Positions 1 to 64,000 of a stretch of DNA of 64,000 bases are shown piece after piece (the first letter of the stretch is position 1; each line of letters starts with the position of its first letter). The stretch comes from Actinomyces oris (GTDB lineage Bacteria; Actinomycetota; Actinomycetes; Actinomycetales; Actinomycetaceae): contig NZ_VICC01000006.1 in NCBI RefSeq assembly GCF_006546825.1, forward strand, positions 186,001 through 250,000, in the 5' to 3' direction. The position numbers and the translations under genes are program-made. The notes under the pieces were generated by a model. The model saw only the letters and a list, made by a program, of their open reading frames with translations, was not told where the DNA came from and ran no database searches.

Positions 1-2
1 CC

Positions 3-80
3 ACCGCTCACACCCGGGTCGAGCCCGCCCCCGGTTCGCGCACCATGCTGGGCCGGTTGCGCGATGCCCTGGACGACTAG
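3..80 (+). CDS. C-terminal end of an upstream gene (partial, unidentified)
   Basis: The window opens inside a reading frame that ends with TAG at 78-80. Only about 25 residues are visible, ending RDALDD. This tail has no recognisable domain. In many actinobacteria the gene upstream of the pdxS region is a phosphatidylinositol mannoside pathway glycosyltransferase, but that is inferred from synteny only and nothing in these residues tests it. The next gene follows 32 bases later. Confidence 0.5.
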   Translation, partial: TAHTRVEPAPGSRTMLGRLRDALDD

Positions 81-112
81 CAGCTGATCTCAGGAGTGAT
101 GAGGAACCGACC

Positions 113-880
113 ATGGCAGCAAGCATGACGACGGCCATGACGCAGGCCGTCGATACCCCGGCCAGTGCGACCACGGCCCTACCGGCACTGTCCTCCACAG
201 AGTCCGGCGCGATGACGGCGCCGCTGTGGAGCGTCGTCGTGCTGCTGGTCGGGTTGGCCGTGACCGTCGGGTGGGCCCTCTACGCCAGGGCGGTGCGGGT
301 GGACCGGCTGCACCGGCAGGTGCTGGGAGCTCGGGCCACGCTTGAGGCCCAGCTCGTTCACCGGGCCGAGGCGGCAGCGGAGCTGGCCACCGTTCCCGCC
401 CTGGATCCGGCCTCCGGCCTGCTGCTCAGCCGGGCCGCTCGCGAGGCGCTGGACGCCGAGGGGCCGCTCGTCGATGACGGTCTGGACACCTCCACGCCTC
501 TTGAGGGCATCCCCTCCTCCCATCCTGCTTCCAGCGGCGCGGCGCTCCCGGCGCCGACCGCCCGCAGTCGGGCCCTCATCGAGTCCGACCTCAGTCGGGT
601 CCTGCGAACGGTGGTCAGCGAGCCCGCACGCCGCGAGCTGTCCGCCGACCCGCTGAGCCTGCCCGCGCTCAACCGCCTGGACCGGGCCTGCTCCCGCCTG
701 GTCCTGGCCCGCAGGTTCCACAACACCCACGTCAGCGAGGCCCAGGCCCTCAGGGCACGGCTGCTCGTCCGGATGTGTCACCTGGCTGGGCACGCGCCCA
801 TGCCCCAGACCTTCGATGCCGACGACGACACCACCCCTGAGACGCCGCCCGAGCGCGACGACGAGGTGCAACCGAGGTGA
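113..880 (+). CDS. LemA-like membrane-anchored protein
   Basis: A 255-residue protein of unknown function. Residues 1-35 are Ala/Thr-rich and are followed by one membrane segment (about 38-60, PLWSVVVLLVGLAVTVGWAL). The next segment, RLHRQVLGARATLEAQL, has the spacing of the LemA first helix, and HNTHVSEAQALRARL near 200 resembles the second LemA helix. The match is by pattern only and is weak. The rest is Ala/Pro-rich and helical, with a long cytoplasmic or extracytoplasmic tail. The ATG at 113 is preceded by GAGGA at 101-105, a good ribosome binding site. The PrsW-type protease gene starts 4 bases after the stop, so the two are probably co-transcribed and may act together at the membrane. 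Confidence 0.65.
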   Translation: MAASMTTAMTQAVDTPASATTALPALSSTESGAMTAPLWSVVVLLVGLAVTVGWALYARAVRVDRLHRQVLGARATLEAQLVHRAEAAAELATVPALDPASGLLLSRAAREALDAEGPLVDDGLDTSTPLEGIPSSHPASSGAALPAPTARSRALIESDLSRVLRTVVSEPARRELSADPLSLPALNRLDRACSRLVLARRFHNTHVSEAQALRARLLVRMCHLAGHAPMPQTFDADDDTTPETPPERDDEVQPR

Positions 881-884
881 TTCC

Positions 885-2186
885 ATGAGCATGCCCCCCA
901 GTCCCTGGGCTCCCCGTCCCGGATACCGGCGCTCCAGTGCCCTGCCGCGGACCCCAGCCGACTCCGGCCCCCTTCCCGGAGTCGGGCAGCGGTATCAGGT
1001 TCATCGTGACACTCAGGGCACGCCTCCTTCGCGGGCCACGGATCCTGAGGATGGCCGGCAGCAGCACGAGCAGGTGGCCTCCCTCATCCCACCTGGTATT
1101 CCGGCGAGGGTCGGGGCGATTGTCATGCTGACCGCGATCGTTCTGTTCTCGCTGCTCACCGTGTACTTCTTCTCAGGGCTTCGAGACGATTTCGGTCCGG
1201 TCGTGCTTCCATCGTTTCTGCTGGCGCTCATCCCCTTGGGCGGGGTGCTGGTGGTCACGATGCTGCTCGCGGGAGTGTTCTGGTACGTCCGCTGGGAGCC
1301 CAGGCCTCCCGGTGTGTTCACGGTGGTCACGCTCCTGGTGGCGTTCCTGTGGGGGACGAGCGTGTCCACCCTGTGCTCGTTGGTGGTCAACGGCTGGGTG
1401 GCTCGGGTCATCGCCGAGGCCATGGGGGACCCGAACGCGGCCGGTGTCATTTCAGCGCCTCTGGTGGAGGAGCTGACCAAGGGACTGGGCGTCCTGTTCG
1501 TCTTCCTCATCTGGCGCCGCACGATCAATGGGACGATCGATGGGGTCGTGTATGCGGCGTTCACCGCCGCAGGCTTCGCCTTCGTGGAGAATATTCTCTA
1601 CTTCGTTCAGGGCTGGGAGTACGTGGGGACGATCTTCGTCATGCGAGGGGTCCTGTCCCCGTTTGCCCACCTGACCTTCACCGCCTGCACCGGAGTGGCC
1701 ATCGGTGTCTCCTCCCGCCGGCGCTCTCAGTACGCCTGGGCGTGGATGGCTCCTGTTGGTCTGGTCGGTGCGATTTTGCTTCATGCGACCTGGAACGGCT
1801 TTGTTGCAGCAAACTTCGGGGTGTATCTGCTGCTTCAGTTCCCCTTCTACGCTCTGTGCGCCGGACTGGTCTCGTGGCTGCGTTGGAGTGAGCGCCGGTC
1901 GATGCGTCGCGGGCTGGAGGACTACGCCCGCGCCGGCTGGTTCTCCCCGGCCGAAATCCAGATGCTCACCACCGGTGCGGGGCGCCGGTCGGGCAAGCGG
2001 TGGGCCGCCACCAGGGGACTGCATGCCTCAGCGGCCATGAACACCTTCCAGAAAGGTGCTGCGGAACTGGCCCAGCTACGCCAGCAGGCGGTGGACAGCC
2101 ACGATCTGGGCGAACTGTCCGTCAAGGAGACCGAGCTGCTCGACCGGATCAGCCAGGCGCGCCGGTCCTTCCTCGGGGCCGGCTAG
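885..2186 (+). CDS. PrsW-family intramembrane metalloprotease
   Basis: Polytopic membrane protein of 433 residues from the ATG at 885 (in-frame codons reach back to 816, but GAGG at 874-877 favours 885). After a polar N-terminal region of about 85 residues there are about eight hydrophobic segments. The PrsW family motifs are present in order: APLVEELTKGL (two Glu), FAFVENILYF, a HLTFTACTGVAIG segment and HATWNGF. These Glu and His residues are the presumed metal and catalytic residues. PrsW of Bacillus subtilis cleaves the anti-sigma factor RsiW. Here the substrate is unknown and no sigma/anti-sigma pair is adjacent. The C-terminal 90 residues are cytoplasmic and charged. It sits directly after the LemA-like gene. 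Confidence 0.85.
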   Translation: MSMPPSPWAPRPGYRRSSALPRTPADSGPLPGVGQRYQVHRDTQGTPPSRATDPEDGRQQHEQVASLIPPGIPARVGAIVMLTAIVLFSLLTVYFFSGLRDDFGPVVLPSFLLALIPLGGVLVVTMLLAGVFWYVRWEPRPPGVFTVVTLLVAFLWGTSVSTLCSLVVNGWVARVIAEAMGDPNAAGVISAPLVEELTKGLGVLFVFLIWRRTINGTIDGVVYAAFTAAGFAFVENILYFVQGWEYVGTIFVMRGVLSPFAHLTFTACTGVAIGVSSRRRSQYAWAWMAPVGLVGAILLHATWNGFVAANFGVYLLLQFPFYALCAGLVSWLRWSERRSMRRGLEDYARAGWFSPAEIQMLTTGAGRRSGKRWAATRGLHASAAMNTFQKGAAELAQLRQQAVDSHDLGELSVKETELLDRISQARRSFLGAG

Positions 2187-2265
2187 AAGACGGCAGTAGC
2201 CGGATATCCTGCGACGGTTCAGGTCTCGCTGCGTGAGTATCGGGGACTGTTACGGAGGCGCGGGG

Positions 2266-2271
2266 TAGCAT
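2266..2271 (+). promoter_or_regulatory. Predicted -10 element (TAGCAT) for pdxS
   Basis: TAGCAT lies 78 bases before the chosen pdxS start in the gap after the PrsW gene. It matches the TANNNT -10 pattern seen at many other genes in this window. No clear -35 hexamer is visible. The predicted leader is about 70 bases and ends in a strong GGAGGA ribosome binding site at 2338-2343. Confidence 0.4.
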
Positions 2272-2349
2272 GCGTGGCGTCAGCATTTTCTCGGAGACGT
2301 TGCTGCCGCCCCCGTGCGGCGGCCGCGGCTCACGGCCGGAGGACCACGA

Positions 2350-3252
2350 TTGAGTACAGAACAGACCACTCCCAGCACCGGCACCCTCACCGTCAAACGC
2401 GGCATGGCGGACATGCTCAAGGGAGGCGTCATCATGGACGTCGTCACGCCCGAGCAGGCCCGTATCGCCCAGGACGCGGGAGCCGTCGCCGTCATGGCGC
2501 TCGAGCGCGTCCCCGCCGACATCCGAGCCCAGGGCGGCGTCGCCCGCATGAGCGACCCCGACCTCATCACCGGCATCATCGAGGCGGTCTCCATCCCGGT
2601 CATGGCCAAGGCCCGTATCGGTCACTTCGTGGAGGCCCAGGTCCTCCAGAGCCTCGGCGTGGACTACATCGACGAGTCCGAGGTCCTTACCCCGGCCGAC
2701 TACGCCCACCACATTGACAAGCAGTCCTTCACCGTTCCTTTCGTGTGCGGAGCCACCAACCTCGGTGAGGCGCTGCGCCGCATCACCGAGGGCGCGGCCA
2801 TGATCCGCTCCAAGGGGGAGGCCGGAACCGGGGACGTCTCCAACGCGGTGACCCACATGCGCACGATCCGCGATGAGATCCGTCGCCTGACCTCGCTGCC
2901 CGAGGACGAGCTCTACGTGGCCGCCAAGGAGCTCGCCGCCCCCTACGAGCTCGTCGCCGAGGTCGCTCGCACCGGGCACCTGCCGGTCGTGCTGTTCACC
3001 GCCGGTGGCATCGCCACCCCGGCCGATGCCGCCATGATGATGCAGATGGGGGCCGAGGGCGTCTTCGTGGGCTCGGGCATCTTCAAGTCCGGCGACCCCG
3101 CCAAGCGGGCAGCCGCCATCGTGCGCGCCACCGCGCAGTTCGACGACCCCGACGTCATCGCCGAGGTCTCGCGCGGACTGGGCGAGGCGATGGTGGGGAT
3201 CAACGTCGACGAGATTCCCGAGCCCCACCGCCTGGCGGAACGCGGTTGGTGA
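2350..3252 (+). CDS. pdxS: Pyridoxal 5'-phosphate synthase, PdxS subunit
   Basis: PdxS is the synthase subunit of the DXP-independent vitamin B6 pathway. It condenses ribose 5-phosphate, glyceraldehyde 3-phosphate and ammonia (from PdxT) to PLP. It is a (beta/alpha)8 barrel that assembles as a dodecamer. The 300-residue product contains [14 protein letters not shown] (with the Schiff-base lysine), the phosphate loop [12 protein letters not shown] and [13 protein letters not shown] with [11 protein letters not shown]. The start is the TTG at 2350, six bases after GGAGGA (2338-2343). An upstream in-frame ATG at 2314 would add 12 residues with no homology and no ribosome binding site. The Nudix gene overlaps the end by 4 bases and pdxT follows it. 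Confidence 0.95.
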
Positions 3253-3902
3253 CCGGCCGCCTGGTCGATGGGCGTCACCCGGTGCTGGTCCCGGAGGACT
3301 GGGACCAGCACCTCGACGCCGCCGAGTGGAGCCTGGGGGAGGATGGTCTGCCCTTCAGGACGGCCGCCCGGGTCCTGGCCGTGACCCAGGACGGCGAGGT
3401 ACTGCTGTTGGTGGGGCACGACGCCGCGGACCCGGATCACAGCTGGGTCTTCACCCCGGGAGGAGGACTTCACAGCGGTGAGGACCCCCGTGCCGGGGCC
3501 GTGCGTGAGCTGGTCGAGGAGTCCGGGATCGAGGTGTCCCCGGAGGACCTGGAGGGGCCCATCGCCCACCGGGAGGCGATCTTCCGCTTCGCCTCAGTCA
3601 CGTGCCGCCAGGACGAGATCTTCTTCCTCCTGCACCTGCCGACCCGGCACCCGATCAGGAAGGACGGCTGGACGTGCCTGGAGCGCGACGTCGTCGACTC
3701 CATCTCGTGGTGGAGTGCCGAGCAGCTGCAGGCCGCCCAGCAGCGGGGGCAGGAGATCTACCCGGTGCGCCTGCCCGAGATCGTGGAGGAGCTCGCCTCG
3801 GGCTGGAACGGCCGGTGCCTCGACCTGACCGATCCGGTGGACCACGAGGTCCTGGCCGAGCTCGCGAGCAAACCTCCCCGTTACTGCGACCCCAGCGCCT
3901 GA
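3249..3902 (+). CDS. Nudix hydrolase
   Basis: A 217-residue protein with a complete Nudix box at about 75-97: GGLHSGE, then seven residues, then RELVEESGI. This gives the G-x5-E-x7-REU-x-EE-x-GU pattern that binds Mg2+ and hydrolyses nucleoside diphosphate-linked substrates. The substrate cannot be told from the sequence. The start is GTG at 3249, which overlaps the pdxS stop as GTGA; a TTG at 3246 is an alternative. The gene lies between the two PLP synthase subunits in one operon. Its insertion between pdxS and pdxT may mean a role in B6 or sugar-phosphate metabolism, but that is inference. Confidence 0.9.
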
Positions 3903-3911
3903 AGGAGCCCG

Positions 3912-4649
3912 ATGACTGACCCGAGCCACGCCCACCGCCCGGCCCACACGATGGACGCCCGCCACCCCCGGGCGCTCTTTCCCGCGCTCGCAGCGCCCGA
4001 CTCCCGGCCCACGGTCGGGATCCTGGCCCTTCAGGGCGACGTGCGCGAGCACTCCTTGGCCCTCGAGGCGGCCGGAGCGCGACCCGTCGTGGTGCGCCGC
4101 GCCGCCGATCTGGGTGAGGCCCCCGGCCACCGGCTTGACGGCCTGGTGATCCCCGGAGGGGAGTCGACCACCATGAGTACGCTGCTGGTCGCCTTCGAGA
4201 TGCTTGCGCCCCTGCGCGAGCTCATCGGCGCGGGCCTGCCCGCCTACGGGTCCTGCGCCGGGATGATTATGCTGGCCGACCGCGTCGAGGGGGCTCAGGA
4301 GGGTCAGGCCTTCCTGGGTGGCATCGACATGACCGTGCGCCGCAACGCCTTCGGCCGACAGGTGGACTCCTACGAGGAGGACCTCATCGCCCCGGAGCTC
4401 GGCGCGGGGCCGGACCGACCGCTGCGCGCCGTCTTCATCCGGGCCCCCTGGGTGGAGGAGGTGGGCCCGGGCGTCGAGATCCTCGCCACGACCCGCGCCG
4501 GACGTGCGGCTGGGGTCGGTGGGGCCGACGGCGGTAGGATCGTCGCGGTTCGTCAAGGATCCCTGCTCGCCACGTCCTTCCACCCGGAGGTCGGAGGCGA
4601 CCACCGGGTCCACGACGTCTTCGTCTCCATGGTGACGCGCCGGGCCTGA
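3912..4649 (+). CDS. pdxT: Pyridoxal 5'-phosphate synthase, glutaminase subunit PdxT
   Basis: PdxT hydrolyses glutamine and channels ammonia to PdxS. The 245-residue product is a class I glutamine amidotransferase. [13 protein letters not shown] starts the fold, GGEST binds substrate, [10 protein letters not shown] carries the nucleophile Cys, and SFHPEV supplies the His and Glu of the triad. It is about 45 residues longer than typical PdxT because of a polar N-terminal extension (residues 1-36). An internal ATG at 3951 would shorten this, but neither start has a clear ribosome binding site apart from AAGGAG at 3902-3907, which fits 3912. It is part of the pdxS-nudix-pdxT operon. Confidence 0.93.
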
Positions 4650-4693
4650 GCAGGTCCGGCAGCGCCCTCAGTATCGACTCCCAAGGAGCACTT

Positions 4694-5458
4694 ATGTCGG
4701 GTCACTCCAAGTGGGCCACCACCAAGCACAAGAAGGCCGCCATCGACGCCAAGCGCGGCAAGCTCTTCGCACGTCTCATTAAGAACATCGAGGTTGCTGC
4801 CCGCACCGGCGGTGGTGACCCCACCGGTAACCCCACTTTGTTCGACGCCATCCAGAAGGCCAAGAAGAACTCGGTGCCGGCGGACAACATCACCCGCGCC
4901 GTCAAGCGCGGCAGCGGCGAGGAGGCCGGTGGCGCCGACTGGCAGACCATCATGTACGAGGGCTACGGCCCCGGCGGGGTCGCCTTCCTCGTCGAGTGCC
5001 TCACCGACAACCGCAACCGGGCCGCCTCCGACGTGCGCGTGGCCTTCTCCCGCAACGGCGGAAACCTGGCCGACCCCGGTTCGGTGGCCTACAACTTCAC
5101 CCGCAAGGGCGTCGTCGAGGTCGCCAAGGCCGACGGCGTGGACGAGGACTCCATCCTCATGGCCGTCCTGGAGGCCGGCGCCGAGGAGGTCGAGGACATG
5201 GGCGAGTCCTTCGAGATCTACTCCGAGCCCGGTGACATCGTCGCCGTGCGTACCGCCCTGACGGAGGCGGGGATGGACTACGACTCCGCCGAGGTCCAGT
5301 TCGTCGCCGGCACGAAGGTGGAGGTCGACGTCGAAGGAGCCCGCAAGGTCTTCCGCCTCATCGACGCCCTGGAGGACTCCGACGACGTCCAGAACGTCTA
5401 CACCTCGGTGGACCTCAGCCCGGAGGTGGCCGCCGAGTTCGCCGGCGACGAGGACTGA
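4694..5458 (+). CDS. yebC: YebC/PmpR family protein
   Basis: A 254-residue protein of the TACO1/YebC family. It opens with [21 protein letters not shown], which is diagnostic, and continues with [15 protein letters not shown] and a [14 protein letters not shown] segment. Family members were long annotated as transcriptional regulators. More recent work on YebC and mitochondrial TACO1 supports a role in translating proline-rich stretches on the ribosome. Several very Pro-rich proteins, and efp, occur in this window. The ATG at 4694 follows AAGGAG by 6 bases. yebC-ruvC-ruvA-ruvB is a widespread arrangement. Confidence 0.95.
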
Positions 5459-5462
5459 GCCC

Positions 5463-6134
5463 CTGGACCTCGCCGGCCTCCGGCCGCGCTCGGCTCGCGC
5501 CGTCGTCGCCCAGCAGCGGGTCCTGGGTATCGATCCCGGACTGACCCGCTGCGGTCTGGGATGCGTCGATGTCGACCCTCGCCGTCAGGTGCGCCTCGTG
5601 GAGGTCGGCGTGGTTCGCACGCCGCCTTCCCAGAGCCCCGAGCTGAGGCTGCTGACCATCACGGAGGCCATTGAGGACTGGATCGCCCGCCTGGGCCCGT
5701 CGGTGGTCTCCATCGAGCGGGTCTTCGCGCAGGACAACCTGCGTTCGGTCATCGGGGTCGCCCAGGTCATGGGGACCGCGATGGCCACGGCGGCGCGCGC
5801 GGGCCTGGAGGTCGCTCAGCACACGCCCAGTGAGGCCAAGGCCGCCGTCACGGGCTCGGGCACGGCTGACAAGGCTCAGGTCCAGGCCATGGTCACCCGC
5901 ATCCTCGGCCTCGACGCCCCACCCCGGCCGGCCGACGCCGCCGACGCCCTGGCGCAGGCGATCTGCCACGGCTGGCGAGGGGGCGGAACGGGCACGGACG
6001 ACGCCACCGAGATGGTCTCCGCAGGGGGAGCGGTGCGTGTCTCCGCCCGCACGCCGGCACAGCGCCAGTGGGCCGCCGCCCAGGCCGCGGCCCGGCGCAC
6101 CGGCGCCGTCGACCCGCGACGAGTGCGGCGCTGA
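5463..6134 (+). CDS. ruvC: Holliday junction resolvase RuvC (non-ATG start)
   Basis: RuvC cuts Holliday junctions in the RuvABC complex. The conserved N-terminus [13 protein letters not shown] (with the first catalytic Asp) is encoded at about 5517-5555, the second acid is in [12 protein letters not shown] and the last pair is in [11 protein letters not shown]. The first ATG/GTG-type codon in frame is only at 5589, which would delete the catalytic Asp. No ATG, GTG or TTG exists in frame between the yebC stop and the conserved motif. The only candidate I find is CTG at 5463, placed 8 bases after GAGGA (5450-5454). The product would be 223 residues, slightly longer than usual at both ends. Confidence 0.85.
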
Positions 6135-6248
6135 GGACCCCGCCGACGTCGGGCTGCTAGGATCCGAACGTCTGTTCGAGCCCCGTCGGTGTCCGTCAAG
6201 GCGGCCTGAGAGCGCTCGATCCGCTGAGAACCCCAGGAGAAGTCGCCC

Positions 6249-6902
6249 ATGATCGCCTCCCTGCGCGGCACTGTCCTCAGTGTCGGCCTGACCAACGCCG
6301 TCATTGAGACCGGCGGCGTTGGCATGAGTATCCAGGCCACGCCCACCACGCTGTCCGGCCTCAGGGTCGGCGAGGAGACCCTCGTGCACACCGAGATGGT
6401 GGTCCGTGAGGACTCGCTGACCCTGTTCGGCTTCGCCGACACCGACGAGAGGGACAGCTTTCGCACCCTGATGAGCGCCAAGGGTGTCGGAGCCAAGCTG
6501 GCGCTGGCGATGCTGGCCGTCCACACGCCCAACGCACTCAGGCGGGCCATCGCCTCCCAGGACGTCGCCGCCCTCACGCGGGTACCCGGCCTGGGACCCA
6601 AGGGCGCTCAGCGCGTCATCCTGGACGTGGCCGACAAGCTGGGCCCTGTCACCGGGGACGATCTGGGGGCCGCGCAGACTGTTGCGCAGAGCGCGCAGGG
6701 GGTGGAGGCGATGAGCGACGGCGGTCCCGAGCCCCACGCGGACGTGGTCGCCGCCCTGGTGCAGCTCGGCTGGAACGAGGCCAGCGCGCAGCAGGCGGTC
6801 TCCTCCGTGACGGCTGATGCCGCCGATGGGGGCCAGGAGCCGGACATGGCGGCGGTGCTGCGGGCCTCCTTGAGGTGGCTGGGGGGCGGGCACCGTGGCT
6901 GA
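6249..6902 (+). CDS. ruvA: Holliday junction branch migration protein RuvA
   Basis: RuvA binds four-way junctions as a tetramer and loads the RuvB motor. The 217-residue protein has the OB-fold start [11 protein letters not shown], tandem helix-hairpin-helix motifs ([11 protein letters not shown] and [14 protein letters not shown]) and a C-terminal UBA-like domain that contacts RuvB ([15 protein letters not shown]). The ATG at 6249 follows AGGAGA at 6235-6240. The 3' end overlaps ruvB by 8 bases, which suggests translational coupling. Confidence 0.95.
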
Positions 6903-7935
6903 GCCCGATGAGCTCGATGGGCAGCGCCTGGTCGGTGGCGGTGCCGACGCCACCGAGCGCGCCGCCGAGGCGGCCCTGCGGCCTAAGCGCCTGGAGGACT
7001 TCACCGGGCAGGAGGTGGTGCGAGGCCAGCTCTCGGTGGTGCTGCGCTCGGCCCTGGCCCGTGGAGTGACCGCTGACCACGTTCTGCTCTCGGGGCCGCC
7101 TGGGCTGGGCAAGACCACCCTGGCCATGATTATCGCCGCCGAGGTGGACGGTTCTCTGCGCCTGACCTCGGGGCCGGCCATCCAGCACGCCGGAGACCTC
7201 GCGGCCATCCTGTCCTCCCTGGAGGAGGGGGATGTGCTGTTCATTGATGAGATCCACCGCCTGGCACGCACCGCCGAGGAGATGCTCTACCTGGCGATGG
7301 AGGACTTCCGGGTCGACATCGTCGTGGGAAAGGGACCCGGCGCCACCTCCATCCCCCTGTCCCTGCCCCCCTTCACCGTCGTTGGAGCCACCACGAGAGC
7401 GGGGCTGCTGCCCGCGCCGCTGCGGGACCGCTTCGGCTTCACCGGGCACCTCGACTACTACGGGCCGGGCGAGCTCACCCGTATCCTCACGCGCAGCGCG
7501 GGGCTGCTGGGGGTGAGCCTGGAGGCGGACGCCGCCAAGGAGCTGGCCTCACGCTCACGCGGCACGCCCCGAATCGCCAACCGGCTGCTGCGCCGGGTCC
7601 AGGACTGGGCGGAGGTGCACGGGCGTCCCGGTCGGCTGGACCTGGAGGCGGCGCGTGGCGCCCTGGATGTCTTCGAGGTCGACGCCCTGGGCCTGGATCG
7701 TCTGGACCGCCAGGTGCTTGAGGCACTGTGCACCCGGTTCGGCGGCGGCCCGGTGGGGCTGACGACGCTGGCAGTCAGCGTGGGGGAGGAGCCCGAGACG
7801 GTGGAGACCGTGGCCGAGCCCTACCTGGTGCGAGAGGGGCTCGTGGTGCGCACCCCGCGGGGGCGGGCGGCCACGCCGGCGGCCTACACCCATCTGGGAC
7901 TCGAGCCCCCTGCCGACGGATCATTGTTCTCCTGA
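6895..7935 (+). CDS. ruvB: Holliday junction branch migration ATPase RuvB
   Basis: RuvB is the AAA+ hexameric motor of branch migration. The 346-residue protein contains [12 protein letters not shown], Walker [12 protein letters not shown], Walker [10 protein letters not shown], sensor 1 VVGATTRAG and [11 protein letters not shown] with the arginine finger. The C-terminal winged helix ([14 protein letters not shown]) binds DNA. The start is GTG at 6895 inside the end of ruvA. It is the last gene of the yebC-ruvCAB group. Confidence 0.95.
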
Positions 7936-8110
7936 GCGACAACCGGGTAATGTGACCATTTTGTAACCGGTTGGTACCCAGTTGTGCCCGACCACTCGCC
8001 AACGGTCGGTAAGGCTCTGGCCCGCGTGCCATAGACTCGCCACCGCCGGCCTGTGACAGTCGTAGGTCTGCATCAGCCGGGACTGCCTAGTCGAAACGGA
8101 AGAGGCCTCC
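7936..8110 (+). promoter_or_regulatory. yajC upstream region with predicted -10 TAGACT (8032-8037)
   Basis: This 175-base gap separates ruvB from yajC. TAGACT at 8032-8037 is a reasonable -10 hexamer for the yajC-secDF operon, with a leader of about 65 bases ending in GGAAGAGG just before the yajC ATG. The first part holds GTAACCGGTTGGTACC, a short partly symmetric segment of unknown meaning. Confidence 0.4.
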
Positions 8111-8473
8111 ATGTCGTCGTATTTCATCTGGATCATGCTCATCGGGATGCTCCTGATGATGTGGTTCGTCAGCCGCCGGCAGCGCGCGATGCAGGAGGAG
8201 CAGAAGCGCCGTACCGAGAAGGGCCTGGTACCCGGCAACTGGGTTCGCACCATTGGCGGCTTCTACGGCACGGTTGTCGAGGTCGACGGCGACGTGGTCA
8301 CCCTGGCCACGCCGCTGGGCGACGAGACTCTGTGGAGCAAGCGGGCGATCGCCGCCATCGAGGAGCCGCCCTTCGGCTCCGCCTCCGCCCACGAGGAGTC
8401 CGGCTCCGACGTCGAGCAGACTGACAACGACATCCAGGACTCCGAGCAGGACGCGGCCGAGCCGCAGTCCTGA
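8111..8473 (+). CDS. yajC: Preprotein translocase accessory subunit YajC
   Basis: Small single-pass membrane protein (120 residues) of the SecDF-YajC complex. The N-terminal membrane helix IWIMLIGMLLMMWFVSRR is followed by QRAMQEEQKRR and the conserved NWVRTIGGFYGTVVEVDGDVVTLAT barrel-like segment. The C-terminal 35 residues are acidic (Glu/Asp/Ser), longer than in Escherichia coli but common in actinobacteria. The gene lies 207 bases before secD with no other gene between. A short GGCTCC/GGAGCC hairpin lies in that gap near 8514-8529. Confidence 0.93.
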   Translation: MSSYFIWIMLIGMLLMMWFVSRRQRAMQEEQKRRTEKGLVPGNWVRTIGGFYGTVVEVDGDVVTLATPLGDETLWSKRAIAAIEEPPFGSASAHEESGSDVEQTDNDIQDSEQDAAEPQS

Positions 8474-8680
8474 TGTCGCGAACCGAGCGCTCTGCCACGA
8501 TGTGAGCGCGGCGGCTCCCCGCGGAGCCCTGCACACCCCACCCGCGCCTGGCGACCAGACTCGCCGAGTCCACCGGAAACGGTGCGTCTCATGGTGGTGC
8601 CCGCCAAGCATCCCTACCCCACACTCACCTCAGCCTTCGGGCCATGTGCTCGAGCACACTCCACTCCAGGAAGGGACCAC

Positions 8681-10744
8681 GTGTCCAGTAAGCAGCGAAA
8701 GCGCCCAGGGCGCCGCCTCCTGATGTTCATCCTCGTCCTCGCCATCGGCTTCGGTGCGCTCGTGGCGGGAAGCATGAGGCACAAGGCCTCGCTCACCCCC
8801 GGCCTCGCCCTCGATCTGGAGGGCGGGACCCAGCTCATCCTGACGCCCACCACCTCCGACGGCTCGGCGATCAGTGACAACGACGTCGAGCAGGCCATCG
8901 AGGTGATCCGCCAGCGCGTGGACGCCTCCGGTGTCTCCGAGGCGCAGATCTCCCGCCAGGGCGGTCAGAACATCGTTGTCTCGCTGCCCGGTAAACCCAG
9001 CCAGGCCACCCTGGAGCTGGTGCGCACCTCGGCCGTCATGTACTTCCGCCCGGTCCTGCGCATCCTGCCGGGCAGCGCCCAGCAGGCCGCCAAGAACATC
9101 GCCAGCCAGAACCCCTCTGGTGGGCCGACCCCGGCGCAGGCGGCTCAGTCCAGCCCGAGCGCCAGCAGCGAGGCGACTCAGCCGGCGGCGGACTCCGAGG
9201 GCGCCGAGGAGGGTTCGGGCCAGGGCGAGCAGCCGGCCGCGACTCCGGCCCCCACCGCGCAGCCCACGGCCCAGTCGACGGCACAGCCCAGGACTCCCGA
9301 GGAGATCGCCAAGCAGCTGGCGGACGTCAACCAGGACGGGGTCATCTCCTCCGACCCGCTCCCCGCTCAGGACAAGACGAACTCGTCGGACTCCTGGATC
9401 ACCGAGAAGCTCCTCTACGACGGCTACATGACCGACTGCTCCGACCCGAAGAACCTCACCGGTCAGACGCAGGACCCCAAGGTCGCCGTCATCTCCTGCT
9501 CCAAGGAGGCCGGCTCCCAGCACCAAGGCGCCTACATCCTCGGCCCGGCCGAGATCACCGGCACCGAGCTCAAGAGCGCCAACTCGGGCCTGGAGACCGA
9601 CTCGCGAGGACAGGCCACCCGGCAGTGGGTCGTCTCGCTGGCCTTCAACGCCGACGGCACCAAGAAGTTCGCCGAGATGTCCAAGCGGCTGCTGGCCTAC
9701 CGCGACCAGGCCAGTGCCGCCGGCGCGCAGGGGGCTCAGGGCGCTCAGAACCAGGACAGCCAGGCCAAGGCCCAGTTCGCCATCGTCCTGGACGGGCTGA
9801 CCATCATGGCCTCCGGCTTCAACGAGACCGTCCACTCGCCGATCACCGACGGACGGGTCCAGATCACCGGTGGCTTCAGCCAGAACCAGGCCAACACGCT
9901 GGCCAACCAGCTCTCCTTCGGCTCGCTGCCGCTGAGCTTCACGGTGCAGTCCGAGCAGCAGATCTCCGCCACCTTGGGAACCGAGCAGCTGCGCAACGGC
10001 CTGATCGCCGGGCTCATCGGCTTCGCCCTCATCATCCTCTACCTGGCCTGGCAGTACCGCGGCCTGGCGGTGGTGGCCGTGGCCTCCCTGGTGGTGGCAG
10101 CAGCCGGCACCTACCTGGTCATCGCGGCCCTGAGCGCGACCATGGGGTACCGCCTGTCCCTGGCGGGGGTGGCCGGACTCATCATCTCCATCGGCATCAC
10201 AGTCGACTCCTTCATCATCTACTTCGAGCGCGTCCGTGACGAGGTGCGTCAGGGGCGGACCCTGAGGACCGCGATCGATGAGGGATGGAAGCACGCCAGG
10301 CGCACGATCCTCGTCTCCGACGCCGTCAACCTCGTGGCCGCGATCGTCCTGTACTTCCTGGCCGTCGGCGGGGTGCAGGGATTCGCCTTCACCCTGGGGG
10401 TGACCACGTGCGTGGACCTGGCCATCATCATCCTGTTCACCCACCCGATGATGGAGTGGATCGTCCGATTCCGCTTCTTCGGCGAGGGGCACCGCCTCTC
10501 CGGCCTCGACCCCGAGCACCTCGGGGCGACGTCCTCGACCTACGGCAAGGGGCGCGAGGCCGTCGCCGACCGCGTGACCGGGTCGCTGGCGCGTCGCAAG
10601 GCCGAGGCCCGCAGAAACGCTGAGAGCACGGAGGACGCGGCTGAGGAGTCCGGCGGCGAGGCCGCCGACGATGAGGCTGAGCAGCAGGACGGTGACGCGG
10701 TCGATGCCGCGGCCGACAAGGGAAAGGACGGTGAGACGAAGTGA
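8681..10744 (+). CDS. secD: Protein translocase subunit SecD
   Basis: SecD works with SecF to pull preproteins across the membrane using proton-motive force. The product is 687 residues from the GTG at 8681 (AGGAAGGGA ends 4 bases upstream; codons upstream to 8582 read unconserved sequence). Features: membrane helix near 12-30, LTPGLALDLEGGTQL (D1 motif), EVIRQRVDASGVSEAQI, the P1 head with VHSPITDGRVQITGGFS, and five C-terminal membrane helices with GVAGLIISIGITVDSFIIYFER. Residues 145-205 form a low-complexity Ala/Pro/Ser/Gln insertion. It is followed by DVNQDGVISSD (215-225), which resembles a calcium-binding EF-hand/dockerin loop. The C-terminal 60 residues are acidic. SecF overlaps by 4 bases. 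Confidence 0.95.
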   Translation: MSSKQRKRPGRRLLMFILVLAIGFGALVAGSMRHKASLTPGLALDLEGGTQLILTPTTSDGSAISDNDVEQAIEVIRQRVDASGVSEAQISRQGGQNIVVSLPGKPSQATLELVRTSAVMYFRPVLRILPGSAQQAAKNIASQNPSGGPTPAQAAQSSPSASSEATQPAADSEGAEEGSGQGEQPAATPAPTAQPTAQSTAQPRTPEEIAKQLADVNQDGVISSDPLPAQDKTNSSDSWITEKLLYDGYMTDCSDPKNLTGQTQDPKVAVISCSKEAGSQHQGAYILGPAEITGTELKSANSGLETDSRGQATRQWVVSLAFNADGTKKFAEMSKRLLAYRDQASAAGAQGAQGAQNQDSQAKAQFAIVLDGLTIMASGFNETVHSPITDGRVQITGGFSQNQANTLANQLSFGSLPLSFTVQSEQQISATLGTEQLRNGLIAGLIGFALIILYLAWQYRGLAVVAVASLVVAAAGTYLVIAALSATMGYRLSLAGVAGLIISIGITVDSFIIYFERVRDEVRQGRTLRTAIDEGWKHARRTILVSDAVNLVAAIVLYFLAVGGVQGFAFTLGVTTCVDLAIIILFTHPMMEWIVRFRFFGEGHRLSGLDPEHLGATSSTYGKGREAVADRVTGSLARRKAEARRNAESTEDAAEESGGEAADDEAEQQDGDAVDAAADKGKDGETK

Positions 10745-11844
10745 AGTCTCTCGCCACGCTCGGTAACGAGCTCTACTCGGCCAAGACATCCATCCCCTTC
10801 GTCGGCAAACGGAAGATCTGGTACCTCATCGCCGTCGTCATCATTCTTGGCTCGGCCACGCTCCTGGGCACCGTGGGACTGACTCCGGGCATCGACTTCA
10901 AGGGCGGTTCGGAGATCACGATCACGGGGCTGTCCTCCCCCTCAGAGCGTCCCGCCAACGAGGTCCTCTCCAAGAGCGACCTGGCGGCCGGTTCCTCGGT
11001 GACGACCATGGGCTCGTCGTCGGTGAGGGTGCAGACCTCTGAGCTGAGCAAGCAGCGCCTCGACTCGCTGGCCGGTCAGCTCGCCACCGCCTACAAGACC
11101 GACGCCTCCAATGTCTCAGCGACGACTGTGGGACCGACCTGGTCCTCCGACGTCACGAAGAAGGCGGTTCGAGGACTGGTCCTGTTCTTCATCTTCGTCG
11201 GACTGCTCATCTGGGCGTACTTCCGCACCTGGAAGATGGCGGCGGCGGCCCTGCTCGCCCTGTGCCACGACATCATCGTCACCGTGGGCATCTACGCCCT
11301 GTCCGGATTCGAGGTCACTCCGGCCACGATCATCGGTGTGCTGACGATTCTGGGCTACTCCCTCTACGACACGGTGGTGGTCTTCGACAAGATCCGGGAG
11401 AACACCGAGGACTTCGAGTCCCAGAGCCGATCCACCTACGCCGAGCTGGCGAACCTGGCGGTCAACCAGACCTTCATCCGCTCGATCAACACCTCCGTGG
11501 TCGGCGTGCTCCCGGTGGCCTCGCTGCTGTTCGTCGGCGCCTTCATCCTGGGGGCGGGAACGCTGCGCGACATCGCCCTGACGCTGTTCATCGGCATGAT
11601 CGCCGGAACCCTGTCCTCGATCTTCCTGGCCACCCCCCTCCTGGTGGACCTGCGCTCACGTGAGACGCGCATCAAGGAGCAGGCCGCCAAGGTCGCCGCG
11701 GCGCGCCAGCACCGTCGGGACGAGGCCGGTGACGACGCCGAAGAACTGGCTAAGATTGACGCGGCTCCGGCCGCCTCACCAGTCACTCCCGGCCACCACC
11801 TCGGCGTGGCGGCTCAGCCGAAAAGGAAGAAGAAGCGCAGATGA
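10741..11844 (+). CDS. secF: Protein translocase subunit SecF
   Basis: Partner of SecD, 367 residues. The N-terminal helix is followed by LTPGIDFKGGSEITITG, a periplasmic domain, and five membrane helices including TIIGVLTILGYSLYDTVVVFDKIREN and TSVVGVLPVASLLF. The C-terminal 60 residues are charged and end with KRKKKRR, a basic tail. The GTG start overlaps the secD stop (GTGA), so translation is probably coupled. The stop overlaps the apt start as ATGA. Confidence 0.95.
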   Translation: MKSLATLGNELYSAKTSIPFVGKRKIWYLIAVVIILGSATLLGTVGLTPGIDFKGGSEITITGLSSPSERPANEVLSKSDLAAGSSVTTMGSSSVRVQTSELSKQRLDSLAGQLATAYKTDASNVSATTVGPTWSSDVTKKAVRGLVLFFIFVGLLIWAYFRTWKMAAAALLALCHDIIVTVGIYALSGFEVTPATIIGVLTILGYSLYDTVVVFDKIRENTEDFESQSRSTYAELANLAVNQTFIRSINTSVVGVLPVASLLFVGAFILGAGTLRDIALTLFIGMIAGTLSSIFLATPLLVDLRSRETRIKEQAAKVAAARQHRRDEAGDDAEELAKIDAAPAASPVTPGHHLGVAAQPKRKKKRR

Positions 11845-12398
11845 CCGCTCCCGTGGCCCATTCCGAGTCGGTGCCCGAGTCTCTGACCAGGCTGGTCATG
11901 AGCCACTTGCGCGAGATTCCCGACTTCCCCGAGCCGGGGGTCCTCTTCCGGGACATCACTCCGCTCCTGGCCGATGGGCAGGCCTTCGCCGCTCTCGTCG
12001 AGGGGCTGGCCGATCACTACCGGGGTCGGATCGATGCGATCGCGGGGCTCGAGTCGCGCGGCTTCATCCTGGCGGCGCCCTTGGCGGTTCGACTCGGGGT
12101 CGGCATGATTACGGTGCGCAAGGGCGGCAAGCTGCCCGGCCCGGTCATCGGTGTGGACTACGCACTCGAGTACGGCACGGCCCGGATGGAGCTGAGGCCC
12201 GAGACCGTCACCAAGGGTGCGCGTGTCCTGGTCATCGACGACGTGCTGGCCACCGGTGGGACGGCCGCCGCCTCCATCTCCCTCATTGAGCAGGCCGGCG
12301 CCACGGTGGAGGCCATCTGCATGCTGCTGGAGCTGTCCGATCTGGGCGGTCGCCGCCAGCTCCAGGGGCGTGAGGTCGACTCGATCGTCATCTTCTGA
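11841..12398 (+). CDS. apt: Adenine phosphoribosyltransferase
   Basis: Apt converts adenine and PRPP to AMP (purine salvage). The 185-residue product shows FPEPGVLFRDITPLLAD, the flexible-loop and active-site stretch LESRGFILAAPLA, and the PRPP-binding loop VLVIDDVLATGGTAAA. The start overlaps the secF stop by 4 bases. The secDF-apt-relA order is conserved in many actinobacteria and links salvage to (p)ppGpp metabolism only by position. Confidence 0.95.
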   Translation: MTAPVAHSESVPESLTRLVMSHLREIPDFPEPGVLFRDITPLLADGQAFAALVEGLADHYRGRIDAIAGLESRGFILAAPLAVRLGVGMITVRKGGKLPGPVIGVDYALEYGTARMELRPETVTKGARVLVIDDVLATGGTAAASISLIEQAGATVEAICMLLELSDLGGRRQLQGREVDSIVIF

Positions 12399-12451
12399 GG
12401 CGGCAGCTCGTCGCAGGCCCGCTGCTCGACGGGTAGCCGGGGCTGTTTCTC

Positions 12452-12488
12452 GTGCGGTGTCGTGATCCTGAAGGACGTGACACCGCAC
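12452..12488 (+). terminator. Probable terminator hairpin after apt
   Basis: GTGCGGTGTC (12452-12461) and GACACCGCAC (12479-12488) form a perfect 10-bp stem with a 17-base loop. It lies between apt and the relA promoter. No U-tract follows, so it may be an intrinsic terminator of the weak actinobacterial type or an mRNA 3'-end hairpin. Confidence 0.55.
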
Positions 12489-12501
12489 GGTCACCGGCAG
12501 C

Positions 12502-12536
12502 GCCGGCACGCCTCGGTGTGCCGGCCGCTATATGAT
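12502..12536 (+). promoter_or_regulatory. relA promoter: inverted repeat plus -10 TATGAT, leaderless start
   Basis: TATGAT at 12531-12536 is a near-consensus -10 element and its predicted start point falls at the A of the relA ATG (12543), so the transcript would be leaderless. No ribosome binding site precedes the ATG. Immediately upstream, GCCGGCAC (12502-12509) and GTGCCGGC (12518-12525) form an 8-bp inverted repeat overlapping the -35 region, a plausible operator. Confidence 0.5.
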
Positions 12537-12542
12537 GCGTCA

Positions 12543-14867
12543 ATGACGGAGACGAAGAACACCCCGGACACGTCAGGTGACAGTGTTGTTCCCGGCTCGC
12601 GCGTGCGCAGCCGACTGGCGTGGTTCGGCTCCCGGGGACACTCCACACCGGCGGCCATCGAGCCGCTGCTGCGCGCGGTGCGCGCCAACCACCCCAAGGC
12701 CGACACGAGCCTCATCGTGCGCGCCTACGAAGTGGCGGAGAAGGCTCACTCCGGTCAGCGACGCAAGTCGGGGGAGCCCTACATCACCCACCCGGTGGCA
12801 GTGGCAACCATCCTGGCCGAGCTGGGAATGACGGCCCAGACGCTGGCGGCTGCCGTCCTGCACGACACCGTGGAGGACACCGACTACACCCTCGAGCGTC
12901 TGCGCGCCGACTTCGGCGACGAGATCAGCCTGCTCGTCGACGGCGTCACCAAGCTCGACAAGCTCCAGTACGGTGAGGCCGCCCAGGCCGAGACGGTGCG
13001 CAAGATGATTATCGCGATGTCCAAGGACATCCGGGTGCTGGTCATCAAGCTCGGCGACCGCCTTCACAACGCCCGCACCTGGAAGTACGTCTCCGCGGAG
13101 AACGCCGCCCGCAAGGCCAAGGAGACCCTGGAGATCTATGCGCCCCTGGCCCACCGTCTGGGGATGAACACGATCAAGTGGGAGCTGGAGGACCGGTCCT
13201 TCAAGGCCCTCTACCCGGGCGTGTACGAGGAGATCGAGCACATGGTGGCCGAGCGTGCCCCGGCTCGTGAGGAGTACCTGCGTCAGGTCCGACTCCAGAT
13301 CGAGGAGGACCTGAGGGTCAACAAGATCAAGGGCGCCGTGACCGGACGGCCCAAGCACTACTACTCGATCTACCAGAAGATGATCGTGCGGGGGAAGGAC
13401 TTCGACGATATCTACGACCTGGTGGCGCTGCGAGTCATCGTCGACACCGTCCAGGACTGCTACGCGGTGCTCGGCTCCCTGCACTCGCGCTGGACCCCCA
13501 TGAGCGGGCGCTTCAAGGACTACATCGCCGTCCCCAAGTTCAACCTCTACCAGTCGCTGCACACGACTGTCGTCGGGCCGGGTGGCAAGCCGGTGGAGAT
13601 TCAGATCCGCACCCACGAGATGCACCGCATGGCCGAGTACGGCGTGGCCGCGCACTGGCGCTACAAGGAGGACCCCAACGCCTCGGGCCCCAGCGCCCTG
13701 GGAGGCAGGCCCGGAGACTCCGACCAGGGCGACATGGGCTGGCTGCGTCAGCTCGTCGACTGGCAGAAGGAGACCCAGGACCCCACCGAGTTCCTCGACG
13801 CCCTGCGCTACGAGATGGCCGGGGACCAGGTCTACGTCTTCACCCCCCGGGGTGATGTCCTCGCACTGCCGGCGGGAGCCACCCCGGTGGACTTCGCCTA
13901 CGCCGTCCACACCGAGGTCGGCCACCGCACCGTGGGTGCACGCGTCAACAGCCGACTGGTGCCCCTGGACACGCGTCTGGAGAACGGTGACACGGTGGAG
14001 GTCTTCACCTCCAAGGCCATCAACGCCGGACCCTCGCGCGACTGGCTCTCCTTCGTCGCCTCCACCCGGGCCCGCAACAAGATACGTTCGTGGTTCTCCA
14101 AGGAGCGTCGTGAGGAGGCCATCGAGGAGGGCAAGGGCGCCATCGCCCGCACCCTGCGCAAGCAGAACCTTCCCCTGCAGCGCCTCATGAGCCACGAGAC
14201 CCTCATGAACGTGGCCAAGACCCTCGACAAGGTCGACATTGACGGCCTGTACGCCGCGGTGGGTGAGGGACACGTGTCGGCCCAGCACGTCGTCGACACC
14301 CTGGTGGCCACCATGGGCGGGGAGGACGGCGCCGAGGAGACCCTCGCGGAGGGGATCCTGCCCACCCGGGCCACGACGCACCGCCGGCCGCGTACGGCCG
14401 ACGCCGGAGTCGTCGTCGCCGGTATGGACGAGGGCGACGTCTACGTCAAGCTGGCGCGCTGCTGCACCCCCATGCCGGGTGATCCCATCGTCGGCTTCAT
14501 CACCCGCGGTTCGGGTGTCTCAGTGCACCGGGCCGACTGCCAGAACGTCGAACAGCTCCAGCGTGAGCCCGAGCGCCTCATCACCGTCTCCTGGGCGGAC
14601 CACGCCCAGTCGGCCTACCTGGTCCAGGTGGAGGTCGAGGCCCTGGACCGCGGGGGCCTGCTCGCCGACATCACCCGAGCGCTGGCAGACAGCCACGTCA
14701 ACCTGGTGAGCGCCTCCATCGCCACGAGCCGTGACCGGGTCGTCACCGGGCGGTTCGTCGTCGAGCTGGCCGAGGTCGGGCACCTGGACCACACGCTGGC
14801 GGCCCTGCGGCGCATCGACGGCGTCTTCGAGGCGCGCAGAAGCCTGTCCACGACACGTCGTCGATGA
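12543..14867 (+). CDS. relA: Bifunctional (p)ppGpp synthetase/hydrolase (RelA/SpoT homologue)
   Basis: Makes and degrades the stringent-response alarmone. The 774-residue protein has the full long-RSH layout. The HD hydrolase domain contains [15 protein letters not shown] and VLHDTVEDT. The synthetase domain contains [24 protein letters not shown] and [16 protein letters not shown] domain ([19 protein letters not shown]), an [11 protein letters not shown] region and a C-terminal ACT domain follow. The HD motif appears intact, so both activities are expected. The ATG at 12543 is chosen because a strong -10 ends 6 bases before it; upstream in-frame codons to 12462 cross the terminator hairpin and promoter. 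Confidence 0.95.
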
Positions 14868-14908
14868 AGAGGAATGGGGACGAGTGGGTGCCACGTGACT
14901 ACTGATCG

Positions 14909-15475
14909 TTACGTGACATTCAGTCTGGCACTATGGACTCTTCGTAAGTAGGAGTCTCCAGAGCCATGTGCAGCTGCCTCCATCACGGCAAGCTGGTCGA
15001 ATTCATCCAGCAAGGATGGCCAACGATTATTGCGAAGGCGAAAGGCGATGACTGATGTCACATGCTCCCCTTGGTAATCTTTGGGTGAGAATTTGATCTT
15101 GCGTCGATCGGAAGAGTGTATGACAAGGTTTCGGGTCTGCCGCCGAGTAATTGAGTAATTATATGAGTATGCTGTTATGTCTCCAAAATCGATTCGAGTT
15201 GTTCTGCCAAGGAAGGAGCGTTTCTTGACGAATCCTGGCCCGACCTCGACGTAGTTCACGAATGTTTGGAAGGCCACTCCAGCCCCTAAACCAATAAGGA
15301 TGGCGGCGCACACGAGCCATATGGTGGCGACGCCGGCGTCATCGTCAGAAAATGAAGGGGTGACCCATCGCCTGCAGCCGAGCCAGAGGCAGGCCAGGCC
15401 GACGAGTAATACCCCTCCGCCGCCGAGCAACTGATGCTGTGGCGGTCTTGATCGTGCAACGCCATTTTCTGACAT
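14909..15475 (-). CDS. Small membrane protein, PH-like (orphan)
   Basis: An unrecognised 188-residue protein. Two hydrophobic segments (about 17-33 and 50-70) are followed by a soluble region, FVKKRSFLGRTTRIDFGDITAYSYN and onward. That region looks like the short PH-like (bPH) domains attached to bacterial membrane helices, but this rests on pattern only. Base composition is clearly more AT-rich than the neighbours, with codons such as TTA, ATA and AAT that are rare elsewhere here, so recent acquisition is likely. It is convergent with relA, 41 bases away, with no partner gene in the same direction. Confidence 0.7.
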   Translation of the reverse strand: MSENGVARSRPPQHQLLGGGGVLLVGLACLWLGCRRWVTPSFSDDDAGVATIWLVCAAILIGLGAGVAFQTFVNYVEVGPGFVKKRSFLGRTTRIDFGDITAYSYNYSITRRQTRNLVIHSSDRRKIKFSPKDYQGEHVTSVIAFRLRNNRWPSLLDEFDQLAVMEAAAHGSGDSYLRRVHSARLNVT

Positions 15476-15680
15476 GTGGAGCCTGTCACTCGTTCAAAGT
15501 GGTCCAATCTCGACCTCATGAGGATGGCGAGCATCATAGCACGACCGAAAGGGAATGGAATAACAACATGAGTTTCTTCTACTGGGAGCCATGAACAGCG
15601 TCACTGAGGGCGTCATGAAGGCTTTGGCTGGTGCTTGCGGTGGTGACGTGAATCAATGTTCTTCGAGAATGTGTCGCTGT
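15476..15680. other. Non-coding AT-richer gap
   Basis: A 205-base stretch between the membrane protein start and the end of the AbiEi-like gene. No convincing gene, repeat or terminator is visible. It shares the lower GC of the orphan membrane gene and may be part of the same acquired segment. Confidence 0.4.
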
Positions 15681-16274
15681 TTACTGGCGGAATGCGACGG
15701 ACTCGATGATGTGCTGCGCCCGCGGGCAGCCTCTGCTGGCAGCCCCGCGACAGTGATTGAGCGTGAGCAGGAGACGGACTCGGCTCACTCCGTGGTTGCG
15801 GGCGGTCAGGATGGCTTGCACAGCCTGCACCGGTGTCCCCAGACGGGCGATGTCGACGGCGGCTCGGGCGATCGTGGCGCAGGTGATACCCCCGATCACG
15901 GTCGTGTCGCAGTGAGGCAGCCGACCTCGTTTAGTCACCAGGTAGGGCAGTCGACTCCGACGACCGCCGGGCAGGCTCACCTCCAGGGAGTCGGGCGGGG
16001 GCCCACCGACGTGCACCCACAGGGCAGTGCTCGCCAGAAGCACACCTCGGCAGGGCAGCGCAGCGGCAATGGCCCGCATACGTCCCTCGGCCGAGCGCAG
16101 CGTGTCGGCCGGTTGCAAGTTGCCCAGAATGTTGACCAGCAGCCGGGGGTCGAGCCCGGCGCACCTGAGTACCTGCATATCCTGGGGCGGAAGCGTGCCC
16201 AGAACCGGGGTCAGCGGGCGGGCGGACAGGTGGGCCACGGCGGCGTGGCCGGGTACCGGGACAAAACGAGCCAT
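15681..16274 (-). CDS. AbiEi-like (type IV antitoxin-related) protein, orphan
   Basis: A 197-residue protein. The central part ALWVHVGGPPPDSLEVSLP, then LPYLVTKRGRLPHCDTTVIGG and ITCATIARAAVDIARLG, follows the layout of the actinobacterial proteins annotated as AbiEi-family antitoxins. These have a hydrophobic 'AWLHG' helix, a 'VHVTVP' strand, an 'I-G-VTSPARTVVDLA' motif and then a helical region. No AbiEii-like nucleotidyltransferase toxin is adjacent, so its role is unclear. It could be a degraded antitoxin or a stand-alone regulator. It is divergent from the TipA-like regulator with 170 bases between them. On its strand TTGACG lies about 20-25 bases upstream of the start. Confidence 0.65.
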   Translation of the reverse strand: MARFVPVPGHAAVAHLSARPLTPVLGTLPPQDMQVLRCAGLDPRLLVNILGNLQPADTLRSAEGRMRAIAAALPCRGVLLASTALWVHVGGPPPDSLEVSLPGGRRSRLPYLVTKRGRLPHCDTTVIGGITCATIARAAVDIARLGTPVQAVQAILTARNHGVSRVRLLLTLNHCRGAASRGCPRAQHIIESVAFRQ

Positions 16275-16444
16275 ATGCCATCGTGGACGTCAACCGGCCG
16301 CGGGCGCCACAGTGAACCGGCCGCCTGTGGATAACCTCGTGGTGACCGCGCGGAATTGACCCTCACGCGGCGGGAGGCTCCACGGTGGATGACACGCACC
16401 CGGACACGCGCCAGGTGGAGCCAGTACTGAGGAAGGAGACTACG

Positions 16445-17317
16445 GTGAAGGACTCTCAAGAGCGTCATGCTGGAGCTGAAAGGCCTGGCACGACAGCCGA
16501 GGCCACGGTCGATGCCGTGTCGGACGATGCTGACATCGCCATGACGGTCGGAGAGGTCTCAACGCTCCTGGGCGTCAGCGTCAGGGCGCTGCATCACTGG
16601 GACGAGTCCGGCCTGGTGCATCCCTCCCGGCGCAGTGCCGCCGGCTACCGGCTCTACAGCGAGGCGGACATCATGCGCATCCAGCAGGTCCTCGTCTACC
16701 GGCAGACCGGCATGAGCCTGGCCGACATCAAGGCAGTCCTTGACGAGCCGGGCGCCGATGCACTGACGCACCTGCGCCGTCAGCGCGAGCTGGTGCAAGG
16801 ACAGATCTCCCACCTCCAGCACAAGCTCAGCTCCATCGACATGGTGATCGATATACATCAGTTGGGAGCGAGGATCTCCGTGGCTGAGATGGCGGAGATC
16901 TGGGGGACCGACTGGGACCCCGTCTATGTCGAGGAGGCCCGCGTCCGGTGGGGTGATACACCGGAGTGGGCCGAGTCCTACCAACGCAAGGCTCGGATGT
17001 CTCGCGCCGACTGGGAGCGGGCGCACGAGGAGACTGTCGCTCTGGAGACCGCGCTTGCCGAGGCGATGCGCAACGGCGTCGAACCGGGCAGCCCCGAGGC
17101 CAATGCCTTGGCGCGGTGGCACCGCAAGGACTTCAACCGGTGGTTCGAGGTCTCCACCTCCAAGCAGGTCATTATCGCCCGCGGCTATGTGGCGGACGAA
17201 CGCTATGCCCGCTACTACGACAAGCGCGCACCGGGTCTGGCGGCCTGGCTCAAGGACGTCATCGACGCCTGCGCCAGCTCTGAGGGAGTGGATCCAGAAA
17301 CCGCCACCTGGGAGTAG
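16445..17317 (+). CDS. MerR-family regulator with TipAS-type effector domain
   Basis: A 290-residue activator-like protein. It has a polar 33-residue N-terminal tail, the MerR winged helix (MTVGEVSTLLGVSVRALHHWDESG, RRSAAGYRLY), a coiled-coil dimer helix (about 95-125) and a C-terminal TipAS domain (EARVRWGDTPEWAESYQ, HRKDFNRWFEVST, YVADERYARYYDKRAPGLAAWL). TipAL of Streptomyces binds thiopeptide antibiotics through this domain and activates its own gene. This protein has only one Cys (residue 276, near the C-terminus), not at the position usually linked to covalent thiopeptide capture. The start is GTG at 16445, 6 bases after GGAAGGAG (16431-16438). No obvious target gene is adjacent. Confidence 0.88.
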   Translation: MKDSQERHAGAERPGTTAEATVDAVSDDADIAMTVGEVSTLLGVSVRALHHWDESGLVHPSRRSAAGYRLYSEADIMRIQQVLVYRQTGMSLADIKAVLDEPGADALTHLRRQRELVQGQISHLQHKLSSIDMVIDIHQLGARISVAEMAEIWGTDWDPVYVEEARVRWGDTPEWAESYQRKARMSRADWERAHEETVALETALAEAMRNGVEPGSPEANALARWHRKDFNRWFEVSTSKQVIIARGYVADERYARYYDKRAPGLAAWLKDVIDACASSEGVDPETATWE

Positions 17318-17352
17318 CAGATCGCCCGACCAGGGCCACCAGGACGAGACAC

Positions 17353-17393
17353 GAGGCGGGGCCGACACCGGTGGGTGGTATCGGCCCCGCCTC
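17353..17393. terminator. Bidirectional terminator hairpin
   Basis: A 17-base arm (17353-17369) pairs with 17377-17393 with one mismatch and a 7-base loop. It sits between the convergent TipA-like and DUF349 genes and can serve both strands. Confidence 0.8.
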
Positions 17394-17435
17394 AGACGCT
17401 CCTTCAGTCTCAGAGCTGAGCGGAAGGTACTCGGC

Positions 17436-19082
17436 TCAGGCCTTGGCTGAGCGCAGTACCTGCTCGAGCCAGGCCCGGCGAGCCGTCAGCGCGGCCTCGG
17501 CCTCGGCGATCTTCTTGGCGTCACCGGCGGCCTGGGCGGCTGCCAGGTCCTTCTCCAGTCCGGCGATCGCGTCCTGGAGCTGACCGGCCAGGCCCTCGGC
17601 GCGGGCCTTGGTCTCCGGGTCGGTGCGGCGCCACTCGGCGTTCTCGGCCTCACGGATCGCGTCCTCGACGGCGCGCATGCGGCCCTCAATGCGACGCACG
17701 GCGCCGCGGGGGACCCGCCCGGCCTCCTCCCAGGCGTCCTGAATGGGGCGCAGGGCCTTCTTGGCGGCCTTGATGTCCTTGATGGGCAGGAGCGCTTCGG
17801 CCTTGGCCACCAGCGCTTCCTTGACCTTGAGGTTCTCGGCGAACTCGGCGTCGACGGCCTCGTCCTTGGCGCGGCGGGCGTCGTAGAAGACCTGCTGGGC
17901 GGCCCGGAAGCGGGCCCACAGGGCGTCGTCCTCCTTGCGGGAGGCGCGTCCGGCCTTCTTCCACTCGGCCAGCAGGTCACGGTACTTCGCGGAGGTGCCG
18001 GCCCAGTCGGTGGAGGTCTGCATCTCCTCGGCGCGCTTGATGAGCGCTTCCTTGGCGGCTCGCACCTGCGCCTGCTTGGCGTCCAGCTCGCTGAAGAACT
18101 GGCGGCGGTGACGGTCGAAGGTGGTGCGCGCGTGGGAGAAGCGCTTCCACAGCCCGTCCTCGGTGGGGCGGTCCAGGCGCGGCCCGCGCCGCTGCGCGGC
18201 CTTCCAGGACTCGAGCAGCTCACGCAGCTCGGCGCCGGAGTTCTTCCACTGCGTGCGGGCCGGGTCCTGCTCGGCGATGGCCTCAGCGCGCTCGACGATC
18301 GCCGTGCGCTCCTTGAGAGCCTGCTCCTTGGCGGCCGCGCGCTCGGCGGAGACGGCCTCGCGCCGCTCGGCGGCCACGGTCTTGAGCGCGGCGAAACGGG
18401 CCCGCAGTCCCTCCAGGTCGCCGACGGCGGCCGGCTCGGTGAGGGACTCGGAGATCGAGGACAGGGTCGAGTCGATCTCTCGGACGCTGAGCTGGGGCAG
18501 GCGGGTGGCGAACAGGTCGATGGTCGCCTTGAGGTCCAGGTAGCGGCGCACGTAGAAGGCCATGGCCTCGGCGATCGGGGCATCGGGGAACTGGCCGACC
18601 TCGCGCTCGGCGCCGCCGTCCTGCACGTAGACCCGGCCCTCACCGTCCACGCGTCCCCACTTGGCGGCGTCCATGGCCTCCTGCGGGTCGACGGCCGGCT
18701 CGGCAGGTGCCGCAGGCGCCGCTGCCGGGGCGGGCACCTCGGCCGGGGTCGGCGTGGCGTCCTCCTGCGCGGTCTCTACGGTCTGCTGCTTGTCAGCGGC
18801 CTGCTCGGCGGGCTCCTCAACGGTCTCGCCGGCGGGTTCATCGCTCACCGGCTCCGTCGGGGTGGGCGCCGAGGACGCTTCCGAGGTGCTGCTGGCTGCA
18901 GGCTCTGCGGGCTCTGTGGCCTCGGCCTCCGCAACGGGCGAGGAGGCGGCTTCAGGCGCCTGCTCCGTCGGGCTGGGCGCTGCCGACTCGTTCAGGTCAG
19001 TCGGCTGGATGGTCTGTTCAGTGTCTGACTGGCTATCAGGCTGGTTGTCAGACCGGTTGTCGGGCTGGATCCGCTCAGTCAC
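17436..19082 (-). CDS. DUF349 domain-containing protein
   Basis: A 548-residue cytoplasmic protein of unknown function. Residues 1-130 are acidic, Pro/Ala/Glu/Thr-rich and probably disordered. Then comes EAMDAAKWGRVDGEGRVYVQ and a series of about four helical DUF349 repeats of roughly 65 residues, each with a conserved Trp (for example LWKRFSHARTTFDRHR and LWARFRAAQQVFYDARR). The tail is coiled coil. DUF349 proteins sit near relA in many actinobacteria. The start is GTG at 19082, preceded by AAGGAG with 6-base spacing; the in-frame ATG at 19097 lies within that site and has none of its own. A CCCGGC/GCCGGG hairpin (19142-19159) lies in the upstream region. Confidence 0.88.
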   Translation of the reverse strand: MTERIQPDNRSDNQPDSQSDTEQTIQPTDLNESAAPSPTEQAPEAASSPVAEAEATEPAEPAASSTSEASSAPTPTEPVSDEPAGETVEEPAEQAADKQQTVETAQEDATPTPAEVPAPAAAPAAPAEPAVDPQEAMDAAKWGRVDGEGRVYVQDGGAEREVGQFPDAPIAEAMAFYVRRYLDLKATIDLFATRLPQLSVREIDSTLSSISESLTEPAAVGDLEGLRARFAALKTVAAERREAVSAERAAAKEQALKERTAIVERAEAIAEQDPARTQWKNSGAELRELLESWKAAQRRGPRLDRPTEDGLWKRFSHARTTFDRHRRQFFSELDAKQAQVRAAKEALIKRAEEMQTSTDWAGTSAKYRDLLAEWKKAGRASRKEDDALWARFRAAQQVFYDARRAKDEAVDAEFAENLKVKEALVAKAEALLPIKDIKAAKKALRPIQDAWEEAGRVPRGAVRRIEGRMRAVEDAIREAENAEWRRTDPETKARAEGLAGQLQDAIAGLEKDLAAAQAAGDAKKIAEAEAALTARRAWLEQVLRSAKA

Positions 19083-19390
19083 GGGATGCTCCTTCATGGT
19101 TGACGGGGAGGGAGCGGTATGACCGCTCCGTTCCGTTCGCGCCCGGCTCTCAAGCCGGGTGGTGGTGAGGTGCCGTCGGAGGACGGCAGTGTCGAAAGTC
19201 TACGTTCCCGCTGGCTCCATTCACCATCCTTCGCCCCACTGATTTCAGTTGACTCGTTGAGCGCCGGTGCCCCTCACGAGCGGGCCGGTGTCGGTTGCCC
19301 CAACCTCGTCGCCGGCTGGCGCTGTTAGCATGTGACCATGCTCGCGTGACTCGCCCCTGTGCCCCCACCACCTCATGCCAAGGACGAGTC
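19083..19390. promoter_or_regulatory. Divergent intergenic region with ABC-F leader and 3-codon mini-ORF
   Basis: This 308-base gap separates the divergent DUF349 and ABC-F genes. A predicted -10 for the minus-strand DUF349 gene (TAGACT, plus-strand 19197-19202) and a CCCGGC/GCCGGG hairpin lie on the left. On the right, TAGCAT at 19326-19331 is a -10 for the ABC-F gene. Six bases after it is ATG-CTC-GCG-TGA (19338-19349), a possible leaderless mini-ORF of three codons, 41 bases before the ABC-F start. Promoter spacing matches the leaderless genes of this window. Confidence 0.4.
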
Positions 19391-21004
19391 ATGCCTGCGA
19401 TCAGTTTCTCCCATGTCAGCTTCTCCTACACCTCCGCCCCCTTGCTGGAGGGCATCAACCTTACGGTCTCCGACGACGAACGCGTCTGCGTCGTCGGCCC
19501 CAACGGATCGGGGAAGTCCACGCTCCTGCGCCTGGCCACCGGTGAGCTGTCGCCTGACCACGGGACTGTCAGCGTGCCCGGGCAGCATGGCCCGCAGACG
19601 GCCAACTCGGAGGGGTCGACTGCCACGTCGATCGCGGGCTACCTCGACGCCGTCTGCGCTGAGACCCTGGACGCGCTTGATCGTTTCGAGCGCATGGGCG
19701 AGGCCATCGCCCAGGCCGGAGCTGAAACCGGCTCCCTCGCCGAGGAGTACGACTCGTTACTGACCCGGCTTGAGTCTCTCGATACCTGGAACCTTCCGGC
19801 TCGACGGGCTGAGGCGCTCGCCGGGCTGGGACTGGGGCGCGTGGATACAGGCCGCCTCGTCTCCTCCCTGTCGCCGGGCCAACGGGGGAGGCTGGAGATC
19901 GCCGCTCTGCTTCTTTCAGCCGGTCAGGCGCTGGTGCTCGACGAGCCCACCAACCACCTGGATGCCGGTAGCAGTAGTTACCTGAGCGAGATGATGGTGT
20001 CATGGCCCGGACCGGTCCTGTTCAACTCTCACGATCGTGCCTTCATTGACGAGGTGGCCACCGCCGTCGTTGACCTCGACACGGCGCCGTGGAAGGCACT
20101 CGCCACCGCCTCCGGGGACAGCGGCCCCATGGGTGCCTACCGGTGCTCGGGGCGATACAGCGACTACCTCGTGGACAAGGCGCACGCCAGGTCCTCCCAC
20201 CGCAGTCTTCATCAGCGTCAGCAGGAGCAGCGGCGCAAGCTCGTGCGTCACCGTCGCGACTCCGAGATCGTTGGGCACAGCGGGGCAGCACCTCGGACCG
20301 AGGCCCGCATGGCCCGGAAGTTCTACGCCGATCGTGCCCAGCGCGTCTCCACCCGGCGTAAGACGCAGGACGACCGCCGGCTGGAGGCGCTCGCCAGTAC
20401 CGAGGTGCGCAGGCCCCGCTCCTACGACCTGCAGCTACGTCTGACTGAACCGGCGCTGCGAACAGGGATGGCGGTCTCTGCCCGGTCAGCTGCCGTACCC
20501 GGGCGCCTTGCACCGGTCACGGTCGATGTCATGGCAGGCGAGCACCTGCTGGTCACCGGCGCCAATGGGAGCGGCAAGTCCACGCTTCTGAGCTGGATGG
20601 GTAGGCGGTCAGCTCCCACGGAGGACTCCGTCGGCGGCCTCACGGTATCCGGTTCTGTGTTCGGGATACCGCAGCACCTGCCGAAACTCGGTGACCCAGG
20701 GGTGGATGAGAACGTGTGGACCGAGGGGATCGGGGACCGCGGCCGGGGGTCTCTGCACCCGCGCCTGTGGAACCGTCCCATCAGCGAGCTCTCCGACGGC
20801 AACCAGCGCCGCGTTCAGTTGGCCCTGGCCGCTGCTGCTGGGTCTGAGGTGCTTGTCGTCGACGAGCCCACGAACTACCTGGATCTGGACGCCCTCGAGA
20901 TGCTCGAGGCCGCTGTGAGGACATGGACGGGCACGCTCATCGTCGCCAGCCACGACCGCTGGCTCATTGAGCACTGGTGGGGTCGGCGGCTTCACCTTCG
21001 GTGA
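19391..21004 (+). CDS. ABC-F family ATPase (possible ribosome protection protein)
   Basis: A 537-residue duplicated ABC ATPase with no membrane segments, as in ABC-F proteins that act on the ribosome and, in some members, give resistance to macrolides, lincosamides or pleuromutilins. NBD1 has Walker A GPNGSGKST, signature LSPGQRGRLEIA and VLDEPTNHLDAG. NBD2 has GANGSGKST, a divergent signature LSDGNQRRVQLA and VVDEPTNYLDLD. Each ends with SHDR. The linker (about 250-330) is Arg/His/Gln-rich, as in antibiotic-resistance ABC-Fs. Whether it protects against a drug cannot be told from the sequence. The ATG at 19391 follows AAGGACGAG. Confidence 0.9.
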   Translation: MPAISFSHVSFSYTSAPLLEGINLTVSDDERVCVVGPNGSGKSTLLRLATGELSPDHGTVSVPGQHGPQTANSEGSTATSIAGYLDAVCAETLDALDRFERMGEAIAQAGAETGSLAEEYDSLLTRLESLDTWNLPARRAEALAGLGLGRVDTGRLVSSLSPGQRGRLEIAALLLSAGQALVLDEPTNHLDAGSSSYLSEMMVSWPGPVLFNSHDRAFIDEVATAVVDLDTAPWKALATASGDSGPMGAYRCSGRYSDYLVDKAHARSSHRSLHQRQQEQRRKLVRHRRDSEIVGHSGAAPRTEARMARKFYADRAQRVSTRRKTQDDRRLEALASTEVRRPRSYDLQLRLTEPALRTGMAVSARSAAVPGRLAPVTVDVMAGEHLLVTGANGSGKSTLLSWMGRRSAPTEDSVGGLTVSGSVFGIPQHLPKLGDPGVDENVWTEGIGDRGRGSLHPRLWNRPISELSDGNQRRVQLALAAAAGSEVLVVDEPTNYLDLDALEMLEAAVRTWTGTLIVASHDRWLIEHWWGRRLHLR

Positions 21005-21072
21005 GCCGGCCGGGTCCTGTGGACCTGAGCAGCTCTTTGACCCGTATCGACACTGTTCCCAGACGGCCCAAG

Positions 21073-21078
21073 TAGGGT
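21073..21078 (+). promoter_or_regulatory. Predicted -10 TAGGGT, leaderless hydrolase gene
   Basis: TAGGGT is followed by exactly six bases (gggggc) and the ATG at 21085. The same 15-base string, TAGGGTgggggcATG, occurs before the Sua5-like gene at 46674. No ribosome binding site is present, so the transcript is predicted to be leaderless. Confidence 0.6.
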
Positions 21079-21084
21079 GGGGGC

Positions 21085-21900
21085 ATGATCTTGGAGCGCA
21101 CCATCGCACCCGTGTTCGCCGCCAACTGCTACGTCCTGGCCGCAGGTCCGGGCGAACCCGCCCTCGTCGTCGACCCTGGAGCCGGTGCCGCCCGCGGGGC
21201 GCTGGCCCTGCTTCGCTCCCATCGGCTCACCCTGAGCGCCATCCTGCTCACCCACGGTCACGCCGACCACGTGTGGGACTGCCAGGCGCTCATCGAGGCC
21301 GCCCACGCCGAGGGCCTGCTCACCAGTGACGACGCCGTCGACGTGCCGGTATACATCCCCGAGCGCGACCGCTACCGGCTCGAGGAGCCCGACATCACCA
21401 CCGGTATCAGCGCCAACGGCATGACCTTCACCGACATGGCCGGCAGTGAGTGGAAGCAGCCCGCCGACATCCGTCTCTTCCCGGGAGACGGCTTCTCCCA
21501 GGCCATCGAGCTGGCCCCCGGTATCGCGCTGCGCGCGGTCCCCGCCCCGGGCCACTCGGAGGGCTCCACGCTGTTCTTCTTCGAGGCCCGCCTGGCCGAC
21601 AACGCCTTACTCTACGAGGCCGAGGTCATCGATGACGACCCTGCCGTTGCCGACGAGGAGCACTCCTACCTCATGGCCCTCGACGGCGACGTCATCTTCA
21701 AAGGTTCCGTCGGACGCACCGATCTGCCCGGCGGGGACCAGGTGCAGATGCTCGCCACCTTGCGCTTCCTGGCCAACGCCGTCGACCCGGCCACCATCCT
21801 GTTGCCCGGGCACGGCGCAGTGACCACCATGGAGCACGAGCACCACGGCAACCCCTACCTCGCCGAGGCCAAGATCCGTGGGGGAGACCTCAAGGCCTGA
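21085..21900 (+). CDS. Metallo-beta-lactamase-fold hydrolase (glyoxalase II-like)
   Basis: A 271-residue cytoplasmic protein of the MBL superfamily. It has the metal motif LLTHGHADHVWD (HxHxDH), a second His in PAPGHSEGSTLFF, the metal-bridging Asp region LDGDVIFKGSVGRTDLPGGD and the last His in LLPGHG. The layout is that of hydroxyacylglutathione hydrolase-like proteins. The substrate is unknown, and actinobacteria generally use mycothiol rather than glutathione. A roughly 50-residue insertion (Asp/Glu-rich, VIDDDPAVADEEHSYLMA) precedes the third motif. It lies just before hisS, a common actinobacterial arrangement. Confidence 0.88.
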   Translation: MILERTIAPVFAANCYVLAAGPGEPALVVDPGAGAARGALALLRSHRLTLSAILLTHGHADHVWDCQALIEAAHAEGLLTSDDAVDVPVYIPERDRYRLEEPDITTGISANGMTFTDMAGSEWKQPADIRLFPGDGFSQAIELAPGIALRAVPAPGHSEGSTLFFFEARLADNALLYEAEVIDDDPAVADEEHSYLMALDGDVIFKGSVGRTDLPGGDQVQMLATLRFLANAVDPATILLPGHGAVTTMEHEHHGNPYLAEAKIRGGDLKA

Positions 21901-21947
21901 TGGCGCCAGGGCCCGACGGTGACGCGCAGGCTCACTGCTCGTCATGA

Positions 21948-21953
21948 CACAAT
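21948..21953 (+). promoter_or_regulatory. Possible -10 (CACAAT) for hisS
   Basis: CACAAT ends 7 bases before the hisS ATG at 21961 and no ribosome binding site is visible, so hisS may be leaderless. The hexamer lacks the first T of TANNNT, so this is weaker than the other cases. Confidence 0.35.
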
Positions 21954-21960
21954 GCGGACC

Positions 21961-23397
21961 ATGGCACAGGTACGACAAGCTCTCTCCTCACTGTCCGGCT
22001 TCCCCGAGTGGCTCCCCGCGGGCCACATCGTCGAGCAGCACTTCGTCGACATCCTGCGCCGCACCTTCGAGCTCCACGGCTTCAGCGGCATCCATACCCG
22101 CGCCGTCGAGCCACTGAGCGAGCTGACGAAGAAGGGGGAGACCTCTAAGGAGGTCTACCTGCTCAGCCGCCTTCAGGCCGATCCTGCCGACGCCGAGTCC
22201 GAGACGGAGCCGCGCAAGCAGCTGGGGCTCCACTTCGACCTGACCGTCCCCTTCGCCCGCTACGTCGTGGACAATGCCGGGCTGCTGACCTTCCCCTTCA
22301 AGCGCTACCAGATCCAGAAGGTCTGGCGCGGGGAACGGCCCCAGGAGGGACGCTTCCGCGAGTTCATCCAGGCCGATATCGACATCGTCGGTGACGGTGC
22401 CCTGCCGCTCCACCACGACGTCGAGGTCCCCCTCATCATGCACGAGGCGCTCAGCGCCCTGCCGGTGCCCGCGGTCACCATCCACGTCTCCAACCGCAAG
22501 GTCGCCCAGGGCTTCTACCAGTCGATCGGCATTGACACCGACCGGCTCATCGAGGTTCTGCGCGTGGTCGACAAGCTCGACAAGATCGGTCCCGAGAAGG
22601 TGGCCGCCGAGCTCACCCAGAGCGTCGGCACCACCGCGCAGCAGGCGGCACAGGCCCTCAGGCTCGCCACCATCACCGGCACCGATGGTCAGGACGTCTC
22701 CGATCAGGTCCTGCGGGCGCTGGCCGGCGCCGAGCCCACCGAGCTCCTCATCGAGGGCCTGGCCGAGCTGACCGCCCTGCTCGAGGCCACTGGACGCCGC
22801 CGCCCCGGCGCCGTCATCGCCGACCTCAAGATCGCTCGCGGACTGGACTACTACACCGGCACCGTCTACGAGTCCTTCATGGCAGGCCACGAGGATCTGG
22901 GCTCAGTGTGCTCCGGGGGCCGCTACGACTCCCTGGCCACCAACGGCAAGCGCACCTTCCCCGGTGTGGGCATCTCCATCGGCCTGTCCCGGCTCCTGGC
23001 CCGCGTCATCGGCGAGGGCCTGGTGCAGGTCAGTCGAGCCGTGCCCACGACGGTGCTCGTGGCCGTCACCGACGAGGCCCACCGCTCGGCCTCTGACGCC
23101 GTCGCCGATGCGCTGCGCGCCCGCGGCATCAGCACCGACGTGGCCCCCAGCGCCGCCAAGTTCGGTAAGCAGATCAAGGCCGCGGACAAGCGTTCCATTC
23201 CCTTCGTGTGGTTCCCCGGTTCTGAGGGGGCCCCCGACTCGGTCAAGGACATCCGCTCCGGCGAGCAGGTCGAGGCCGACGCCGCCACCTGGCAGCCGCC
23301 CGCCGAGGATGCCGCCCCCCGGATCACCGTCAGCCCGGCTGCGGATTGCTCCCCGGCCGATGGCCAGGACGGCTGCGAGGTCGACTCAGCCTCATGA
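21961..23397 (+). CDS. hisS: Histidyl-tRNA synthetase
   Basis: Charges tRNA-His. The 478-residue class II synthetase has LSGFPEWLP near the start, motif 2 (QKVWRGERPQEGRFREFIQADIDIVG is split over about 118-143), the HisA motifs LKIARGLDYYTGTVYE and SGGRYDSL, motif 3 GVGISIGLSRLL and an anticodon-binding domain (TVLVAVTDEAH onward). The ATG at 21961 gives the conserved N-terminus; upstream in-frame codons to 21919 are unconserved. The stop overlaps the following GTPase gene by 4 bases. Confidence 0.95.
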   Translation: MAQVRQALSSLSGFPEWLPAGHIVEQHFVDILRRTFELHGFSGIHTRAVEPLSELTKKGETSKEVYLLSRLQADPADAESETEPRKQLGLHFDLTVPFARYVVDNAGLLTFPFKRYQIQKVWRGERPQEGRFREFIQADIDIVGDGALPLHHDVEVPLIMHEALSALPVPAVTIHVSNRKVAQGFYQSIGIDTDRLIEVLRVVDKLDKIGPEKVAAELTQSVGTTAQQAAQALRLATITGTDGQDVSDQVLRALAGAEPTELLIEGLAELTALLEATGRRRPGAVIADLKIARGLDYYTGTVYESFMAGHEDLGSVCSGGRYDSLATNGKRTFPGVGISIGLSRLLARVIGEGLVQVSRAVPTTVLVAVTDEAHRSASDAVADALRARGISTDVAPSAAKFGKQIKAADKRSIPFVWFPGSEGAPDSVKDIRSGEQVEADAATWQPPAEDAAPRITVSPAADCSPADGQDGCEVDSAS

Positions 23398-25190
23398 CCA
23401 CGAGCCGGAGCGAGTCCAGCAGCACGCACCACGTCCAGCAGGCGACCATGGCGCTGTCTGCTCTCCGGGACAGCCTGACGGCCCTGTCCATGCCCTATGT
23501 CCTTCAGGGAACCGCCGCCGCCTCGGACAAGGCCACGCTCATCCGTGACCAGCTCGGTGACTACGTCCTTCCCCGCCTGGCCAGCCTGGACGCACCGCTG
23601 CTGGCCGTGGTGGGCGGCTCGACCGGGGCCGGCAAGTCGACCCTCGTGTCCTCGCTCGTTCGCCGGCATGTGGCCAGGGCCTCGGCGATCCGCCCCACCA
23701 CGCGCCGCCCCCTGCTGCTGCACGCACCGACCGACGCCGCCTGGTTCGACACCGACCGGGTCCTGGGGTCTCTGTCGCGCATGCGCGTGGACGCCGACGC
23801 ACCGGCGAGCCCGGCCACCGATCACACCCCCAGAGAGCTCGAGCTGCGGGCCTGCGAGGGGTTGCCCGAGGGACTGGCGATCGTGGACGCACCTGATGTC
23901 GACTCCGTGGTCGAGGACAACCGGGACCTGGCTGCCACGCTCCTGGCCGGGGCGGACCTGTGGATCTTCGTCACCACGGCGGCCCGCTACGCCGACGCAG
24001 TTCCCTGGGAGCACCTGCGGGCCGCGGCCGAGCGGCACATCACGGCCGCGATCGTCCTGGACCGCGTACCGCAGGGCGCGCAGATCGAGGTGGAGGCCGA
24101 CCTGCGGCGCCGGCTCGCGCAGGCGCACCTGGCCGAGGCACCCGTCTTCACGATTCCCGAGACCGCTCTGGACGATGACGGCTTCCTGCCCGAGTCCTGC
24201 GTCTCGCCGCTGCGCCAGTGGTTGGGGGCGCTGGCCTCCGACGCAGCTGCTCGCCAGGACGTCGCGCACCGCAGTCTGACCGGCGCCATTGGTTCCCTCC
24301 TGGCGCAGAGCGAGCTGCTCGCCGTCGAGCTGGCCTCCCAGGAGGCCGAGCACGCCGAGCTGCGGCGAGCAGCCACCTCCGAGCACGATGACGCTCTCGA
24401 GCGCGTCATCGAGGCCACCGAGGACGGCTCCATGCTGCATGGCGAGGTGCTGGCCCGCTGGCAGGAGTTCGTGGGCACCGGAGACCTGTTCCGGTCCTTG
24501 GAGGTGCAGGTGGGGCGGGTCCGCGACCGCGTCACGTCGCTTCTGCGGGGACGTCCGGCGCCGGCCAAGCGCGTCGAGCAGGCGATCGGCTCCTCCTTGG
24601 TTGAGCTCCTGGTCGCCGAGTCCCAACGGGCCTGCCTGGCCACGGAACGCTCCTGGAGACGGGCCGGCACCTCCCAGCAGGCGCTCAACCGGGCTCTGGC
24701 GGAGGTGCCCAGTCAGACCGGCCTGGAGGTTGTCGCCGCGGCCCTCGTCCACGACTGGCAGCGTCAGGTTCTCACGCTCGTTCGATCCGAGGGGTCTGAC
24801 AAGCGGCTCACTGCCCGTTTGCTGTCCCTGGGGGTCAACGGCGCCGGAGTCGTTCTCATGATTCTCGTCTTCGCTCACACCGGTGGACTGACCGGGGGAG
24901 AGGTGGGGATCGCGGGAGGCACCGCCATCCTGGCTCAGCGTGTCCTGGAGGCCGTCTTCGGGGACCAGGCGATGCGCGGCATGACCAAGCGGGCCCGGGA
25001 GGACCTCAGCGAGCGTGCCACGGCTCTGTTCGCCAACCAGGCGAAGTGCTTCACCGACGCTCTTCCGCTGCCCACCCCGAGCGCGGACACGCTGCGAGAA
25101 CAGCTTCGGGCCTGCCAGGAGGCGGCCACGTCCTTGCGCGTCCTGCCGGCTGCCCGCGGTCGCCGTACGGCCGGGAGGAGGGTCAGGTGA
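23394..25190 (+). CDS. Dynamin-like membrane GTPase, first of a pair
   Basis: A 598-residue GTPase. G1 is VVGGSTGAGKSTLV (about 72-85), the Thr-rich switch is IRPTTRRP, and G3 is IVDAPDVDS (DxxG replaced by DAPD). LDRVP lies where the G4 motif is expected. A long helical region (280-470) leads to a hydrophobic pair of helices (about 475-515, VNGAGVVLMILVFA and GIAGGTAILA). The C-terminal part is helical and basic. This is the layout of bacterial dynamin-like proteins, which occur as co-encoded pairs (DynA/DynB in Streptomyces, IniA/IniC in mycobacteria) and remodel membranes or support division. The start overlaps the hisS stop (ATGA). It overlaps the second GTPase gene by 4 bases. Confidence 0.8.
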   Translation: MTTSRSESSSTHHVQQATMALSALRDSLTALSMPYVLQGTAAASDKATLIRDQLGDYVLPRLASLDAPLLAVVGGSTGAGKSTLVSSLVRRHVARASAIRPTTRRPLLLHAPTDAAWFDTDRVLGSLSRMRVDADAPASPATDHTPRELELRACEGLPEGLAIVDAPDVDSVVEDNRDLAATLLAGADLWIFVTTAARYADAVPWEHLRAAAERHITAAIVLDRVPQGAQIEVEADLRRRLAQAHLAEAPVFTIPETALDDDGFLPESCVSPLRQWLGALASDAAARQDVAHRSLTGAIGSLLAQSELLAVELASQEAEHAELRRAATSEHDDALERVIEATEDGSMLHGEVLARWQEFVGTGDLFRSLEVQVGRVRDRVTSLLRGRPAPAKRVEQAIGSSLVELLVAESQRACLATERSWRRAGTSQQALNRALAEVPSQTGLEVVAAALVHDWQRQVLTLVRSEGSDKRLTARLLSLGVNGAGVVLMILVFAHTGGLTGGEVGIAGGTAILAQRVLEAVFGDQAMRGMTKRAREDLSERATALFANQAKCFTDALPLPTPSADTLREQLRACQEAATSLRVLPAARGRRTAGRRVR

Positions 25191-26881
25191 CCACCGACCG
25201 CTCCGAGGCGTTCGACCTGCCTCAGGTTCTTGAGGACCTGGCCAGGGCGGTCGACCTGGGCGAGCAGCTCGGTCTGCGCGAAGAGCTCACCCAGGCCCGG
25301 GACGTCCTCACGCAGGCCTCCCACCGACGGCGTCTGGCGCCGCAGACCACGGTGGCGGCCCTTCTCGGGGCGACCGGGTCGGGCAAGTCCAGCCTCACCA
25401 ACGCCATGGCCGGCTCCGAGGTGTCCCGAACCGCCCGCACCCGCCCGACGACGACCCAGCCCCTCGCCGTCGTCCCGGACACGGCCGCTGAGGCCACTGA
25501 GCTGCTGGACTGGCTCTCCATCAACCACAGAGTGCGCGTCGACGGCGGCTGGGCCCTGGGCGAGACGACGGTGCTGGTCGATCTGCCCGACATCGACTCC
25601 GACGAACCCGCGCACCGGGCCATCGCCGAGCGCATGGCGGGCAAGGTCGACGTCCTGGTGTGGGTCCTCGATCCGGAGAAGTACGCCGATGGCGTCGTTC
25701 ATCGCGACTTCCTCATCCCTATGGCGGCGCACGCCGAGGTCATGGTGGTCGCCCTCAACCAGGTGGATCGGCTCGACCCCGAGAGCCGGGACGCAGTGCT
25801 CGCCGACCTCAGAAGGATCCTGGACCGAGAGGGTCTTGGAGCCGTCTCAGTGATTGCCGTCAGCGCCCGCACCGGACAGGGCGTAGAGACCCTGGCACGC
25901 ACCGTGGCCTCGGTCGCCTCGAACAGGCTGGCCAGTGCGCGAAGCCTTGCCGCCCACGCCCGGCGCGCAGCCAGCGAGCTGGGCGAGCGCACGGGGCTCA
26001 TCGCTCCATCCGGCCGTGGTGCGCCAACACCGGGCCCGGCCGCTCAGCAGGAGCCGCAGGTACGTCATTCCCTCACTGCTCTACGGCAGGCGGCCGCGAG
26101 CCTCGCCGGGGTCGACGTCGTCTCGCAGGCGGTTGAAGGATCGGACCGTCACCGGGCCCGCACCCGAGTCGGCTGGTTCTGGCTGCGGTGGATCGGACAC
26201 CTCAGACGCGATCCGCTTCGAGCCCTCCACCTGGGGACCGGGCGTCCGCCGGCCCCGAAGTCCGCAGACGCGGAACGATCCGACGGCGCGACGGGCTCCG
26301 GCGTCATCGACCTGACCTCCCTGCCCGCCGCAGGACCTGCCGCAACGGGCAGGCTGCGCAGCAGTGCTCACGTCTACGCCGTGGCGGCCTGCTCCGCCCT
26401 GCCCGGTGACCTGGCCGCTCAGGCCGTTCTGCGCAGCGACGAGCGCGCCGAGAGGCTTGCCGAGCCTCTGGAACTGGCTGTGGCCCAGGTGGACTACGGG
26501 ACGTGGAAGCGCCCGGTCTGGTGGAAAGCTGCGAACGTGCTGCAGTGGGTGACCGCACTGGCTGCGCTCATCGGCGGGTTGTGGCTGGTGGCCATTCACG
26601 TTCTGGAGGACTACCTCCTGCTCATCAGCATCGACGTTCCGCGCTGGGGGGCAGTCCCCTGGCCCACCGTCCTCCTGCTCGGAGGCCTGCTGATCGGACT
26701 GGTCCTGGCGGGTCTGGGGACGTTCCTGGCCGGCCTTCAGGCCAGGCGTCACCGCAGGCGGATTGTCGAGCGCTTGCGCCGGGCCACCGACGAGGTCGTG
26801 AACGCCGAGCTCATCGAGCCGCTCAGGGCCGAAACACATGGATGGGTGGAGCTCGCGCGGATTCTGGAGCGAATCGCCTGA
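25187..26881 (+). CDS. Dynamin-like membrane GTPase, second of a pair
   Basis: A 564-residue GTPase. G1 is LLGATGSGKSSLTNAMAG, the switch is ARTRPTTTQPL, G3 is VLVDLPDIDSDEPAHR, G4 is VVALNQVDRLD and G5 is IAVSARTGQGV. The motifs are more canonical than in the first GTPase. A linker of about 200 residues, rich in Ala/Gly/Pro, precedes two membrane helices (about 455-475 and 495-520; WVTALAALIGGLWLVAIHV, VLLLGGLLIGLVLAGLGTFLAG). The C-terminal tail is basic. The GTG start overlaps the first gene's stop (GTGA) and follows GGGAGGAGG, so the two are translationally coupled and probably act as a hetero-oligomer. Confidence 0.82.
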   Translation: MTTDRSEAFDLPQVLEDLARAVDLGEQLGLREELTQARDVLTQASHRRRLAPQTTVAALLGATGSGKSSLTNAMAGSEVSRTARTRPTTTQPLAVVPDTAAEATELLDWLSINHRVRVDGGWALGETTVLVDLPDIDSDEPAHRAIAERMAGKVDVLVWVLDPEKYADGVVHRDFLIPMAAHAEVMVVALNQVDRLDPESRDAVLADLRRILDREGLGAVSVIAVSARTGQGVETLARTVASVASNRLASARSLAAHARRAASELGERTGLIAPSGRGAPTPGPAAQQEPQVRHSLTALRQAAASLAGVDVVSQAVEGSDRHRARTRVGWFWLRWIGHLRRDPLRALHLGTGRPPAPKSADAERSDGATGSGVIDLTSLPAAGPAATGRLRSSAHVYAVAACSALPGDLAAQAVLRSDERAERLAEPLELAVAQVDYGTWKRPVWWKAANVLQWVTALAALIGGLWLVAIHVLEDYLLLISIDVPRWGAVPWPTVLLLGGLLIGLVLAGLGTFLAGLQARRHRRRIVERLRRATDEVVNAELIEPLRAETHGWVELARILERIA

Positions 26882-26883
26882 TG

Positions 26884-26966
26884 TGACACCATCATGTTCC
26901 GATCTGACATCAACTTGACACCAAACTCTCTTGGCTGGGGTGGCTAATAGTGTCATCATGGTGTCA
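26884..26966 (+). promoter_or_regulatory. Putative operator: four TGACAC(C/T)A sites
   Basis: The octamer TGACACCA occurs at 26884-26891 and 26916-26923 on the plus strand and as its complement TGGTGTCA at 26959-26966. TAGTGTCA (26948-26955) is a fourth, reversed, copy with one change. The sites surround TTGACA (26915-26920) and TAATAG/TAGTGT and reach the ATG of the ribbon-helix-helix gene at 26966. Short repeated half-sites are typical for this DNA-binding fold, so autoregulation is likely. Confidence 0.5.
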
Positions 26967-27589
26967 TGCATGTGGATGCCTACACCGAGACCCTGCGTCG
27001 TACCCTCGTGGAGACCTCGTCCCTGGGTGACGACCGGACCCAGGACGTGGCCCGCTCCCTGGCGGCTGCACTCGATCCGGCGCTGCGCCTCGTCGCCCTG
27101 CAGATGCTCACGGACACCGCAGATGAGCTCAACGGCGAGCTCGACGGAGCTCATGTCGCCGTTGTGATGGACGGTGCGACGCCCCATCTCCTGGTGACCC
27201 AGGCTGATCGGTCTGATGAGCGGGAGCAGGACCACGTGACGGGCCCGAACCGCCATGCCGAGACTCCGGTGCACGCAGTACCTGAGGTGGAGGAGGGCCC
27301 GGAGGTCCGCACGACGCTGCGCCTGCCCGAGTCACTCAAGCAGCAGATCGACGCCGCCGCCCGGATGCAGGGACGTTCGGTCAACGCCTGGCTCGTGGAA
27401 GCGGCTCGAGGTGCGCTGTCTGAACAGTCGTCCGCGTCGGGCTCCCGGCGCCCGCCGAGCACCGGGAATGACTGGGCGGGGTCTGATCGCTCTGCGAGTG
27501 GCTCCGACGGAGGACGCCCCACCGACTGGCGTGCCGGACCGGCGCAGCACCGGAGCTCGGGGGCGACGCTCACCGGCTGGTTCGGCTGA
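26966..27589 (+). CDS. Ribbon-helix-helix domain protein (HicB/CopG-like)
   Basis: A 207-residue protein. Residues 1-75 are helical and unrecognised. Residues about 113-150 contain TTLRLPESLKQQIDAAARMQGRSVNAWLVEAA, a ribbon-helix-helix DNA-binding motif of the Arc/CopG/HicB type. The tail (150-207) is Ser/Gly/Pro-rich and disordered, ending GATLTGWFG. In many actinobacteria a HicB-like protein precedes a DUF4097 gene, as here. No HicA-type toxin is present, so this is probably a transcription regulator, not a toxin-antitoxin pair. Four copies of an octamer upstream suggest autoregulation. The DUF4097 gene starts 114 bases downstream. Confidence 0.75.
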   Translation: MHVDAYTETLRRTLVETSSLGDDRTQDVARSLAAALDPALRLVALQMLTDTADELNGELDGAHVAVVMDGATPHLLVTQADRSDEREQDHVTGPNRHAETPVHAVPEVEEGPEVRTTLRLPESLKQQIDAAARMQGRSVNAWLVEAARGALSEQSSASGSRRPPSTGNDWAGSDRSASGSDGGRPTDWRAGPAQHRSSGATLTGWFG

Positions 27590-27703
27590 CCCCGTACCAG
27601 CGCGCCGTCGTGCCACTGATCTCACCTGATCCCAACGACTCACCCGCTGGATGACCACATCGTGGCGGTCCGCGCAGATACCTGAAACCTGAGGAGACCA
27701 CCC

Positions 27704-28438
27704 ATGCCGATCTGGACCTTTGACCTTCCCGATGACGCTCAGCCGAACCTCGTCCTGGACCTGTCCACCCTGAGCGTGGTGACCGCGCCTGGGACGGGAA
27801 GCGCGATCACCGTCGAGGCCGATGAGAGCCTGACCCCCCTCCTGGACGTCACCGCCGACGGGGCCGAGGTGAGCATCCGCCAGATCGCTCTCGTGGGACG
27901 TGAACGATTCGCTGGCATCTGGCCGTGGGGCCCGCAGACATCTCGAGTTCGGGTCACGGTGCCGCACGGCACGCACCTGGATGCCCGCCTCGATGCCGGA
28001 TCGATCAGCGCTGAGCACTCCTGGGAGCACGTGCAGATCCGGACCTCGGCGGGATCGATCCGGCTGGGCGACTGCATGAGTGCGCAGGTGCACGCCGACG
28101 CCGGCTCCATCGTCATCGGCGCCCTGCATGAGGGGAGCGTGCGGGCCCAAGCCGGTTCTGTGCGCATCCGCTCGACCTCCGGCACAGTGTCTGCCCACAC
28201 GGAGGCCGGCTCGGTCAAGATCGTCGAGGCCCGTGAAGGAACCTTGGATCTGTCCAGCGAGATGGGAACCGTGTCGGTGGGAGTACCCGAGGGAACCGCG
28301 GTCCTGGCCGACTGCCACTCCGACTTCGGTCGAGTCGCCACCGACCTGCCCCGCCAGGAGCGCCCCGATGCCCTCGAACGACGCCTCGAGCTGCGGGCCC
28401 GCACCCAGATGGGGACCGTGCGGGTGCGCAGGGCCTGA
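27704..28438 (+). CDS. DUF4097 family beta-helical repeat protein
   Basis: A 244-residue protein with no signal peptide or membrane helix. It consists of short repeated strands with the phrases DAGSISAEHS, SAGSIRLGD, DAGSIVIG, QAGSVRIRS, EAGSVKIVE and EMGTVSVG, about 18-20 residues apart, as expected for a right-handed beta-helix of the DUF4097 (putative adhesin) family. The biochemical role of this family is not known. Despite the 'adhesin' label, nothing here suggests export. The ATG at 27704 follows GAGGAG with 7-base spacing. It is probably regulated by the upstream ribbon-helix-helix protein. Confidence 0.82.
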   Translation: MPIWTFDLPDDAQPNLVLDLSTLSVVTAPGTGSAITVEADESLTPLLDVTADGAEVSIRQIALVGRERFAGIWPWGPQTSRVRVTVPHGTHLDARLDAGSISAEHSWEHVQIRTSAGSIRLGDCMSAQVHADAGSIVIGALHEGSVRAQAGSVRIRSTSGTVSAHTEAGSVKIVEAREGTLDLSSEMGTVSVGVPEGTAVLADCHSDFGRVATDLPRQERPDALERRLELRARTQMGTVRVRRA

Positions 28439-28485
28439 GCACCCACCCATGCGACGACCAGATGGCGGAGTAGGGGAAAAGTAGT

Positions 28486-28513
28486 GGGGGCGGCAACACA
28501 TGTCGCCGCCCCC
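28486..28513. terminator. Bidirectional terminator hairpin
   Basis: GGGGGCGGC (28486-28494) pairs perfectly with GCCGCCCCC (28505-28513) around a 10-base loop. It lies between the convergent DUF4097 and DEAD-box genes. Confidence 0.75.
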
Positions 28514-28539
28514 AACCGCATCAGAGGAGTCCTCGGGAC

Positions 28540-31137
28540 TCAGCGCTCGCCGCGCCCTCCACGGAAGCCGCCCCGGTGGCCGCCGAAGCGGTTCTGGTTG
28601 TGCTCGCCGTAGCCACGGCGCTCGCCCCGGTGCCCGTCGCGGTCGTAGCCGCGGCCACCCCGGTCCTCGCGCCGGCCACGGAAGCCGTCCCGATCGCCAC
28701 GGCGCTCATCCCACCGACGGTTGTCACGGCGCTCCCCGCGCTCCGAGCGGTCGTAGCCGCCCCTACCACCGCGCCCATCACGGTCCTTCCAACCGCGCTC
28801 GCCGTCCTCACGGCGAGGACGGAAACCGCGCTCCGACCGCTCGCCGCGGTCGCTGCGGTCACCACGGTCCTTGCGGTCCTCCCAGTCACGCCGCTTAGGA
28901 CGCCGCTCGGCGCCGTTGGGGCCGGACCAGCCGTGCCCCGGACCCTCGTCGGGACGGATCCGCAGCTCGCGGCCAGCAAAGGTCGCCCGCCCCATGACGC
29001 TCAGCTGCTCGGGGCTGAGGTCGGCGTAGATCGTGACCAGGGAGAAGGACTGAAGGATGTCGATCTTGCCGATATCGGAGCCCTCGATACCGCCCTCGTT
29101 GGCCAGCGCGCCCACGATCGTTCCGGGCAGGACCCGGTCGCGGTGCCCGACCTCCACGCGGTAGACGGTCCCGGGGCCCTCGTGCTCGCGGCGCCCGGAA
29201 CGCGTGGCCGAGCGGCGTCCCTCGCCACGGTCTCCTCGCTCTGCGCGACGGCCCTTCTCCCGGCCGCCTTCGAAGGAGGCCGACAGGAAGGTCCCCTCGG
29301 AGTCGAGGTTCTCCTCCCGGCGGGCGCGCTGGGGGCGCTCACCGCCCCGCTCCTCGCGCCTGCGCGGTCCCTCGTCTCCCACGGCCAGGGCCAGCAGCGT
29401 GGCTGCCAGCTCCTCGACGTCGATGTCCAGCTCCCGGGCGGAGTCAGCGACCAGCGGCAGGTACATGTCCAGACGGCCGCGCTCGTGGCGGGCGGCTGCC
29501 TTGGACAGGAGCTTGCGGGCGCGGTGCTCGGAGACGTCCGCGGGGGAGGGCAGGGTGATCTCCTCCAGACGGCTTCCGGTGAGGCGCTCGATCTGGCGGA
29601 GCTTGCCCTTCTCCTTGGGGGTCAGGAAGGTGACGGCCTCGCCGTGGCGGCCGGCGCGGCCCGTGCGACCGATACGGTGCACGTAGGCCTCGGCCTCGCG
29701 GGGCACGTCGAAGTTGACCACCAGGCCGATGCGGTCCACGTCCAGGCCTCGGGCGGCGACGTCCGTGGCCACCAGCACGTCGAGGGTGCCGGCGCGCAGC
29801 CGCTCCACCAGGCGCTCGCGCTCGCGCTGAGGCACGTCACCGGAGATCGCGGCGGCCTGGATGCCCCGGCCCGCCAGCTCGATGGCGACGTCCTCGGCCG
29901 TGGACTTGGTCCGCACGAAGACGATGGCGGCCTCGGCGTCGGTGACGGCCAGGACCCGGGAGACGGCGCCGATCTTGTGACGGAAGGGAACCACCGCGTA
30001 GGTCTGGTGGACGGTGGCGACAGTGGAGGCCGGCCTGGAGACCTCGACCTGAACGGGCTCGTGAAGGTGCTGGCGCGCCACGGCCTGGATGGCCGGCGGC
30101 ATCGTCGCGGAGAACAGGGCGGTGCGCCGATCGGCGGGAAGAGACTCCGCAATCGTCTCCACGTCCTCGGCGAAGCCCATCCGCAGCATCTCGTCGGCCT
30201 CGTCCAGCACGAAGTAGCGCACGTCGTCGAGCTGGAGCGCGCCCTTATCAATGAGGTCGATGACGCGGCCGGGAGTGCCGACGACGACCTGGGCGCCGCC
30301 CTTGAGCGCGCCGATCTGGGGGCCGTAGGGGGCGCCGCCGTAGACGGCCACCACCTCCAGTCCGCGGGAGCGGGCAGCCATATCAGTGATGGCCTCGGCG
30401 CTCTGGAGCGCGAGCTCGCGGGTGGGGGCCAGAACGAGCGCCTGAACGACGTTGTCACGCGAGTCGACGGCGTCGAGCAGCGGAAGCCCGAAGGCCGCCG
30501 TCTTGCCGGTTCCGGTCTGGGCGACGCCGACGACGTCACGGCCGGCCAGCAGAACCGGGATCGCCTCCTTCTGGATGGCGGTGGGGGTCACGAAGCCCAT
30601 GTCGGTGACGGCCTTGAGCAGGTCACCGGGAAGACCCAGGTCGGCGAAGGTGATCTCCTCATCCTCGTGAGCGGTCCTCACCTCGCTCTTGTCCCGGTCG
30701 CGCGGCGAGGCGGCGCGCTCGACGTCGCGCTGGTGGCTGTCGGAGTCGGCATCGGTGTCGATGAAGGGGGTGTGGCCGTCAACCTCGTCCTCATCAATGT
30801 CGACGCCGTCGTCCTCATCGGAGTCGTCGATCCCGTCCTCCGGGTCGGCCTCGGGGAGATCTCGGTCGACGTCGTCCGCCTCCTCCTCGTGGTCGACGTC
30901 CTCCGGGTCCTCAGGGGAATCGGAGGAGGCGGGAGTGGCGAAGTCCTCGGGGGAGGAGGTGGTGCCGTCGCGGTGGTGCGGCGCGGCGACAGTGCTCTCC
31001 TCGTCGTTCTTGGTCGGGCCGGTCTGCTCGCCGCCGGAGAGCTCGGCGGAGAAGAGCGCATCGAGGCTGAGGGGGCCGTTGCCGTCCTTGCTCTGAGCGT
31101 CGGAGGCGCCAGGCGCAGTACTGCTGGAGTGAGTCAT
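28540..31137 (-). CDS. deaD: DEAD-box RNA helicase (DeaD/CsdA type)
   Basis: An 865-residue ATP-dependent RNA helicase. Residues 1-175 are very acidic (Asp/Glu/Ser). The Q motif region FADLGLPGDLLKAVTDMGF is followed by AQTGTGKTAAFG (motif I), PTRELALQ, VLDEADEMLRMGF (DEAD), LFSATMP and HRIGRTGRAGRHG (VI). A DbpA-like RNA-binding domain (VYRVEVGHRDRVLPGTIVGAL) comes next. The last 130 residues are Arg/Gly/Asp-rich (RGG-like) and probably bind RNA. DeaD proteins assist ribosome assembly and RNA decay, especially in the cold. The start is ATG at 31137, chosen because upstream in-frame codons to 31251 give unconserved sequence. Confidence 0.93.
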   Translation of the reverse strand: MTHSSSTAPGASDAQSKDGNGPLSLDALFSAELSGGEQTGPTKNDEESTVAAPHHRDGTTSSPEDFATPASSDSPEDPEDVDHEEEADDVDRDLPEADPEDGIDDSDEDDGVDIDEDEVDGHTPFIDTDADSDSHQRDVERAASPRDRDKSEVRTAHEDEEITFADLGLPGDLLKAVTDMGFVTPTAIQKEAIPVLLAGRDVVGVAQTGTGKTAAFGLPLLDAVDSRDNVVQALVLAPTRELALQSAEAITDMAARSRGLEVVAVYGGAPYGPQIGALKGGAQVVVGTPGRVIDLIDKGALQLDDVRYFVLDEADEMLRMGFAEDVETIAESLPADRRTALFSATMPPAIQAVARQHLHEPVQVEVSRPASTVATVHQTYAVVPFRHKIGAVSRVLAVTDAEAAIVFVRTKSTAEDVAIELAGRGIQAAAISGDVPQRERERLVERLRAGTLDVLVATDVAARGLDVDRIGLVVNFDVPREAEAYVHRIGRTGRAGRHGEAVTFLTPKEKGKLRQIERLTGSRLEEITLPSPADVSEHRARKLLSKAAARHERGRLDMYLPLVADSARELDIDVEELAATLLALAVGDEGPRRREERGGERPQRARREENLDSEGTFLSASFEGGREKGRRAERGDRGEGRRSATRSGRREHEGPGTVYRVEVGHRDRVLPGTIVGALANEGGIEGSDIGKIDILQSFSLVTIYADLSPEQLSVMGRATFAGRELRIRPDEGPGHGWSGPNGAERRPKRRDWEDRKDRGDRSDRGERSERGFRPRREDGERGWKDRDGRGGRGGYDRSERGERRDNRRWDERRGDRDGFRGRREDRGGRGYDRDGHRGERRGYGEHNQNRFGGHRGGFRGGRGER

Positions 31138-31442
31138 GAAGTTATCCCATATCTGTCCCCATGAAGATGGTGGGGACCGCGGCGGAGTGTGGGGGAGGAC
31201 CTTTTGTCCTCCGCTCTTTGCCGTACCTGGCCCACCACACTCGCCCCGCACCCGGACTGGCCGGGTGACTCATGGGCTAACACGCACAGACTCACGGGAT
31301 ACTCGTGCCGCACACCGGGTGCGGCAGGACCCGAACGGGGTCAACAGGGCACGGATCGCTCCTGCGCCCAGGCTACGGGAGAATCAGCGGAACTCCGCGC
31401 TCCACGGGCTGGATCACAGGTGAGGTCGGTCTCGTGGCCCGT
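31138..31442. other. Intergenic region upstream of deaD, with hairpins
   Basis: About 305 bases between the deaD start and the end of the ABC importer operon (both minus strand). It holds two compact hairpins: GGAGGAC/GTCCTCC (31194-31200 and 31206-31212, 5-base loop) and TGCCGCAC/GTGCGGCA (31306-31313 and 31319-31326). The second may terminate the importer operon; the first would lie in the deaD leader. No open reading frame here looks real. Confidence 0.45.
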
Positions 31443-32324
31443 TCACCGCCCCAGCAGGCCGAGGATCTTCCGACGCAGCTCGCGGACCTCGTCACTCGAC
31501 TCGTCGTGCTCGGGTACCTCGATGTCGGCGACGATGCGCGCGGGGCGCTCTGACAGGACGACCACTCGGTTGGACAGGCGCAGGGCCTCGTCCACGTCGT
31601 GGGTGACCAGGACGGCGGTGAAGCGCTGGGACTCCCACAGCCTGAGGATCTCGTCCTGGAGCTGGAGGCGTGTCAGGGCGTCGAGCTTGCCCAGGGGCTC
31701 ATCCAGGAGGAAGAGCCGGGGCCGGTTGACCAGGGCTCGGGCCAGTGAGGCCCGTTGAGCCATACCGCCCGAGAGCGTGGAGGGGTAGGAATCGGCGAAG
31801 TCCCGCAGCCCCACGATCTGCAGGGCCGCCTCCACCCGGCGCCGGTCGCGCTCCATGCGGTTTCTTGCCTCAGGGCCCAGGGCGACATTGTCCCGCACGG
31901 TCCTCCACGGCAGCAGCGTGGAGTCCTGGAACGCGAGCGCGCGCAGAGGCGAGGGCCCGGTCACCTGCTTGGAGTCGACGGTGACGCTGCCCTCGACGGG
32001 CTGCTCCAATCCGGCCAGCAGTCTCAGGATCGTGGACTTCCCGCAGCCGGACGGCCCCACGAGTGAGACGAACTCCCCGGGTGCCACCGTCAGGTCGATG
32101 TCATTGAGGACGGCAAGCTGATCCGGCTTGGCAGCCTCAGCCTCATAGCGAGCCCTCGCAGCGGGGGAGAACCGGCGCAGCAGCAGATGGAGCCACCCGT
32201 GCTCCAGGTCATGGGACAACGGGTAGCTGTGGGAGACACCAGCGAGATCGACCTGTGCCCCGCGGGGGACGGACGGAGTCGAGACCTGCGGCGCGGCAGT
32301 AGCCGCCGACGAATCAGCAGACAT
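31443..32324 (-). CDS. ABC transporter ATP-binding protein (SsuB/TauB type)
   Basis: ATPase of a sulfonate/nitrate/taurine-type importer, 293 residues. Walker A is GPSGCGKSTIL, the Q-loop is ALAFQDSTLLPWRTV, the signature is LSGGMAQRASLARAL, and Walker B is LFLLDEPLGKLDALTR, whose GKLDALTR ending is typical for SsuB/TauB. The N-terminal 75 residues are longer than usual and include VSHSYPLSHDLEHGWLHLLL. It is the last gene of a substrate-binding protein, permease, ATPase operon; only 4 bases separate it from the permease. Confidence 0.9.
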   Translation of the reverse strand: MSADSSAATAAPQVSTPSVPRGAQVDLAGVSHSYPLSHDLEHGWLHLLLRRFSPAARARYEAEAAKPDQLAVLNDIDLTVAPGEFVSLVGPSGCGKSTILRLLAGLEQPVEGSVTVDSKQVTGPSPLRALAFQDSTLLPWRTVRDNVALGPEARNRMERDRRRVEAALQIVGLRDFADSYPSTLSGGMAQRASLARALVNRPRLFLLDEPLGKLDALTRLQLQDEILRLWESQRFTAVLVTHDVDEALRLSNRVVVLSERPARIVADIEVPEHDESSDEVRELRRKILGLLGR

Positions 32325-32328
32325 CGGT

Positions 32329-33411
32329 TCACCACCTCACAAGGTTCTGCTGCCATGCCAGCAGCGAGGAGCGGATCTTGAACAGCAGGACCATGAGCGT
32401 GCGGCAGAAGGTCACCAGAATGATGAGGCCCACGTACATCCGGGGGTAGTCCGCCCAGCCCTTGACCCAGTTGATGTACCAGGCCAGGCCCTTGTCGACG
32501 CCGGTCAGCTCGGCGGTCATGAGGGCGGCGAGCGAGGTTCCCAGTCCCGTGAACAGGCCGGTGAGCATGTCTGGTAGCGCGGAGGGAACGGCCACTCGTC
32601 TGATAAGGAAGAGCTCGTCGGCTCCCAGTGTGCGGGCCATGTCGATGTAGTCACGGCGCACGGAGCGAACTCCCGCGCGGGTCATGGTCGCCATGGGGAA
32701 CCAGGCGCCGAAGCCGACGATGAAGGCTGCCGAGGTGTACGTCGTCGGAAGCAGCAGCAGCGCCAGCGGAAGCAGAGAGGCCGCGGGAACTGGGCCGATG
32801 GTCTGAAGGAGCGGATGGAGCCAGTAGTCGGCGCGCCTCGACCAGCCCATGAGCAGGCCTGTGAAGAACCCCAGCACCGATCCGGCCGTGTACCCGATGA
32901 TGAAGAGCAGCGCCGAGGCACCCAGGCAGCTGAGCAGCAGCCTCCAGTCTCCGAGGAAGGAGGCAATGAGTACTTCTGGGGCGGCGAAGTACGGGGGCGT
33001 GAGCAGTCCGAGCTTGGATGTTGTCAGCTGCCAGACGATGAACCATGCGCCGGCGGCGTTGATCCAGGGCAGGAAGTGCGTCAGGGACCTCGCTGCCGAA
33101 GAGGCCGGTCGGACCCGTGCGGTGAGTGTCCACGCGATCAGGGCGGTCAGCCATGCCCCGGCAAGGACTGCGACTGGAGTGGTTGACTCCTTGCGGAGAA
33201 GGTCGGCTTCCGGCAGGGCGATGAGGAGGACCAGGTAGGCCGACCACAGGAATAGCGCCGTCGTGCTCACAAGCGCGCCTGCGCTGGAACGGCGATCGCT
33301 TGGTGCGCTCTGCCTGGCTGTGGAGGAGGGCGGTCGTGGATGCCCATCGTCGACGGGCTTGGAAGACGCGGTCGATGCGGTCGCGGGAGTCACTTCAGTG
33401 GGCATCGTCAC
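32329..33411 (-). CDS. ABC transporter permease (SsuC/TauC type)
   Basis: Membrane subunit of the importer, 360 residues. A polar 45-residue N-terminus is followed by about seven to eight hydrophobic helices. The cytoplasmic EAA loop, DYIDMARTLGADELFLIRRV with PSALPDMLTGL, couples to the ATPase. GTG at 33411 overlaps the upstream stop region; ATG at 33405 is an equally good start, with AAGGA 10 bases upstream. The N-terminal two helices are extra compared with SsuC and may include a fused membrane segment. Confidence 0.88.
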   Translation of the reverse strand: MTMPTEVTPATASTASSKPVDDGHPRPPSSTARQSAPSDRRSSAGALVSTTALFLWSAYLVLLIALPEADLLRKESTTPVAVLAGAWLTALIAWTLTARVRPASSAARSLTHFLPWINAAGAWFIVWQLTTSKLGLLTPPYFAAPEVLIASFLGDWRLLLSCLGASALLFIIGYTAGSVLGFFTGLLMGWSRRADYWLHPLLQTIGPVPAASLLPLALLLLPTTYTSAAFIVGFGAWFPMATMTRAGVRSVRRDYIDMARTLGADELFLIRRVAVPSALPDMLTGLFTGLGTSLAALMTAELTGVDKGLAWYINWVKGWADYPRMYVGLIILVTFCRTLMVLLFKIRSSLLAWQQNLVRW

Positions 33412-34602
33412 TCAGTCCTTGATGCCGAGGTCGGCAACGACGGTGTCGGTCAGCTTCCGGGCGGAGACGTCGGATGCGATGAAGCCGGTCCCCTTGAACT
33501 TCTCGATGCCGGGCTCGATCGCGGCCCGGAACCTGGAGGCCGAGGCCTTGAACCCGTATGTCTTGAGCACCCGGACGACGACGTCCTGGTCCGCGGCGAC
33601 GTAGTCGTTGTCAACCTCGATCTTGGCGATCTCCTCGATGTGGCCCGGTACGTAGGCCGAGCCCTTCAACCAAGCCTCGGTCAGAGCCTTCGCCTCCTTG
33701 GGCTGCCGACGTACGAAGTCCCCGTTGAGTGCCACCGAGCAGCAGAACTCCTCAGCGTCGTTGTTGGCCAGCTCACGGGCCGTCCCGTTGAAGACGGGAA
33801 GCAGCGGTCCGGGGTCAGAACCCATGATGGCGTCCACCTGACCGTCAGTCAGTGCGGTCCCCAAGGAGTCCGCATCGACTGTGCGCCACGTGATGTCGCC
33901 TCCGTCCGGCTTGACGTTGATGCCGGCCTCGGACAGCCCGATCGCGAAGTAGGCGAAGGCGGATGACGACAGTGACGGCACGCCGATGGTGGTGCCTTTC
34001 AGGTCAGCCAGCTTCTGATACGGAGAGTCCTTGCGCACCACCAGGCGCAGGCAGCCGGCGTGGAGCCCCGCGGTGAGCCTGGCGTTGAGGCCGTTGTAGA
34101 TCGGCTCCAGCCAGGAGAAGAAGATTCCCGGAGCGCCAATGTACTTACCGGCGCCCACGCCGTCCTTGGTGTCCTCGGTCTGCTGGGTGCGCGCCAGCGT
34201 GACCTTCAGTCCCGCGTCGTCGAAGAAACCCCGGTGGTACGCGGCGTACAGTGGTGCGGCGCAGATGTCGCCGCCAATCACCAGGGGGAGTGCCTCGTGG
34301 GCTCCGATGACACCCTGGTTGGTGCGCCGAATCGTCAGGTACGCGCCGGTACCGACCGCGGCAGTGGCTGCGAGTCCCCCAATCGTGAGTAGCGTGCGCC
34401 GTGACGGTTTGCCGCGATGCGACTGATCCGTCTCATTGGCGTCGGGATCATCGATGTCGTCATCGGCTGCCAGAATCGCGGCGGCGTTCTCAGCCGTGAC
34501 CTCCTGAGTCTCCACGACCTCGGCCTCCGATGGGACGGAGGACAAGGAGTCGGAGGACTGGGACGGATCGGAGGAAGAAGAGGACGACGAGGACGTGGAC
34601 AT
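33412..34602 (-). CDS. ABC transporter substrate-binding protein (NMT1/SsuA-like), Tat-type signal
   Basis: A 396-residue binding protein of the nitrate/sulfonate/thiamine-precursor group (GAHEALPLVIGGDICAAPLYAAYHRGFFDDAGLKV is spread over about 95-130). Unusually, about 62 acidic and Ser-rich residues precede a twin-arginine signal, KPSRRTLLTIGGLAATAAVG (Arg 68-69). There is no lipobox, so anchoring by the uncleaved helix or release are both possible. The ATG at 34602 follows AGGAG (CTACAGGAGAAACC). The substrate is not identifiable from sequence; the Cys-rich leader upstream points to a sulfur source such as a sulfonate. Confidence 0.88.
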   Translation of the reverse strand: MSTSSSSSSSSDPSQSSDSLSSVPSEAEVVETQEVTAENAAAILAADDDIDDPDANETDQSHRGKPSRRTLLTIGGLAATAAVGTGAYLTIRRTNQGVIGAHEALPLVIGGDICAAPLYAAYHRGFFDDAGLKVTLARTQQTEDTKDGVGAGKYIGAPGIFFSWLEPIYNGLNARLTAGLHAGCLRLVVRKDSPYQKLADLKGTTIGVPSLSSSAFAYFAIGLSEAGINVKPDGGDITWRTVDADSLGTALTDGQVDAIMGSDPGPLLPVFNGTARELANNDAEEFCCSVALNGDFVRRQPKEAKALTEAWLKGSAYVPGHIEEIAKIEVDNDYVAADQDVVVRVLKTYGFKASASRFRAAIEPGIEKFKGTGFIASDVSARKLTDTVVADLGIKD

Positions 34603-34897
34603 GGTTTCTCCTGTAGTGGTGGGAACGGGCCTCGATGCGCATGACGCAGCAGCGTCCCAGTGAAAATGGTGGAGGAGGAGCACGAGAAGCCGAGCGGAGC
34701 AAGCCGAGTAAGTGCGGACACAGCCTCAGGCCATCAGAGCGTGTGAAAGGGCGTCTCCGTACTCTGGCGAGCGGAAAATACGCGGCACGGGAGCCCACGA
34801 CGTCATGGCCGGTTGTCGTTCTCGGCCGGCGTCAACGCTGCTTTGAGGCGTCGTCACGCTCCCCGGGCAGGTTCAGCGCCGGGGGGAGGGGACGGAA
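34603..34897 (-). promoter_or_regulatory. Leader region between Cys-rich peptide and importer operon
   Basis: 295 bases on the minus strand from the leader peptide stop to the binding-protein start. Just after the peptide stop, CTCCCC and GGGGAG (plus-strand 34862-34888 region) can pair across about 18 bases. A GCCGGC/CCGGCC pair lies near 34807-34830. These are candidates for alternative structures of an attenuator. A 15-base segment, CGTCACGCTCCCCGG (34852-34866), recurs with one change at 35007-35021 in the promoter. Confidence 0.4.
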
Positions 34898-34993
34898 TCA
34901 ACAGGCTCGACAACAACACATCTGCGCACCACACATGACCGCGAGCGCCTGTGCGCCAGGAGCGGTTGTGGCCGTAAGAACGATGTGCGTCAT
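34898..34993 (-). CDS. Cysteine-rich leader peptide (31 residues)
   Basis: A small reading frame starting ATG at 34993 and ending TGA at 34900-34898. The C-terminal half reads MCGAQMCCCRAC, with five Cys in 11 residues, three of them consecutive; the first half is Thr/Ala-rich without Cys. ACCCTA (35001-35006, i.e. TAGGGT on the minus strand) lies 7 bases before the ATG, so the message is predicted to be leaderless and the peptide to be translated first. Cys-rich upstream ORFs in mycobacteria and other actinobacteria regulate sulfur assimilation operons through ribosome stalling at Cys codons. Here it lies 295 bases upstream of an SsuA-like binding protein on the same strand. Confidence 0.75.
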   Translation of the reverse strand: MTHIVLTATTAPGAQALAVMCGAQMCCCRAC

Positions 34994-35000
34994 GACGACT

Positions 35001-35006
35001 ACCCTA
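35001..35006 (-). promoter_or_regulatory. Predicted -10 TAGGGT for the leader peptide and ABC importer
   Basis: On the minus strand TAGGGT is followed by 7 bases and the leader peptide ATG. TTGCAT (plus-strand 35026-35031) lies 19 bases upstream and may serve as -35. The promoter region contains the repeated segment described at 35007-35021. Confidence 0.5.
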
Positions 35007-35077
35007 CGCCACGCTCCCCGGAACAATGCAAGCCTGCCATGCGTCCCATGATGCGAGCCTCCCATCGCCGGATCACT

Positions 35078-35119
35078 GTGGAACCGATACGTGGAACCGA
35101 TACTGAGTGGCTGTAAAGT
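35078..35119 (+). promoter_or_regulatory. Tandem 13-bp repeat and -10 TAAAGT before the esterase gene
   Basis: GTGGAACCGATAC occurs twice head to tail (35078-35090 and 35091-35103). The second copy covers the expected -35 position of the -10 element TAAAGT (35114-35119). A GTG start follows 7 bases after it, so the gene is probably leaderless and the repeat is a good operator candidate. Confidence 0.55.
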
Positions 35120-35126
35120 CGGCGAC

Positions 35127-36590
35127 GTGAGTGGGGGGTGTGGCGATCAACCGCCTGTGCCGCAGGCACGGTGGAGACAGCTGGCCGCGACTCCTGTGGC
35201 CCAGGACGGTGGCCCGCTTCGCATCACCCCGGCGTGGTGGCCTCCGGTTCCTGACGATTCAGCCTTGGCCGCTGCCGCGGTGCACGGCACTCCCGTCCTG
35301 GGGGAGGGACACATCATCAACGGGGTTGAGATGGTGGAGGCGAGCTTCCTGTGGCGTGATGACCACCGGCACGGCGCCAGCCCCAGTGTGCTCATCCATC
35401 TCAATACCCTGACCGACAACCATCGCGCTCACATCGCGCCGGCACTGGCCGCCCGGGTTCCCGGGACCGGCTGGTGGGCGCTTCACGTCCTGCTGCCGCA
35501 GGATGCGCTCTTGAGCTACCGGATCGTTGTGACTCATGACGCCCTGCCTGACGATGCCGGGGCCCGACGCGAGTGCTGGAAGCGCGTTCATGCACTGGGA
35601 CGGCCCGATCCTCTCAATCCCCACCGGCTGCATGACGGCTTCGGTCTGGTGTCCTCGCTATGGGCGGGCCCCAAGGCCATGCTGCACCCGGATTGGATGA
35701 TCGGCTCGGGAGCTTCGGCAGAGGGGGCGTGGCAGGCGCTGAGCCGTCCCCAGGATGAACACGACAGGTACGTCCTCCGGTTCGACCTGGAGAACGAGGT
35801 GCTCACAGACTTTGATGAGCCGGGAGACCCCGGACGGCGAGTCACACTGTGGTGCGGGGGCCGTGTCCAGGAGGGCTCCTGCGGGCACAGTGAGCGGGGT
35901 CTGCTGATCCTGCTCGACGGAAACATCTGGCGTGGTAACCATGCCGTCGATCACCTGGCCCCCAGATCCCGCCAATGGGATGTGCTGCTCATCGACTCCG
36001 GCAGCCTGGCCATGCGCTCACGCGACCTGGGGGATCCGCGACGCAGCAGAGAACTGCTCCGTAGGTGTCTGCAGGCGGCACATCGGGCCGTCTGCGGACG
36101 AGGCTGCAGGATAGCTGTGTCCTCTGAGGATGGTGCTGGTTGCATGTGGCGCCCGGATCGGATCGTGGTGGCTGGGCAGTCTTTGGGAGGGGTTGCTGCG
36201 GCCGACCTGGTTCTGCGTCATCCCGAGCTGGCTACTCGTGCCATTGTCCAGTCCGGATCCTTCTGGCTCGGCTCTCAGCGCCGAGGCGAGGGTGAAGGGG
36301 AGCTGCTGCGCTGGTTGCGTCACCGCTCCGAGGCCCGGAGCCTGCAACGCCCAAGAAGCGACCAGCATCCTCATGATGGCCATGGGCTGGGGGCGCGACT
36401 GGTGGTCCAGTGCGGGGTCCATGAAGACGGCCTGCGTCAGGGGGCTCGCACCGTCTCAGAGCTTCTTGGGGTCGAAGGAGCGCTGCTCGAGTATCGCGAG
36501 GAGCGTGGCGGGCACGATTACGCCTGGTGGCGTCATGCCTTGTCGTGGGGGCTTGACGCTCATGAGCAGGACCTGGGGTTCTGCTCATGA
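35127..36590 (+). CDS. Enterochelin esterase-like alpha/beta hydrolase (Fes type)
   Basis: A 487-residue protein. The N-terminal part has EASFLWRDD, the N-terminal domain pattern of Fes esterases, followed by a loop-rich region. The hydrolase half contains LLILLDGNIWRG, the nucleophile elbow VVAGQSLGGVAA and the catalytic His in REERGGHDYAWWRHAL. Fes enzymes open ferric-siderophore trilactones in the cytoplasm to release iron. There is no signal peptide. No siderophore uptake genes are adjacent, so the substrate is uncertain. The start is the GTG at 35127 because TAAAGT lies 7 bases upstream; an in-frame codon at 35091 would put the start inside the repeat. Confidence 0.82.
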   Translation: MSGGCGDQPPVPQARWRQLAATPVAQDGGPLRITPAWWPPVPDDSALAAAAVHGTPVLGEGHIINGVEMVEASFLWRDDHRHGASPSVLIHLNTLTDNHRAHIAPALAARVPGTGWWALHVLLPQDALLSYRIVVTHDALPDDAGARRECWKRVHALGRPDPLNPHRLHDGFGLVSSLWAGPKAMLHPDWMIGSGASAEGAWQALSRPQDEHDRYVLRFDLENEVLTDFDEPGDPGRRVTLWCGGRVQEGSCGHSERGLLILLDGNIWRGNHAVDHLAPRSRQWDVLLIDSGSLAMRSRDLGDPRRSRELLRRCLQAAHRAVCGRGCRIAVSSEDGAGCMWRPDRIVVAGQSLGGVAAADLVLRHPELATRAIVQSGSFWLGSQRRGEGEGELLRWLRHRSEARSLQRPRSDQHPHDGHGLGARLVVQCGVHEDGLRQGARTVSELLGVEGALLEYREERGGHDYAWWRHALSWGLDAHEQDLGFCS

Positions 36591-36998
36591 GCCACCTGAG
36601 GTGCTCCGCGTGCGGCTGTCGCCAGCTCGGGGCGCGCTGCAGGGGCGGATCTACTGCGCAAATAAAACCGTGACACAAAAGAAATCTTGGCAACAAAGGG
36701 GTCACGTATCCCAATTTATCGTTACCATTGCTCGAGTTTCCTCAAGTCTCCCGGTTCTGAATGGTCTCAACCCGACCGATTGACGGGTTACCGCTGTGTA
36801 TACTTAACCCGGAATCGACAACGCGGACGATGTTTTCGGGTGATAGCGGATTCTTAGAAGGGAGGCGTCCGTCTATCATCGTTCGCGAAAGGCAGTCGCG
36901 CCTGCTTCGTGGTGCGTCCTTTCCTCGTGCATCTCGGTTGTCAACCATGTGCTGTACGAGTAAGTCCATCTGCCCCTGCCCATGAACGAGACCACGTC
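36591..36998 (+). promoter_or_regulatory. AT-richer upstream region of the surface-protein genes
   Basis: A 408-base gap with unusually low GC for this genome (runs such as AAATAAAACC and CCCAATTTATC). TATACT (36799-36804) is a consensus-like -10. TTCTTA (36851-36856), 17 bases, then TATCAT (36874-36879) is a second possible promoter. AAGGGAGG (36858-36865) looks like a ribosome binding site but no start codon follows it at the right distance. I see no gene in this stretch. Confidence 0.4.
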
Positions 36999-39497
36999 AT
37001 GCAATACGCTCAGCGGCTGCTTGCCGCCCTCCCTTCCATCAGGAGCGGCCTGCGCGCGATTCTTGCTGTTCTGACAGCCTTCGGCATTGTTCTGGCCACC
37101 GCCGGTGTTGCCGCCATGCCCCTTTTGAATGCAGGCAATGCTGTTGAGGACTATGAGAGCGGCTCGGCCTGCCACCCCGCAGCCAGAATGGTCTACCCCG
37201 AGGGCCAGTCGGCGCCCGAGTACGTGGTGCCGGTCTATGAGACCGGGTTCGGCGTGGGGGTCGAGTCGATCCTGTCGGGCTGGTGCAGTTCCGCTGGGGA
37301 GGTCCTGGAGGACCCCACCATCACGCTCAACGTCGTCGAGGGCAGGACCGTCACTCCCTACCTGCTTCCAGGTATCAAGGCCGAGCTTGAGCGTCCGGCT
37401 CCCGCCAACGGCGAGCAGGACGTGTTCATCCCGACTGACTACCTCGTCAAGGGCGTGCGTCAGGCCACCGGAGACAAAGGCTGGGAGGTCGGCACGAAGG
37501 TCTTCAGCCTCACCTACACCAGTGGAACGGTGAGTGCGACCACGGGCCTGTTCTCCTTTGTCAAGCAGGACCCGGATGTCATCAATCCTCCGGCTCCCGA
37601 GCCGACTCCCGAGCCGTCGCCGGAGCCGACTCCCGAACCCTCTGCGGAGCCCACCGCGGAGCCTACCGCGGAGCCGACTCCTGAACCCTCTGCGGAGCCG
37701 AGTGCTGCACCCGGTCCGGAGCCGACTGCTGAACCGACGGCCGCACCTACTGCGGAACCGGCTCCTCATGCCTCGACTGAGCCGTCGCCGGCACCCTCGG
37801 CGTCTCCCACGCCGGTACCGACACCGACGCCTTCACCGAGTCCCTCCGCGGCACCCAGTCCGTCGGCAGCCCCCTCACCGACTCCTTCTGCGGCGCCCAG
37901 CCCGACGGCCAGTCCTTCCGCGGCTGCCTCACCCAGCTCGTCGCCCTCGCCTTCCAAGTCGCCCAAGCCGGCTGCCTCTACCCAGCCGAGCGCGACCGCT
38001 AAGACGTGCCAGGTCAAGCCCGCCGTCCAGGTGCTCGGTTCCGATGGCTCGGATCTCCAGGGGGTAGAGCCCTCCTACGACCCGGATACTGCAGTCAGGG
38101 TCCGGGGTACGGGCTGGTGCTCGCAGGGGACGATGCTCGACGGCGAGAAGCCGGTCGAGATCAAGGTCGCGGCCTACGGCGGGTACGTGGTTCCGGGAAC
38201 GCTCTCGGTTCCCGTCACCTTCCGTCACGGGTCCTTCGACGCCCAGCTCAACCTGTCGGCCCTCTACGCCGGGGGGAAGGTCGACAAGGGGCGCTACTAC
38301 CTGCAGCTCTCGCCCATCGATTCCGGACTGACGGCCGCGACCAACATCTTCGCCCTCAACAAGGCCGTCGCCCCGCAGCCCACGCCGGAGCCGTCCCCCG
38401 CGCCGAGCCCGGCTCCTACTGCGACCGCGGAGCCCTCGGCCACTGCGGAGCCCACCAGCGAACCCGCACCGGAGCCGACTGGTTCACCCACCAGCCCTGC
38501 TCCCGCACCCTCGGCTGCTCCGTCGTCGGAGCCCTCCGCCTCGCCCTCCCCCACGGCCCGCCCCTCCGAGACGGCGTCCCCGGCTCCTGCACCTCAGACC
38601 ACCGAACCCGACCAGAACGCTCCGAAGCCGATCCCGGATGACAGTGGGCGCCCCGGAACGGACAACGCCGCGGGCAACAACCCAGGTGGCAATCCCGGCG
38701 GCTCGGGTTCCGGCTCGGGCGCTGGTTCAGGTGCGGGCGCGGACACAGGCGCAGGCAGCCAGGCCGACTCCTCCGCGCCGCAGGCCCCCGATGCTGGATC
38801 GGACTCCCGTTCGACCTCGCAGGACGGCTCCGCCCAACAACCGGCCAACGCTGGGGCGGCGCCCGCCCCGAACGCCGGTGGCTCAGGAGGCGAACGCGCC
38901 CATGCCTCGGAAGACTCCGCGGCCTCGGCGCAGGCCTCGCCTGAGGCTGACGCGAGCTCACAGCGCACCGTCCGTCCGGACCGGAGCCCGGTGGCCCCGG
39001 TGACCAGCGCGGCCCACTTGAGCGCGGACAACGCCGGCTCCCTGTCCGGCTCCCGCCAGGGCAACATCGTCAACCTCGTCCTGCCCAAGTCCAAGGCGCA
39101 GGCGGGCGAGTGGGTCTCGGTGTTCGTCTTCCCCGGCGCCACCACGAAGGGATGGGTGCAGGTTGATGATGCCAACAGCGTCTCCATCGATATCTCAACA
39201 TTCGACTCCGGCTCCTACGAGCTGGCGGTGGCCGATCGCGACAACAGCCTCCTGGGATGGGCGAAGCTGGAGATCTCCTCTGCGTCCTTCGATCCTCGCA
39301 ACCCGGCACAGGCTCAGCTGCTGACCTTCCCGGACACCGCGGCTGCGCCCACCAAGGGCTTGAGTGCCAACGACATGCTCCTGGGGAGCGCCGGAGGGCT
39401 GCTGGTCGTCGGCGCCGTGAGCCTGCTGGTCGCCGCGTTCTCCGGGATGCCGCTGCGCGCACCACGGACCACCCTGCGGCTTCCGCGCAGGCGCTGA
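36999..39497 (+). CDS. Large secreted, membrane-anchored surface protein with duplicated domain and Pro-rich stalks
   Basis: An 832-residue protein I do not recognise. Signal peptide about 1-40. Domain A (about 45-195) and domain B (about 336-458) are related: each has Cys, 37 residues, then GWCS (Cys58/96 and Cys336/374), followed by similar strands. Between them is a 140-residue Pro/Glu/Thr/Ser/Ala stalk with repeated EPTPEPS units (196-335). A second stalk (460-545), a Gly/Ala/Asn-rich stretch (550-660), a C-terminal beta domain (690-775), a membrane helix (794-816) and the basic tail RLPRRR complete it. There is no LPxTG motif; TFPDTA lies 20 residues before the helix. The start is ATG at 36999; in-frame codons upstream to 36909 have no ribosome binding site. 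The partner gene follows after 76 bases. Confidence 0.75.
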   Translation: MQYAQRLLAALPSIRSGLRAILAVLTAFGIVLATAGVAAMPLLNAGNAVEDYESGSACHPAARMVYPEGQSAPEYVVPVYETGFGVGVESILSGWCSSAGEVLEDPTITLNVVEGRTVTPYLLPGIKAELERPAPANGEQDVFIPTDYLVKGVRQATGDKGWEVGTKVFSLTYTSGTVSATTGLFSFVKQDPDVINPPAPEPTPEPSPEPTPEPSAEPTAEPTAEPTPEPSAEPSAAPGPEPTAEPTAAPTAEPAPHASTEPSPAPSASPTPVPTPTPSPSPSAAPSPSAAPSPTPSAAPSPTASPSAAASPSSSPSPSKSPKPAASTQPSATAKTCQVKPAVQVLGSDGSDLQGVEPSYDPDTAVRVRGTGWCSQGTMLDGEKPVEIKVAAYGGYVVPGTLSVPVTFRHGSFDAQLNLSALYAGGKVDKGRYYLQLSPIDSGLTAATNIFALNKAVAPQPTPEPSPAPSPAPTATAEPSATAEPTSEPAPEPTGSPTSPAPAPSAAPSSEPSASPSPTARPSETASPAPAPQTTEPDQNAPKPIPDDSGRPGTDNAAGNNPGGNPGGSGSGSGAGSGAGADTGAGSQADSSAPQAPDAGSDSRSTSQDGSAQQPANAGAAPAPNAGGSGGERAHASEDSAASAQASPEADASSQRTVRPDRSPVAPVTSAAHLSADNAGSLSGSRQGNIVNLVLPKSKAQAGEWVSVFVFPGATTKGWVQVDDANSVSIDISTFDSGSYELAVADRDNSLLGWAKLEISSASFDPRNPAQAQLLTFPDTAAAPTKGLSANDMLLGSAGGLLVVGAVSLLVAAFSGMPLRAPRTTLRLPRRR

Positions 39498-39573
39498 GAC
39501 GGTGTACTAGGAGAGCGTCAATGACATCGTCAAGGGGCCGGAGCACGCGGCCGTGGAAAGGAGGTGTGAGCAG

Positions 39574-40365
39574 ATGATCCGGATATTCCGGACGACTGAG
39601 CGCGTACGGCGTGAGCGGCGTCCCGTGCCGAGTCGGCATCGGAGTGCCTTGAGGCGCCTCCAAGGGTCACCTCGGATGCTGGTCATCGTCTGCTCCGTGC
39701 TCCTGGCATCCCTGGTGGCGGTGGTCTCCACGAGCCCCGTCGCCAGCGCGGACACCAAAACCGGTCCTTCCACCACAGGAACCGCCTCAACAGTCAGCCC
39801 CTCGACGGTCGCTGTCGGAGGAACGATCATGTACACGCTGTCGGGATTCCCCAGCGGCGTGACGGTCCAGGTCCTCATCGACGACGGTGCCCTGGTCGCC
39901 TCGCGCCCCGGGGAGTCCGAGGTGGTCACCACGATCACCGTCAAGAAGGACGGCACTGCCGCAGGCTCCTTCGAGCTGCCCGAGTACGTCGAGCAGGGCA
40001 ACCACTGGCTGCGATTCCGGGTCTTCGGGGCCCAGGGGGAGAGCGGCCAGGAGGGCAACGCGGCGGACTACACCAACAAGAGCCCCTACTTCACGGTATC
40101 GGGTGTCACGGTCATAGGCGGGTCCGCCCCTCCCACCGTTCCGCCGGCTCCCACCCCACCGCCCCGTCAGGTCGCGGCCTCGGGCCGGGCCAACGGCACC
40201 GCCGCCGGCATTCAAGCCGCGGGGCCAGGTGGCGAGTCGGCCGGTTTCCCAATCATCGGTGCCTTCGTCCTCGGGCTCAGCGTGATCCTGGTGGTGCTGT
40301 CGGTGCTCGTGGCGATCAACCGTCGCAGGATGGCTGCCTATCAACGTCGTCGGGCCATGGCCTGA
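39574..40365 (+). CDS. Secreted, C-terminally anchored Ig-like protein
   Basis: A 263-residue protein of unknown function. A very basic 34-residue N-terminus precedes a signal helix (LVIVCSVLLASLVAVVST). An Ig-like or beta-sandwich domain (about 65-175; VSPSTVAVGGTIMYTLSGF), a PPTVPPAPTPPPR linker and a C-terminal membrane helix with basic tail (INRRRMAAYQRRRAMA) follow. The layout mirrors the larger protein upstream, and both probably face the cell surface together. The ATG at 39574 follows AAAGGAGGTG, a perfect anti-Shine-Dalgarno match. The GTG at 39553 lies upstream of that site. Confidence 0.75.
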   Translation: MIRIFRTTERVRRERRPVPSRHRSALRRLQGSPRMLVIVCSVLLASLVAVVSTSPVASADTKTGPSTTGTASTVSPSTVAVGGTIMYTLSGFPSGVTVQVLIDDGALVASRPGESEVVTTITVKKDGTAAGSFELPEYVEQGNHWLRFRVFGAQGESGQEGNAADYTNKSPYFTVSGVTVIGGSAPPTVPPAPTPPPRQVAASGRANGTAAGIQAAGPGGESAGFPIIGAFVLGLSVILVVLSVLVAINRRRMAAYQRRRAMA

Positions 40366-40387
40366 GGACTGAGACCCGAGCTCCTTG

Positions 40388-40393
40388 TAAACT
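40388..40393 (+). promoter_or_regulatory. Predicted -10 TAAACT for aspS
   Basis: TAAACT lies 78 bases before the aspS start in the 106-base gap after the surface-protein gene. The leader ends with GGAAGGA (40456-40462). Confidence 0.4.
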
Positions 40394-40471
40394 GCCGCCG
40401 GCGCCCACCCGTCTCGTGGTGCGCCCCGACGGGCACCGGCTCAGTGCCCCACACGGAAGGAACTCAGCACC

Positions 40472-42265
40472 GTGCTGCGAACCCGAACCGCAGGCTCCCT
40501 GCGCGCCTCAGACATAGGCCAGGTCGTCACCCTCACCGGATGGGTGGATCGACGTCGTGACCACGGAGGCGTGGCCTTCATCGACTTGCGGGACGCCTCG
40601 GGGATCGCCCAGGTTGTCATCCGCGAGGAGATCGCCCACGACCTGCGCGCCGAGTACGTCCTGGCCGTCACCGGGGAGGTGAGCGCCAGGCCCGAAGGCA
40701 ACGCCAACCCGAACCTGCCCACCGGCGAGATCGAGGTCGTCGTCTCCGACGTTGAGATTCTCAACGCCTCCGCGCCGCTGCCCTTCCAGGTCTCCGATCA
40801 TGCCGAGGACGCCGGACAGGTCGGCGAGGAGGCGCGTCTGCGCTACCGCTACCTCGACCTTCGGCGCAGCGCCATGCAGCACGCCATCCGCCTGCGGGCC
40901 AAGGTCAGCCAGGCCGCCCGCAGAGTCCTGGACTCCCATGACTTCGTGGAGATCGAGACCCCCACCCTGACCCGCTCCACCCCGGAGGGCGCCCGCGACT
41001 TCCTGGTCCCGGCTCGACTGGCACCGGGCTCCTGGTACGCCCTGCCGCAGAGCCCGCAGCTGTTCAAGCAGCTCCTCATGGTGGCCGGCATGGAGCGCTA
41101 CTACCAGATCGCCCGCTGCTACCGCGATGAGGACTTCCGCGCCGACCGCCAGCCCGAGTTCACCCAGCTCGACGTGGAGATGAGCTTCGTCGAGCAGGAC
41201 GACGTCATCGCCGTCGCCGAGGACGTGCTGCGTGAGGTGTGGGCGCTCATCGACTACGAGCTGTCCACGCCCATCGCCCGCATGACCTACCACGACGCCA
41301 TGGAGAGGTACGGCTCGGACAAGCCCGACCTGCGCTTCGGCTGCGAGCTGGTGGACCTGACCGACTACTTCAAGGACACCACCTTCCGGGTCTTCCAGAA
41401 CCCCTACGTGGGCGCGGTCGTCATGCCCGGAGGGGCCTCCCAGTCCCGACGTACCTTCGACGCCTGGCAGGAGTGGGCCAAGCAGCGCGGCGCCAAGGGC
41501 CTGGCTTACGTCACCGTCGCCGAGGACGGGACCCTTGGTGGGCCCGTCGCCAAGAACATCACCGACGCCGAGCGCGAGGGCCTGGCCCAGGCCGCCGGCG
41601 CCGCGCCCGGCGACTGCATCTTCTTCGCCGCCGGCCCCGTGGACTCCTCGCGCGCCCTGCTGGGCGCCGCCCGTTTGGAGATCGGCAAGCGCTGCGGCCT
41701 CATCGAAGACAACGAGTGGTCCTTCGTGTGGGTCGTGGACGCCCCCCTGTTCAAGCCCTCTGCCGAGGCCAAGGCCGATGGCGACGTGGCCCTGGGCAAG
41801 TCCGCCTGGACCGCGGTCCACCACGCCTTCACCTCGCCCAAGCCCGAGTGCCTGGAGACCTTCGACACCGACCCGGGAAGCGCCTTGGCCTACGCCTACG
41901 ACATCGTCTGCAACGGCAACGAGATCGGTGGCGGCTCCATCCGTATCCACCGCAGCGACGTCCAGGAGCGCGTCTTCAACGTCATGGGGATCGGCGAGCA
42001 GGAGGCCCAGGAGAAGTTCGGCTTCCTGCTGGACGCCTTCAAGTTCGGTGCTCCGCCGCACGGCGGCATCGCCTTCGGCTGGGACCGCATCGTCTCCCTG
42101 CTGACCCGGGCCGACTCCATCCGCGACGTCATCGCCTTCCCCAAGTCCGGTGGCGGCTTCGACCCGCTGACCGAGGCACCCGCCCCGATCACGCCCGAAC
42201 AGCGCAAGGAGGCCGGGGTCGACGCCGTCCCGGACAACGACTCCGGCTCTGCGGCGCAGGGCTAA
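40472..42265 (+). CDS. aspS: Aspartyl-tRNA synthetase
   Basis: A 597-residue class IIb synthetase. The OB-fold anticodon domain has [24 protein letters not shown]. Motif 1 is in [18 protein letters not shown], motif 2 in [18 protein letters not shown], motif 3 in [13 protein letters not shown]. The roughly 100-residue bacterial GAD insertion (about 300-410) is present. Whether it is discriminating or also charges tRNA-Asn cannot be decided from the window. The start is GTG at 40472 with GGAAGGA 10 bases upstream. Confidence 0.95.
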
Positions 42266-42345
42266 CAGCAAGGGACGAAGCAAATCTGCGTTCGCAGGTC
42301 GCGTCGTTGGGTAAGGACCTGCGGACGGCGCGCTGATCCCGGCGC

Positions 42346-42392
42346 CGAGTTCGGTGCTCCCAAGGGTATCCCCCAGGGGAGTACCGAACTCG
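42346..42392 (+). terminator. Long hairpin after aspS
   Basis: A 16-base arm (42346-42361, CGAGTTCGGTGCTCCC) pairs with 42377-42392 with one G-U type mismatch and a 15-base loop. It lies 80 bases after the aspS stop. It is probably the aspS terminator; only a short T-run (CTTT) follows. Confidence 0.65.
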
Positions 42393-42490
42393 ACGACTTT
42401 CACCTCAAGCTCTAGAAGACTCGCCCTCATCGGAATCGATGAACTCAGTGGGCACCGAGGTGAGCACGGAAGTCGTGTGCGCTCTTCGCC

Positions 42491-42496
42491 TACACT
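42491..42496 (+). promoter_or_regulatory. Predicted -10 TACACT, leaderless alpha/beta hydrolase gene
   Basis: TACACT is followed by 7 bases and GTG at 42504. No ribosome binding site fits this start, so it is predicted to be leaderless; ATG at 42510 has the sequence GAGGTGACG before it and is the alternative. Confidence 0.5.
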
Positions 42497-42503
42497 CGAT
42501 GAG

Positions 42504-43277
42504 GTGACGATGCTTGCGTTGCACGAGTGGGGCGACCCGACGGGTCCGCCGCTGCTCTTAGTGCACGGCCTGACTGAATCAGCTACCGCCTGGCCGGATG
42601 CCGTAGCCCGCTGGTCCTCCCAGTATCACGTCCTCGCGATCGATCAGCGGGGACACGGGGCATCCCCGCGGTGGGACGATGAGGCCCTGGCTCGGGCGCC
42701 GCAGACGATGCACGAGGACCTTACGAGGACATTGGCGCTGTTCCCGGAGCCGCCGGTCGTCGTGGCGCACAGTCTGGGTGGGCTCATATCGCTGCGGGTG
42801 AGTGTCGCCCGGCCCGAGCTGGTTCGGGCATTGGTCCTGGAGGACGTCGCGCGTCCCACCGGGCACTGGGCTCCGGCCCCCTGGTTCGTGGAGCATCAGG
42901 AGCACTTCCTGGACGCCTTCGCCGACGGCGGCGCTGCCGAGCGGGAACGTATGCGGCGCGAGACCTCATGGACCGAGTCCGAGATTGAGGCCTGGGCCGC
43001 GTGCAAGAGGCAGGTCGACCGCCGTTACATCCGCGAAGGTACCTATCTCGGCGAGGCCGACCTCGTCAGCGCGATCAACCGGCTGAGGGCGCCGACGCTC
43101 TACCTGGCGCCCCGCCGCGGTGACATGGCTCCTGACCCCTCTGAGGTGAGCAATCCGCTCGTACGTTTGGTGCTGCTCGACGGCGTCGGCCACTGCGTGC
43201 GGAGGGATGCCCCGGAGGCCTACCACGGGCTGGTCGATCCCTTCATCGAGGAAGTCTTCGCCAGCACCGGCCGGTGA
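42504..43277 (+). CDS. Alpha/beta fold hydrolase
   Basis: A 257-residue soluble hydrolase. LLLVHGLTES forms the oxyanion turn, the acid-rich cap follows, VVVAHSLGGLISL is the nucleophile elbow and VLLDGVGHCVRRDAPEA supplies the catalytic His. The substrate cannot be assigned. In-frame codons reach back to 42354 but cross the terminator hairpin, so the GTG at 42504 is taken. It converges with the protein kinase gene, 77 bases away. Confidence 0.85.
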   Translation: MTMLALHEWGDPTGPPLLLVHGLTESATAWPDAVARWSSQYHVLAIDQRGHGASPRWDDEALARAPQTMHEDLTRTLALFPEPPVVVAHSLGGLISLRVSVARPELVRALVLEDVARPTGHWAPAPWFVEHQEHFLDAFADGGAAERERMRRETSWTESEIEAWAACKRQVDRRYIREGTYLGEADLVSAINRLRAPTLYLAPRRGDMAPDPSEVSNPLVRLVLLDGVGHCVRRDAPEAYHGLVDPFIEEVFASTGR

Positions 43278-43354
43278 CTCGCCTCCCGGGGGCTGACCTG
43301 TTGACGTCGGCGCCGGCCAACGCCTGCGGAGGGGCATGTGAGACCGCTGCAGAT

Positions 43355-44938
43355 CTACAACCGGCCCAGGACGCAGGCGAAACCCCGACTGCCCGCGGCC
43401 CACTCCTCATCATTGGGACCGAGCGTGTTGATCGTGTAGCTGGTGGACAGGTCGAGTCCATAGCGCTCTGCGTAGGCGCTGGTGCAGGCGGCCTCGACCT
43501 GAGGGTCATTCGCCATGGCCTCGGTGGCGCTGGAAGCAGTCGTGGCCGGATCGAAGGTTCCGCCGGCGAAGACGATCCAGTCGGCCTGGGAGCAGGCGAC
43601 CTGGCTGACGCTCGTGCCGCCCACAACCGAGGTCGTCCGGCTCAGGCAGGTCCCCAGAGGCCACGGCATGTCGTCGGAGTAGGGGATGCCCTGGGCGTTG
43701 ACCTGCGCGGGAGTCGGGGCGGCTGTCGGGGAGGGCGAGGCCTTCCGGGAGCCGGGGACGGTTGCCCGGGCCGTAGCCGAGGGGCGGCTGCCGGCGCCCT
43801 GCTCCGCTCGGGCCCCGGCATGTAGGACGGGCGAGGCAGAGGCCCGCTGGGCTGCCCGGTTCGCTGACGGCACCGAGTCGATGAGCCTGACGGCTCCCAG
43901 CACAGCGGCGGAGATGACGACGCCGGCTGTCACCCCCAGTGCCAGGAGCATCAGTGCTCTGCTCGAGCGGCGCGATCCGGCTGTGGGCGTCGAGATCGCC
44001 GCAGGCAGGGGGTGGGAATCCCGTAGCGCCGAGTGAGGGGTGCTGAACGCGCCGTTCGAGAGCCCGCCGGCCCGAGTCAGTGCTTCGGTCAGCTCGTTGC
44101 CGTCGCGGTATCGCTGAGCGGGGTCGGGGTGCAGTGCCCGGTCGAGCAGCGGACGTAACGCCTCGGGGATGCGCGTGTCGGAGGTGTCGATGGGCACTGA
44201 CAGCCGGTTGATGATCTCCGGCAGGCTCTGGGGGGCGCCGTCGGCTGTGCGTCGAGGCCCGCGTCCGGTCAGGAGCGCGAAGAGAACGGCCCCCATCGAC
44301 CACACGTCGCCCCTGGGTGAGGGCGCGGCCAAGGTGAAGGCCTCCGGGGGAGCGAAGTCCGGCGTCATCGTCTCCAGGGTGACGGAGGAGTCGATGCCCT
44401 CGCGCTGGACGGCGGCCAGGCCGAAGTCGCTCAGACGCGGGCTTCCATAAGCGTCAATGAGGATGTTTCCGGGCTTGATGTCGCGGTGGAGGACCCCGGC
44501 GTCGTGAGCGGCGCCCAGGGCGGAGCACACGGCCGTGACGATGCTGACGGCCTGGGCGGCGCTGATCTCGCCGCGCTGCAGGACCTGGGCCAAGGAGCCC
44601 CCGTCACAGCGTTCCATGACCAGGTAGGGGCGCCCGTCGGGAAGCACTCCGGAGTCGATCAGCGAGACCGCGTTCGGGTGCCCGCTGATCCGGCTGGCGG
44701 CCGCCATCTCCCGCATGAAACGTCGGCGGTTGCGCTCGTCGTGCAGCGGCCTGGAGTCGATCTTGACAGCCACTGGGCGCCCCAACGAGACCTGCTCCCC
44801 GGCGTAGACGGTGGCGAATCCTCCCTGACCCAGCACCTGTCCCAGACGGACACCGGGCACAGGCGGTGCAACGTGCCCAGAAGCACCGGAAACAGGGAGG
44901 GGACTGCTCATGGGCACATGATCGTTGCGCGTGCGCAT
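43355..44938 (-). CDS. Membrane Ser/Thr protein kinase with extracytoplasmic Septum_form-like domain
   Basis: A 527-residue PknB-like kinase. The kinase domain spans about 30-290: GQGGFATVYAG (P-loop), VAVKI (Lys), LHRDIKPGNILID (catalytic loop), LSDFGLAAV (DFG) and PEAFTLAAPSPRGDVWS. A Ser/Pro-rich juxtamembrane region, one membrane helix (about 332-352) and an outer domain follow. The outer domain has GTCLSRT, VSQVACSQADW, VEAACTSAY and EEWAAGSRGFACVL, a Cys/Trp pattern that resembles the septum-formation (Septum_form) domain rather than PASTA repeats. The start may be ATG 44938 or ATG 44911; neither has a clear ribosome binding site. Confidence 0.88.
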   Translation of the reverse strand: MRTRNDHVPMSSPLPVSGASGHVAPPVPGVRLGQVLGQGGFATVYAGEQVSLGRPVAVKIDSRPLHDERNRRRFMREMAAASRISGHPNAVSLIDSGVLPDGRPYLVMERCDGGSLAQVLQRGEISAAQAVSIVTAVCSALGAAHDAGVLHRDIKPGNILIDAYGSPRLSDFGLAAVQREGIDSSVTLETMTPDFAPPEAFTLAAPSPRGDVWSMGAVLFALLTGRGPRRTADGAPQSLPEIINRLSVPIDTSDTRIPEALRPLLDRALHPDPAQRYRDGNELTEALTRAGGLSNGAFSTPHSALRDSHPLPAAISTPTAGSRRSSRALMLLALGVTAGVVISAAVLGAVRLIDSVPSANRAAQRASASPVLHAGARAEQGAGSRPSATARATVPGSRKASPSPTAAPTPAQVNAQGIPYSDDMPWPLGTCLSRTTSVVGGTSVSQVACSQADWIVFAGGTFDPATTASSATEAMANDPQVEAACTSAYAERYGLDLSTSYTINTLGPNDEEWAAGSRGFACVLGRL

Positions 44939-45034
44939 CGGTGCAAACCCGCCATTCCCTGAGCCTCATCGTCCAGGGGACAGCCCGCTGACCGTCTGCG
45001 TCGGGCGCCGCCGGCTACAGCGTTGCCGCAAACC

Positions 45035-45080
45035 GTGAGGGCCTCCTGCCGACATACGTCATTCGGCAGAAGGCCCTCAC
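45035..45080 (-). terminator. Terminator of the smtB-like operon
   Basis: A 17-base arm (45035-45051) pairs with 45064-45080 with one mismatch around a 12-base loop. It lies 54 bases downstream of the Cys-rich protein stop on the minus strand and is the likely terminator of that operon. Confidence 0.75.
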
Positions 45081-45133
45081 AGGGGCGCACCTCCTGAAGG
45101 CGGAGCCCGTCCAGGGGTGACTGACTGAGTCGC

Positions 45134-45457
45134 TCAGGCGGCGTGCGTGCAGGTCGGGCAGGTGCAGTCCTCGCAGGTGCACGAGGAGCAGGAGTCCGAG
45201 CAGTGCTCGCACGAGCAGGTGTTGTGGTTGCAGGTGGGGCAGGTGCAGTCCTCGCACTCGCACACGGCGCAGGGGTCCGAGCAGTGCTCGCACGAGCAGG
45301 TGTCGCACTCGTCGTAGTGGCCGTTGTCCTCGTGGTGGGCGTGGCCGTTGTGAATGTAGTCCACGTGGTCTCCGTGGATGACGGCCAGGTGCCCGCAGTC
45401 GGGGCCGTGGGTGTGCTGGTGGGCCTCAGCGGGGCGGTGCTCAGTGGTGGCAGTCAT
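45134..45457 (-). CDS. Metallothionein-like Cys/His-rich protein with two tandem repeats
   Basis: A 107-residue protein with 20 Cys and 16 His and no hydrophobic segment. Residues 7-50 are His-rich (HQHTHGPDCGH, HGDHVDYIHNGHAHH). Residues 54-76 and 81-103 are two near-identical repeats, CSCEHCSDxC then CxCEDCTCPTC, with nine Cys each and a His just after (78 and 105). At DNA level the repeat unit is 81 bp; TCCGAGCAGTGCTCGCACGA recurs at 45195 and 45276. Such a protein must bind soft metals, probably Zn, Cd, Cu or Ag. The ATG at 45457 follows AAGGAG by 7 bases and lies inside the end of the SmtB-like repressor gene (17-base overlap), so translation is coupled. Family resemblance to known metallothioneins is by composition only. 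Confidence 0.85.
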   Translation of the reverse strand: MTATTEHRPAEAHQHTHGPDCGHLAVIHGDHVDYIHNGHAHHEDNGHYDECDTCSCEHCSDPCAVCECEDCTCPTCNHNTCSCEHCSDSCSSCTCEDCTCPTCTHAA

Positions 45458-45770
45458 GATCGTGCTCCTTCGTGTGCTCGAGGGTATCGATGAAGATGGA
45501 TGCGACATGGTCGTCAATGAGGGAGTAGCTCTGGCGCTTGCCGTCGCGGACCGACTCGACCAGGTGGGCGTTGCGCAGGACCCGCAGGTGGTGCGAGACC
45601 AGGGGCTGGGAGACGCCGAGGAACGTCACCAGCTCGGTGACGTCAGCCGGTGAGCTGATGAGGCGGTAGACGATGCTCGCCCTCATGGGGTGAGCCAGCG
45701 CCTTGAACAGCTGCACCACGGCCCAGTCCTCCCCAAGGGGGGCCTCCGGTGGTGTCGCGACCTTTCGCAT
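45441..45770 (-). CDS. ArsR/SmtB-family metal-sensing repressor
   Basis: A 109-residue winged-helix repressor. It contains FKALAHPMRASIVYRL, the recognition helix GVSQPLVSHHLRVLRNAHLV and the wing DGKRQSYSL. The last helix has Asp86, His88, His99 and Glu102, which reproduces the spacing of the alpha-5 zinc ligands of SmtB (D-x-H, 10 residues, H-x-x-E). A His/Cys tail (HDHDCHH) follows. There is no CVC motif for the alpha-3N site. It should therefore be a Zn (or Co) sensor that releases DNA on metal binding. The gene is co-transcribed with the metallothionein-like protein, matching the smtB-smtA logic of Synechococcus in one operon. Confidence 0.92.
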   Translation of the reverse strand: MRKVATPPEAPLGEDWAVVQLFKALAHPMRASIVYRLISSPADVTELVTFLGVSQPLVSHHLRVLRNAHLVESVRDGKRQSYSLIDDHVASIFIDTLEHTKEHDHDCHH

Positions 45771-45777
45771 ACAAGGG

Positions 45778-45805
45778 ATTTTATATCAACTCGCCTTGAT
45801 GTCAA
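45778..45805 (-). promoter_or_regulatory. Promoter/operator of the smtB-like operon
   Basis: On the minus strand TTGACA (45805-45800), 16 bases, then TAAAAT (45783-45778), then 7 bases to the ATG at 45770: a near-consensus promoter with a leaderless start. The spacer contains ATCAA-N6-TTGAT (45785-45800), an inverted repeat exactly where an ArsR/SmtB repressor would block RNA polymerase. Confidence 0.7.
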
Positions 45806-45841
45806 AGCGTTCTTCCGCGGAGTGCGTTCGTGCGGCTCATG

Positions 45842-45847
45842 TAGCAT
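45842..45847 (+). promoter_or_regulatory. Predicted -10 TAGCAT, leaderless phosphodiesterase gene
   Basis: TAGCAT is followed by 7 bases and the ATG at 45855. No ribosome binding site is present. Confidence 0.5.
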
Positions 45848-45854
45848 TCCGGCC

Positions 45855-46628
45855 ATGTCATCGGTGACCTCAGACAGTGGTGGGTGCGTACGCGGAGACG
45901 AGCGCATGATCTTCGGGCACCGGGGCCTGAGCTCGCTCGCCCCGGAGAACACCATGGCCGCTTTCCGTTGTGCAGTGGATCATCAGGTGAAGTGGGTGGA
46001 GGCCGACGTCGACGTCATCGCCGACGGAACAGTCATCATCTGCCACGACTCCACCCTGGACCGGACCACGAATCGCACTGGTCGGTACGACGACCTGACG
46101 GCGGCCGATCTGGCGGGCATCGACGCCGGAGGCTGGTTCTCCCCTCGGTTTGTGGGTGAGCCGCTGCCCGCCCTGAGCGATCTCATCGACCTCATGAACG
46201 ACAGTGGTCTCAACGCCAACATCGAGATCAAGCCCAACGAGACCGGCAAGGAGGCGACCTTGCGCCTCATCGACGGCGTCATCACACAGCTCGAGCGCCT
46301 GCGCCCCGACGTCAAGGTCATCGTCTCCTCCTTCAGTCACCTCCTGCTCCACCTGTTCAAGCAGCGCGCCCCGGAGGTCCCCGTGGGGTGTCTCTACGAG
46401 AGTCGTGCGCTGTCGGGTGACTGGAGGAGCACCCTTGAGATCGTGGGCGCCGACTTCATCCACCCCGAGGACTCCGGCCTGACCCGGCAGCAGGTCCAGG
46501 AGTTTCGGGATGCGGGCTACGGCGTCAACATCTGGACCGTCAACTCGCCCAGCCGAGCCGACGAGCTCTTCAGCTGGGGGGCCACCGGCGTCTTCTCCGA
46601 CGTCGCCCACCAGATCCCTGGTTGCTGA
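45855..46628 (+). CDS. Glycerophosphodiester phosphodiesterase
   Basis: Hydrolyses glycerophosphodiesters from phospholipid turnover to glycerol 3-phosphate and an alcohol. The 257-residue TIM-barrel protein has FGHRGLSSLAPENTMAAF, then EADVDVIADGTVIICHDSTL (the two His and acidic metal ligands) and NIEIKPNE, and ends with VNIWTVNSPSRADELFSWG. No signal peptide, so cytoplasmic. The ATG at 45855 is taken because the -10 lies 7 bases upstream; in-frame codons to 45690 run through the divergent arsR promoter. Confidence 0.92.
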   Translation: MSSVTSDSGGCVRGDERMIFGHRGLSSLAPENTMAAFRCAVDHQVKWVEADVDVIADGTVIICHDSTLDRTTNRTGRYDDLTAADLAGIDAGGWFSPRFVGEPLPALSDLIDLMNDSGLNANIEIKPNETGKEATLRLIDGVITQLERLRPDVKVIVSSFSHLLLHLFKQRAPEVPVGCLYESRALSGDWRSTLEIVGADFIHPEDSGLTRQQVQEFRDAGYGVNIWTVNSPSRADELFSWGATGVFSDVAHQIPGC

Positions 46629-46673
46629 CACCCGTCTGCCCCCAGAACGCTATGTGAGAACCATCACCCGGGG

Positions 46674-46679
46674 TAGGGT
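46674..46679 (+). promoter_or_regulatory. Predicted -10 TAGGGT, leaderless Sua5-like gene
   Basis: TAGGGTgggggcATG, identical over 15 bases to the arrangement at 21073. No ribosome binding site lies before the ATG at 46686. Confidence 0.6.
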
Positions 46680-46685
46680 GGGGGC

Positions 46686-47303
46686 ATGGCACGTTACATC
46701 GAGCTCCACCCCGTCAACCCGCAGGTGCGTCTGGTTGAGAAGGTCGTCGACACGTTGCGCGACGGCGGCCTGGTCGCCTACCCCACCGACTCCGGATACG
46801 CCCTGGCCTGTGCGCCGGGCAACAAGGATGGGCTGGACCGGATCCGCACCATCCGCCAGCTCGACGGCAAGCACAACTTCACCTTCGTGTGCGCCGACTT
46901 CGCCCAGGTCGGGCCGCTGGCCATCGTGGGCAACAACGCCTTCCGGCTCATCAAGCGGCTCACCCCGGGGCCGTGGACCTTCATCCTCAAGGGCACCAAG
47001 GACGTGCCCCGGATGACGCTCAACCCCAAGAAGCACACGCTGGGCGTGCGCATCCCCGACCACGCCATCACCCAGTCCCTCGTCGCCGAGTTCGGCGCTC
47101 CCATCCTGTCCTCCACCTTCATCCGCCCCGGCCAGGAGGAGCCCGAGACCAACGGATGGGAGATCCAGGATTCGCTGGGGCACCTCATCGACGTCGTCAT
47201 CGAGGGGCCGGTCGGACAGGGGGAGCCCACCAGCGTCATCGACCTGACCGACGACGTCCCCGAGGTGCTGCGCGAGGGCGCAGGAGACGTCAGTCTGCTG
47301 TAA
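46686..47303 (+). CDS. Sua5/YciO/YrdC-family L-threonylcarbamoyladenylate synthase-like protein
   Basis: A 205-residue YrdC-fold protein, shorter than full Sua5 and closer to YciO. It shows GLVAYPTDSGYALAC, LTPGPWTFILKGTKDVP and GVRIPDHAITQ, then ILSSTFIRPGQEEP and IDLTDDVPEVLREGAG. Members with the full motif set make threonylcarbamoyl-AMP for the t6A modification of tRNA. YciO-type members have weaker or uncertain activity. Which applies here cannot be settled from the sequence; a second gene elsewhere in the genome would favour the YciO interpretation. Confidence 0.85.
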   Translation: MARYIELHPVNPQVRLVEKVVDTLRDGGLVAYPTDSGYALACAPGNKDGLDRIRTIRQLDGKHNFTFVCADFAQVGPLAIVGNNAFRLIKRLTPGPWTFILKGTKDVPRMTLNPKKHTLGVRIPDHAITQSLVAEFGAPILSSTFIRPGQEEPETNGWEIQDSLGHLIDVVIEGPVGQGEPTSVIDLTDDVPEVLREGAGDVSLL

Positions 47304-47409
47304 CCGATCCGGGTACCGTCGTTCTCGCAGTACTTGCCGGGCCCGCCTTCGCGTGAGTCCTTGCAAGCTCCTGGAGATCGTGCATCCGTGGGGCCGGCGT
47401 CAGGGGAGA

Positions 47410-47415
47410 TAGGGT
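47410..47415 (+). promoter_or_regulatory. Predicted -10 TAGGGT, leaderless rarA
   Basis: TAGGGT, then six bases (cggtgc), then the ATG at 47422, the same geometry as at 21073 and 46674. Confidence 0.55.
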
Positions 47416-47421
47416 CGGTGC

Positions 47422-48825
47422 ATGGACCTGTTCGAGTCGGCCGGCACGGATGACGCCGGGATCCCCGTGGACTCCCACGCCCCGCTGGCAGTACGGATGC
47501 GTCCGCGCACACTCGATGAACTCCAGGGGCAGGCACACCTGCTCACCCCCGGATCGCCTCTGCGCCGCCTCGTGGAGCCGGCCGAGGCGAGCGGGGGCTC
47601 CCATGCTGGTGAACGGGGCGCCGCCGCGCGGCCGTCTAGCTCCTCCCTGTCCTCGGTCATCCTGTGGGGCCCACCCGGAACCGGCAAGACGACGCTGGCC
47701 TACCTGGTGGCACGGGGCAGCGGCCGCAGGTTCGTGGAGCTGTCAGCGGTGACGGCCGGCGTCAAGGACGTGCGCGCCGTCGTGACCGATGCCAGGCGCC
47801 GTCTGGCGGCGGGGGAGGAGACGGTGCTGTTCATCGACGAGGTGCACCGATTCTCCCGCTCCCAGCAGGATGCCCTGCTACCGAGCGTGGAGAACCGGTG
47901 GGTGACGCTCATCGCGGCCACTACGGAGAACCCGTCCTTCAGCGTCGTCTCACCGCTCCTGTCCCGCTCCCTGCTCCTGACGCTCCAGCCTCTGGGGGCC
48001 GATGACATCGGGCGCCTGATCGATCGCGCGCTGGATGACGAGCGGGGCCTGGCCGGCACCGTGGGCATCAGCGAGGAGGCGCGCGAGCAGATCGTGCGCA
48101 TGGCCGGCTCCGACGCCCGCAAGGCGCTCACCGTGCTGGAGGCCGCCGCCGGCACGGTCCTGGCGCAGACACCTGCTTCCAGCTCGTCTCCCCTCATCGA
48201 GGTGGCCGACGTCGAGCGGGCCGCGGACGTGGCAGCGGTGCGTTACGACCGCGCCGGAGACCAGCACTACGACGTCATCAGCGCCTTTATCAAGTCGATG
48301 CGCGGCTCGGACCCCGACGCCACGATGCACTACCTGGCGCGCATGATCGCCGCCGGGGAGGACCCCCGCTACATCGCCCGCCGCATCGTCATTCACGCCG
48401 CCGAGGACGTGGGCCTCGCCGACCCCACAGTGCTGTCCACCGCCGTTGCCGCCCAGCAGGCGGTCGCCATGATCGGGATGCCGGAGTCCGGGCTCATTCT
48501 CGCCGAGGCCGCGCTCGCCGTGGCCACTGCGCCCAAGTCCAACGCGGTCACCGCGGCGCTCAACGAGTCGTTGGCCGATGTGCGGGCCGGTAAGGCCGCG
48601 GCCGTTCCCGCTCACCTGCGCGACGCCCACTACGCCGGGGCCGAGGGGCTCGGGCACGGCAAGGGCTACCGCTACCCGCACGATTTCCCCCACGCCGTCG
48701 TCGGCCAGCAGTACCTGCCCGACGGGCTCGAGGGCAGCCGGTACTACCGGCCCACCGGCAACGGCTTCGAGAAGCAGCTGGCCTCCCGCCTCGAGGCGGT
48801 CAGGCGCATCCTCGACGAGCGATAG
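47422..48825 (+). CDS. rarA: Replication-associated recombination AAA+ ATPase RarA (MgsA)
   Basis: Acts at stalled replication forks. The 467-residue protein has [20 protein letters not shown], Walker [14 protein letters not shown], Walker [20 protein letters not shown], sensor 1 [10 protein letters not shown] and the C-terminal tetramerisation region ([18 protein letters not shown], then AHYAGA-type motif [21 protein letters not shown] split over about 395-420). A 30-residue low-complexity insertion (about 55-75) precedes Walker A. Confidence 0.93.
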
Positions 48826-49081
48826 TGCGTACGCCTTGAGCACCCCATCCGGGCAGAGCTTGAGGACCGTCTCACACCGGGCGGTTCCGACATGGGTTTT
48901 CGCCGGTGAGCACGCTAGAGTTCTCGAGTTGTCCACATCGGAAACGGCAGGCGCCTCCCGCAGGTGTCACCGCCCGACGACGATGCGGACCTCCTGGGGT
49001 CCCGGCCCGAACCGAGGCTTGACCCCGCGCCGTCGGCTCCCGCCACGGCGTGCGACCATCGATCCGACAGGAATGACACAC
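48826..49081 (+). promoter_or_regulatory. rpsD upstream region
   Basis: A 256-base gap between rarA and rpsD. TAGAGT near 48917-48922 is a possible -10, giving a leader of about 155 bases. Ribosomal protein S4 often regulates its own message through a leader structure; I cannot prove such a fold by eye. AGGA just upstream of the ATG serves as ribosome binding site. Confidence 0.4.
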
Positions 49082-49705
49082 ATGAGCTCTTCACGCTCCC
49101 GCCGCCAGGTGCGCCTCTCCCGCGCCCTCGGCATCCCGCTGACCCCCAAGGCCGTGCGCTACTTCGAGCGCCGCCCCTACGGCCCCGGTGAGCACGGCCG
49201 CGCCCGCCGCCGCACCGAGTCCGACTACGCCGTCCGCCTCAAGGAGAAGCAGCGCCTGCGCGCCCAGTACGGCATCCGCGAGGCCCAGCTCCAGCGCGTC
49301 TTCGAGGAGGCCCGCCGCGGCCAGGGCCTGACCGGTGAGTCCCTCGTCGAGCTGCTCGAGATGCGCCTGGACGCCCTCGTTCTGCGCTCCGGGATCGCCC
49401 GCACCATCGCCCAGGCCCGCCAGGACGTGGTCCACCGCCACATCCTCGTCGACGGCAAGGTCGTGGACCGCCCCTCCTACCGCGTCAAGCCCGGCCAGAC
49501 CATCCAGGTCCGTCCCCGCTCCCAGGTGATGGTGCCCTTCCAGGTCGCCGCCGCCGGTGCGCACCGCGACGTGCTGCCCCCCGTCCCGGAGTACCTCAAC
49601 GTGGACCTCGAGAAGCTCTCGGCCACGCTGGTGCGCCGTCCCAAGCGCGACGAGGTCCCCGTGACCTGTGACGTCCAGATGGTCGTCGAGTACTACTCGC
49701 GCTGA
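49082..49705 (+). CDS. rpsD: 30S ribosomal protein S4
   Basis: Primary 16S rRNA-binding protein, 207 residues. It starts SSSRSRRQVRLSRALG and has YGPGEHGRARRRTESDYAVRL, the S4 RNA-binding domain (LEMRLDALVLRSGIARTI, ARQDVVHRHILVDGKVV) and ends VVEYYSR. There is no Cys4 zinc motif, so it is a zinc-independent S4. The ATG at 49082 is preferred; ATG at 49073 would add three residues. It stands alone rather than in the rpsM-rpsK-rpsD-rpoA operon. Confidence 0.95.
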   Translation: MSSSRSRRQVRLSRALGIPLTPKAVRYFERRPYGPGEHGRARRRTESDYAVRLKEKQRLRAQYGIREAQLQRVFEEARRGQGLTGESLVELLEMRLDALVLRSGIARTIAQARQDVVHRHILVDGKVVDRPSYRVKPGQTIQVRPRSQVMVPFQVAAAGAHRDVLPPVPEYLNVDLEKLSATLVRRPKRDEVPVTCDVQMVVEYYSR

Positions 49706-49721
49706 CCCTCACGCCCACCTG

Positions 49722-49768
49722 ACGCCGGGGCGCCCCGGACCCATGAGAGGTTCGGGGCGCCCCGGCGT
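49722..49768 (+). terminator. Strong hairpin terminator after rpsD
   Basis: A perfect 16-bp GC-rich stem (49722-49737 with 49753-49768) and a 15-base loop, 17 bases after the rpsD stop. No U-tract follows. Confidence 0.75.
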
Positions 49769-49942
49769 GGGAGTACGCTCACCATGGAGCAACTCGACCG
49801 GCTCCGCGCCCGCAGGCGACTGGTTCCACCGTCTCCGCCGCGTACCTGGCCGGCCGGTCGGCCACACCACACCGTCCACCCGCCCAGCACCAGGCCCAAG
49901 AGCCGCAGTGCCCGGGCACACCTCGAACAGGATGAGGACCCC

Positions 49943-52654
49943 ATGCGCACATCCGAGATCCGCAGCCGCTGGCTGGACTACTTCGCCGCGAACGAGCACG
50001 AGATCCGGCCCTCGGTCTCCCTGGTGTCTCCCGAGCCCTCCATCCTGTTCACCGTAGCCGGCATGGTGCCCTTCATCCCCTACATCCTGGGTACCGAGGA
50101 GGCCCCCTGGCCCCGGGCCGCCTCGGTGCAGAAATGCATCCGCACCAATGACATCGACAACGTCGGTATCACGACGCGCCACGGCACCTTCTTCCAGATG
50201 AACGGCAACTTCTCCTTCGGTGACTACTTCAAGGAGGGGGCCATCTCCTACGCCTGGGGACTGCTGACAGGCAGCCGCGAGGAGGGCGGCTACGGTCTGG
50301 ACGGGGACCGGCTGTGGATGACGATCTGGGAGGAGGACCAGGTCTCCCTCGACTACTGGACCCGTGAGATCGGGGTGCCCGCCGAGCGGATCCAGCTCCT
50401 TCCCTTCAAGGACATCTCCTGGTCTACGGGCCAGCCCGGCCCTGCCGGTTCCTGCTGCGAGATCCACTACGACCGCGGCCCCGCCTACGGGCCCGACGGC
50501 GGTCCCGCCGTCGACACCCAGGGTGACCGCTTCCTGGAGATCTGGAATCTCGTCTTCGACGAATTCCTGCGCGGAGAGGGCAAGGGCCACGACTTCGAGC
50601 TCCTGGGTAAGCTCGACCAGACGGCCATCGATACCGGTGCCGGTCTGGAGCGCCTGGCCTTCATCATGCAGGACAAGCCCAACATGTACGAGATCGACGA
50701 GGTCTTCCCCGTCATCAAGGCCGCCGAGGAGCTGTCCGGAAAGGTCTACGGCCGCGGCTCGGCCGGCCCCGAGGCGGGCGAGGCCTACCACGATGACGTG
50801 CGCATGCGGGTCGTCGCCGACCACGTGCGCTCGGCCCTCATGCTCATCTCCGACGGCGTGCGCCCCGGCAACGACGGCCGTGGCTACGTCCTGCGCCGCC
50901 TCATCCGCAGGGCGGTGCGCTCCATGCGCCTGCTCGGCGTCGACGAGGCCGCCATGCCCACGCTGCTGACCGTCTCGAAGGACGCCATGAAGTCCTCCTA
51001 CCCCGAGCTGGAGAACGGCTGGAGCACCATCTCCGAGGTGGCCTACGGCGAGGAGGACGCCTTCCGCCGCACCCTGGCCGCCGGCACCACGATCCTGGAC
51101 ACCGCGGTGGCCTCGGCCAAGAAGGAGGCGGGCCGCTCCGGGCGCCCGCTGGTGTCGGGCAAGAGCGCCTTCGAGCTGCACGACACCTACGGCTTCCCCA
51201 TCGACCTGACCCTCGAGATGGCGGCCGAACAGGGGGTCGATGTCGATGAGAGCGCCTTCCGCAGCCTCATGAACGAGCAGAAGGAGCGTGCCCGGGCCGA
51301 CGCGCGCGCCAAGAAGACCGGACACGCCGACATCCGCGTCTTCCGCGAGCTGGAGAAGGAGATGGGCGGCGGCTCGACCTTCCTGGGCTACACCGAGTCC
51401 TCCGCCGATGCCACCGTCGCCGGGATCCTCGTTGACGGCGTCCCGCAGAGCGTCGTCACCGCCCCGGCCTCGGTCGAGGTCGTCCTGGACCGGACTCCGT
51501 TCTGGGCCGAGATGGGCGGCCAGCTCGCCGACCAGGGCACGATCCGGCTGGCCGACGGCGGCACCGTCGAGGTCGACGACGTCCAGGCCCCCGTCAAGGG
51601 GCTGCACGTCCACCGCGGCACCCTGACCGAGGGCACGATCGCGGTGGGGGAGAAGGCCTTCGCCCAGATCGACTCGGCGCGCCGCCTGGCGATCGCCCGC
51701 GCCCACACCTCCACCCACATGGTGCACAAGGCGCTCCACGAGATCGTCTCCGACAACGCCACCCAGGCCGGCAGCGAGAACTCGCCCTCCCGCATGCGCT
51801 TCGACTTCCGCCACGGTTCAGCCCTGGCCTCGGACCAGATCTCCGGCATCGAGGAGCGGGTCAACGCCAGGCTCTCGGAGGACCTGGCCGTCACCGACGA
51901 GGTCATGGACATCGACGCCGCCCGCGCTGCAGGTGCCATGGCCCTGTTCGGAGAGAAGTACGGCAAGCAGGTGCGGGTCGTCTCCATCGGGGGTGACTGG
52001 TCCAAGGAGCTGTGCGCCGGCACTCACGTCCCCAGCACCGGCCACATCGGCCGCATCGCGGTGCTGGGCGAGTCCTCGATCGGTTCGGGCGTGCGCCGTA
52101 TCGACGCCCTCGTCGGTGAGGGCGCCTACGGCTACCAGGCCAAGGAGCACGCGCTGGTCTCCCAGCTATCAACCATGGTCGGGGGCCGCCCCGAGGACCT
52201 GCCCGAGCGCGTCGAGAGCCTCATGACGCGCCTGAAGGACGCCGAGAAGCGCCTGGCTGCGGCCGAGCAGGCGGCGCTGTCGGCGCGCACGGCCGGCATC
52301 GTCTCCGACGCCGTCCGGCTGGGCGAGGTCCGTCTTGCCTCAGCCGACCTCGGGACCGTCGGCTCGGCCGACGCCGTACGCTCGCTGGTTCTCGACACCC
52401 GCAGCCGACTCGGTGACGCCGAGCCCGCCGTCGTCGCCGTCGGCGCGGTCGTGGGCTCGCGTCCGGTCGTGGTGGTGGCCACCAATGCCGGTGCTCGTGA
52501 CCAGGGCATCCGTGCCGGTGCCCTGGTGCGTACCGCCGCCCAGGTTCTGGGCGGCGGAGGCGGTGGCAAGGACGACCTTGCCCAGGGCGGTGGTCAGAAC
52601 CCCCAGGCTCTCGACGAGGCGCTGCGCGCCGTGGCCGAGCAGATCCAGGCCTGA
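49943..52654 (+). CDS. alaS: Alanyl-tRNA synthetase
   Basis: A 903-residue class II synthetase. The catalytic core begins MRTSEIRSRWLDYF and has TNDIDNVGITTRHGTFFQMN and NLVFDEFLR. The editing domain has ARAHTSTHMVHKAL and CAGTHVPSTG (the HxxxH and CxxxH metal ligands) and the C-terminal C-Ala domain contains GGGGGGKDDLAQGGG. The ATG at 49943 follows GAGGA; in-frame codons to 49784 give an unconserved Arg/Pro-rich stretch. It heads the conserved alaS-ruvX-mltG-aroE group. Confidence 0.95.
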   Translation: MRTSEIRSRWLDYFAANEHEIRPSVSLVSPEPSILFTVAGMVPFIPYILGTEEAPWPRAASVQKCIRTNDIDNVGITTRHGTFFQMNGNFSFGDYFKEGAISYAWGLLTGSREEGGYGLDGDRLWMTIWEEDQVSLDYWTREIGVPAERIQLLPFKDISWSTGQPGPAGSCCEIHYDRGPAYGPDGGPAVDTQGDRFLEIWNLVFDEFLRGEGKGHDFELLGKLDQTAIDTGAGLERLAFIMQDKPNMYEIDEVFPVIKAAEELSGKVYGRGSAGPEAGEAYHDDVRMRVVADHVRSALMLISDGVRPGNDGRGYVLRRLIRRAVRSMRLLGVDEAAMPTLLTVSKDAMKSSYPELENGWSTISEVAYGEEDAFRRTLAAGTTILDTAVASAKKEAGRSGRPLVSGKSAFELHDTYGFPIDLTLEMAAEQGVDVDESAFRSLMNEQKERARADARAKKTGHADIRVFRELEKEMGGGSTFLGYTESSADATVAGILVDGVPQSVVTAPASVEVVLDRTPFWAEMGGQLADQGTIRLADGGTVEVDDVQAPVKGLHVHRGTLTEGTIAVGEKAFAQIDSARRLAIARAHTSTHMVHKALHEIVSDNATQAGSENSPSRMRFDFRHGSALASDQISGIEERVNARLSEDLAVTDEVMDIDAARAAGAMALFGEKYGKQVRVVSIGGDWSKELCAGTHVPSTGHIGRIAVLGESSIGSGVRRIDALVGEGAYGYQAKEHALVSQLSTMVGGRPEDLPERVESLMTRLKDAEKRLAAAEQAALSARTAGIVSDAVRLGEVRLASADLGTVGSADAVRSLVLDTRSRLGDAEPAVVAVGAVVGSRPVVVVATNAGARDQGIRAGALVRTAAQVLGGGGGGKDDLAQGGGQNPQALDEALRAVAEQIQA

Positions 52655-52693
52655 TCCGGGAAACCGGATCGCCCCGCACGCGTAGCAGATCCT

Positions 52694-53209
52694 GTGACAG
52701 GCTCATCGGCTCAACCGGACCCGACGCAATTTCGTCCCGGTGTCCGCATCGCCTTCGATGTCGGAAAGGCACGTATTGGTGTCGCTCGTTGCGATCAGGA
52801 CGCGATCCTGTCGTTTCCTGTGGTAACTCTCAGGCGGGACCGCTATGGTGCAGACCTCGACGAGGCCGTTGACCTCGTCGAGGAGTACGGTGCCTTCGAG
52901 GTGATCGTCGGTTTGCCCAAGCACATGGGCGGCGGCAGCTCGAGCTCAACCAGGGATGCCCGCCAGTGGGCGCGAGACCTGGCGAGCCGCCTGCCTCAGC
53001 GGGTGTGCGTCCGGCTGGTCGACGAGCGGCTCACCACCGTCTCTGCTCACCGGGATCTGCACGCGGCCGGCCTGAAGGAGAGGAGCTTCCGCGGTATTGT
53101 CGACCAAGCGGCAGCGGTCGTCATCCTCGAACAGGCCATCACCACTGAGCGGATGTCCGGGGTCCCGGCCGGTGAGCGAGTCCACCCGATCAAGAGAGGC
53201 AGAGCGTGA
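52694..53209 (+). CDS. ruvX: Pre-16S rRNA nuclease / Holliday junction resolvase-like protein (YqgF)
   Basis: A 171-residue RNase H-fold protein. RIAFDVGKARIGVARCD carries the first acid, VIVGLPKHMGG and VDERLTTVSAHR the second, and VDQAAAVVILEQAI the last Asp. YqgF takes part in 16S rRNA 5' maturation; a resolvase role is also proposed. The GTG start lies 39 bases after alaS. The stop overlaps mltG as GTGA. Confidence 0.92.
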   Translation: MTGSSAQPDPTQFRPGVRIAFDVGKARIGVARCDQDAILSFPVVTLRRDRYGADLDEAVDLVEEYGAFEVIVGLPKHMGGGSSSSTRDARQWARDLASRLPQRVCVRLVDERLTTVSAHRDLHAAGLKERSFRGIVDQAAAVVILEQAITTERMSGVPAGERVHPIKRGRA

Positions 53210-54417
53210 GCCACGACGATTTCTTCGCCGAGCTCGGCATCCAGCGCGATGAGGACGCTGGTGACGCCAAGGACAAGCCCAAGAGCCGCAGGCAGCGGCG
53301 CATGGAGAAGGTCGAGCGCCGTCAGCGCAAGCGGCGCCGGCACTGGCTGACCAGCCTTGTCATCGTCATCACCCTCGTGGCCGTCGGCGTCCTGGGCTAC
53401 AAGGCCATCGGGATCATGCGCGACGCCTCTGCCCAGGCGACTCACGCCGAGGACTACAAGGGCGAGGGCGAGGGCGAGGTCACCGTGACGATCCCGGAGG
53501 GGGCCTCCGGAGCGGACATCGGAGACATCCTCCAGAGCAAGGGCGTCGTCGCCTCCGGTAAGGCCTTCACCAATGCGGCGAAGAACAACCCGAAGGGCAA
53601 TACGATCCAGCCGGGCACCTACAAGCTCAAGAAGAAGATGTCCGCCAACTCAGCTCTTCAGGCGCTGCTCGATCCTGAGAGCAAGGGCGATCACACGCTG
53701 ACCATCCCCGCAGGTGTCTCCAAGCAGATCGTCAAGGACCGGCTCAAGAAGGTCGGCAGCTTCACCGACGAGCAGATCGAGGCGGCCTATGCCGACTCCG
53801 CTGCCATCGGTCTGCCCGCCGAGGCCGGCGGCAATGTCGAGGGCTGGCTCGCCCCGGGCACCTACGACGTCACTGAGAACGCCACGCCGAAGGACCTGGT
53901 CAAGAAGATGGTCTCCCAGACCGTCACCCAGCTCAAAGAGCTCCAGGTGCCCAAGGAGGACTACCAGAAGGTTCTGACCAAGGCCTCCATCGTCGAGCGC
54001 GAGGTCAACAGTGAGCGGTACTACGGGCAGGCAGCGAGGGTCATCGAGAACCGTCTGTCGCAGACAGACGGCGAGACCCATGGCCTGCTCCAGATGGACT
54101 CGACAGTGCAGTACGGCCTGGGACGGTATGGAGGCATCCCCACCGAGGCGGAGACTCAGGACGCGAACAACCCGTACAACACCTACGTTCACAAGGGTCT
54201 CCCGCCCGGGCCGATCGGCAGCCCCGGTGAGGCGGCCATCAAGGCGGTGCTCAACCCGCCGGCCGGGAGCTGGCTCTACTTCGTCACGGTGAACCTCGAG
54301 ACCGGCGAGACCCTGTTCGCCTCCACCAACGAGGAGCAGAAGACCAACACCAAGAAGCTCAACGACTACTGCAAGAAGAACCAGGAGATCTGCAACGGCG
54401 AGAAGAAGAGTGGCTGA
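53206..54417 (+). CDS. mltG: Endolytic murein transglycosylase
   Basis: MltG (YceG) cleaves nascent peptidoglycan at the membrane and terminates glycan strands. The 403-residue protein has a charged cytoplasmic N-terminus (about 45 residues with a KRRRHW end), one membrane helix (about 46-68), a LysM-like region (VTVTIPEGASGADIGDILQSKG) and the YceG catalytic domain. That domain shows LTKASIVEREVNSERYY with the catalytic Glu, GLLQMDSTVQYGLGR, NPYNTYVHKGLPPGPIG and ETLFAST. It overlaps ruvX and aroE, so the cluster is an operon. Confidence 0.93.
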   Translation: MSHDDFFAELGIQRDEDAGDAKDKPKSRRQRRMEKVERRQRKRRRHWLTSLVIVITLVAVGVLGYKAIGIMRDASAQATHAEDYKGEGEGEVTVTIPEGASGADIGDILQSKGVVASGKAFTNAAKNNPKGNTIQPGTYKLKKKMSANSALQALLDPESKGDHTLTIPAGVSKQIVKDRLKKVGSFTDEQIEAAYADSAAIGLPAEAGGNVEGWLAPGTYDVTENATPKDLVKKMVSQTVTQLKELQVPKEDYQKVLTKASIVEREVNSERYYGQAARVIENRLSQTDGETHGLLQMDSTVQYGLGRYGGIPTEAETQDANNPYNTYVHKGLPPGPIGSPGEAAIKAVLNPPAGSWLYFVTVNLETGETLFASTNEEQKTNTKKLNDYCKKNQEICNGEKKSG

Positions 54418-55390
54418 GTCGCCGGCGGGGGAGATCCGCCACCGCGCCGCCGTCATCGGCAGTCCGGTGAGCCACTCGCTGTCACCCGTGCTGCACCGGG
54501 CCGCCTACGCCGGGCTCGGACTGGACGACTGGTCCTACGAGCGGCGCGAGACCGACTCGGAGGCGCTGTCGGCCCTGCTCGCCGAGCTGGCCGCTCCGGT
54601 TCAGGCCGGTCCGGCCTGGGCAGGTCTGAGCGTCACCATGCCCCACAAGCAGACGCTCCTGGCACGCTTGGACGTCATCGACCCTCTCGCCGAGGCCGTC
54701 GGTGCCGTCAACACCGTGGTGGCACAGCGCAGCGGCTCAGGAAGTGCGCTCCTGGCCGGTTTCAACACCGACGTCGCTGGTATCGTCGGCGCGCTGCGGG
54801 AGACCGCCCGTACACAGGCACCGGACTGCCCAGGCGCCCGCCTGCGAATCGAGCAGGCCGTGGTGCTCGGATCGGGGGCCACCGCCTGCTCCGCCCTCGC
54901 GGCGCTCGGAGAGCTCCGGGCCGGCCGGATCACCGTCGTGGCCCGACGACACGCCGGCCCCGGTCGCGCACTCAGCGCCGCCCACCGCATGGGGCTGGAC
55001 ATTGAGACTCTCACCTGGAAGCCTGCCGACTCCGCCTCCAACACCGAGGCGGCCCGGCGTCTGGCCGCGGCCGACGTCGTCATCTCGACCCTGCCCGCGC
55101 ATGCGGCCGACCCGCTGGCAGACCCACTGAGGCAGGCCCTGGAGCAGGCCGAGGGCACCCGCCCAGGAGCCGTCATGCTCGATGTCGTCTACGCCCCCTG
55201 GCCCACCGCCGTCGCCGGTGCATGGGCTCACGCCGAGGGAGCCCTTGCCCCGGGCTGGCTCATGCTCCTGCACCAGGCCGTGCCCCAGGTGCAGCTCATG
55301 ACCGGGCAGCAGCCCGATATCGATCTCATGCGTACCGCGCTCCTCGCAGCCATCGCCCCCACCACGGATACCTCGACAACCGCATACTGA
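54410..55390 (+). CDS. aroE: Shikimate dehydrogenase
   Basis: Reduces 3-dehydroshikimate with NADPH. The 326-residue product has [32 protein letters not shown] (catalytic Lys), [16 protein letters not shown] and the nucleotide-binding loop [16 protein letters not shown]. It is about 45 residues longer than E. coli AroE, with extra Pro/Ala-rich loops. The GTG start overlaps mltG by 8 bases. Confidence 0.92.
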
Positions 55391-55460
55391 CCCGCGCAAC
55401 ATCAACGTTCCAGGTCGGGCGAGGCAGGTAGCGGCATCGGCGTGTGAGAGTATCTACCCC

Positions 55461-56693
55461 ATGCTTCGATGGATGACGGCCGGGGAGTCCCACGGCGAGG
55501 CTCTGACCGCGGTGCTGGAAGGCGTGCCCGCGGGCGTGCGGATCACCAGTGAGGACATCCGGGTAGCACTTGCCCGGCGGCGACTGGGGCACGGGCGTGG
55601 TGCCCGCCAGGCCTTCGAGCGCGACGAGCTGCGGGTATTGGGGGGCATCCGCCACGGGAGTACCATCGGCAGCCCCATCGCCCTGCAGATCGGCAACTCC
55701 GAGTGGCCCAAGTGGTCCACGGTCATGAGCGCCGACCCCGTGGACCCCAACGACCTGCTCATCGACGCCGGCACCGGTGACGAGCGCGAGATTGCCCGTA
55801 ACCGCCCGCTGACCCGCCCCAGGCCCGGGCACGCGGACCTGCCGGGGATGCTCAAGTACGACCTGCCTGAGGCCCGCCCGGTCCTGGAACGGGCCTCAGC
55901 CCGCGAGACCGCCGCCCGTGTGGCGCTGGGGGCCGTGGCTGAGGCCATTCTGGAGCAGGTCGCCGGTGTCAGGCTGGTCAGTCACGTCGTGCGGATCGGA
56001 TCGGTCGCCCTGCCCGATGACGTACCCCCGCCGAGAGCTGAGGACACCGAGCGACTGGACGCCGATCCCGTGCGCTGCACGGATCCGGCCACCAGTGCCG
56101 CCATGGTCGCCGAGATCGATGCCACCAGGAAGGACGGCGACACGCTCGGTGGCGTCGTCGAGGTCATCGCCACCGGTGTCCCGGTGGGACTGGGCACTCA
56201 CGTCAGCGCCGACCGCCGCCTCGACGCGCGCCTGGCGGCCGCGCTCATGGGGATTCAGGCCGTCAAAGGCGTGGAGATCGGTGACGGCTTCGCCGAGGCG
56301 GCTCGGCGGGGCTCGGCAGCTCACGATGAGATCGTCTCAGTGGACTGTGGAAGGCTCACCCGGTCCACCAACCGGGCCGGCGGCATTGAGGGCGGTATCT
56401 CCAACGGCTCCGATGTGAGGGTACGGGCCGCTTTCAAGCCGATCTCCACGGTGCCCAGGGCCCTGCGCACCGTCGACCTGGCCACGGGCGAGCCCGCCGC
56501 CGGGCTCCACCAGCGCTCAGACGTGTGCGCGGTCGTCCCCGGAGCGGTCATTGCACAGGCCATGACCGCCCTGGTTCTGGCCGATCTTCTGCTGGACAAG
56601 ACCGGGGGAGACTCGGTCGATGAGGCCGGACGCAACCTGCGTTCCTACCTGGACCGCATTGCTGAACGGACGCAGTGGCGAACCGAGCGGTGA
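55461..56693 (+). CDS. aroC: Chorismate synthase
   Basis: Makes chorismate from EPSP using reduced FMN. The 410-residue protein begins [21 protein letters not shown] and has [18 protein letters not shown], then [16 protein letters not shown] and [38 protein letters not shown] is near the C-terminus. No strong ribosome binding site precedes the ATG; GAGTAT (55448-55453) lies 7 bases before it and may be a -10 for a leaderless message. Confidence 0.94.
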
Positions 56694-56769
56694 ATCTTGT
56701 GGTAAGTCGGTCTGCTCGGGCGATACTGATACGACCCACAGCGATCTCGACGGAGAGGGAGTCACGATC

Positions 56770-58638
56770 ATGACCTGGAAGCGTGTTCCGACCATCGCTC
56801 TGCGCGACGACCAGCTGCCCCTGGTTCTGGTGGGGCTGCCCGGCGCGGGCAAGACCACTCAGGCCAGGCTCCTGGCCCAGGCCCTGGGCGTCCAGGTCAC
56901 TGACACCGACGCTGAGATCCGCCGGCGCGCCCGCATGACGATCCCAGAGATCTTCGCCGCCGAGGGGGAGGAGAGCTTCCGCGACCGCGAGCACCGGGCC
57001 ATGCGGGCAGTCCTGGACTCCCCGGCGGCCGCTCAGGGTGTCATCGCCCTGGGCGGGGGAGCGGTGCTGCGCCCTGAGAATCGAGACCTGCTGCGCGGTC
57101 ACACGGTCATCTACCTGTCTGCCTCTCCGAGCACTGCGGCCAAGCACGTGGGGGACGGGGCCGGGCGCCCGGTCATGGCCCCGGACGCGGACTCGGACCA
57201 GGCCCGTGCCGCTCAGCAGCGCTGTGAGGAGCAGGGCGAGCACGCGGGCGTCCTGGCGCGGATGGAGGCCCTCCATGCTCAGCGCTCGCCTCTGTACTCC
57301 GAGGTCGCCACGCTGACCGTGCCTACTGACGGGCTCAGTCCCCAGCAGGTCGCCGCTCTCATCCTGGTGGCCCTGGGGGTCCAGACCTCTCAGGCAGTCA
57401 GTGTCCTGGCTCCCATGGCCGAGACGCAGACAGACTCGCCCGCTGCCCCGGACGGGGCCGACGCCTCGCCACGGCGCGTCCGCGTCCGGCCCGTGGCAAC
57501 CACCGAGGGCAGCAGCGGCGCACGGAGGGTCACCGTCGGCGGCCCGAGCCCCTACGACGTCCTCATCGGCCACGGGATCCTGGCCGAGCTGCCCCGCATC
57601 GTGCAGGACGTCCCCGGAGCAGGTGCGGGTGGCGTCGCCGTCATCCACGCCAAGGCGCTGGCCGACCGCGCCCGCGCTGCCGAGGCGGCGCTGACCGCCG
57701 AGGGGCTGCGCGTCCTGCGCCTCGAGGTCCCCGATGGGGAAGCAGCCAAGAAGGCGCGCGTCGCGGAGTACCTGTGGGAGCGGCTCGGCTCCTTCCGCCT
57801 GGGCCGTGACGGGCTCGTCGTCGGACTCGGTGGCGGAGCGACGACGGACCTGGCCGGTTTCGCGGCCGCCACCTGGCTGCGAGGCGTTCCCGTGGTTCAG
57901 GTGCCCACCACGCTTCTGGCCATGGTGGACGCCGCCGTGGGCGGTAAGACGGGAATCGACACGCCGGCAGGCAAGAACCTGGTGGGTGCCTTCCACCCGC
58001 CGGCCGCCGTCATCGCCGACCTGGAGATGCTCTCCACTCTGCCGGCCGCTGAGCTGCGGGCCGGACTCGGAGAGGTCATCAAGTGCGGCCTGATCGCCGA
58101 CTCGGTCATTCTCGACCGGGTCCTGGCCGATCCAGCCGACTGCCTGACCTGGGACTCGCCAGTGCTGGCCGACCTGGTCGCCCGGTCCATCGCGGTCAAG
58201 GCCGCCGTCGTGGGGGAGGATCTCACCGAAGCCGGCCTGCGGGAGGTCCTCAACTACGGGCACACCTACGCCCACGCGATCGAGAAGGTCACCGACTACT
58301 CCTGGCGTCACGGAGAGGCGGTCGCCGTCGGATGCGTCTTCGCCGCCGAGATCGCACACCGCAACGGCAATCTGAGCAGAGACGCGCTCGCCCTGCACCG
58401 TCAGAGCCTGGAAGCGGTCGGTCTGCCGACCCGCTTCCCCGAAGGGGAGGGGCGCTGGGAGGAGCTCAAGGAGGCCATGATGAGCGACAAGAAGGTGCGC
58501 GGCGGCCGGCTGCGCCTCGTCCTGCTCGACGACATCGCCAGGCCCGTGCGGGTTCAGGCACCGGCGGAGAGCGTTCTCCTATCGGCTCACGAGGCAGTCA
58601 CCGGTGGGCCCAGCCCGGCAGAAGGGAACCTCGGTTGA
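56770..58638 (+). CDS. aroKB: Shikimate kinase-3-dehydroquinate synthase fusion
   Basis: A 622-residue bifunctional protein. Residues about 15-195 are shikimate kinase: VLVGLPGAGKTTQARLL (P-loop), TDTDAEIRRRARM (DTD), FRDREHRAM and IALGGGAVLRP. After a linker (about 200-245) residues 250-600 are 3-dehydroquinate synthase: VGLGGGATTDLAGFAAATW, PTTLLAMVDAAVGGKTGID, NLVGAFHPP, GLGEVIKCGLI and NYGHTYAHAIE. All key residues of both halves look intact. The fusion removes the need for separate aroK and aroB. The ATG at 56770 follows GGGAG by 8 bases. Confidence 0.93.
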   Translation: MTWKRVPTIALRDDQLPLVLVGLPGAGKTTQARLLAQALGVQVTDTDAEIRRRARMTIPEIFAAEGEESFRDREHRAMRAVLDSPAAAQGVIALGGGAVLRPENRDLLRGHTVIYLSASPSTAAKHVGDGAGRPVMAPDADSDQARAAQQRCEEQGEHAGVLARMEALHAQRSPLYSEVATLTVPTDGLSPQQVAALILVALGVQTSQAVSVLAPMAETQTDSPAAPDGADASPRRVRVRPVATTEGSSGARRVTVGGPSPYDVLIGHGILAELPRIVQDVPGAGAGGVAVIHAKALADRARAAEAALTAEGLRVLRLEVPDGEAAKKARVAEYLWERLGSFRLGRDGLVVGLGGGATTDLAGFAAATWLRGVPVVQVPTTLLAMVDAAVGGKTGIDTPAGKNLVGAFHPPAAVIADLEMLSTLPAAELRAGLGEVIKCGLIADSVILDRVLADPADCLTWDSPVLADLVARSIAVKAAVVGEDLTEAGLREVLNYGHTYAHAIEKVTDYSWRHGEAVAVGCVFAAEIAHRNGNLSRDALALHRQSLEAVGLPTRFPEGEGRWEELKEAMMSDKKVRGGRLRLVLLDDIARPVRVQAPAESVLLSAHEAVTGGPSPAEGNLG

Positions 58639-59201
58639 GCGCCACGGCACCGGGCTCCCTCATCCTCATCGGCCCGCCCGGTGCCGGCTGCTCCAGCGTA
58701 GCCCGTGCCATCGGGAGTGCCCAGGGCCTGACCGTGCTCGATCTGGGCCGACTCGTCGCCGACGAGCTGGGCACCCGCCCCGACCTGGCACTCGTCGCGG
58801 TGCCGGAGACCGAGTACCGCCGCATCGAGGCCGGCACCGCTGAACGGCTCCTGGAGCGGGCCGAGAGCGGGGGCCTCGTCGTCGCCCTGGGATCGGGCTG
58901 CCTGGAGGCCACGGGAGTGCGTCAGGGCCTTGAGCGCCTCAGGCTCGCCAACCGGGGAACTCACCATGTCGCGTCCCTGACCTGCGCCACCCGGGTCCTG
59001 GCCACCCGTAACGGTCTCGACGCACCGCGGTCCGTGGCCCTGGGAACCATCCACCACCAGTTCGTCCAGATGCTCCACGAGCGTCAGGCCCGGTGCCAGG
59101 ACCTGGCCGACGTCGTCATCGACACCACCTCAACGACCCCAGACGAGGCCGGCGAGAAGGTCATGAGTGCCGTCGGAGCCGATTTGTCCCGCCACTCGTG
59201 A
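58635..59201 (+). CDS. Degenerate shikimate kinase-like protein
   Basis: A 188-residue protein with a shikimate kinase layout but altered active site. The P-loop reads LIGPPGAGCSSVA: the Walker A Lys is Cys19. The DTD substrate motif is DLGRL. YRRIE keeps the Arg region and ALGSGCLEA replaces ALGGGA. The C-terminal half still resembles a lid and a final helix. It is probably not a shikimate kinase, since the preceding gene provides one; a regulatory or nucleotide-binding role, or drift after fusion, are possible. The TTG start overlaps the aroKB stop by 4 bases, with AAGGGA 7 bases upstream. Confidence 0.75.
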   Translation: MSATAPGSLILIGPPGAGCSSVARAIGSAQGLTVLDLGRLVADELGTRPDLALVAVPETEYRRIEAGTAERLLERAESGGLVVALGSGCLEATGVRQGLERLRLANRGTHHVASLTCATRVLATRNGLDAPRSVALGTIHHQFVQMLHERQARCQDLADVVIDTTSTTPDEAGEKVMSAVGADLSRHS

Positions 59202-59245
59202 TCGGTCCGACACGCCCGTCGCCGGGGGAGCGCAGTGCCTCGCGG

Positions 59246-59251
59246 TAGGAT
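59246..59251 (+). promoter_or_regulatory. Predicted -10 TAGGAT for efp-nusB
   Basis: TAGGAT lies 40 bases before the efp start and GAGGAAA (59280-59286) is the ribosome binding site. No clear -35 is seen. Confidence 0.4.
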
Positions 59252-59291
59252 CAGCGCGTCCCAGATGCAATGCAACAGTGAGGAAACCCTC

Positions 59292-59855
59292 GTGGCCACG
59301 ACGAACGACCTGAAGAACGGCATGGTGCTCAACCTTGAGGGCCAGCTGTGGCAGGTAGTGGAGTTCCAGCACGTCAAGCCCGGCAAGGGCCCCGCATTCG
59401 TGCGTACCAAGATCAAGAACGTCCTGTCCGGCAAGACCGTTGACAAGACCTTCAACGCCGGCCTCAAGGTCGAGACCGCCACTGTCGACCGGCGCGACAT
59501 GCAGTACCTCTACAAGGACGGCGACGACTACGTCTTCATGGACGTCAAGTCCTACGAGCAGACCTACGTCCCCTCAGCCACCGTCGGCGAGGCCGCCACC
59601 TTCATGCTGGAGAACCAGGAGGTCATCGTGGCCTTCCACGAGGACTCGGTGCTGTTCGTCGAGCTGCCGGCCTCCGTGGTCCTGACGATCTCCCACACCG
59701 AGCCGGGCCTGCAGGGCGACCGCTCCAGCGCCGGTACCAAGCCCGCCACGGTCGAGACCGGTGCTGAGATCCAGGTCCCGCTGTTCCTCAACACCGGTGA
59801 CAAGGTCAAGGTGGACACCCGCTCCGGCTCCTACATCTCCCGCGTCAACGACTGA
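59292..59855 (+). CDS. efp: Elongation factor P
   Basis: Helps ribosomes through consecutive prolines. The 187-residue protein has three beta-barrels. The tip loop reads [14 protein letters not shown], with the PGKGP type loop typical of actinobacteria, whose EF-P is thought to work without modification of this Lys. [12 protein letters not shown] segment [17 protein letters not shown] and the C-terminal [13 protein letters not shown] are standard. The GTG at 59292 is used; in-frame codons upstream to 59235 are unconserved. Pro-rich proteins in this window (for example 36999-39497) are likely clients. Confidence 0.95.
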
Positions 59856-60346
59856 TGACCGAGCATCCCGAGGAGGTCTCGAGCCACTCGAGCCCCGCAT
59901 CGCGCCACCCGGTCACCGCCCGCACCAAGGCGCGCCGGCGTGCCATCGAGATCCTCTTCGAGGCCGATCAGCGCGGGATGCTGAGCTCCGAGGGCTCCGA
60001 GGAGCTGCGTTCCTTCGCGCAGCTGCGCGCCGTCAGCTCGGCCAACCACACCGAGGCTCCTGCCTACACCCGGGAGATCCTCGACGGTCTGTGCGATCAC
60101 CTGGGCGACGTCGACGAGACGATCCAGACCTACGCCCAGGGGTGGACCCTGGGGCGGATGCCGGCCGTCGACCGCGCCATTGCTCGAATCGCCACCTGGG
60201 AGATCGTCTACAACGACGAGGTGGATGCGCCCGTCGCCGTGGATGAGGCCATGACGCTGAGCCGGATGCTCTCCACCGACGAGTCACCCAGGTACCTCGG
60301 TGGACTTCTGGGGCGTATCGGAGACCTCGCGGACACGTTGCGCTGA
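59855..60346 (+). CDS. nusB: Transcription antitermination factor NusB
   Basis: RNA-binding component of rRNA antitermination and of ribosome biogenesis. The 163-residue helical protein has RTKARRRAIEILFEADQRG, ILDGLCDHLGDVDETI, MPAVDRAIARIATWEIVY and VAVDEAMTLSRMLSTDESPRY. The start overlaps the efp stop by one base (TGATG). A relic of its 5' part reappears at 61346. Confidence 0.94.
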   Translation: MTEHPEEVSSHSSPASRHPVTARTKARRRAIEILFEADQRGMLSSEGSEELRSFAQLRAVSSANHTEAPAYTREILDGLCDHLGDVDETIQTYAQGWTLGRMPAVDRAIARIATWEIVYNDEVDAPVAVDEAMTLSRMLSTDESPRYLGGLLGRIGDLADTLR

Positions 60347-60363
60347 ATCACGGCGCGCAGGGG

Positions 60364-60397
60364 CTCACGGCATGGGGATGACTCCCTATGCCGTGAG
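60364..60397 (+). terminator. Hairpin after nusB
   Basis: CTCACGGCAT (60364-60373) and ATGCCGTGAG (60388-60397) form a perfect 10-bp stem. Imperfect copies lie upstream of the second and third paralogue (about 61430 and 62252), so the element was copied with the genes. It may terminate efp-nusB or be an operator for the paralogues. Confidence 0.5.
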
Positions 60398-60462
60398 TTG
60401 CGTCCGTCCTGCATCGGTGGCCTAGGCTGAGGCCGCCCCCTCTGCCGATGCTGGAGTGCTCC

Positions 60463-61317
60463 GTGAGTCAGCTACCTCCCCAGGATCCCAACGACTACCC
60501 CTACATCAAGGGCGTCGGCGCACCTCAGGAAGGGGCAATCGGTGTCGACAACCCTGTAGCAGTACTGTCCGGCCCCCACGTGGCCGGCTACCCCTGGGCG
60601 GGATCGGGAATGCCCTACCCCGCCAGGCCCTATCCCTTCGGAGGCCTCCCGCCGTCTCCAGCAGCGCCCGGAGGCTATCCGTGGAACGGACCCACGCCTG
60701 TTCCTCACGGTCCCTACCCTCCAATGGGACTGAACCCGGTTCTTGGATTCGTCTGGAACGACCCGGTCCTCATGTGCGAGCGCAAGCGCTCCGCGACCCG
60801 TAAGGTCTCGCTCACCAGCGGCATCATCGGGCTCATCACCATGGTGATCCAGATGGCCATCATCGTCACCATGTTCCTCGCCATCGGGTACACGGGGCAG
60901 CAGGGCGAGTTCTTGCTGTTCATGTCCCTTCTCATCGTGGTCCTCGCTCCGATGGCTGTTGGCCTTGGATGGGTCACCACCTTCATCCTGGCTCTTGTCG
61001 CCTGTATTCAGGCCCGTTCCCGCACGCCTCAGGTTCAGCCGGACGGATGGATCCAGGCCAAGACACCAACGCTGGCGCTGCTGGTCACCAGCATCGTGAC
61101 GGGACTGCCCACCCTCATCATGTACGTGGTCCTGTACGAGGCGCTCTCACGCGACTACACGGATGATTTCATCGATGGCTTCCTGGAGCCATTACTCATG
61201 TTCTGCGGCCTGACCCAGGTCCTGATCGTCGTGGGGTTCGTGTTTCTTCTCCGTATGAGCAAGGCGCTGGACCCGGCGGTCAGAGCATCTCAGGCCCCGG
61301 GAGGGCAGCCCGCATGA
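60463..61317 (+). CDS. Tandem paralogue 1: Pro-rich four-helix membrane protein
   Basis: A 284-residue membrane protein of unknown family. The first 95 residues are Pro/Gly/Tyr-rich (LPPQDPNDYPY and later YPWNGPTPVPHGPYPP). After ERKRSATRKVS come about four to five helices (ITMVIQMAIIVTMFLAI, LLIVVLAPMAVGLGWVTTFILALVACIQA, ALLVTSIVTGLPTLIMYVVL, VLIVVGFVFLLRMSKALDP). The start is GTG at 60463 rather than ATG 60448, because the second paralogue starts at the aligned codon and both have GGAG 6 bases upstream. TAGGCT upstream is a shared -10. Confidence 0.8.
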   Translation: MSQLPPQDPNDYPYIKGVGAPQEGAIGVDNPVAVLSGPHVAGYPWAGSGMPYPARPYPFGGLPPSPAAPGGYPWNGPTPVPHGPYPPMGLNPVLGFVWNDPVLMCERKRSATRKVSLTSGIIGLITMVIQMAIIVTMFLAIGYTGQQGEFLLFMSLLIVVLAPMAVGLGWVTTFILALVACIQARSRTPQVQPDGWIQAKTPTLALLVTSIVTGLPTLIMYVVLYEALSRDYTDDFIDGFLEPLLMFCGLTQVLIVVGFVFLLRMSKALDPAVRASQAPGGQPA

Positions 61318-61345
61318 TCTGTTCGCAGCGGCGATGCGAACTCGG

Positions 61346-61430
61346 GCGTCGACGTGTCATCGAGATGCTTGTCGACGCCGATCAGTGCGGGATGCTGGGC
61401 GCTGGTACAGGGTGCGAGGAGGCTCGCGGC
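61346..61430 (+). pseudogene. nusB relic between paralogues 1 and 2
   Basis: Bases 61346-61397 match nusB 59932-59983 with about 44 of 52 identical, encoding the RRRAIEILFEADQRGML region (here RRRVIEMLVDADQCGML). The sequence then jumps to one resembling the nusB 3' end and its downstream hairpin. The middle of nusB is missing. This shows that the duplicated unit included nusB as well as the membrane gene. Confidence 0.75.
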
Positions 61431-61481
61431 ATGGGGCGGGCTCCCTATACCCTGAGTTGCACCTATCCGACGCGGTTGACC

Positions 61482-61487
61482 TAGGCT
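61482..61487 (+). promoter_or_regulatory. Shared -10 TAGGCT of the paralogues
   Basis: CGGTTGACCTAGGCTG precedes paralogues 2 and 3 (near 61474 and 62307) and GGTGGCCTAGGCTG precedes paralogue 1 (near 60417). TAGGCT is the likely -10 and ends 34 bases before the aligned start codon. All three genes thus kept their own promoter. Confidence 0.5.
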
Positions 61488-61521
61488 GCGGCCATCCCCT
61501 TTGCCAATGCCGGAGTACCCC

Positions 61522-62208
61522 ATGAGCCACCTACCTCCCCAGAATCCCAACAACGACCCCCATATCCAGGGCGCCGGCCACCCACGGAACGCTCCCACGG
61601 CTGTTCCTCACGGCCGCTACAACCCCCTGGTGGGGCAGATGCCTGCTGCCGGCTTCGGCTGGAATGACCCGGTCTTGATGGAGGTTCAGCGCAAGCGCTC
61701 CGCGACCCGCAAGGTCTCGGTCGCCGGCAGCATCATCGGGCTCATCACCATGAGTATCCAGGTGATCGCCGCCACCACCTTATTCGTCACTTCCGTCGTC
61801 CCAAGGGATCCGTCCCTGGAGTTCACATTCCTTGATTTCATTGGCCTTCTCGCGATGATCTTCACCCCGTTCGTCGTTGGCCTCGGGTGGATCGTGACGT
61901 TCATCCTCGGTCTTATCGCCTGTATTCGGGCGAACTCCCGGACACCTCAGGTCCAGCCCGACGGATGGATCGAGGCCAAGATGCCAACGTCGGCTCTGCT
62001 GGCCGCGAGTATCGTGGCGGGACTTCCCACCCTTGCCATACTTCTTACTTGGTTCTGGCAGATCCACCACGGCATCGGGGGCACCGACACCTACGTCCTC
62101 TACACAGTGCTCGTCGCCAGCTACCTGGTGCAGGTTCTGATCGCAGTGGGATTCATCGTTCTGCTCCGTAGGAGCAAGGCACTGGACCCATCGGTGAGAG
62201 CGTCTTAG
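61522..62208 (+). CDS. Tandem paralogue 2: membrane protein
   Basis: A 228-residue paralogue of the gene at 60463. The N-terminal region is shortened (MSHLPPQNPNNDPHIQG then AVPHGRYNPLVGQ). The membrane part is close to that of paralogue 3 and less close to paralogue 1. KRSATRKVSVAGSIIGLITM, GLGWIVTFILGLIACIRANS, SRTPQVQPDGWIEAK and LIAVGFIVLLRRSKALDP are conserved. The ATG follows CGGAGTACCCC. No function is known; the conserved RTPQVQPDGWI loop lies between helices. Confidence 0.8.
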   Translation: MSHLPPQNPNNDPHIQGAGHPRNAPTAVPHGRYNPLVGQMPAAGFGWNDPVLMEVQRKRSATRKVSVAGSIIGLITMSIQVIAATTLFVTSVVPRDPSLEFTFLDFIGLLAMIFTPFVVGLGWIVTFILGLIACIRANSRTPQVQPDGWIEAKMPTSALLAASIVAGLPTLAILLTWFWQIHHGIGGTDTYVLYTVLVASYLVQVLIAVGFIVLLRRSKALDPSVRAS

Positions 62209-62355
62209 GCGCAGGGAGCTCGAATGCTGAGCGGCTAAGGCATGGACTGAGGGGCTCGCGGCACATGGGGTGGACTCCCTATACCGTGAGCTGTGCCCAT
62301 CCGACGCGGTTGACCTAGGCTGAGGCCATCCCCTCTGCCGATCCTGGAGTACCCC

Positions 62356-62964
62356 ATGCCCGTTCCTGACGGCCGCTACAACCCCCTGGTGGGGCAGACG
62401 CCTGCTGCTGGCTTCGGCTCGATCGACCCGGTGCTGACGGAGGTTCAGCGCAAGCGCTCCGCGACCCGCAAGGTCTCCGTCGCCGGCAGCATCATCGGGC
62501 TCATCACCATGATGATCCAGATCATCTTCACCACCTACGAACTCCTCACTGCCAACCTGCAGGGGGAAGAGTACCTGGAGCTCGCGCTCCTTGCCCTTCT
62601 CATGATGATCGTCGCCCCGTTCGTCGTTGGCCTCGGGTGGATCGTGACGTTCATGCTCGGTGTCATCGCCTGTATTCGGGCGAACTCCCGGACACCTCAG
62701 GTCCAGCCCGACGGATGGATCGAGGCCAAGTTGCCAACGTTGATGCTGCTGGTGGCGAGTATTGTGGCGGGACTTCCCACCCTCGCCATTTATGTCGCTT
62801 GGTTCTCGGAGGGCTCGTCCAAGTCCGCTGTCAAATCTCTGGTTGTCGCCTGCGATCTGGTGGAGGTTCTGATCGCAGCGGGGTTCATCGTTGTGCTCCG
62901 TATGAGCAAGGCGCTGGACCCGGTGGTCAGAGCGTCTCAGGCGCCGGGGACGCAGCCAGCATGA
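62356..62964 (+). CDS. Tandem paralogue 3: membrane protein with shortened N-terminus
   Basis: A 202-residue paralogue. Its upstream leader equals that of paralogue 2 up to the ATG, but the first 27 codons are gone: MPVPDGRYNPLVGQ lines up with AVPHGRYNPLVGQ inside paralogue 2. The deletion kept the frame and the start codon. The membrane part (KRSATRKVSVAGSIIGLITM, GLGWIVTFMLGVIACIRANS, PQVQPDGWIEAKLPT) is very similar to paralogue 2, which suggests that this was the latest duplication. Confidence 0.8.
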   Translation: MPVPDGRYNPLVGQTPAAGFGSIDPVLTEVQRKRSATRKVSVAGSIIGLITMMIQIIFTTYELLTANLQGEEYLELALLALLMMIVAPFVVGLGWIVTFMLGVIACIRANSRTPQVQPDGWIEAKLPTLMLLVASIVAGLPTLAIYVAWFSEGSSKSAVKSLVVACDLVEVLIAAGFIVVLRMSKALDPVVRASQAPGTQPA

Positions 62965-63005
62965 TCTCTTCCCGGGCCCGATGAGAACAACGGGCGCTGC
63001 ATCAG

Positions 63006-63885
63006 CTACTCATCCATCGCCCGTACGACGATGTAGTCAATATCCACCTGGGCCTGCGTGAAGCCCTCATGCTTGAGTCGCCCCCGGTGGATGCTTCCGC
63101 TGTGCGTGGTCAGGCAGATGTGGTAGGCGGCGTCGTCACCGAAGCAGGCATCGAACTCCTTCTGCGATGCTGAACGCAAGACCTCATGGTAGGGCTGACC
63201 GTCGAAGAGGAAGAGAATGCTCTCGGGGGTCTTCTCCATCCCGTAGGTGTGCCACTGGGTGAGATCGGGCCGCGGCGAGACCCCCAGGTTGCTTCCCTTG
63301 CCCCCCGCCTGGCCGTAGTGCACAGTCGACTCGGCGATACCGGTGGCACTGCCGCCGCCGTAGGTCTCCACGACATCGATCTCGCCCCCGTTGTCGTCGT
63401 CGTCCGCCCGCAACCAGATGCCGGCGAAGAGTCCCTCAGCCGACTGAGGGAAACGTGCCCTGGTCTCCAAGGAGCCGTAGACAAAGGAGAACAGCCCCTG
63501 CGTGGTGACAGAGGCCTGGTCTGACAAAGGCCTGGTCGACGTAGCGCAGGGTCGGCTCCTTGTCGAAGCGGTTCTGGAAGCCCTTGAGGGGGGTGGCGCG
63601 CTTGCGCCACAGGACGTGCCCGACACCGTTGCTGACGCTGTGTGTGTCATGGGTGAACACCCCCCAGTCGTAGCTGGCACAGGACTCGGGCTCCGAGCGG
63701 TTGTCCCGCCACCGTGACGGGGAGAAGTCCGATCCGTCAGAGAACTGCTCATTGAAGATGACGCTGCTGAAGTCGTAGGAGGACTCCGCAGCCGCTGCCT
63801 GCGAGGGGGAGGCGAGACTGGCGGCGGCCAGTCCTGCCCCGGCGCTGAGGCCGGTGATGATCGAACGTCGAGTGGGGAGTGTCAT
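63006..63885 (-). pseudogene. GH16-type glycoside hydrolase disrupted by a 16-bp duplication
   Basis: A secreted glycosidase (lichenase/laminarinase-like). The N-terminal part has a Tat-type signal (TRRSIITGLSAGAGLAAASL, Ala-rich end) and EQFSDGSDFSPSRWRDN. The C-terminal part, in another frame, has the GH16 catalytic signature GGEIDVVETYGGG and ends in IVVRAMDE. The frame breaks where 16 bases are present twice in tandem (63506-63521 and 63522-63537, one base different). Removing one copy restores a continuous frame through DQASVTTQGLFSF. The start is taken as ATG 63885, with AAGGA 9 bases upstream. As drawn the gene cannot make the full enzyme. Confidence 0.8.
63506..63537. repeat. 16-bp tandem repeat inside the GH16 gene
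   Basis: TGACAGAGGCCTGGTC followed directly by TGACAAAGGCCTGGTC. Sixteen bases is not a multiple of three, so the second copy shifts the reading frame. Recombination or slippage between the copies could restore it. Confidence 0.85.
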
Positions 63886-64000
63886 GAAGGGCATTCCTTG
63901 CTTGAGAAGAAGTCGCTGACGCAGCAGCAACACCGGACCGTACCTGCTCTGCGACATCGTTCAGCTCTCAATCGGGCTCAGATGGATCCGGCACTCACTT

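Follow-up and report, generated by a model that had tools for sequence, protein, structure and literature searches.

A predicted SmtB-type repressor and metallothionein operon in Actinomyces oris, and a likely exchange of its zinc control among related genomes

On the minus strand of the window (the whole stretch of 64,000 nucleotides from Actinomyces oris that was analysed), two overlapping genes probably form a zinc-buffering operon, in which an SmtB-type, Zn(II)-sensing repressor is paired with a predicted metallothionein. We put the probability of this reading at about 0.83. The two genes share the 17 nt at 45441-45457, and the parts of the locus are as follows.

45441..45770, minus strand: ArsR/SmtB-family repressor, 109 aa, winged helix (PF01022, NF033788, solved relatives, ligand alignment)
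45134..45457, minus strand: predicted metallothionein, 107 aa, 20 Cys and 16 His (family alignment, dN/dS)
45308..45457, minus strand: His-rich N-terminal module, residues 1-50 (protein matches, domain scans)
45218..45298, minus strand: Cys repeat 1, residues 54-80, nine Cys and one conserved His (repeat comparison)
45137..45217, minus strand: Cys repeat 2, residues 81-107, nine Cys and one conserved His (repeat comparison)
45800..45805, minus strand: -35 element TTGACA (promoter scan)
45778..45783, minus strand: -10 element TAAAAT, 7 nt 5' of the repressor ATG (promoter scan, Actinomyces comparison)
45785..45800, minus strand: predicted operator ATCAA-N6-TTGAT, between the -35 and -10 elements and touching both (pattern search, Actinomyces comparison)
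45465..45470, minus strand: AAGGAG, predicted ribosome-binding site of the metallothionein gene (upstream-sequence comparison)

Much of this layout had been proposed in an initial annotation, which described a 109-residue ArsR protein with Asp86-x-His88 and His99-x-x-Glu102, a 17-base overlap with the gene for a 107-residue protein of 20 Cys and 16 His, and two 27-residue repeats of nine Cys each. All of these hold, and the two Cys outside the repeats are Cys21 and Cys51. The metallothionein protein is 100% identical to its counterpart in A. oris P6N. An upstream TTG start, which would lengthen it to 127 aa, is disfavoured: the ATG has AAGGAG 7 nt 5' to it, and relatives begin at the ATG. A mobile resistance gene is not supported either: four of 72,556 plasmid records match the protein partly and none does so over 80% of it. 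The neighbouring genes encode a serine/threonine kinase with a weak C-terminal Septum_form match (43355-44938) and a GDPD phosphodiesterase (45690-46628), neither of which is constant next to the operon among relatives.

In the mechanism that we propose, as long as zinc is not in excess, a repressor dimer would occupy ATCAA-N6-TTGAT at the probably leaderless promoter of its own operon. Excess zinc would fill the alpha-5 site and the repressor would leave the operator, allowing a leaderless message to be made that yields the repressor and, by coupling, the metallothionein. The two nine-Cys domains would then bind zinc in clusters, and the His module would perhaps exchange the metal more loosely. 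As zinc falls, repression would be restored.

The repressor scored above the cut-offs of PF01022 (46.9 bits; cut-off 22) and of the metalloregulator model NF033788 (85.8 bits; cut-off 55), and below those of the NCBIfam equivalogs BigR (53.9/155 bits), CmtR (47.5/150 bits) and TsoR (48.7/115 bits). By sequence, its best solved relatives are M. smegmatis SmtB (8qkf, E = 1.2e-16), NmtR in second place and Synechococcus SmtB, with CadC also among them. A fold search with the AlphaFold model of the repressor (pLDDT 85) returned M. smegmatis SmtB at rank 1, together with Synechococcus SmtB and S. aureus CzrA. The alpha-5 zinc site is predicted to consist of Asp86/His88 and His99'/Glu102'; the D-x-H and H-x2-E ligands are kept in 22 of the 23 aligned repressor sequences, including that of the window, and the remaining sequence (L034) stops short of the site. 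In the latter, from Rothia aeria (L034:3661-3942), the repressor frame is truncated ahead of the metal site, either by natural loss or by a sequence error. The C-terminal tail, HTKEHDHDCHH, contains the only Cys of the protein (Cys107), and HDHDCHH-like tails occur in the repressors of Actinomycetaceae and at two propionibacterial loci (L020, L035). The protein thus has what is expected of an ArsR/SmtB repressor, namely a winged-helix domain over the cut-off, an alpha-5 site, and an inverted-repeat candidate operator at the promoter. In a scan with defence-system models the repressor was the sole match, chiefly through its HTH part.

A near-consensus promoter, TTGACA-16-TAAAAT, with ATCAA-N6-TTGAT inside it, had also been noted, and both elements were recovered. 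The promoter carries 11 of the 12 consensus bases and is the sole promoter-like site in 44800-46000, where shuffles gave 0.1 expected; the palindrome, at 45785-45800, occurs once in the 64 kb, against an expectation of 0.01. In the whole genome the longer pattern TATCAA-N6-TTGATA has no second match at up to one mismatch, and the repressor therefore probably serves only its own two-gene unit. At two mismatches there are five further places in the genome, which makes six in all, and a reversed control pattern has a similar total of seven. Of the 23 repressor-bearing Actinomyces genomes, 14, with 13 different upstream sequences, carry the exact ATCAA-N6-TTGAT at an identical position; these were selected by that very pattern, and in them the preceding C and the following ATAAA are also invariant, and the spacer and flanks are variable. 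In the other nine the exact palindrome is missing and what is left is its TTGATATAA half, in some as a variant, and in the denticolens group this half, or a variant of it, is all that remains. The recurrence of the palindrome at the promoter points to an operon that is probably autoregulated by its repressor.

The sequence ATATAA is found 10 nt 5' of the chosen repressor ATG in 23/23 repressor-bearing Actinomyces genomes, where the choice of start favoured those that had TATAA or TATAT no more than 20 nt away, and this short distance predicts a leaderless repressor transcript. The metallothionein ATG, on the other side of the overlap, has AAGGAG 7 nt 5' to it. The same bases are the repressor codons Lys101-Glu102, and Glu102 is an alpha-5 ligand, so that the ribosome-binding site of the metallothionein gene would be encoded within the metal-ligand region of the sensor. 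AAGGAG stands at that place in 19 of the 23 Actinomyces genomes, with a one-base variant in three (G029, G030 and G033) and AGAGAA in one (G019). From this arrangement we infer translational coupling from the repressor to the metallothionein.

The 107-residue protein, with its 20 Cys, is a predicted metallothionein if the term is used broadly for small proteins with many CxC/CxxC motifs and conserved Cys. All 20 Cys columns are invariant in a family alignment of 51 sequences; in L062, which is one of the best 80 of 416 loci and lies outside that alignment, Phe replaces one Cys. The metallothionein frame is under purifying selection, with dN/dS values of 0.07-0.57 in the 27 usable comparisons with the window (30 Actinomyces sequences, of which two were identical and one saturated). 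Its AlphaFold model has no confident fold (pLDDT 59) and was left out of the fold search. The protein had been called new-looking, and the database searches uphold this in part: the window's metallothionein matched no Pfam or NCBIfam model, 0 of the 51 family members matched any of these models at E 0.01, and a PDB search returned three matches at E 10, none of them a metallothionein. The family is, however, widespread in actinobacteria, and predicted actinobacterial metallothioneins have been in print since 2010.

Relatives are encoded in 416 genome stretches, some of which perhaps share the N-terminal module alone. The locus set used below is the best 80 of these 416; it was found with patterns from the N-terminal module and is thus biased to full-length relatives. 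The hosts include Actinomyces, Cutibacterium, Mobiluncus, Trueperella, Rothia, Nocardioides, Pseudonocardia, Lentzea, Streptomyces and others, and 34 of 49 Actinomyces genomes carry the metallothionein. In an even draw across the phylum the full-length protein is rare: 28 of 396 genomes match, two of them over the full length (one being the window's genome), one as far as residue 93 with stops, and 25 in the N-terminal part only. Where the close relatives listed are named by a source, the name is nearly always 'hypothetical' or 'uncharacterized', and we found no description of the family in open-access literature text. By these comparisons the Cys-rich protein family is an old one, spread through the actinobacteria and without a name in Pfam or NCBIfam.

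The His-rich N-terminal module has a wider distribution (P0028, P0032 and P0033 are examples): it forms tails of ABC-3 permeases and is repeated in tandem in other small proteins. Two His-rich modules and no Cys repeats are also present in proteins of 114-117 aa (P0074, P0078, P0083, P0087, P0117), some of which come from Leptospiraceae and Bryobacter; a Pfam scan of P0074 and P0078 gave nothing over the cut-off.

The 81-bp DNA repeat had been taken as a sign of recent amplification, an idea that the family comparison contradicts. Two Cys repeats are present in all 80 of the best 80 of 416 loci. When the 59 loci in which both repeats have 25 residues were compared (21 loci were dropped), the nearest repeat in another genome was the one at the same position in 109 of 114 DNA comparisons and 108 of 112 protein comparisons, with 4 and 6 ties, respectively, excluded. 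On this evidence the repeat was duplicated before these genera arose. The window's two copies are 84% identical, which requires at most some homogenisation, of the kind hinted at by L011 (0.96) and L020 (0.93). One-repeat forms of 72-82 aa make up 6 of 31 matches in metagenome assemblies and occur in other lineages, for instance an Austwickia MAG (P0063), and the 34 metallothionein-bearing Actinomyces genomes yielded none; the Actinomyces-like ones may be real variants or assembly collapse. Two metagenomic sequences join an ArsR domain and the metallothionein in one frame, with two repeats (P0042) or one (P0052); they may be real fusions of sensor and buffer or products of misassembly. Fusion as a rule was rejected, since none was found among 396 genomes of the order.

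A repressor orthologue (E <= 3e-44) is present in 23 of the 49 Actinomyces genomes and adjoins the metallothionein gene in 23/23, and none was found in the 15 Actinomyces genomes that have no metallothionein. In 36 of the best 80 of 416 loci, the gene immediately upstream, in the same orientation, is of the SmtB type. Together with the solved relatives, the kept ligands and the recurring palindrome, this linkage supports the proposal, already made in the initial annotation, that an SmtB-type repressor and a metallothionein act as one unit in an actinobacterium.

The sequence profile alone cannot assign a metal to the repressor, and the assignment to zinc comes from context. Both smtB and zur are present in 16 of the best 80 of 416 loci (the gene families were checked on one example, L027), and in 13 of these 16 the smtB-zur pair lies downstream, about 0.9-2 kb away from the metallothionein gene. 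The loci with smtB-zur beside the metallothionein gene (L027, L030, L032, L040, L043-L045, L048, L049, L053, L054, L058, L082) are mostly from Pseudonocardiales, and in three actinobacterial MAGs (L064, L065, L070) smtB, metallothionein and zur follow one another on one strand. This placement beside or inside smtB-zur clusters makes zinc the likely metal of the operon. The window's genome has two CDF-family genes and one Fur-family gene (C6:531683), the latter 3 kb from a Zur-like box at the start of znuA (C6:528667); of its seven Zur-like sites at up to one mismatch, none is at the operon.

The control of the metallothionein gene seems to differ within Actinomyces. Eleven of the 34 metallothionein-bearing genomes have no repressor orthologue, although G025 and G043 among them show weak matches to the ArsR family at other places in the genome. 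In the 11, the gene is flanked as it is around the window's operon, with a YrdC gene upstream in 11/11 and an AspRS gene downstream in 10 of the 11 stretches. The best Zur-box score in the 300 nt upstream was 9-12 of 12 in all 11 repressor-less genomes versus 6-8 in all 23 repressor-bearing ones, with a threshold of 9/12 that was fixed after inspection. The Zur-box-like sites are at L010, L012, L013, L014, L016, L017 and L169-L173; the motif was first seen in six genomes, and five later ones (G012, G025, G026, G043, G047) carry the box too. Shuffles of six upstream regions attained the observed score in 2, 0, 2, 18, 3 and 0 of 200 trials. Genome-wide at up to one mismatch, this is the only Zur-like match in G002 and one of four in G009, and G013 has a single match elsewhere. 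A search for Fur-family genes in 12 genomes found one in each. The repressor-less state requires two changes on the best YrdC tree, and at least one, so that the 11 genomes are not independent.

These boxes suggest that SmtB control has been exchanged for Zur control, the metallothionein gene of the repressor-less Actinomyces probably standing at the same locus under Zur. In nine of the 11, the arrangement is proximal box, 3 nt, TTGNNN, 18 nt, TANNNT, with constant spacing and with the box outside the core promoter. In Streptomyces coelicolor, zitB is activated by Zur through a box that ends 8 nt short of the -35 element on its upstream side (passages of PMC5472717). The boxes here are sited much like that of zitB, and we infer that Zur would more likely be an activator than a repressor. 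A zinc metallothionein family with switchable control at one locus, either by a dedicated SmtB, a ligand codon of which is part of a ribosome-binding site, or by Zur activation in excess zinc, is a tentative reading, to which we give slightly less than an even chance. If it is true, the metallothionein is a Zur-activated gene. The locus is a natural experiment with one gene in one place under probably two types of zinc control, in which SmtB release and Zur activation could be compared for equal output; it would also offer a compact zinc buffer that carries its own sensor.

The same boxes could be read in another way, if Zur represses in the ArsR-less genomes. They would then imply induction in starvation, and the protein might be a zinc reserve and not a detoxifier, stored in plenty and released in starvation, or under Zur a scavenger or chaperone made in starvation. 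The ABC-3 permeases that share the His-rich module belong to a family including zinc importers, and the two CDF-family genes are already available for disposal. However, the SmtB arrangement predicts induction by zinc excess, and the proximal box, 3 nt upstream of a -35-like element in 9/11 genomes, resembles the activating Zur box of zitB (as that box is described in excerpts of PMC5472717). We consider a reserve function unlikely.

It is improbable, to our mind, that the same device handles another metal, serving to detoxify Cd/Pb, Ni/Co or Cu while the metallothionein soaks up that metal. Alpha-5 sites of such layout in some ArsR-family proteins answer to Co, Cd or Ni, and the repressor's solved relatives include NmtR, a Ni/Co sensor, and CadC, a Cd/Pb/Zn sensor; its HDHDCHH tail could supply extra ligands. 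MymT of M. tuberculosis is a copper metallothionein (parts of PMC7387436 and PMC10612145). Against this stand the metallothionein genes beside or inside smtB-zur in relatives, the Zur-like boxes ahead of the gene in ArsR-less Actinomyces and the His-rich module common to ABC-3 permease tails, all of which argue for zinc.

It is very improbable that the Cys-rich protein, instead of storing metal, assists the sensor or acts as a redox/sulfide protein: BigR/SqrR-type ArsR proteins, which sense sulfur species, have the same fold, and the metagenomic fusions P0042 and P0052 exist, but SqrR uses a Cys pair and the present repressor has a single Cys (Cys107) and conserved Zn ligands, and no fusion turned up among 396 genomes of the order.

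As a predicted zinc-buffering operon, the locus pairs an SmtB-type repressor with a metallothionein, which is in itself a known device. Synechococcus smtA-smtB has the same pairing of parts and the same alpha-5 ligand spacing, and its SmtB is among the best solved matches of the repressor, whereas the operator sequences of the two systems differ. In Synechococcus, smtB is divergent from smtA (passages of PMC7387436), whereas the genes of the window are co-directional and overlap by 17 nt. SmtA has 56 residues (a portion of PMC12193353); the window's metallothionein is about twice as long and has no detectable similarity to known metallothionein models or solved chains, those of the SmtA/BmtA type included.

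The mycobacterial smtB-zur operon is similar in that the closest solved repressor is M. smegmatis SmtB and the metallothionein of the window's relatives is in or beside smtB-zur. In the M. smegmatis study, the exporter gene zitA is reported to be regulated by SmtB, the word metallothionein is absent from the main text, and the holders of the smtB-zur operon named in a passage of the abstract are only Mycobacterium, Nocardia, Saccharothrix and C. diphtheriae (PMC7174638). Unlike in the mycobacterial operon, the single Fur-family gene of the window's genome lies away from the operon. MymT of M. tuberculosis, also an actinobacterial metallothionein, is about half the length of the window's. It is described as a copper metallothionein with a motif absent from other bacterial ones (PMC10612145 and PMC7387436, in part). 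Actinobacterial metallothioneins and 'metallohistins' have been predicted in silico (Schmidt et al., 2010, J Basic Microbiol 50:562, as listed among the references of PMC4531530), and, judged by the title alone, these candidates are alike in being predicted metal proteins of the same phylum. Characterised bacterial metallothioneins are few, coming from cyanobacteria, Pseudomonas, Mycobacterium and a few others (passages of PMC10612145, PMC7387436 and PMC12193353). New here are the unnamed metallothionein family and the likely exchange of SmtB for Zur, of which the latter is the most interesting addition.

Further promoter motifs were seen at other loci. Outside Actinomyces, Zur-box-like sites (11, 10 and 10 of 12) stand ahead of the repressor gene at L019, L020 and L035, where control may be double. 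A TGCGCATATGAGCAT-like promoter motif was seen by eye at loci of Lentzea, Kutzneria, Allokutzneria, Crossiella and Pseudonocardia (e.g. L036, L052, L081), just upstream of a metallothionein gene that has no repressor directly upstream; it is possibly a site for an SmtB encoded elsewhere. Finally, a Zur-box-like site in G000 (C8:97181, locus L168) lies near frames that, by eye, resemble spare ribosomal proteins.
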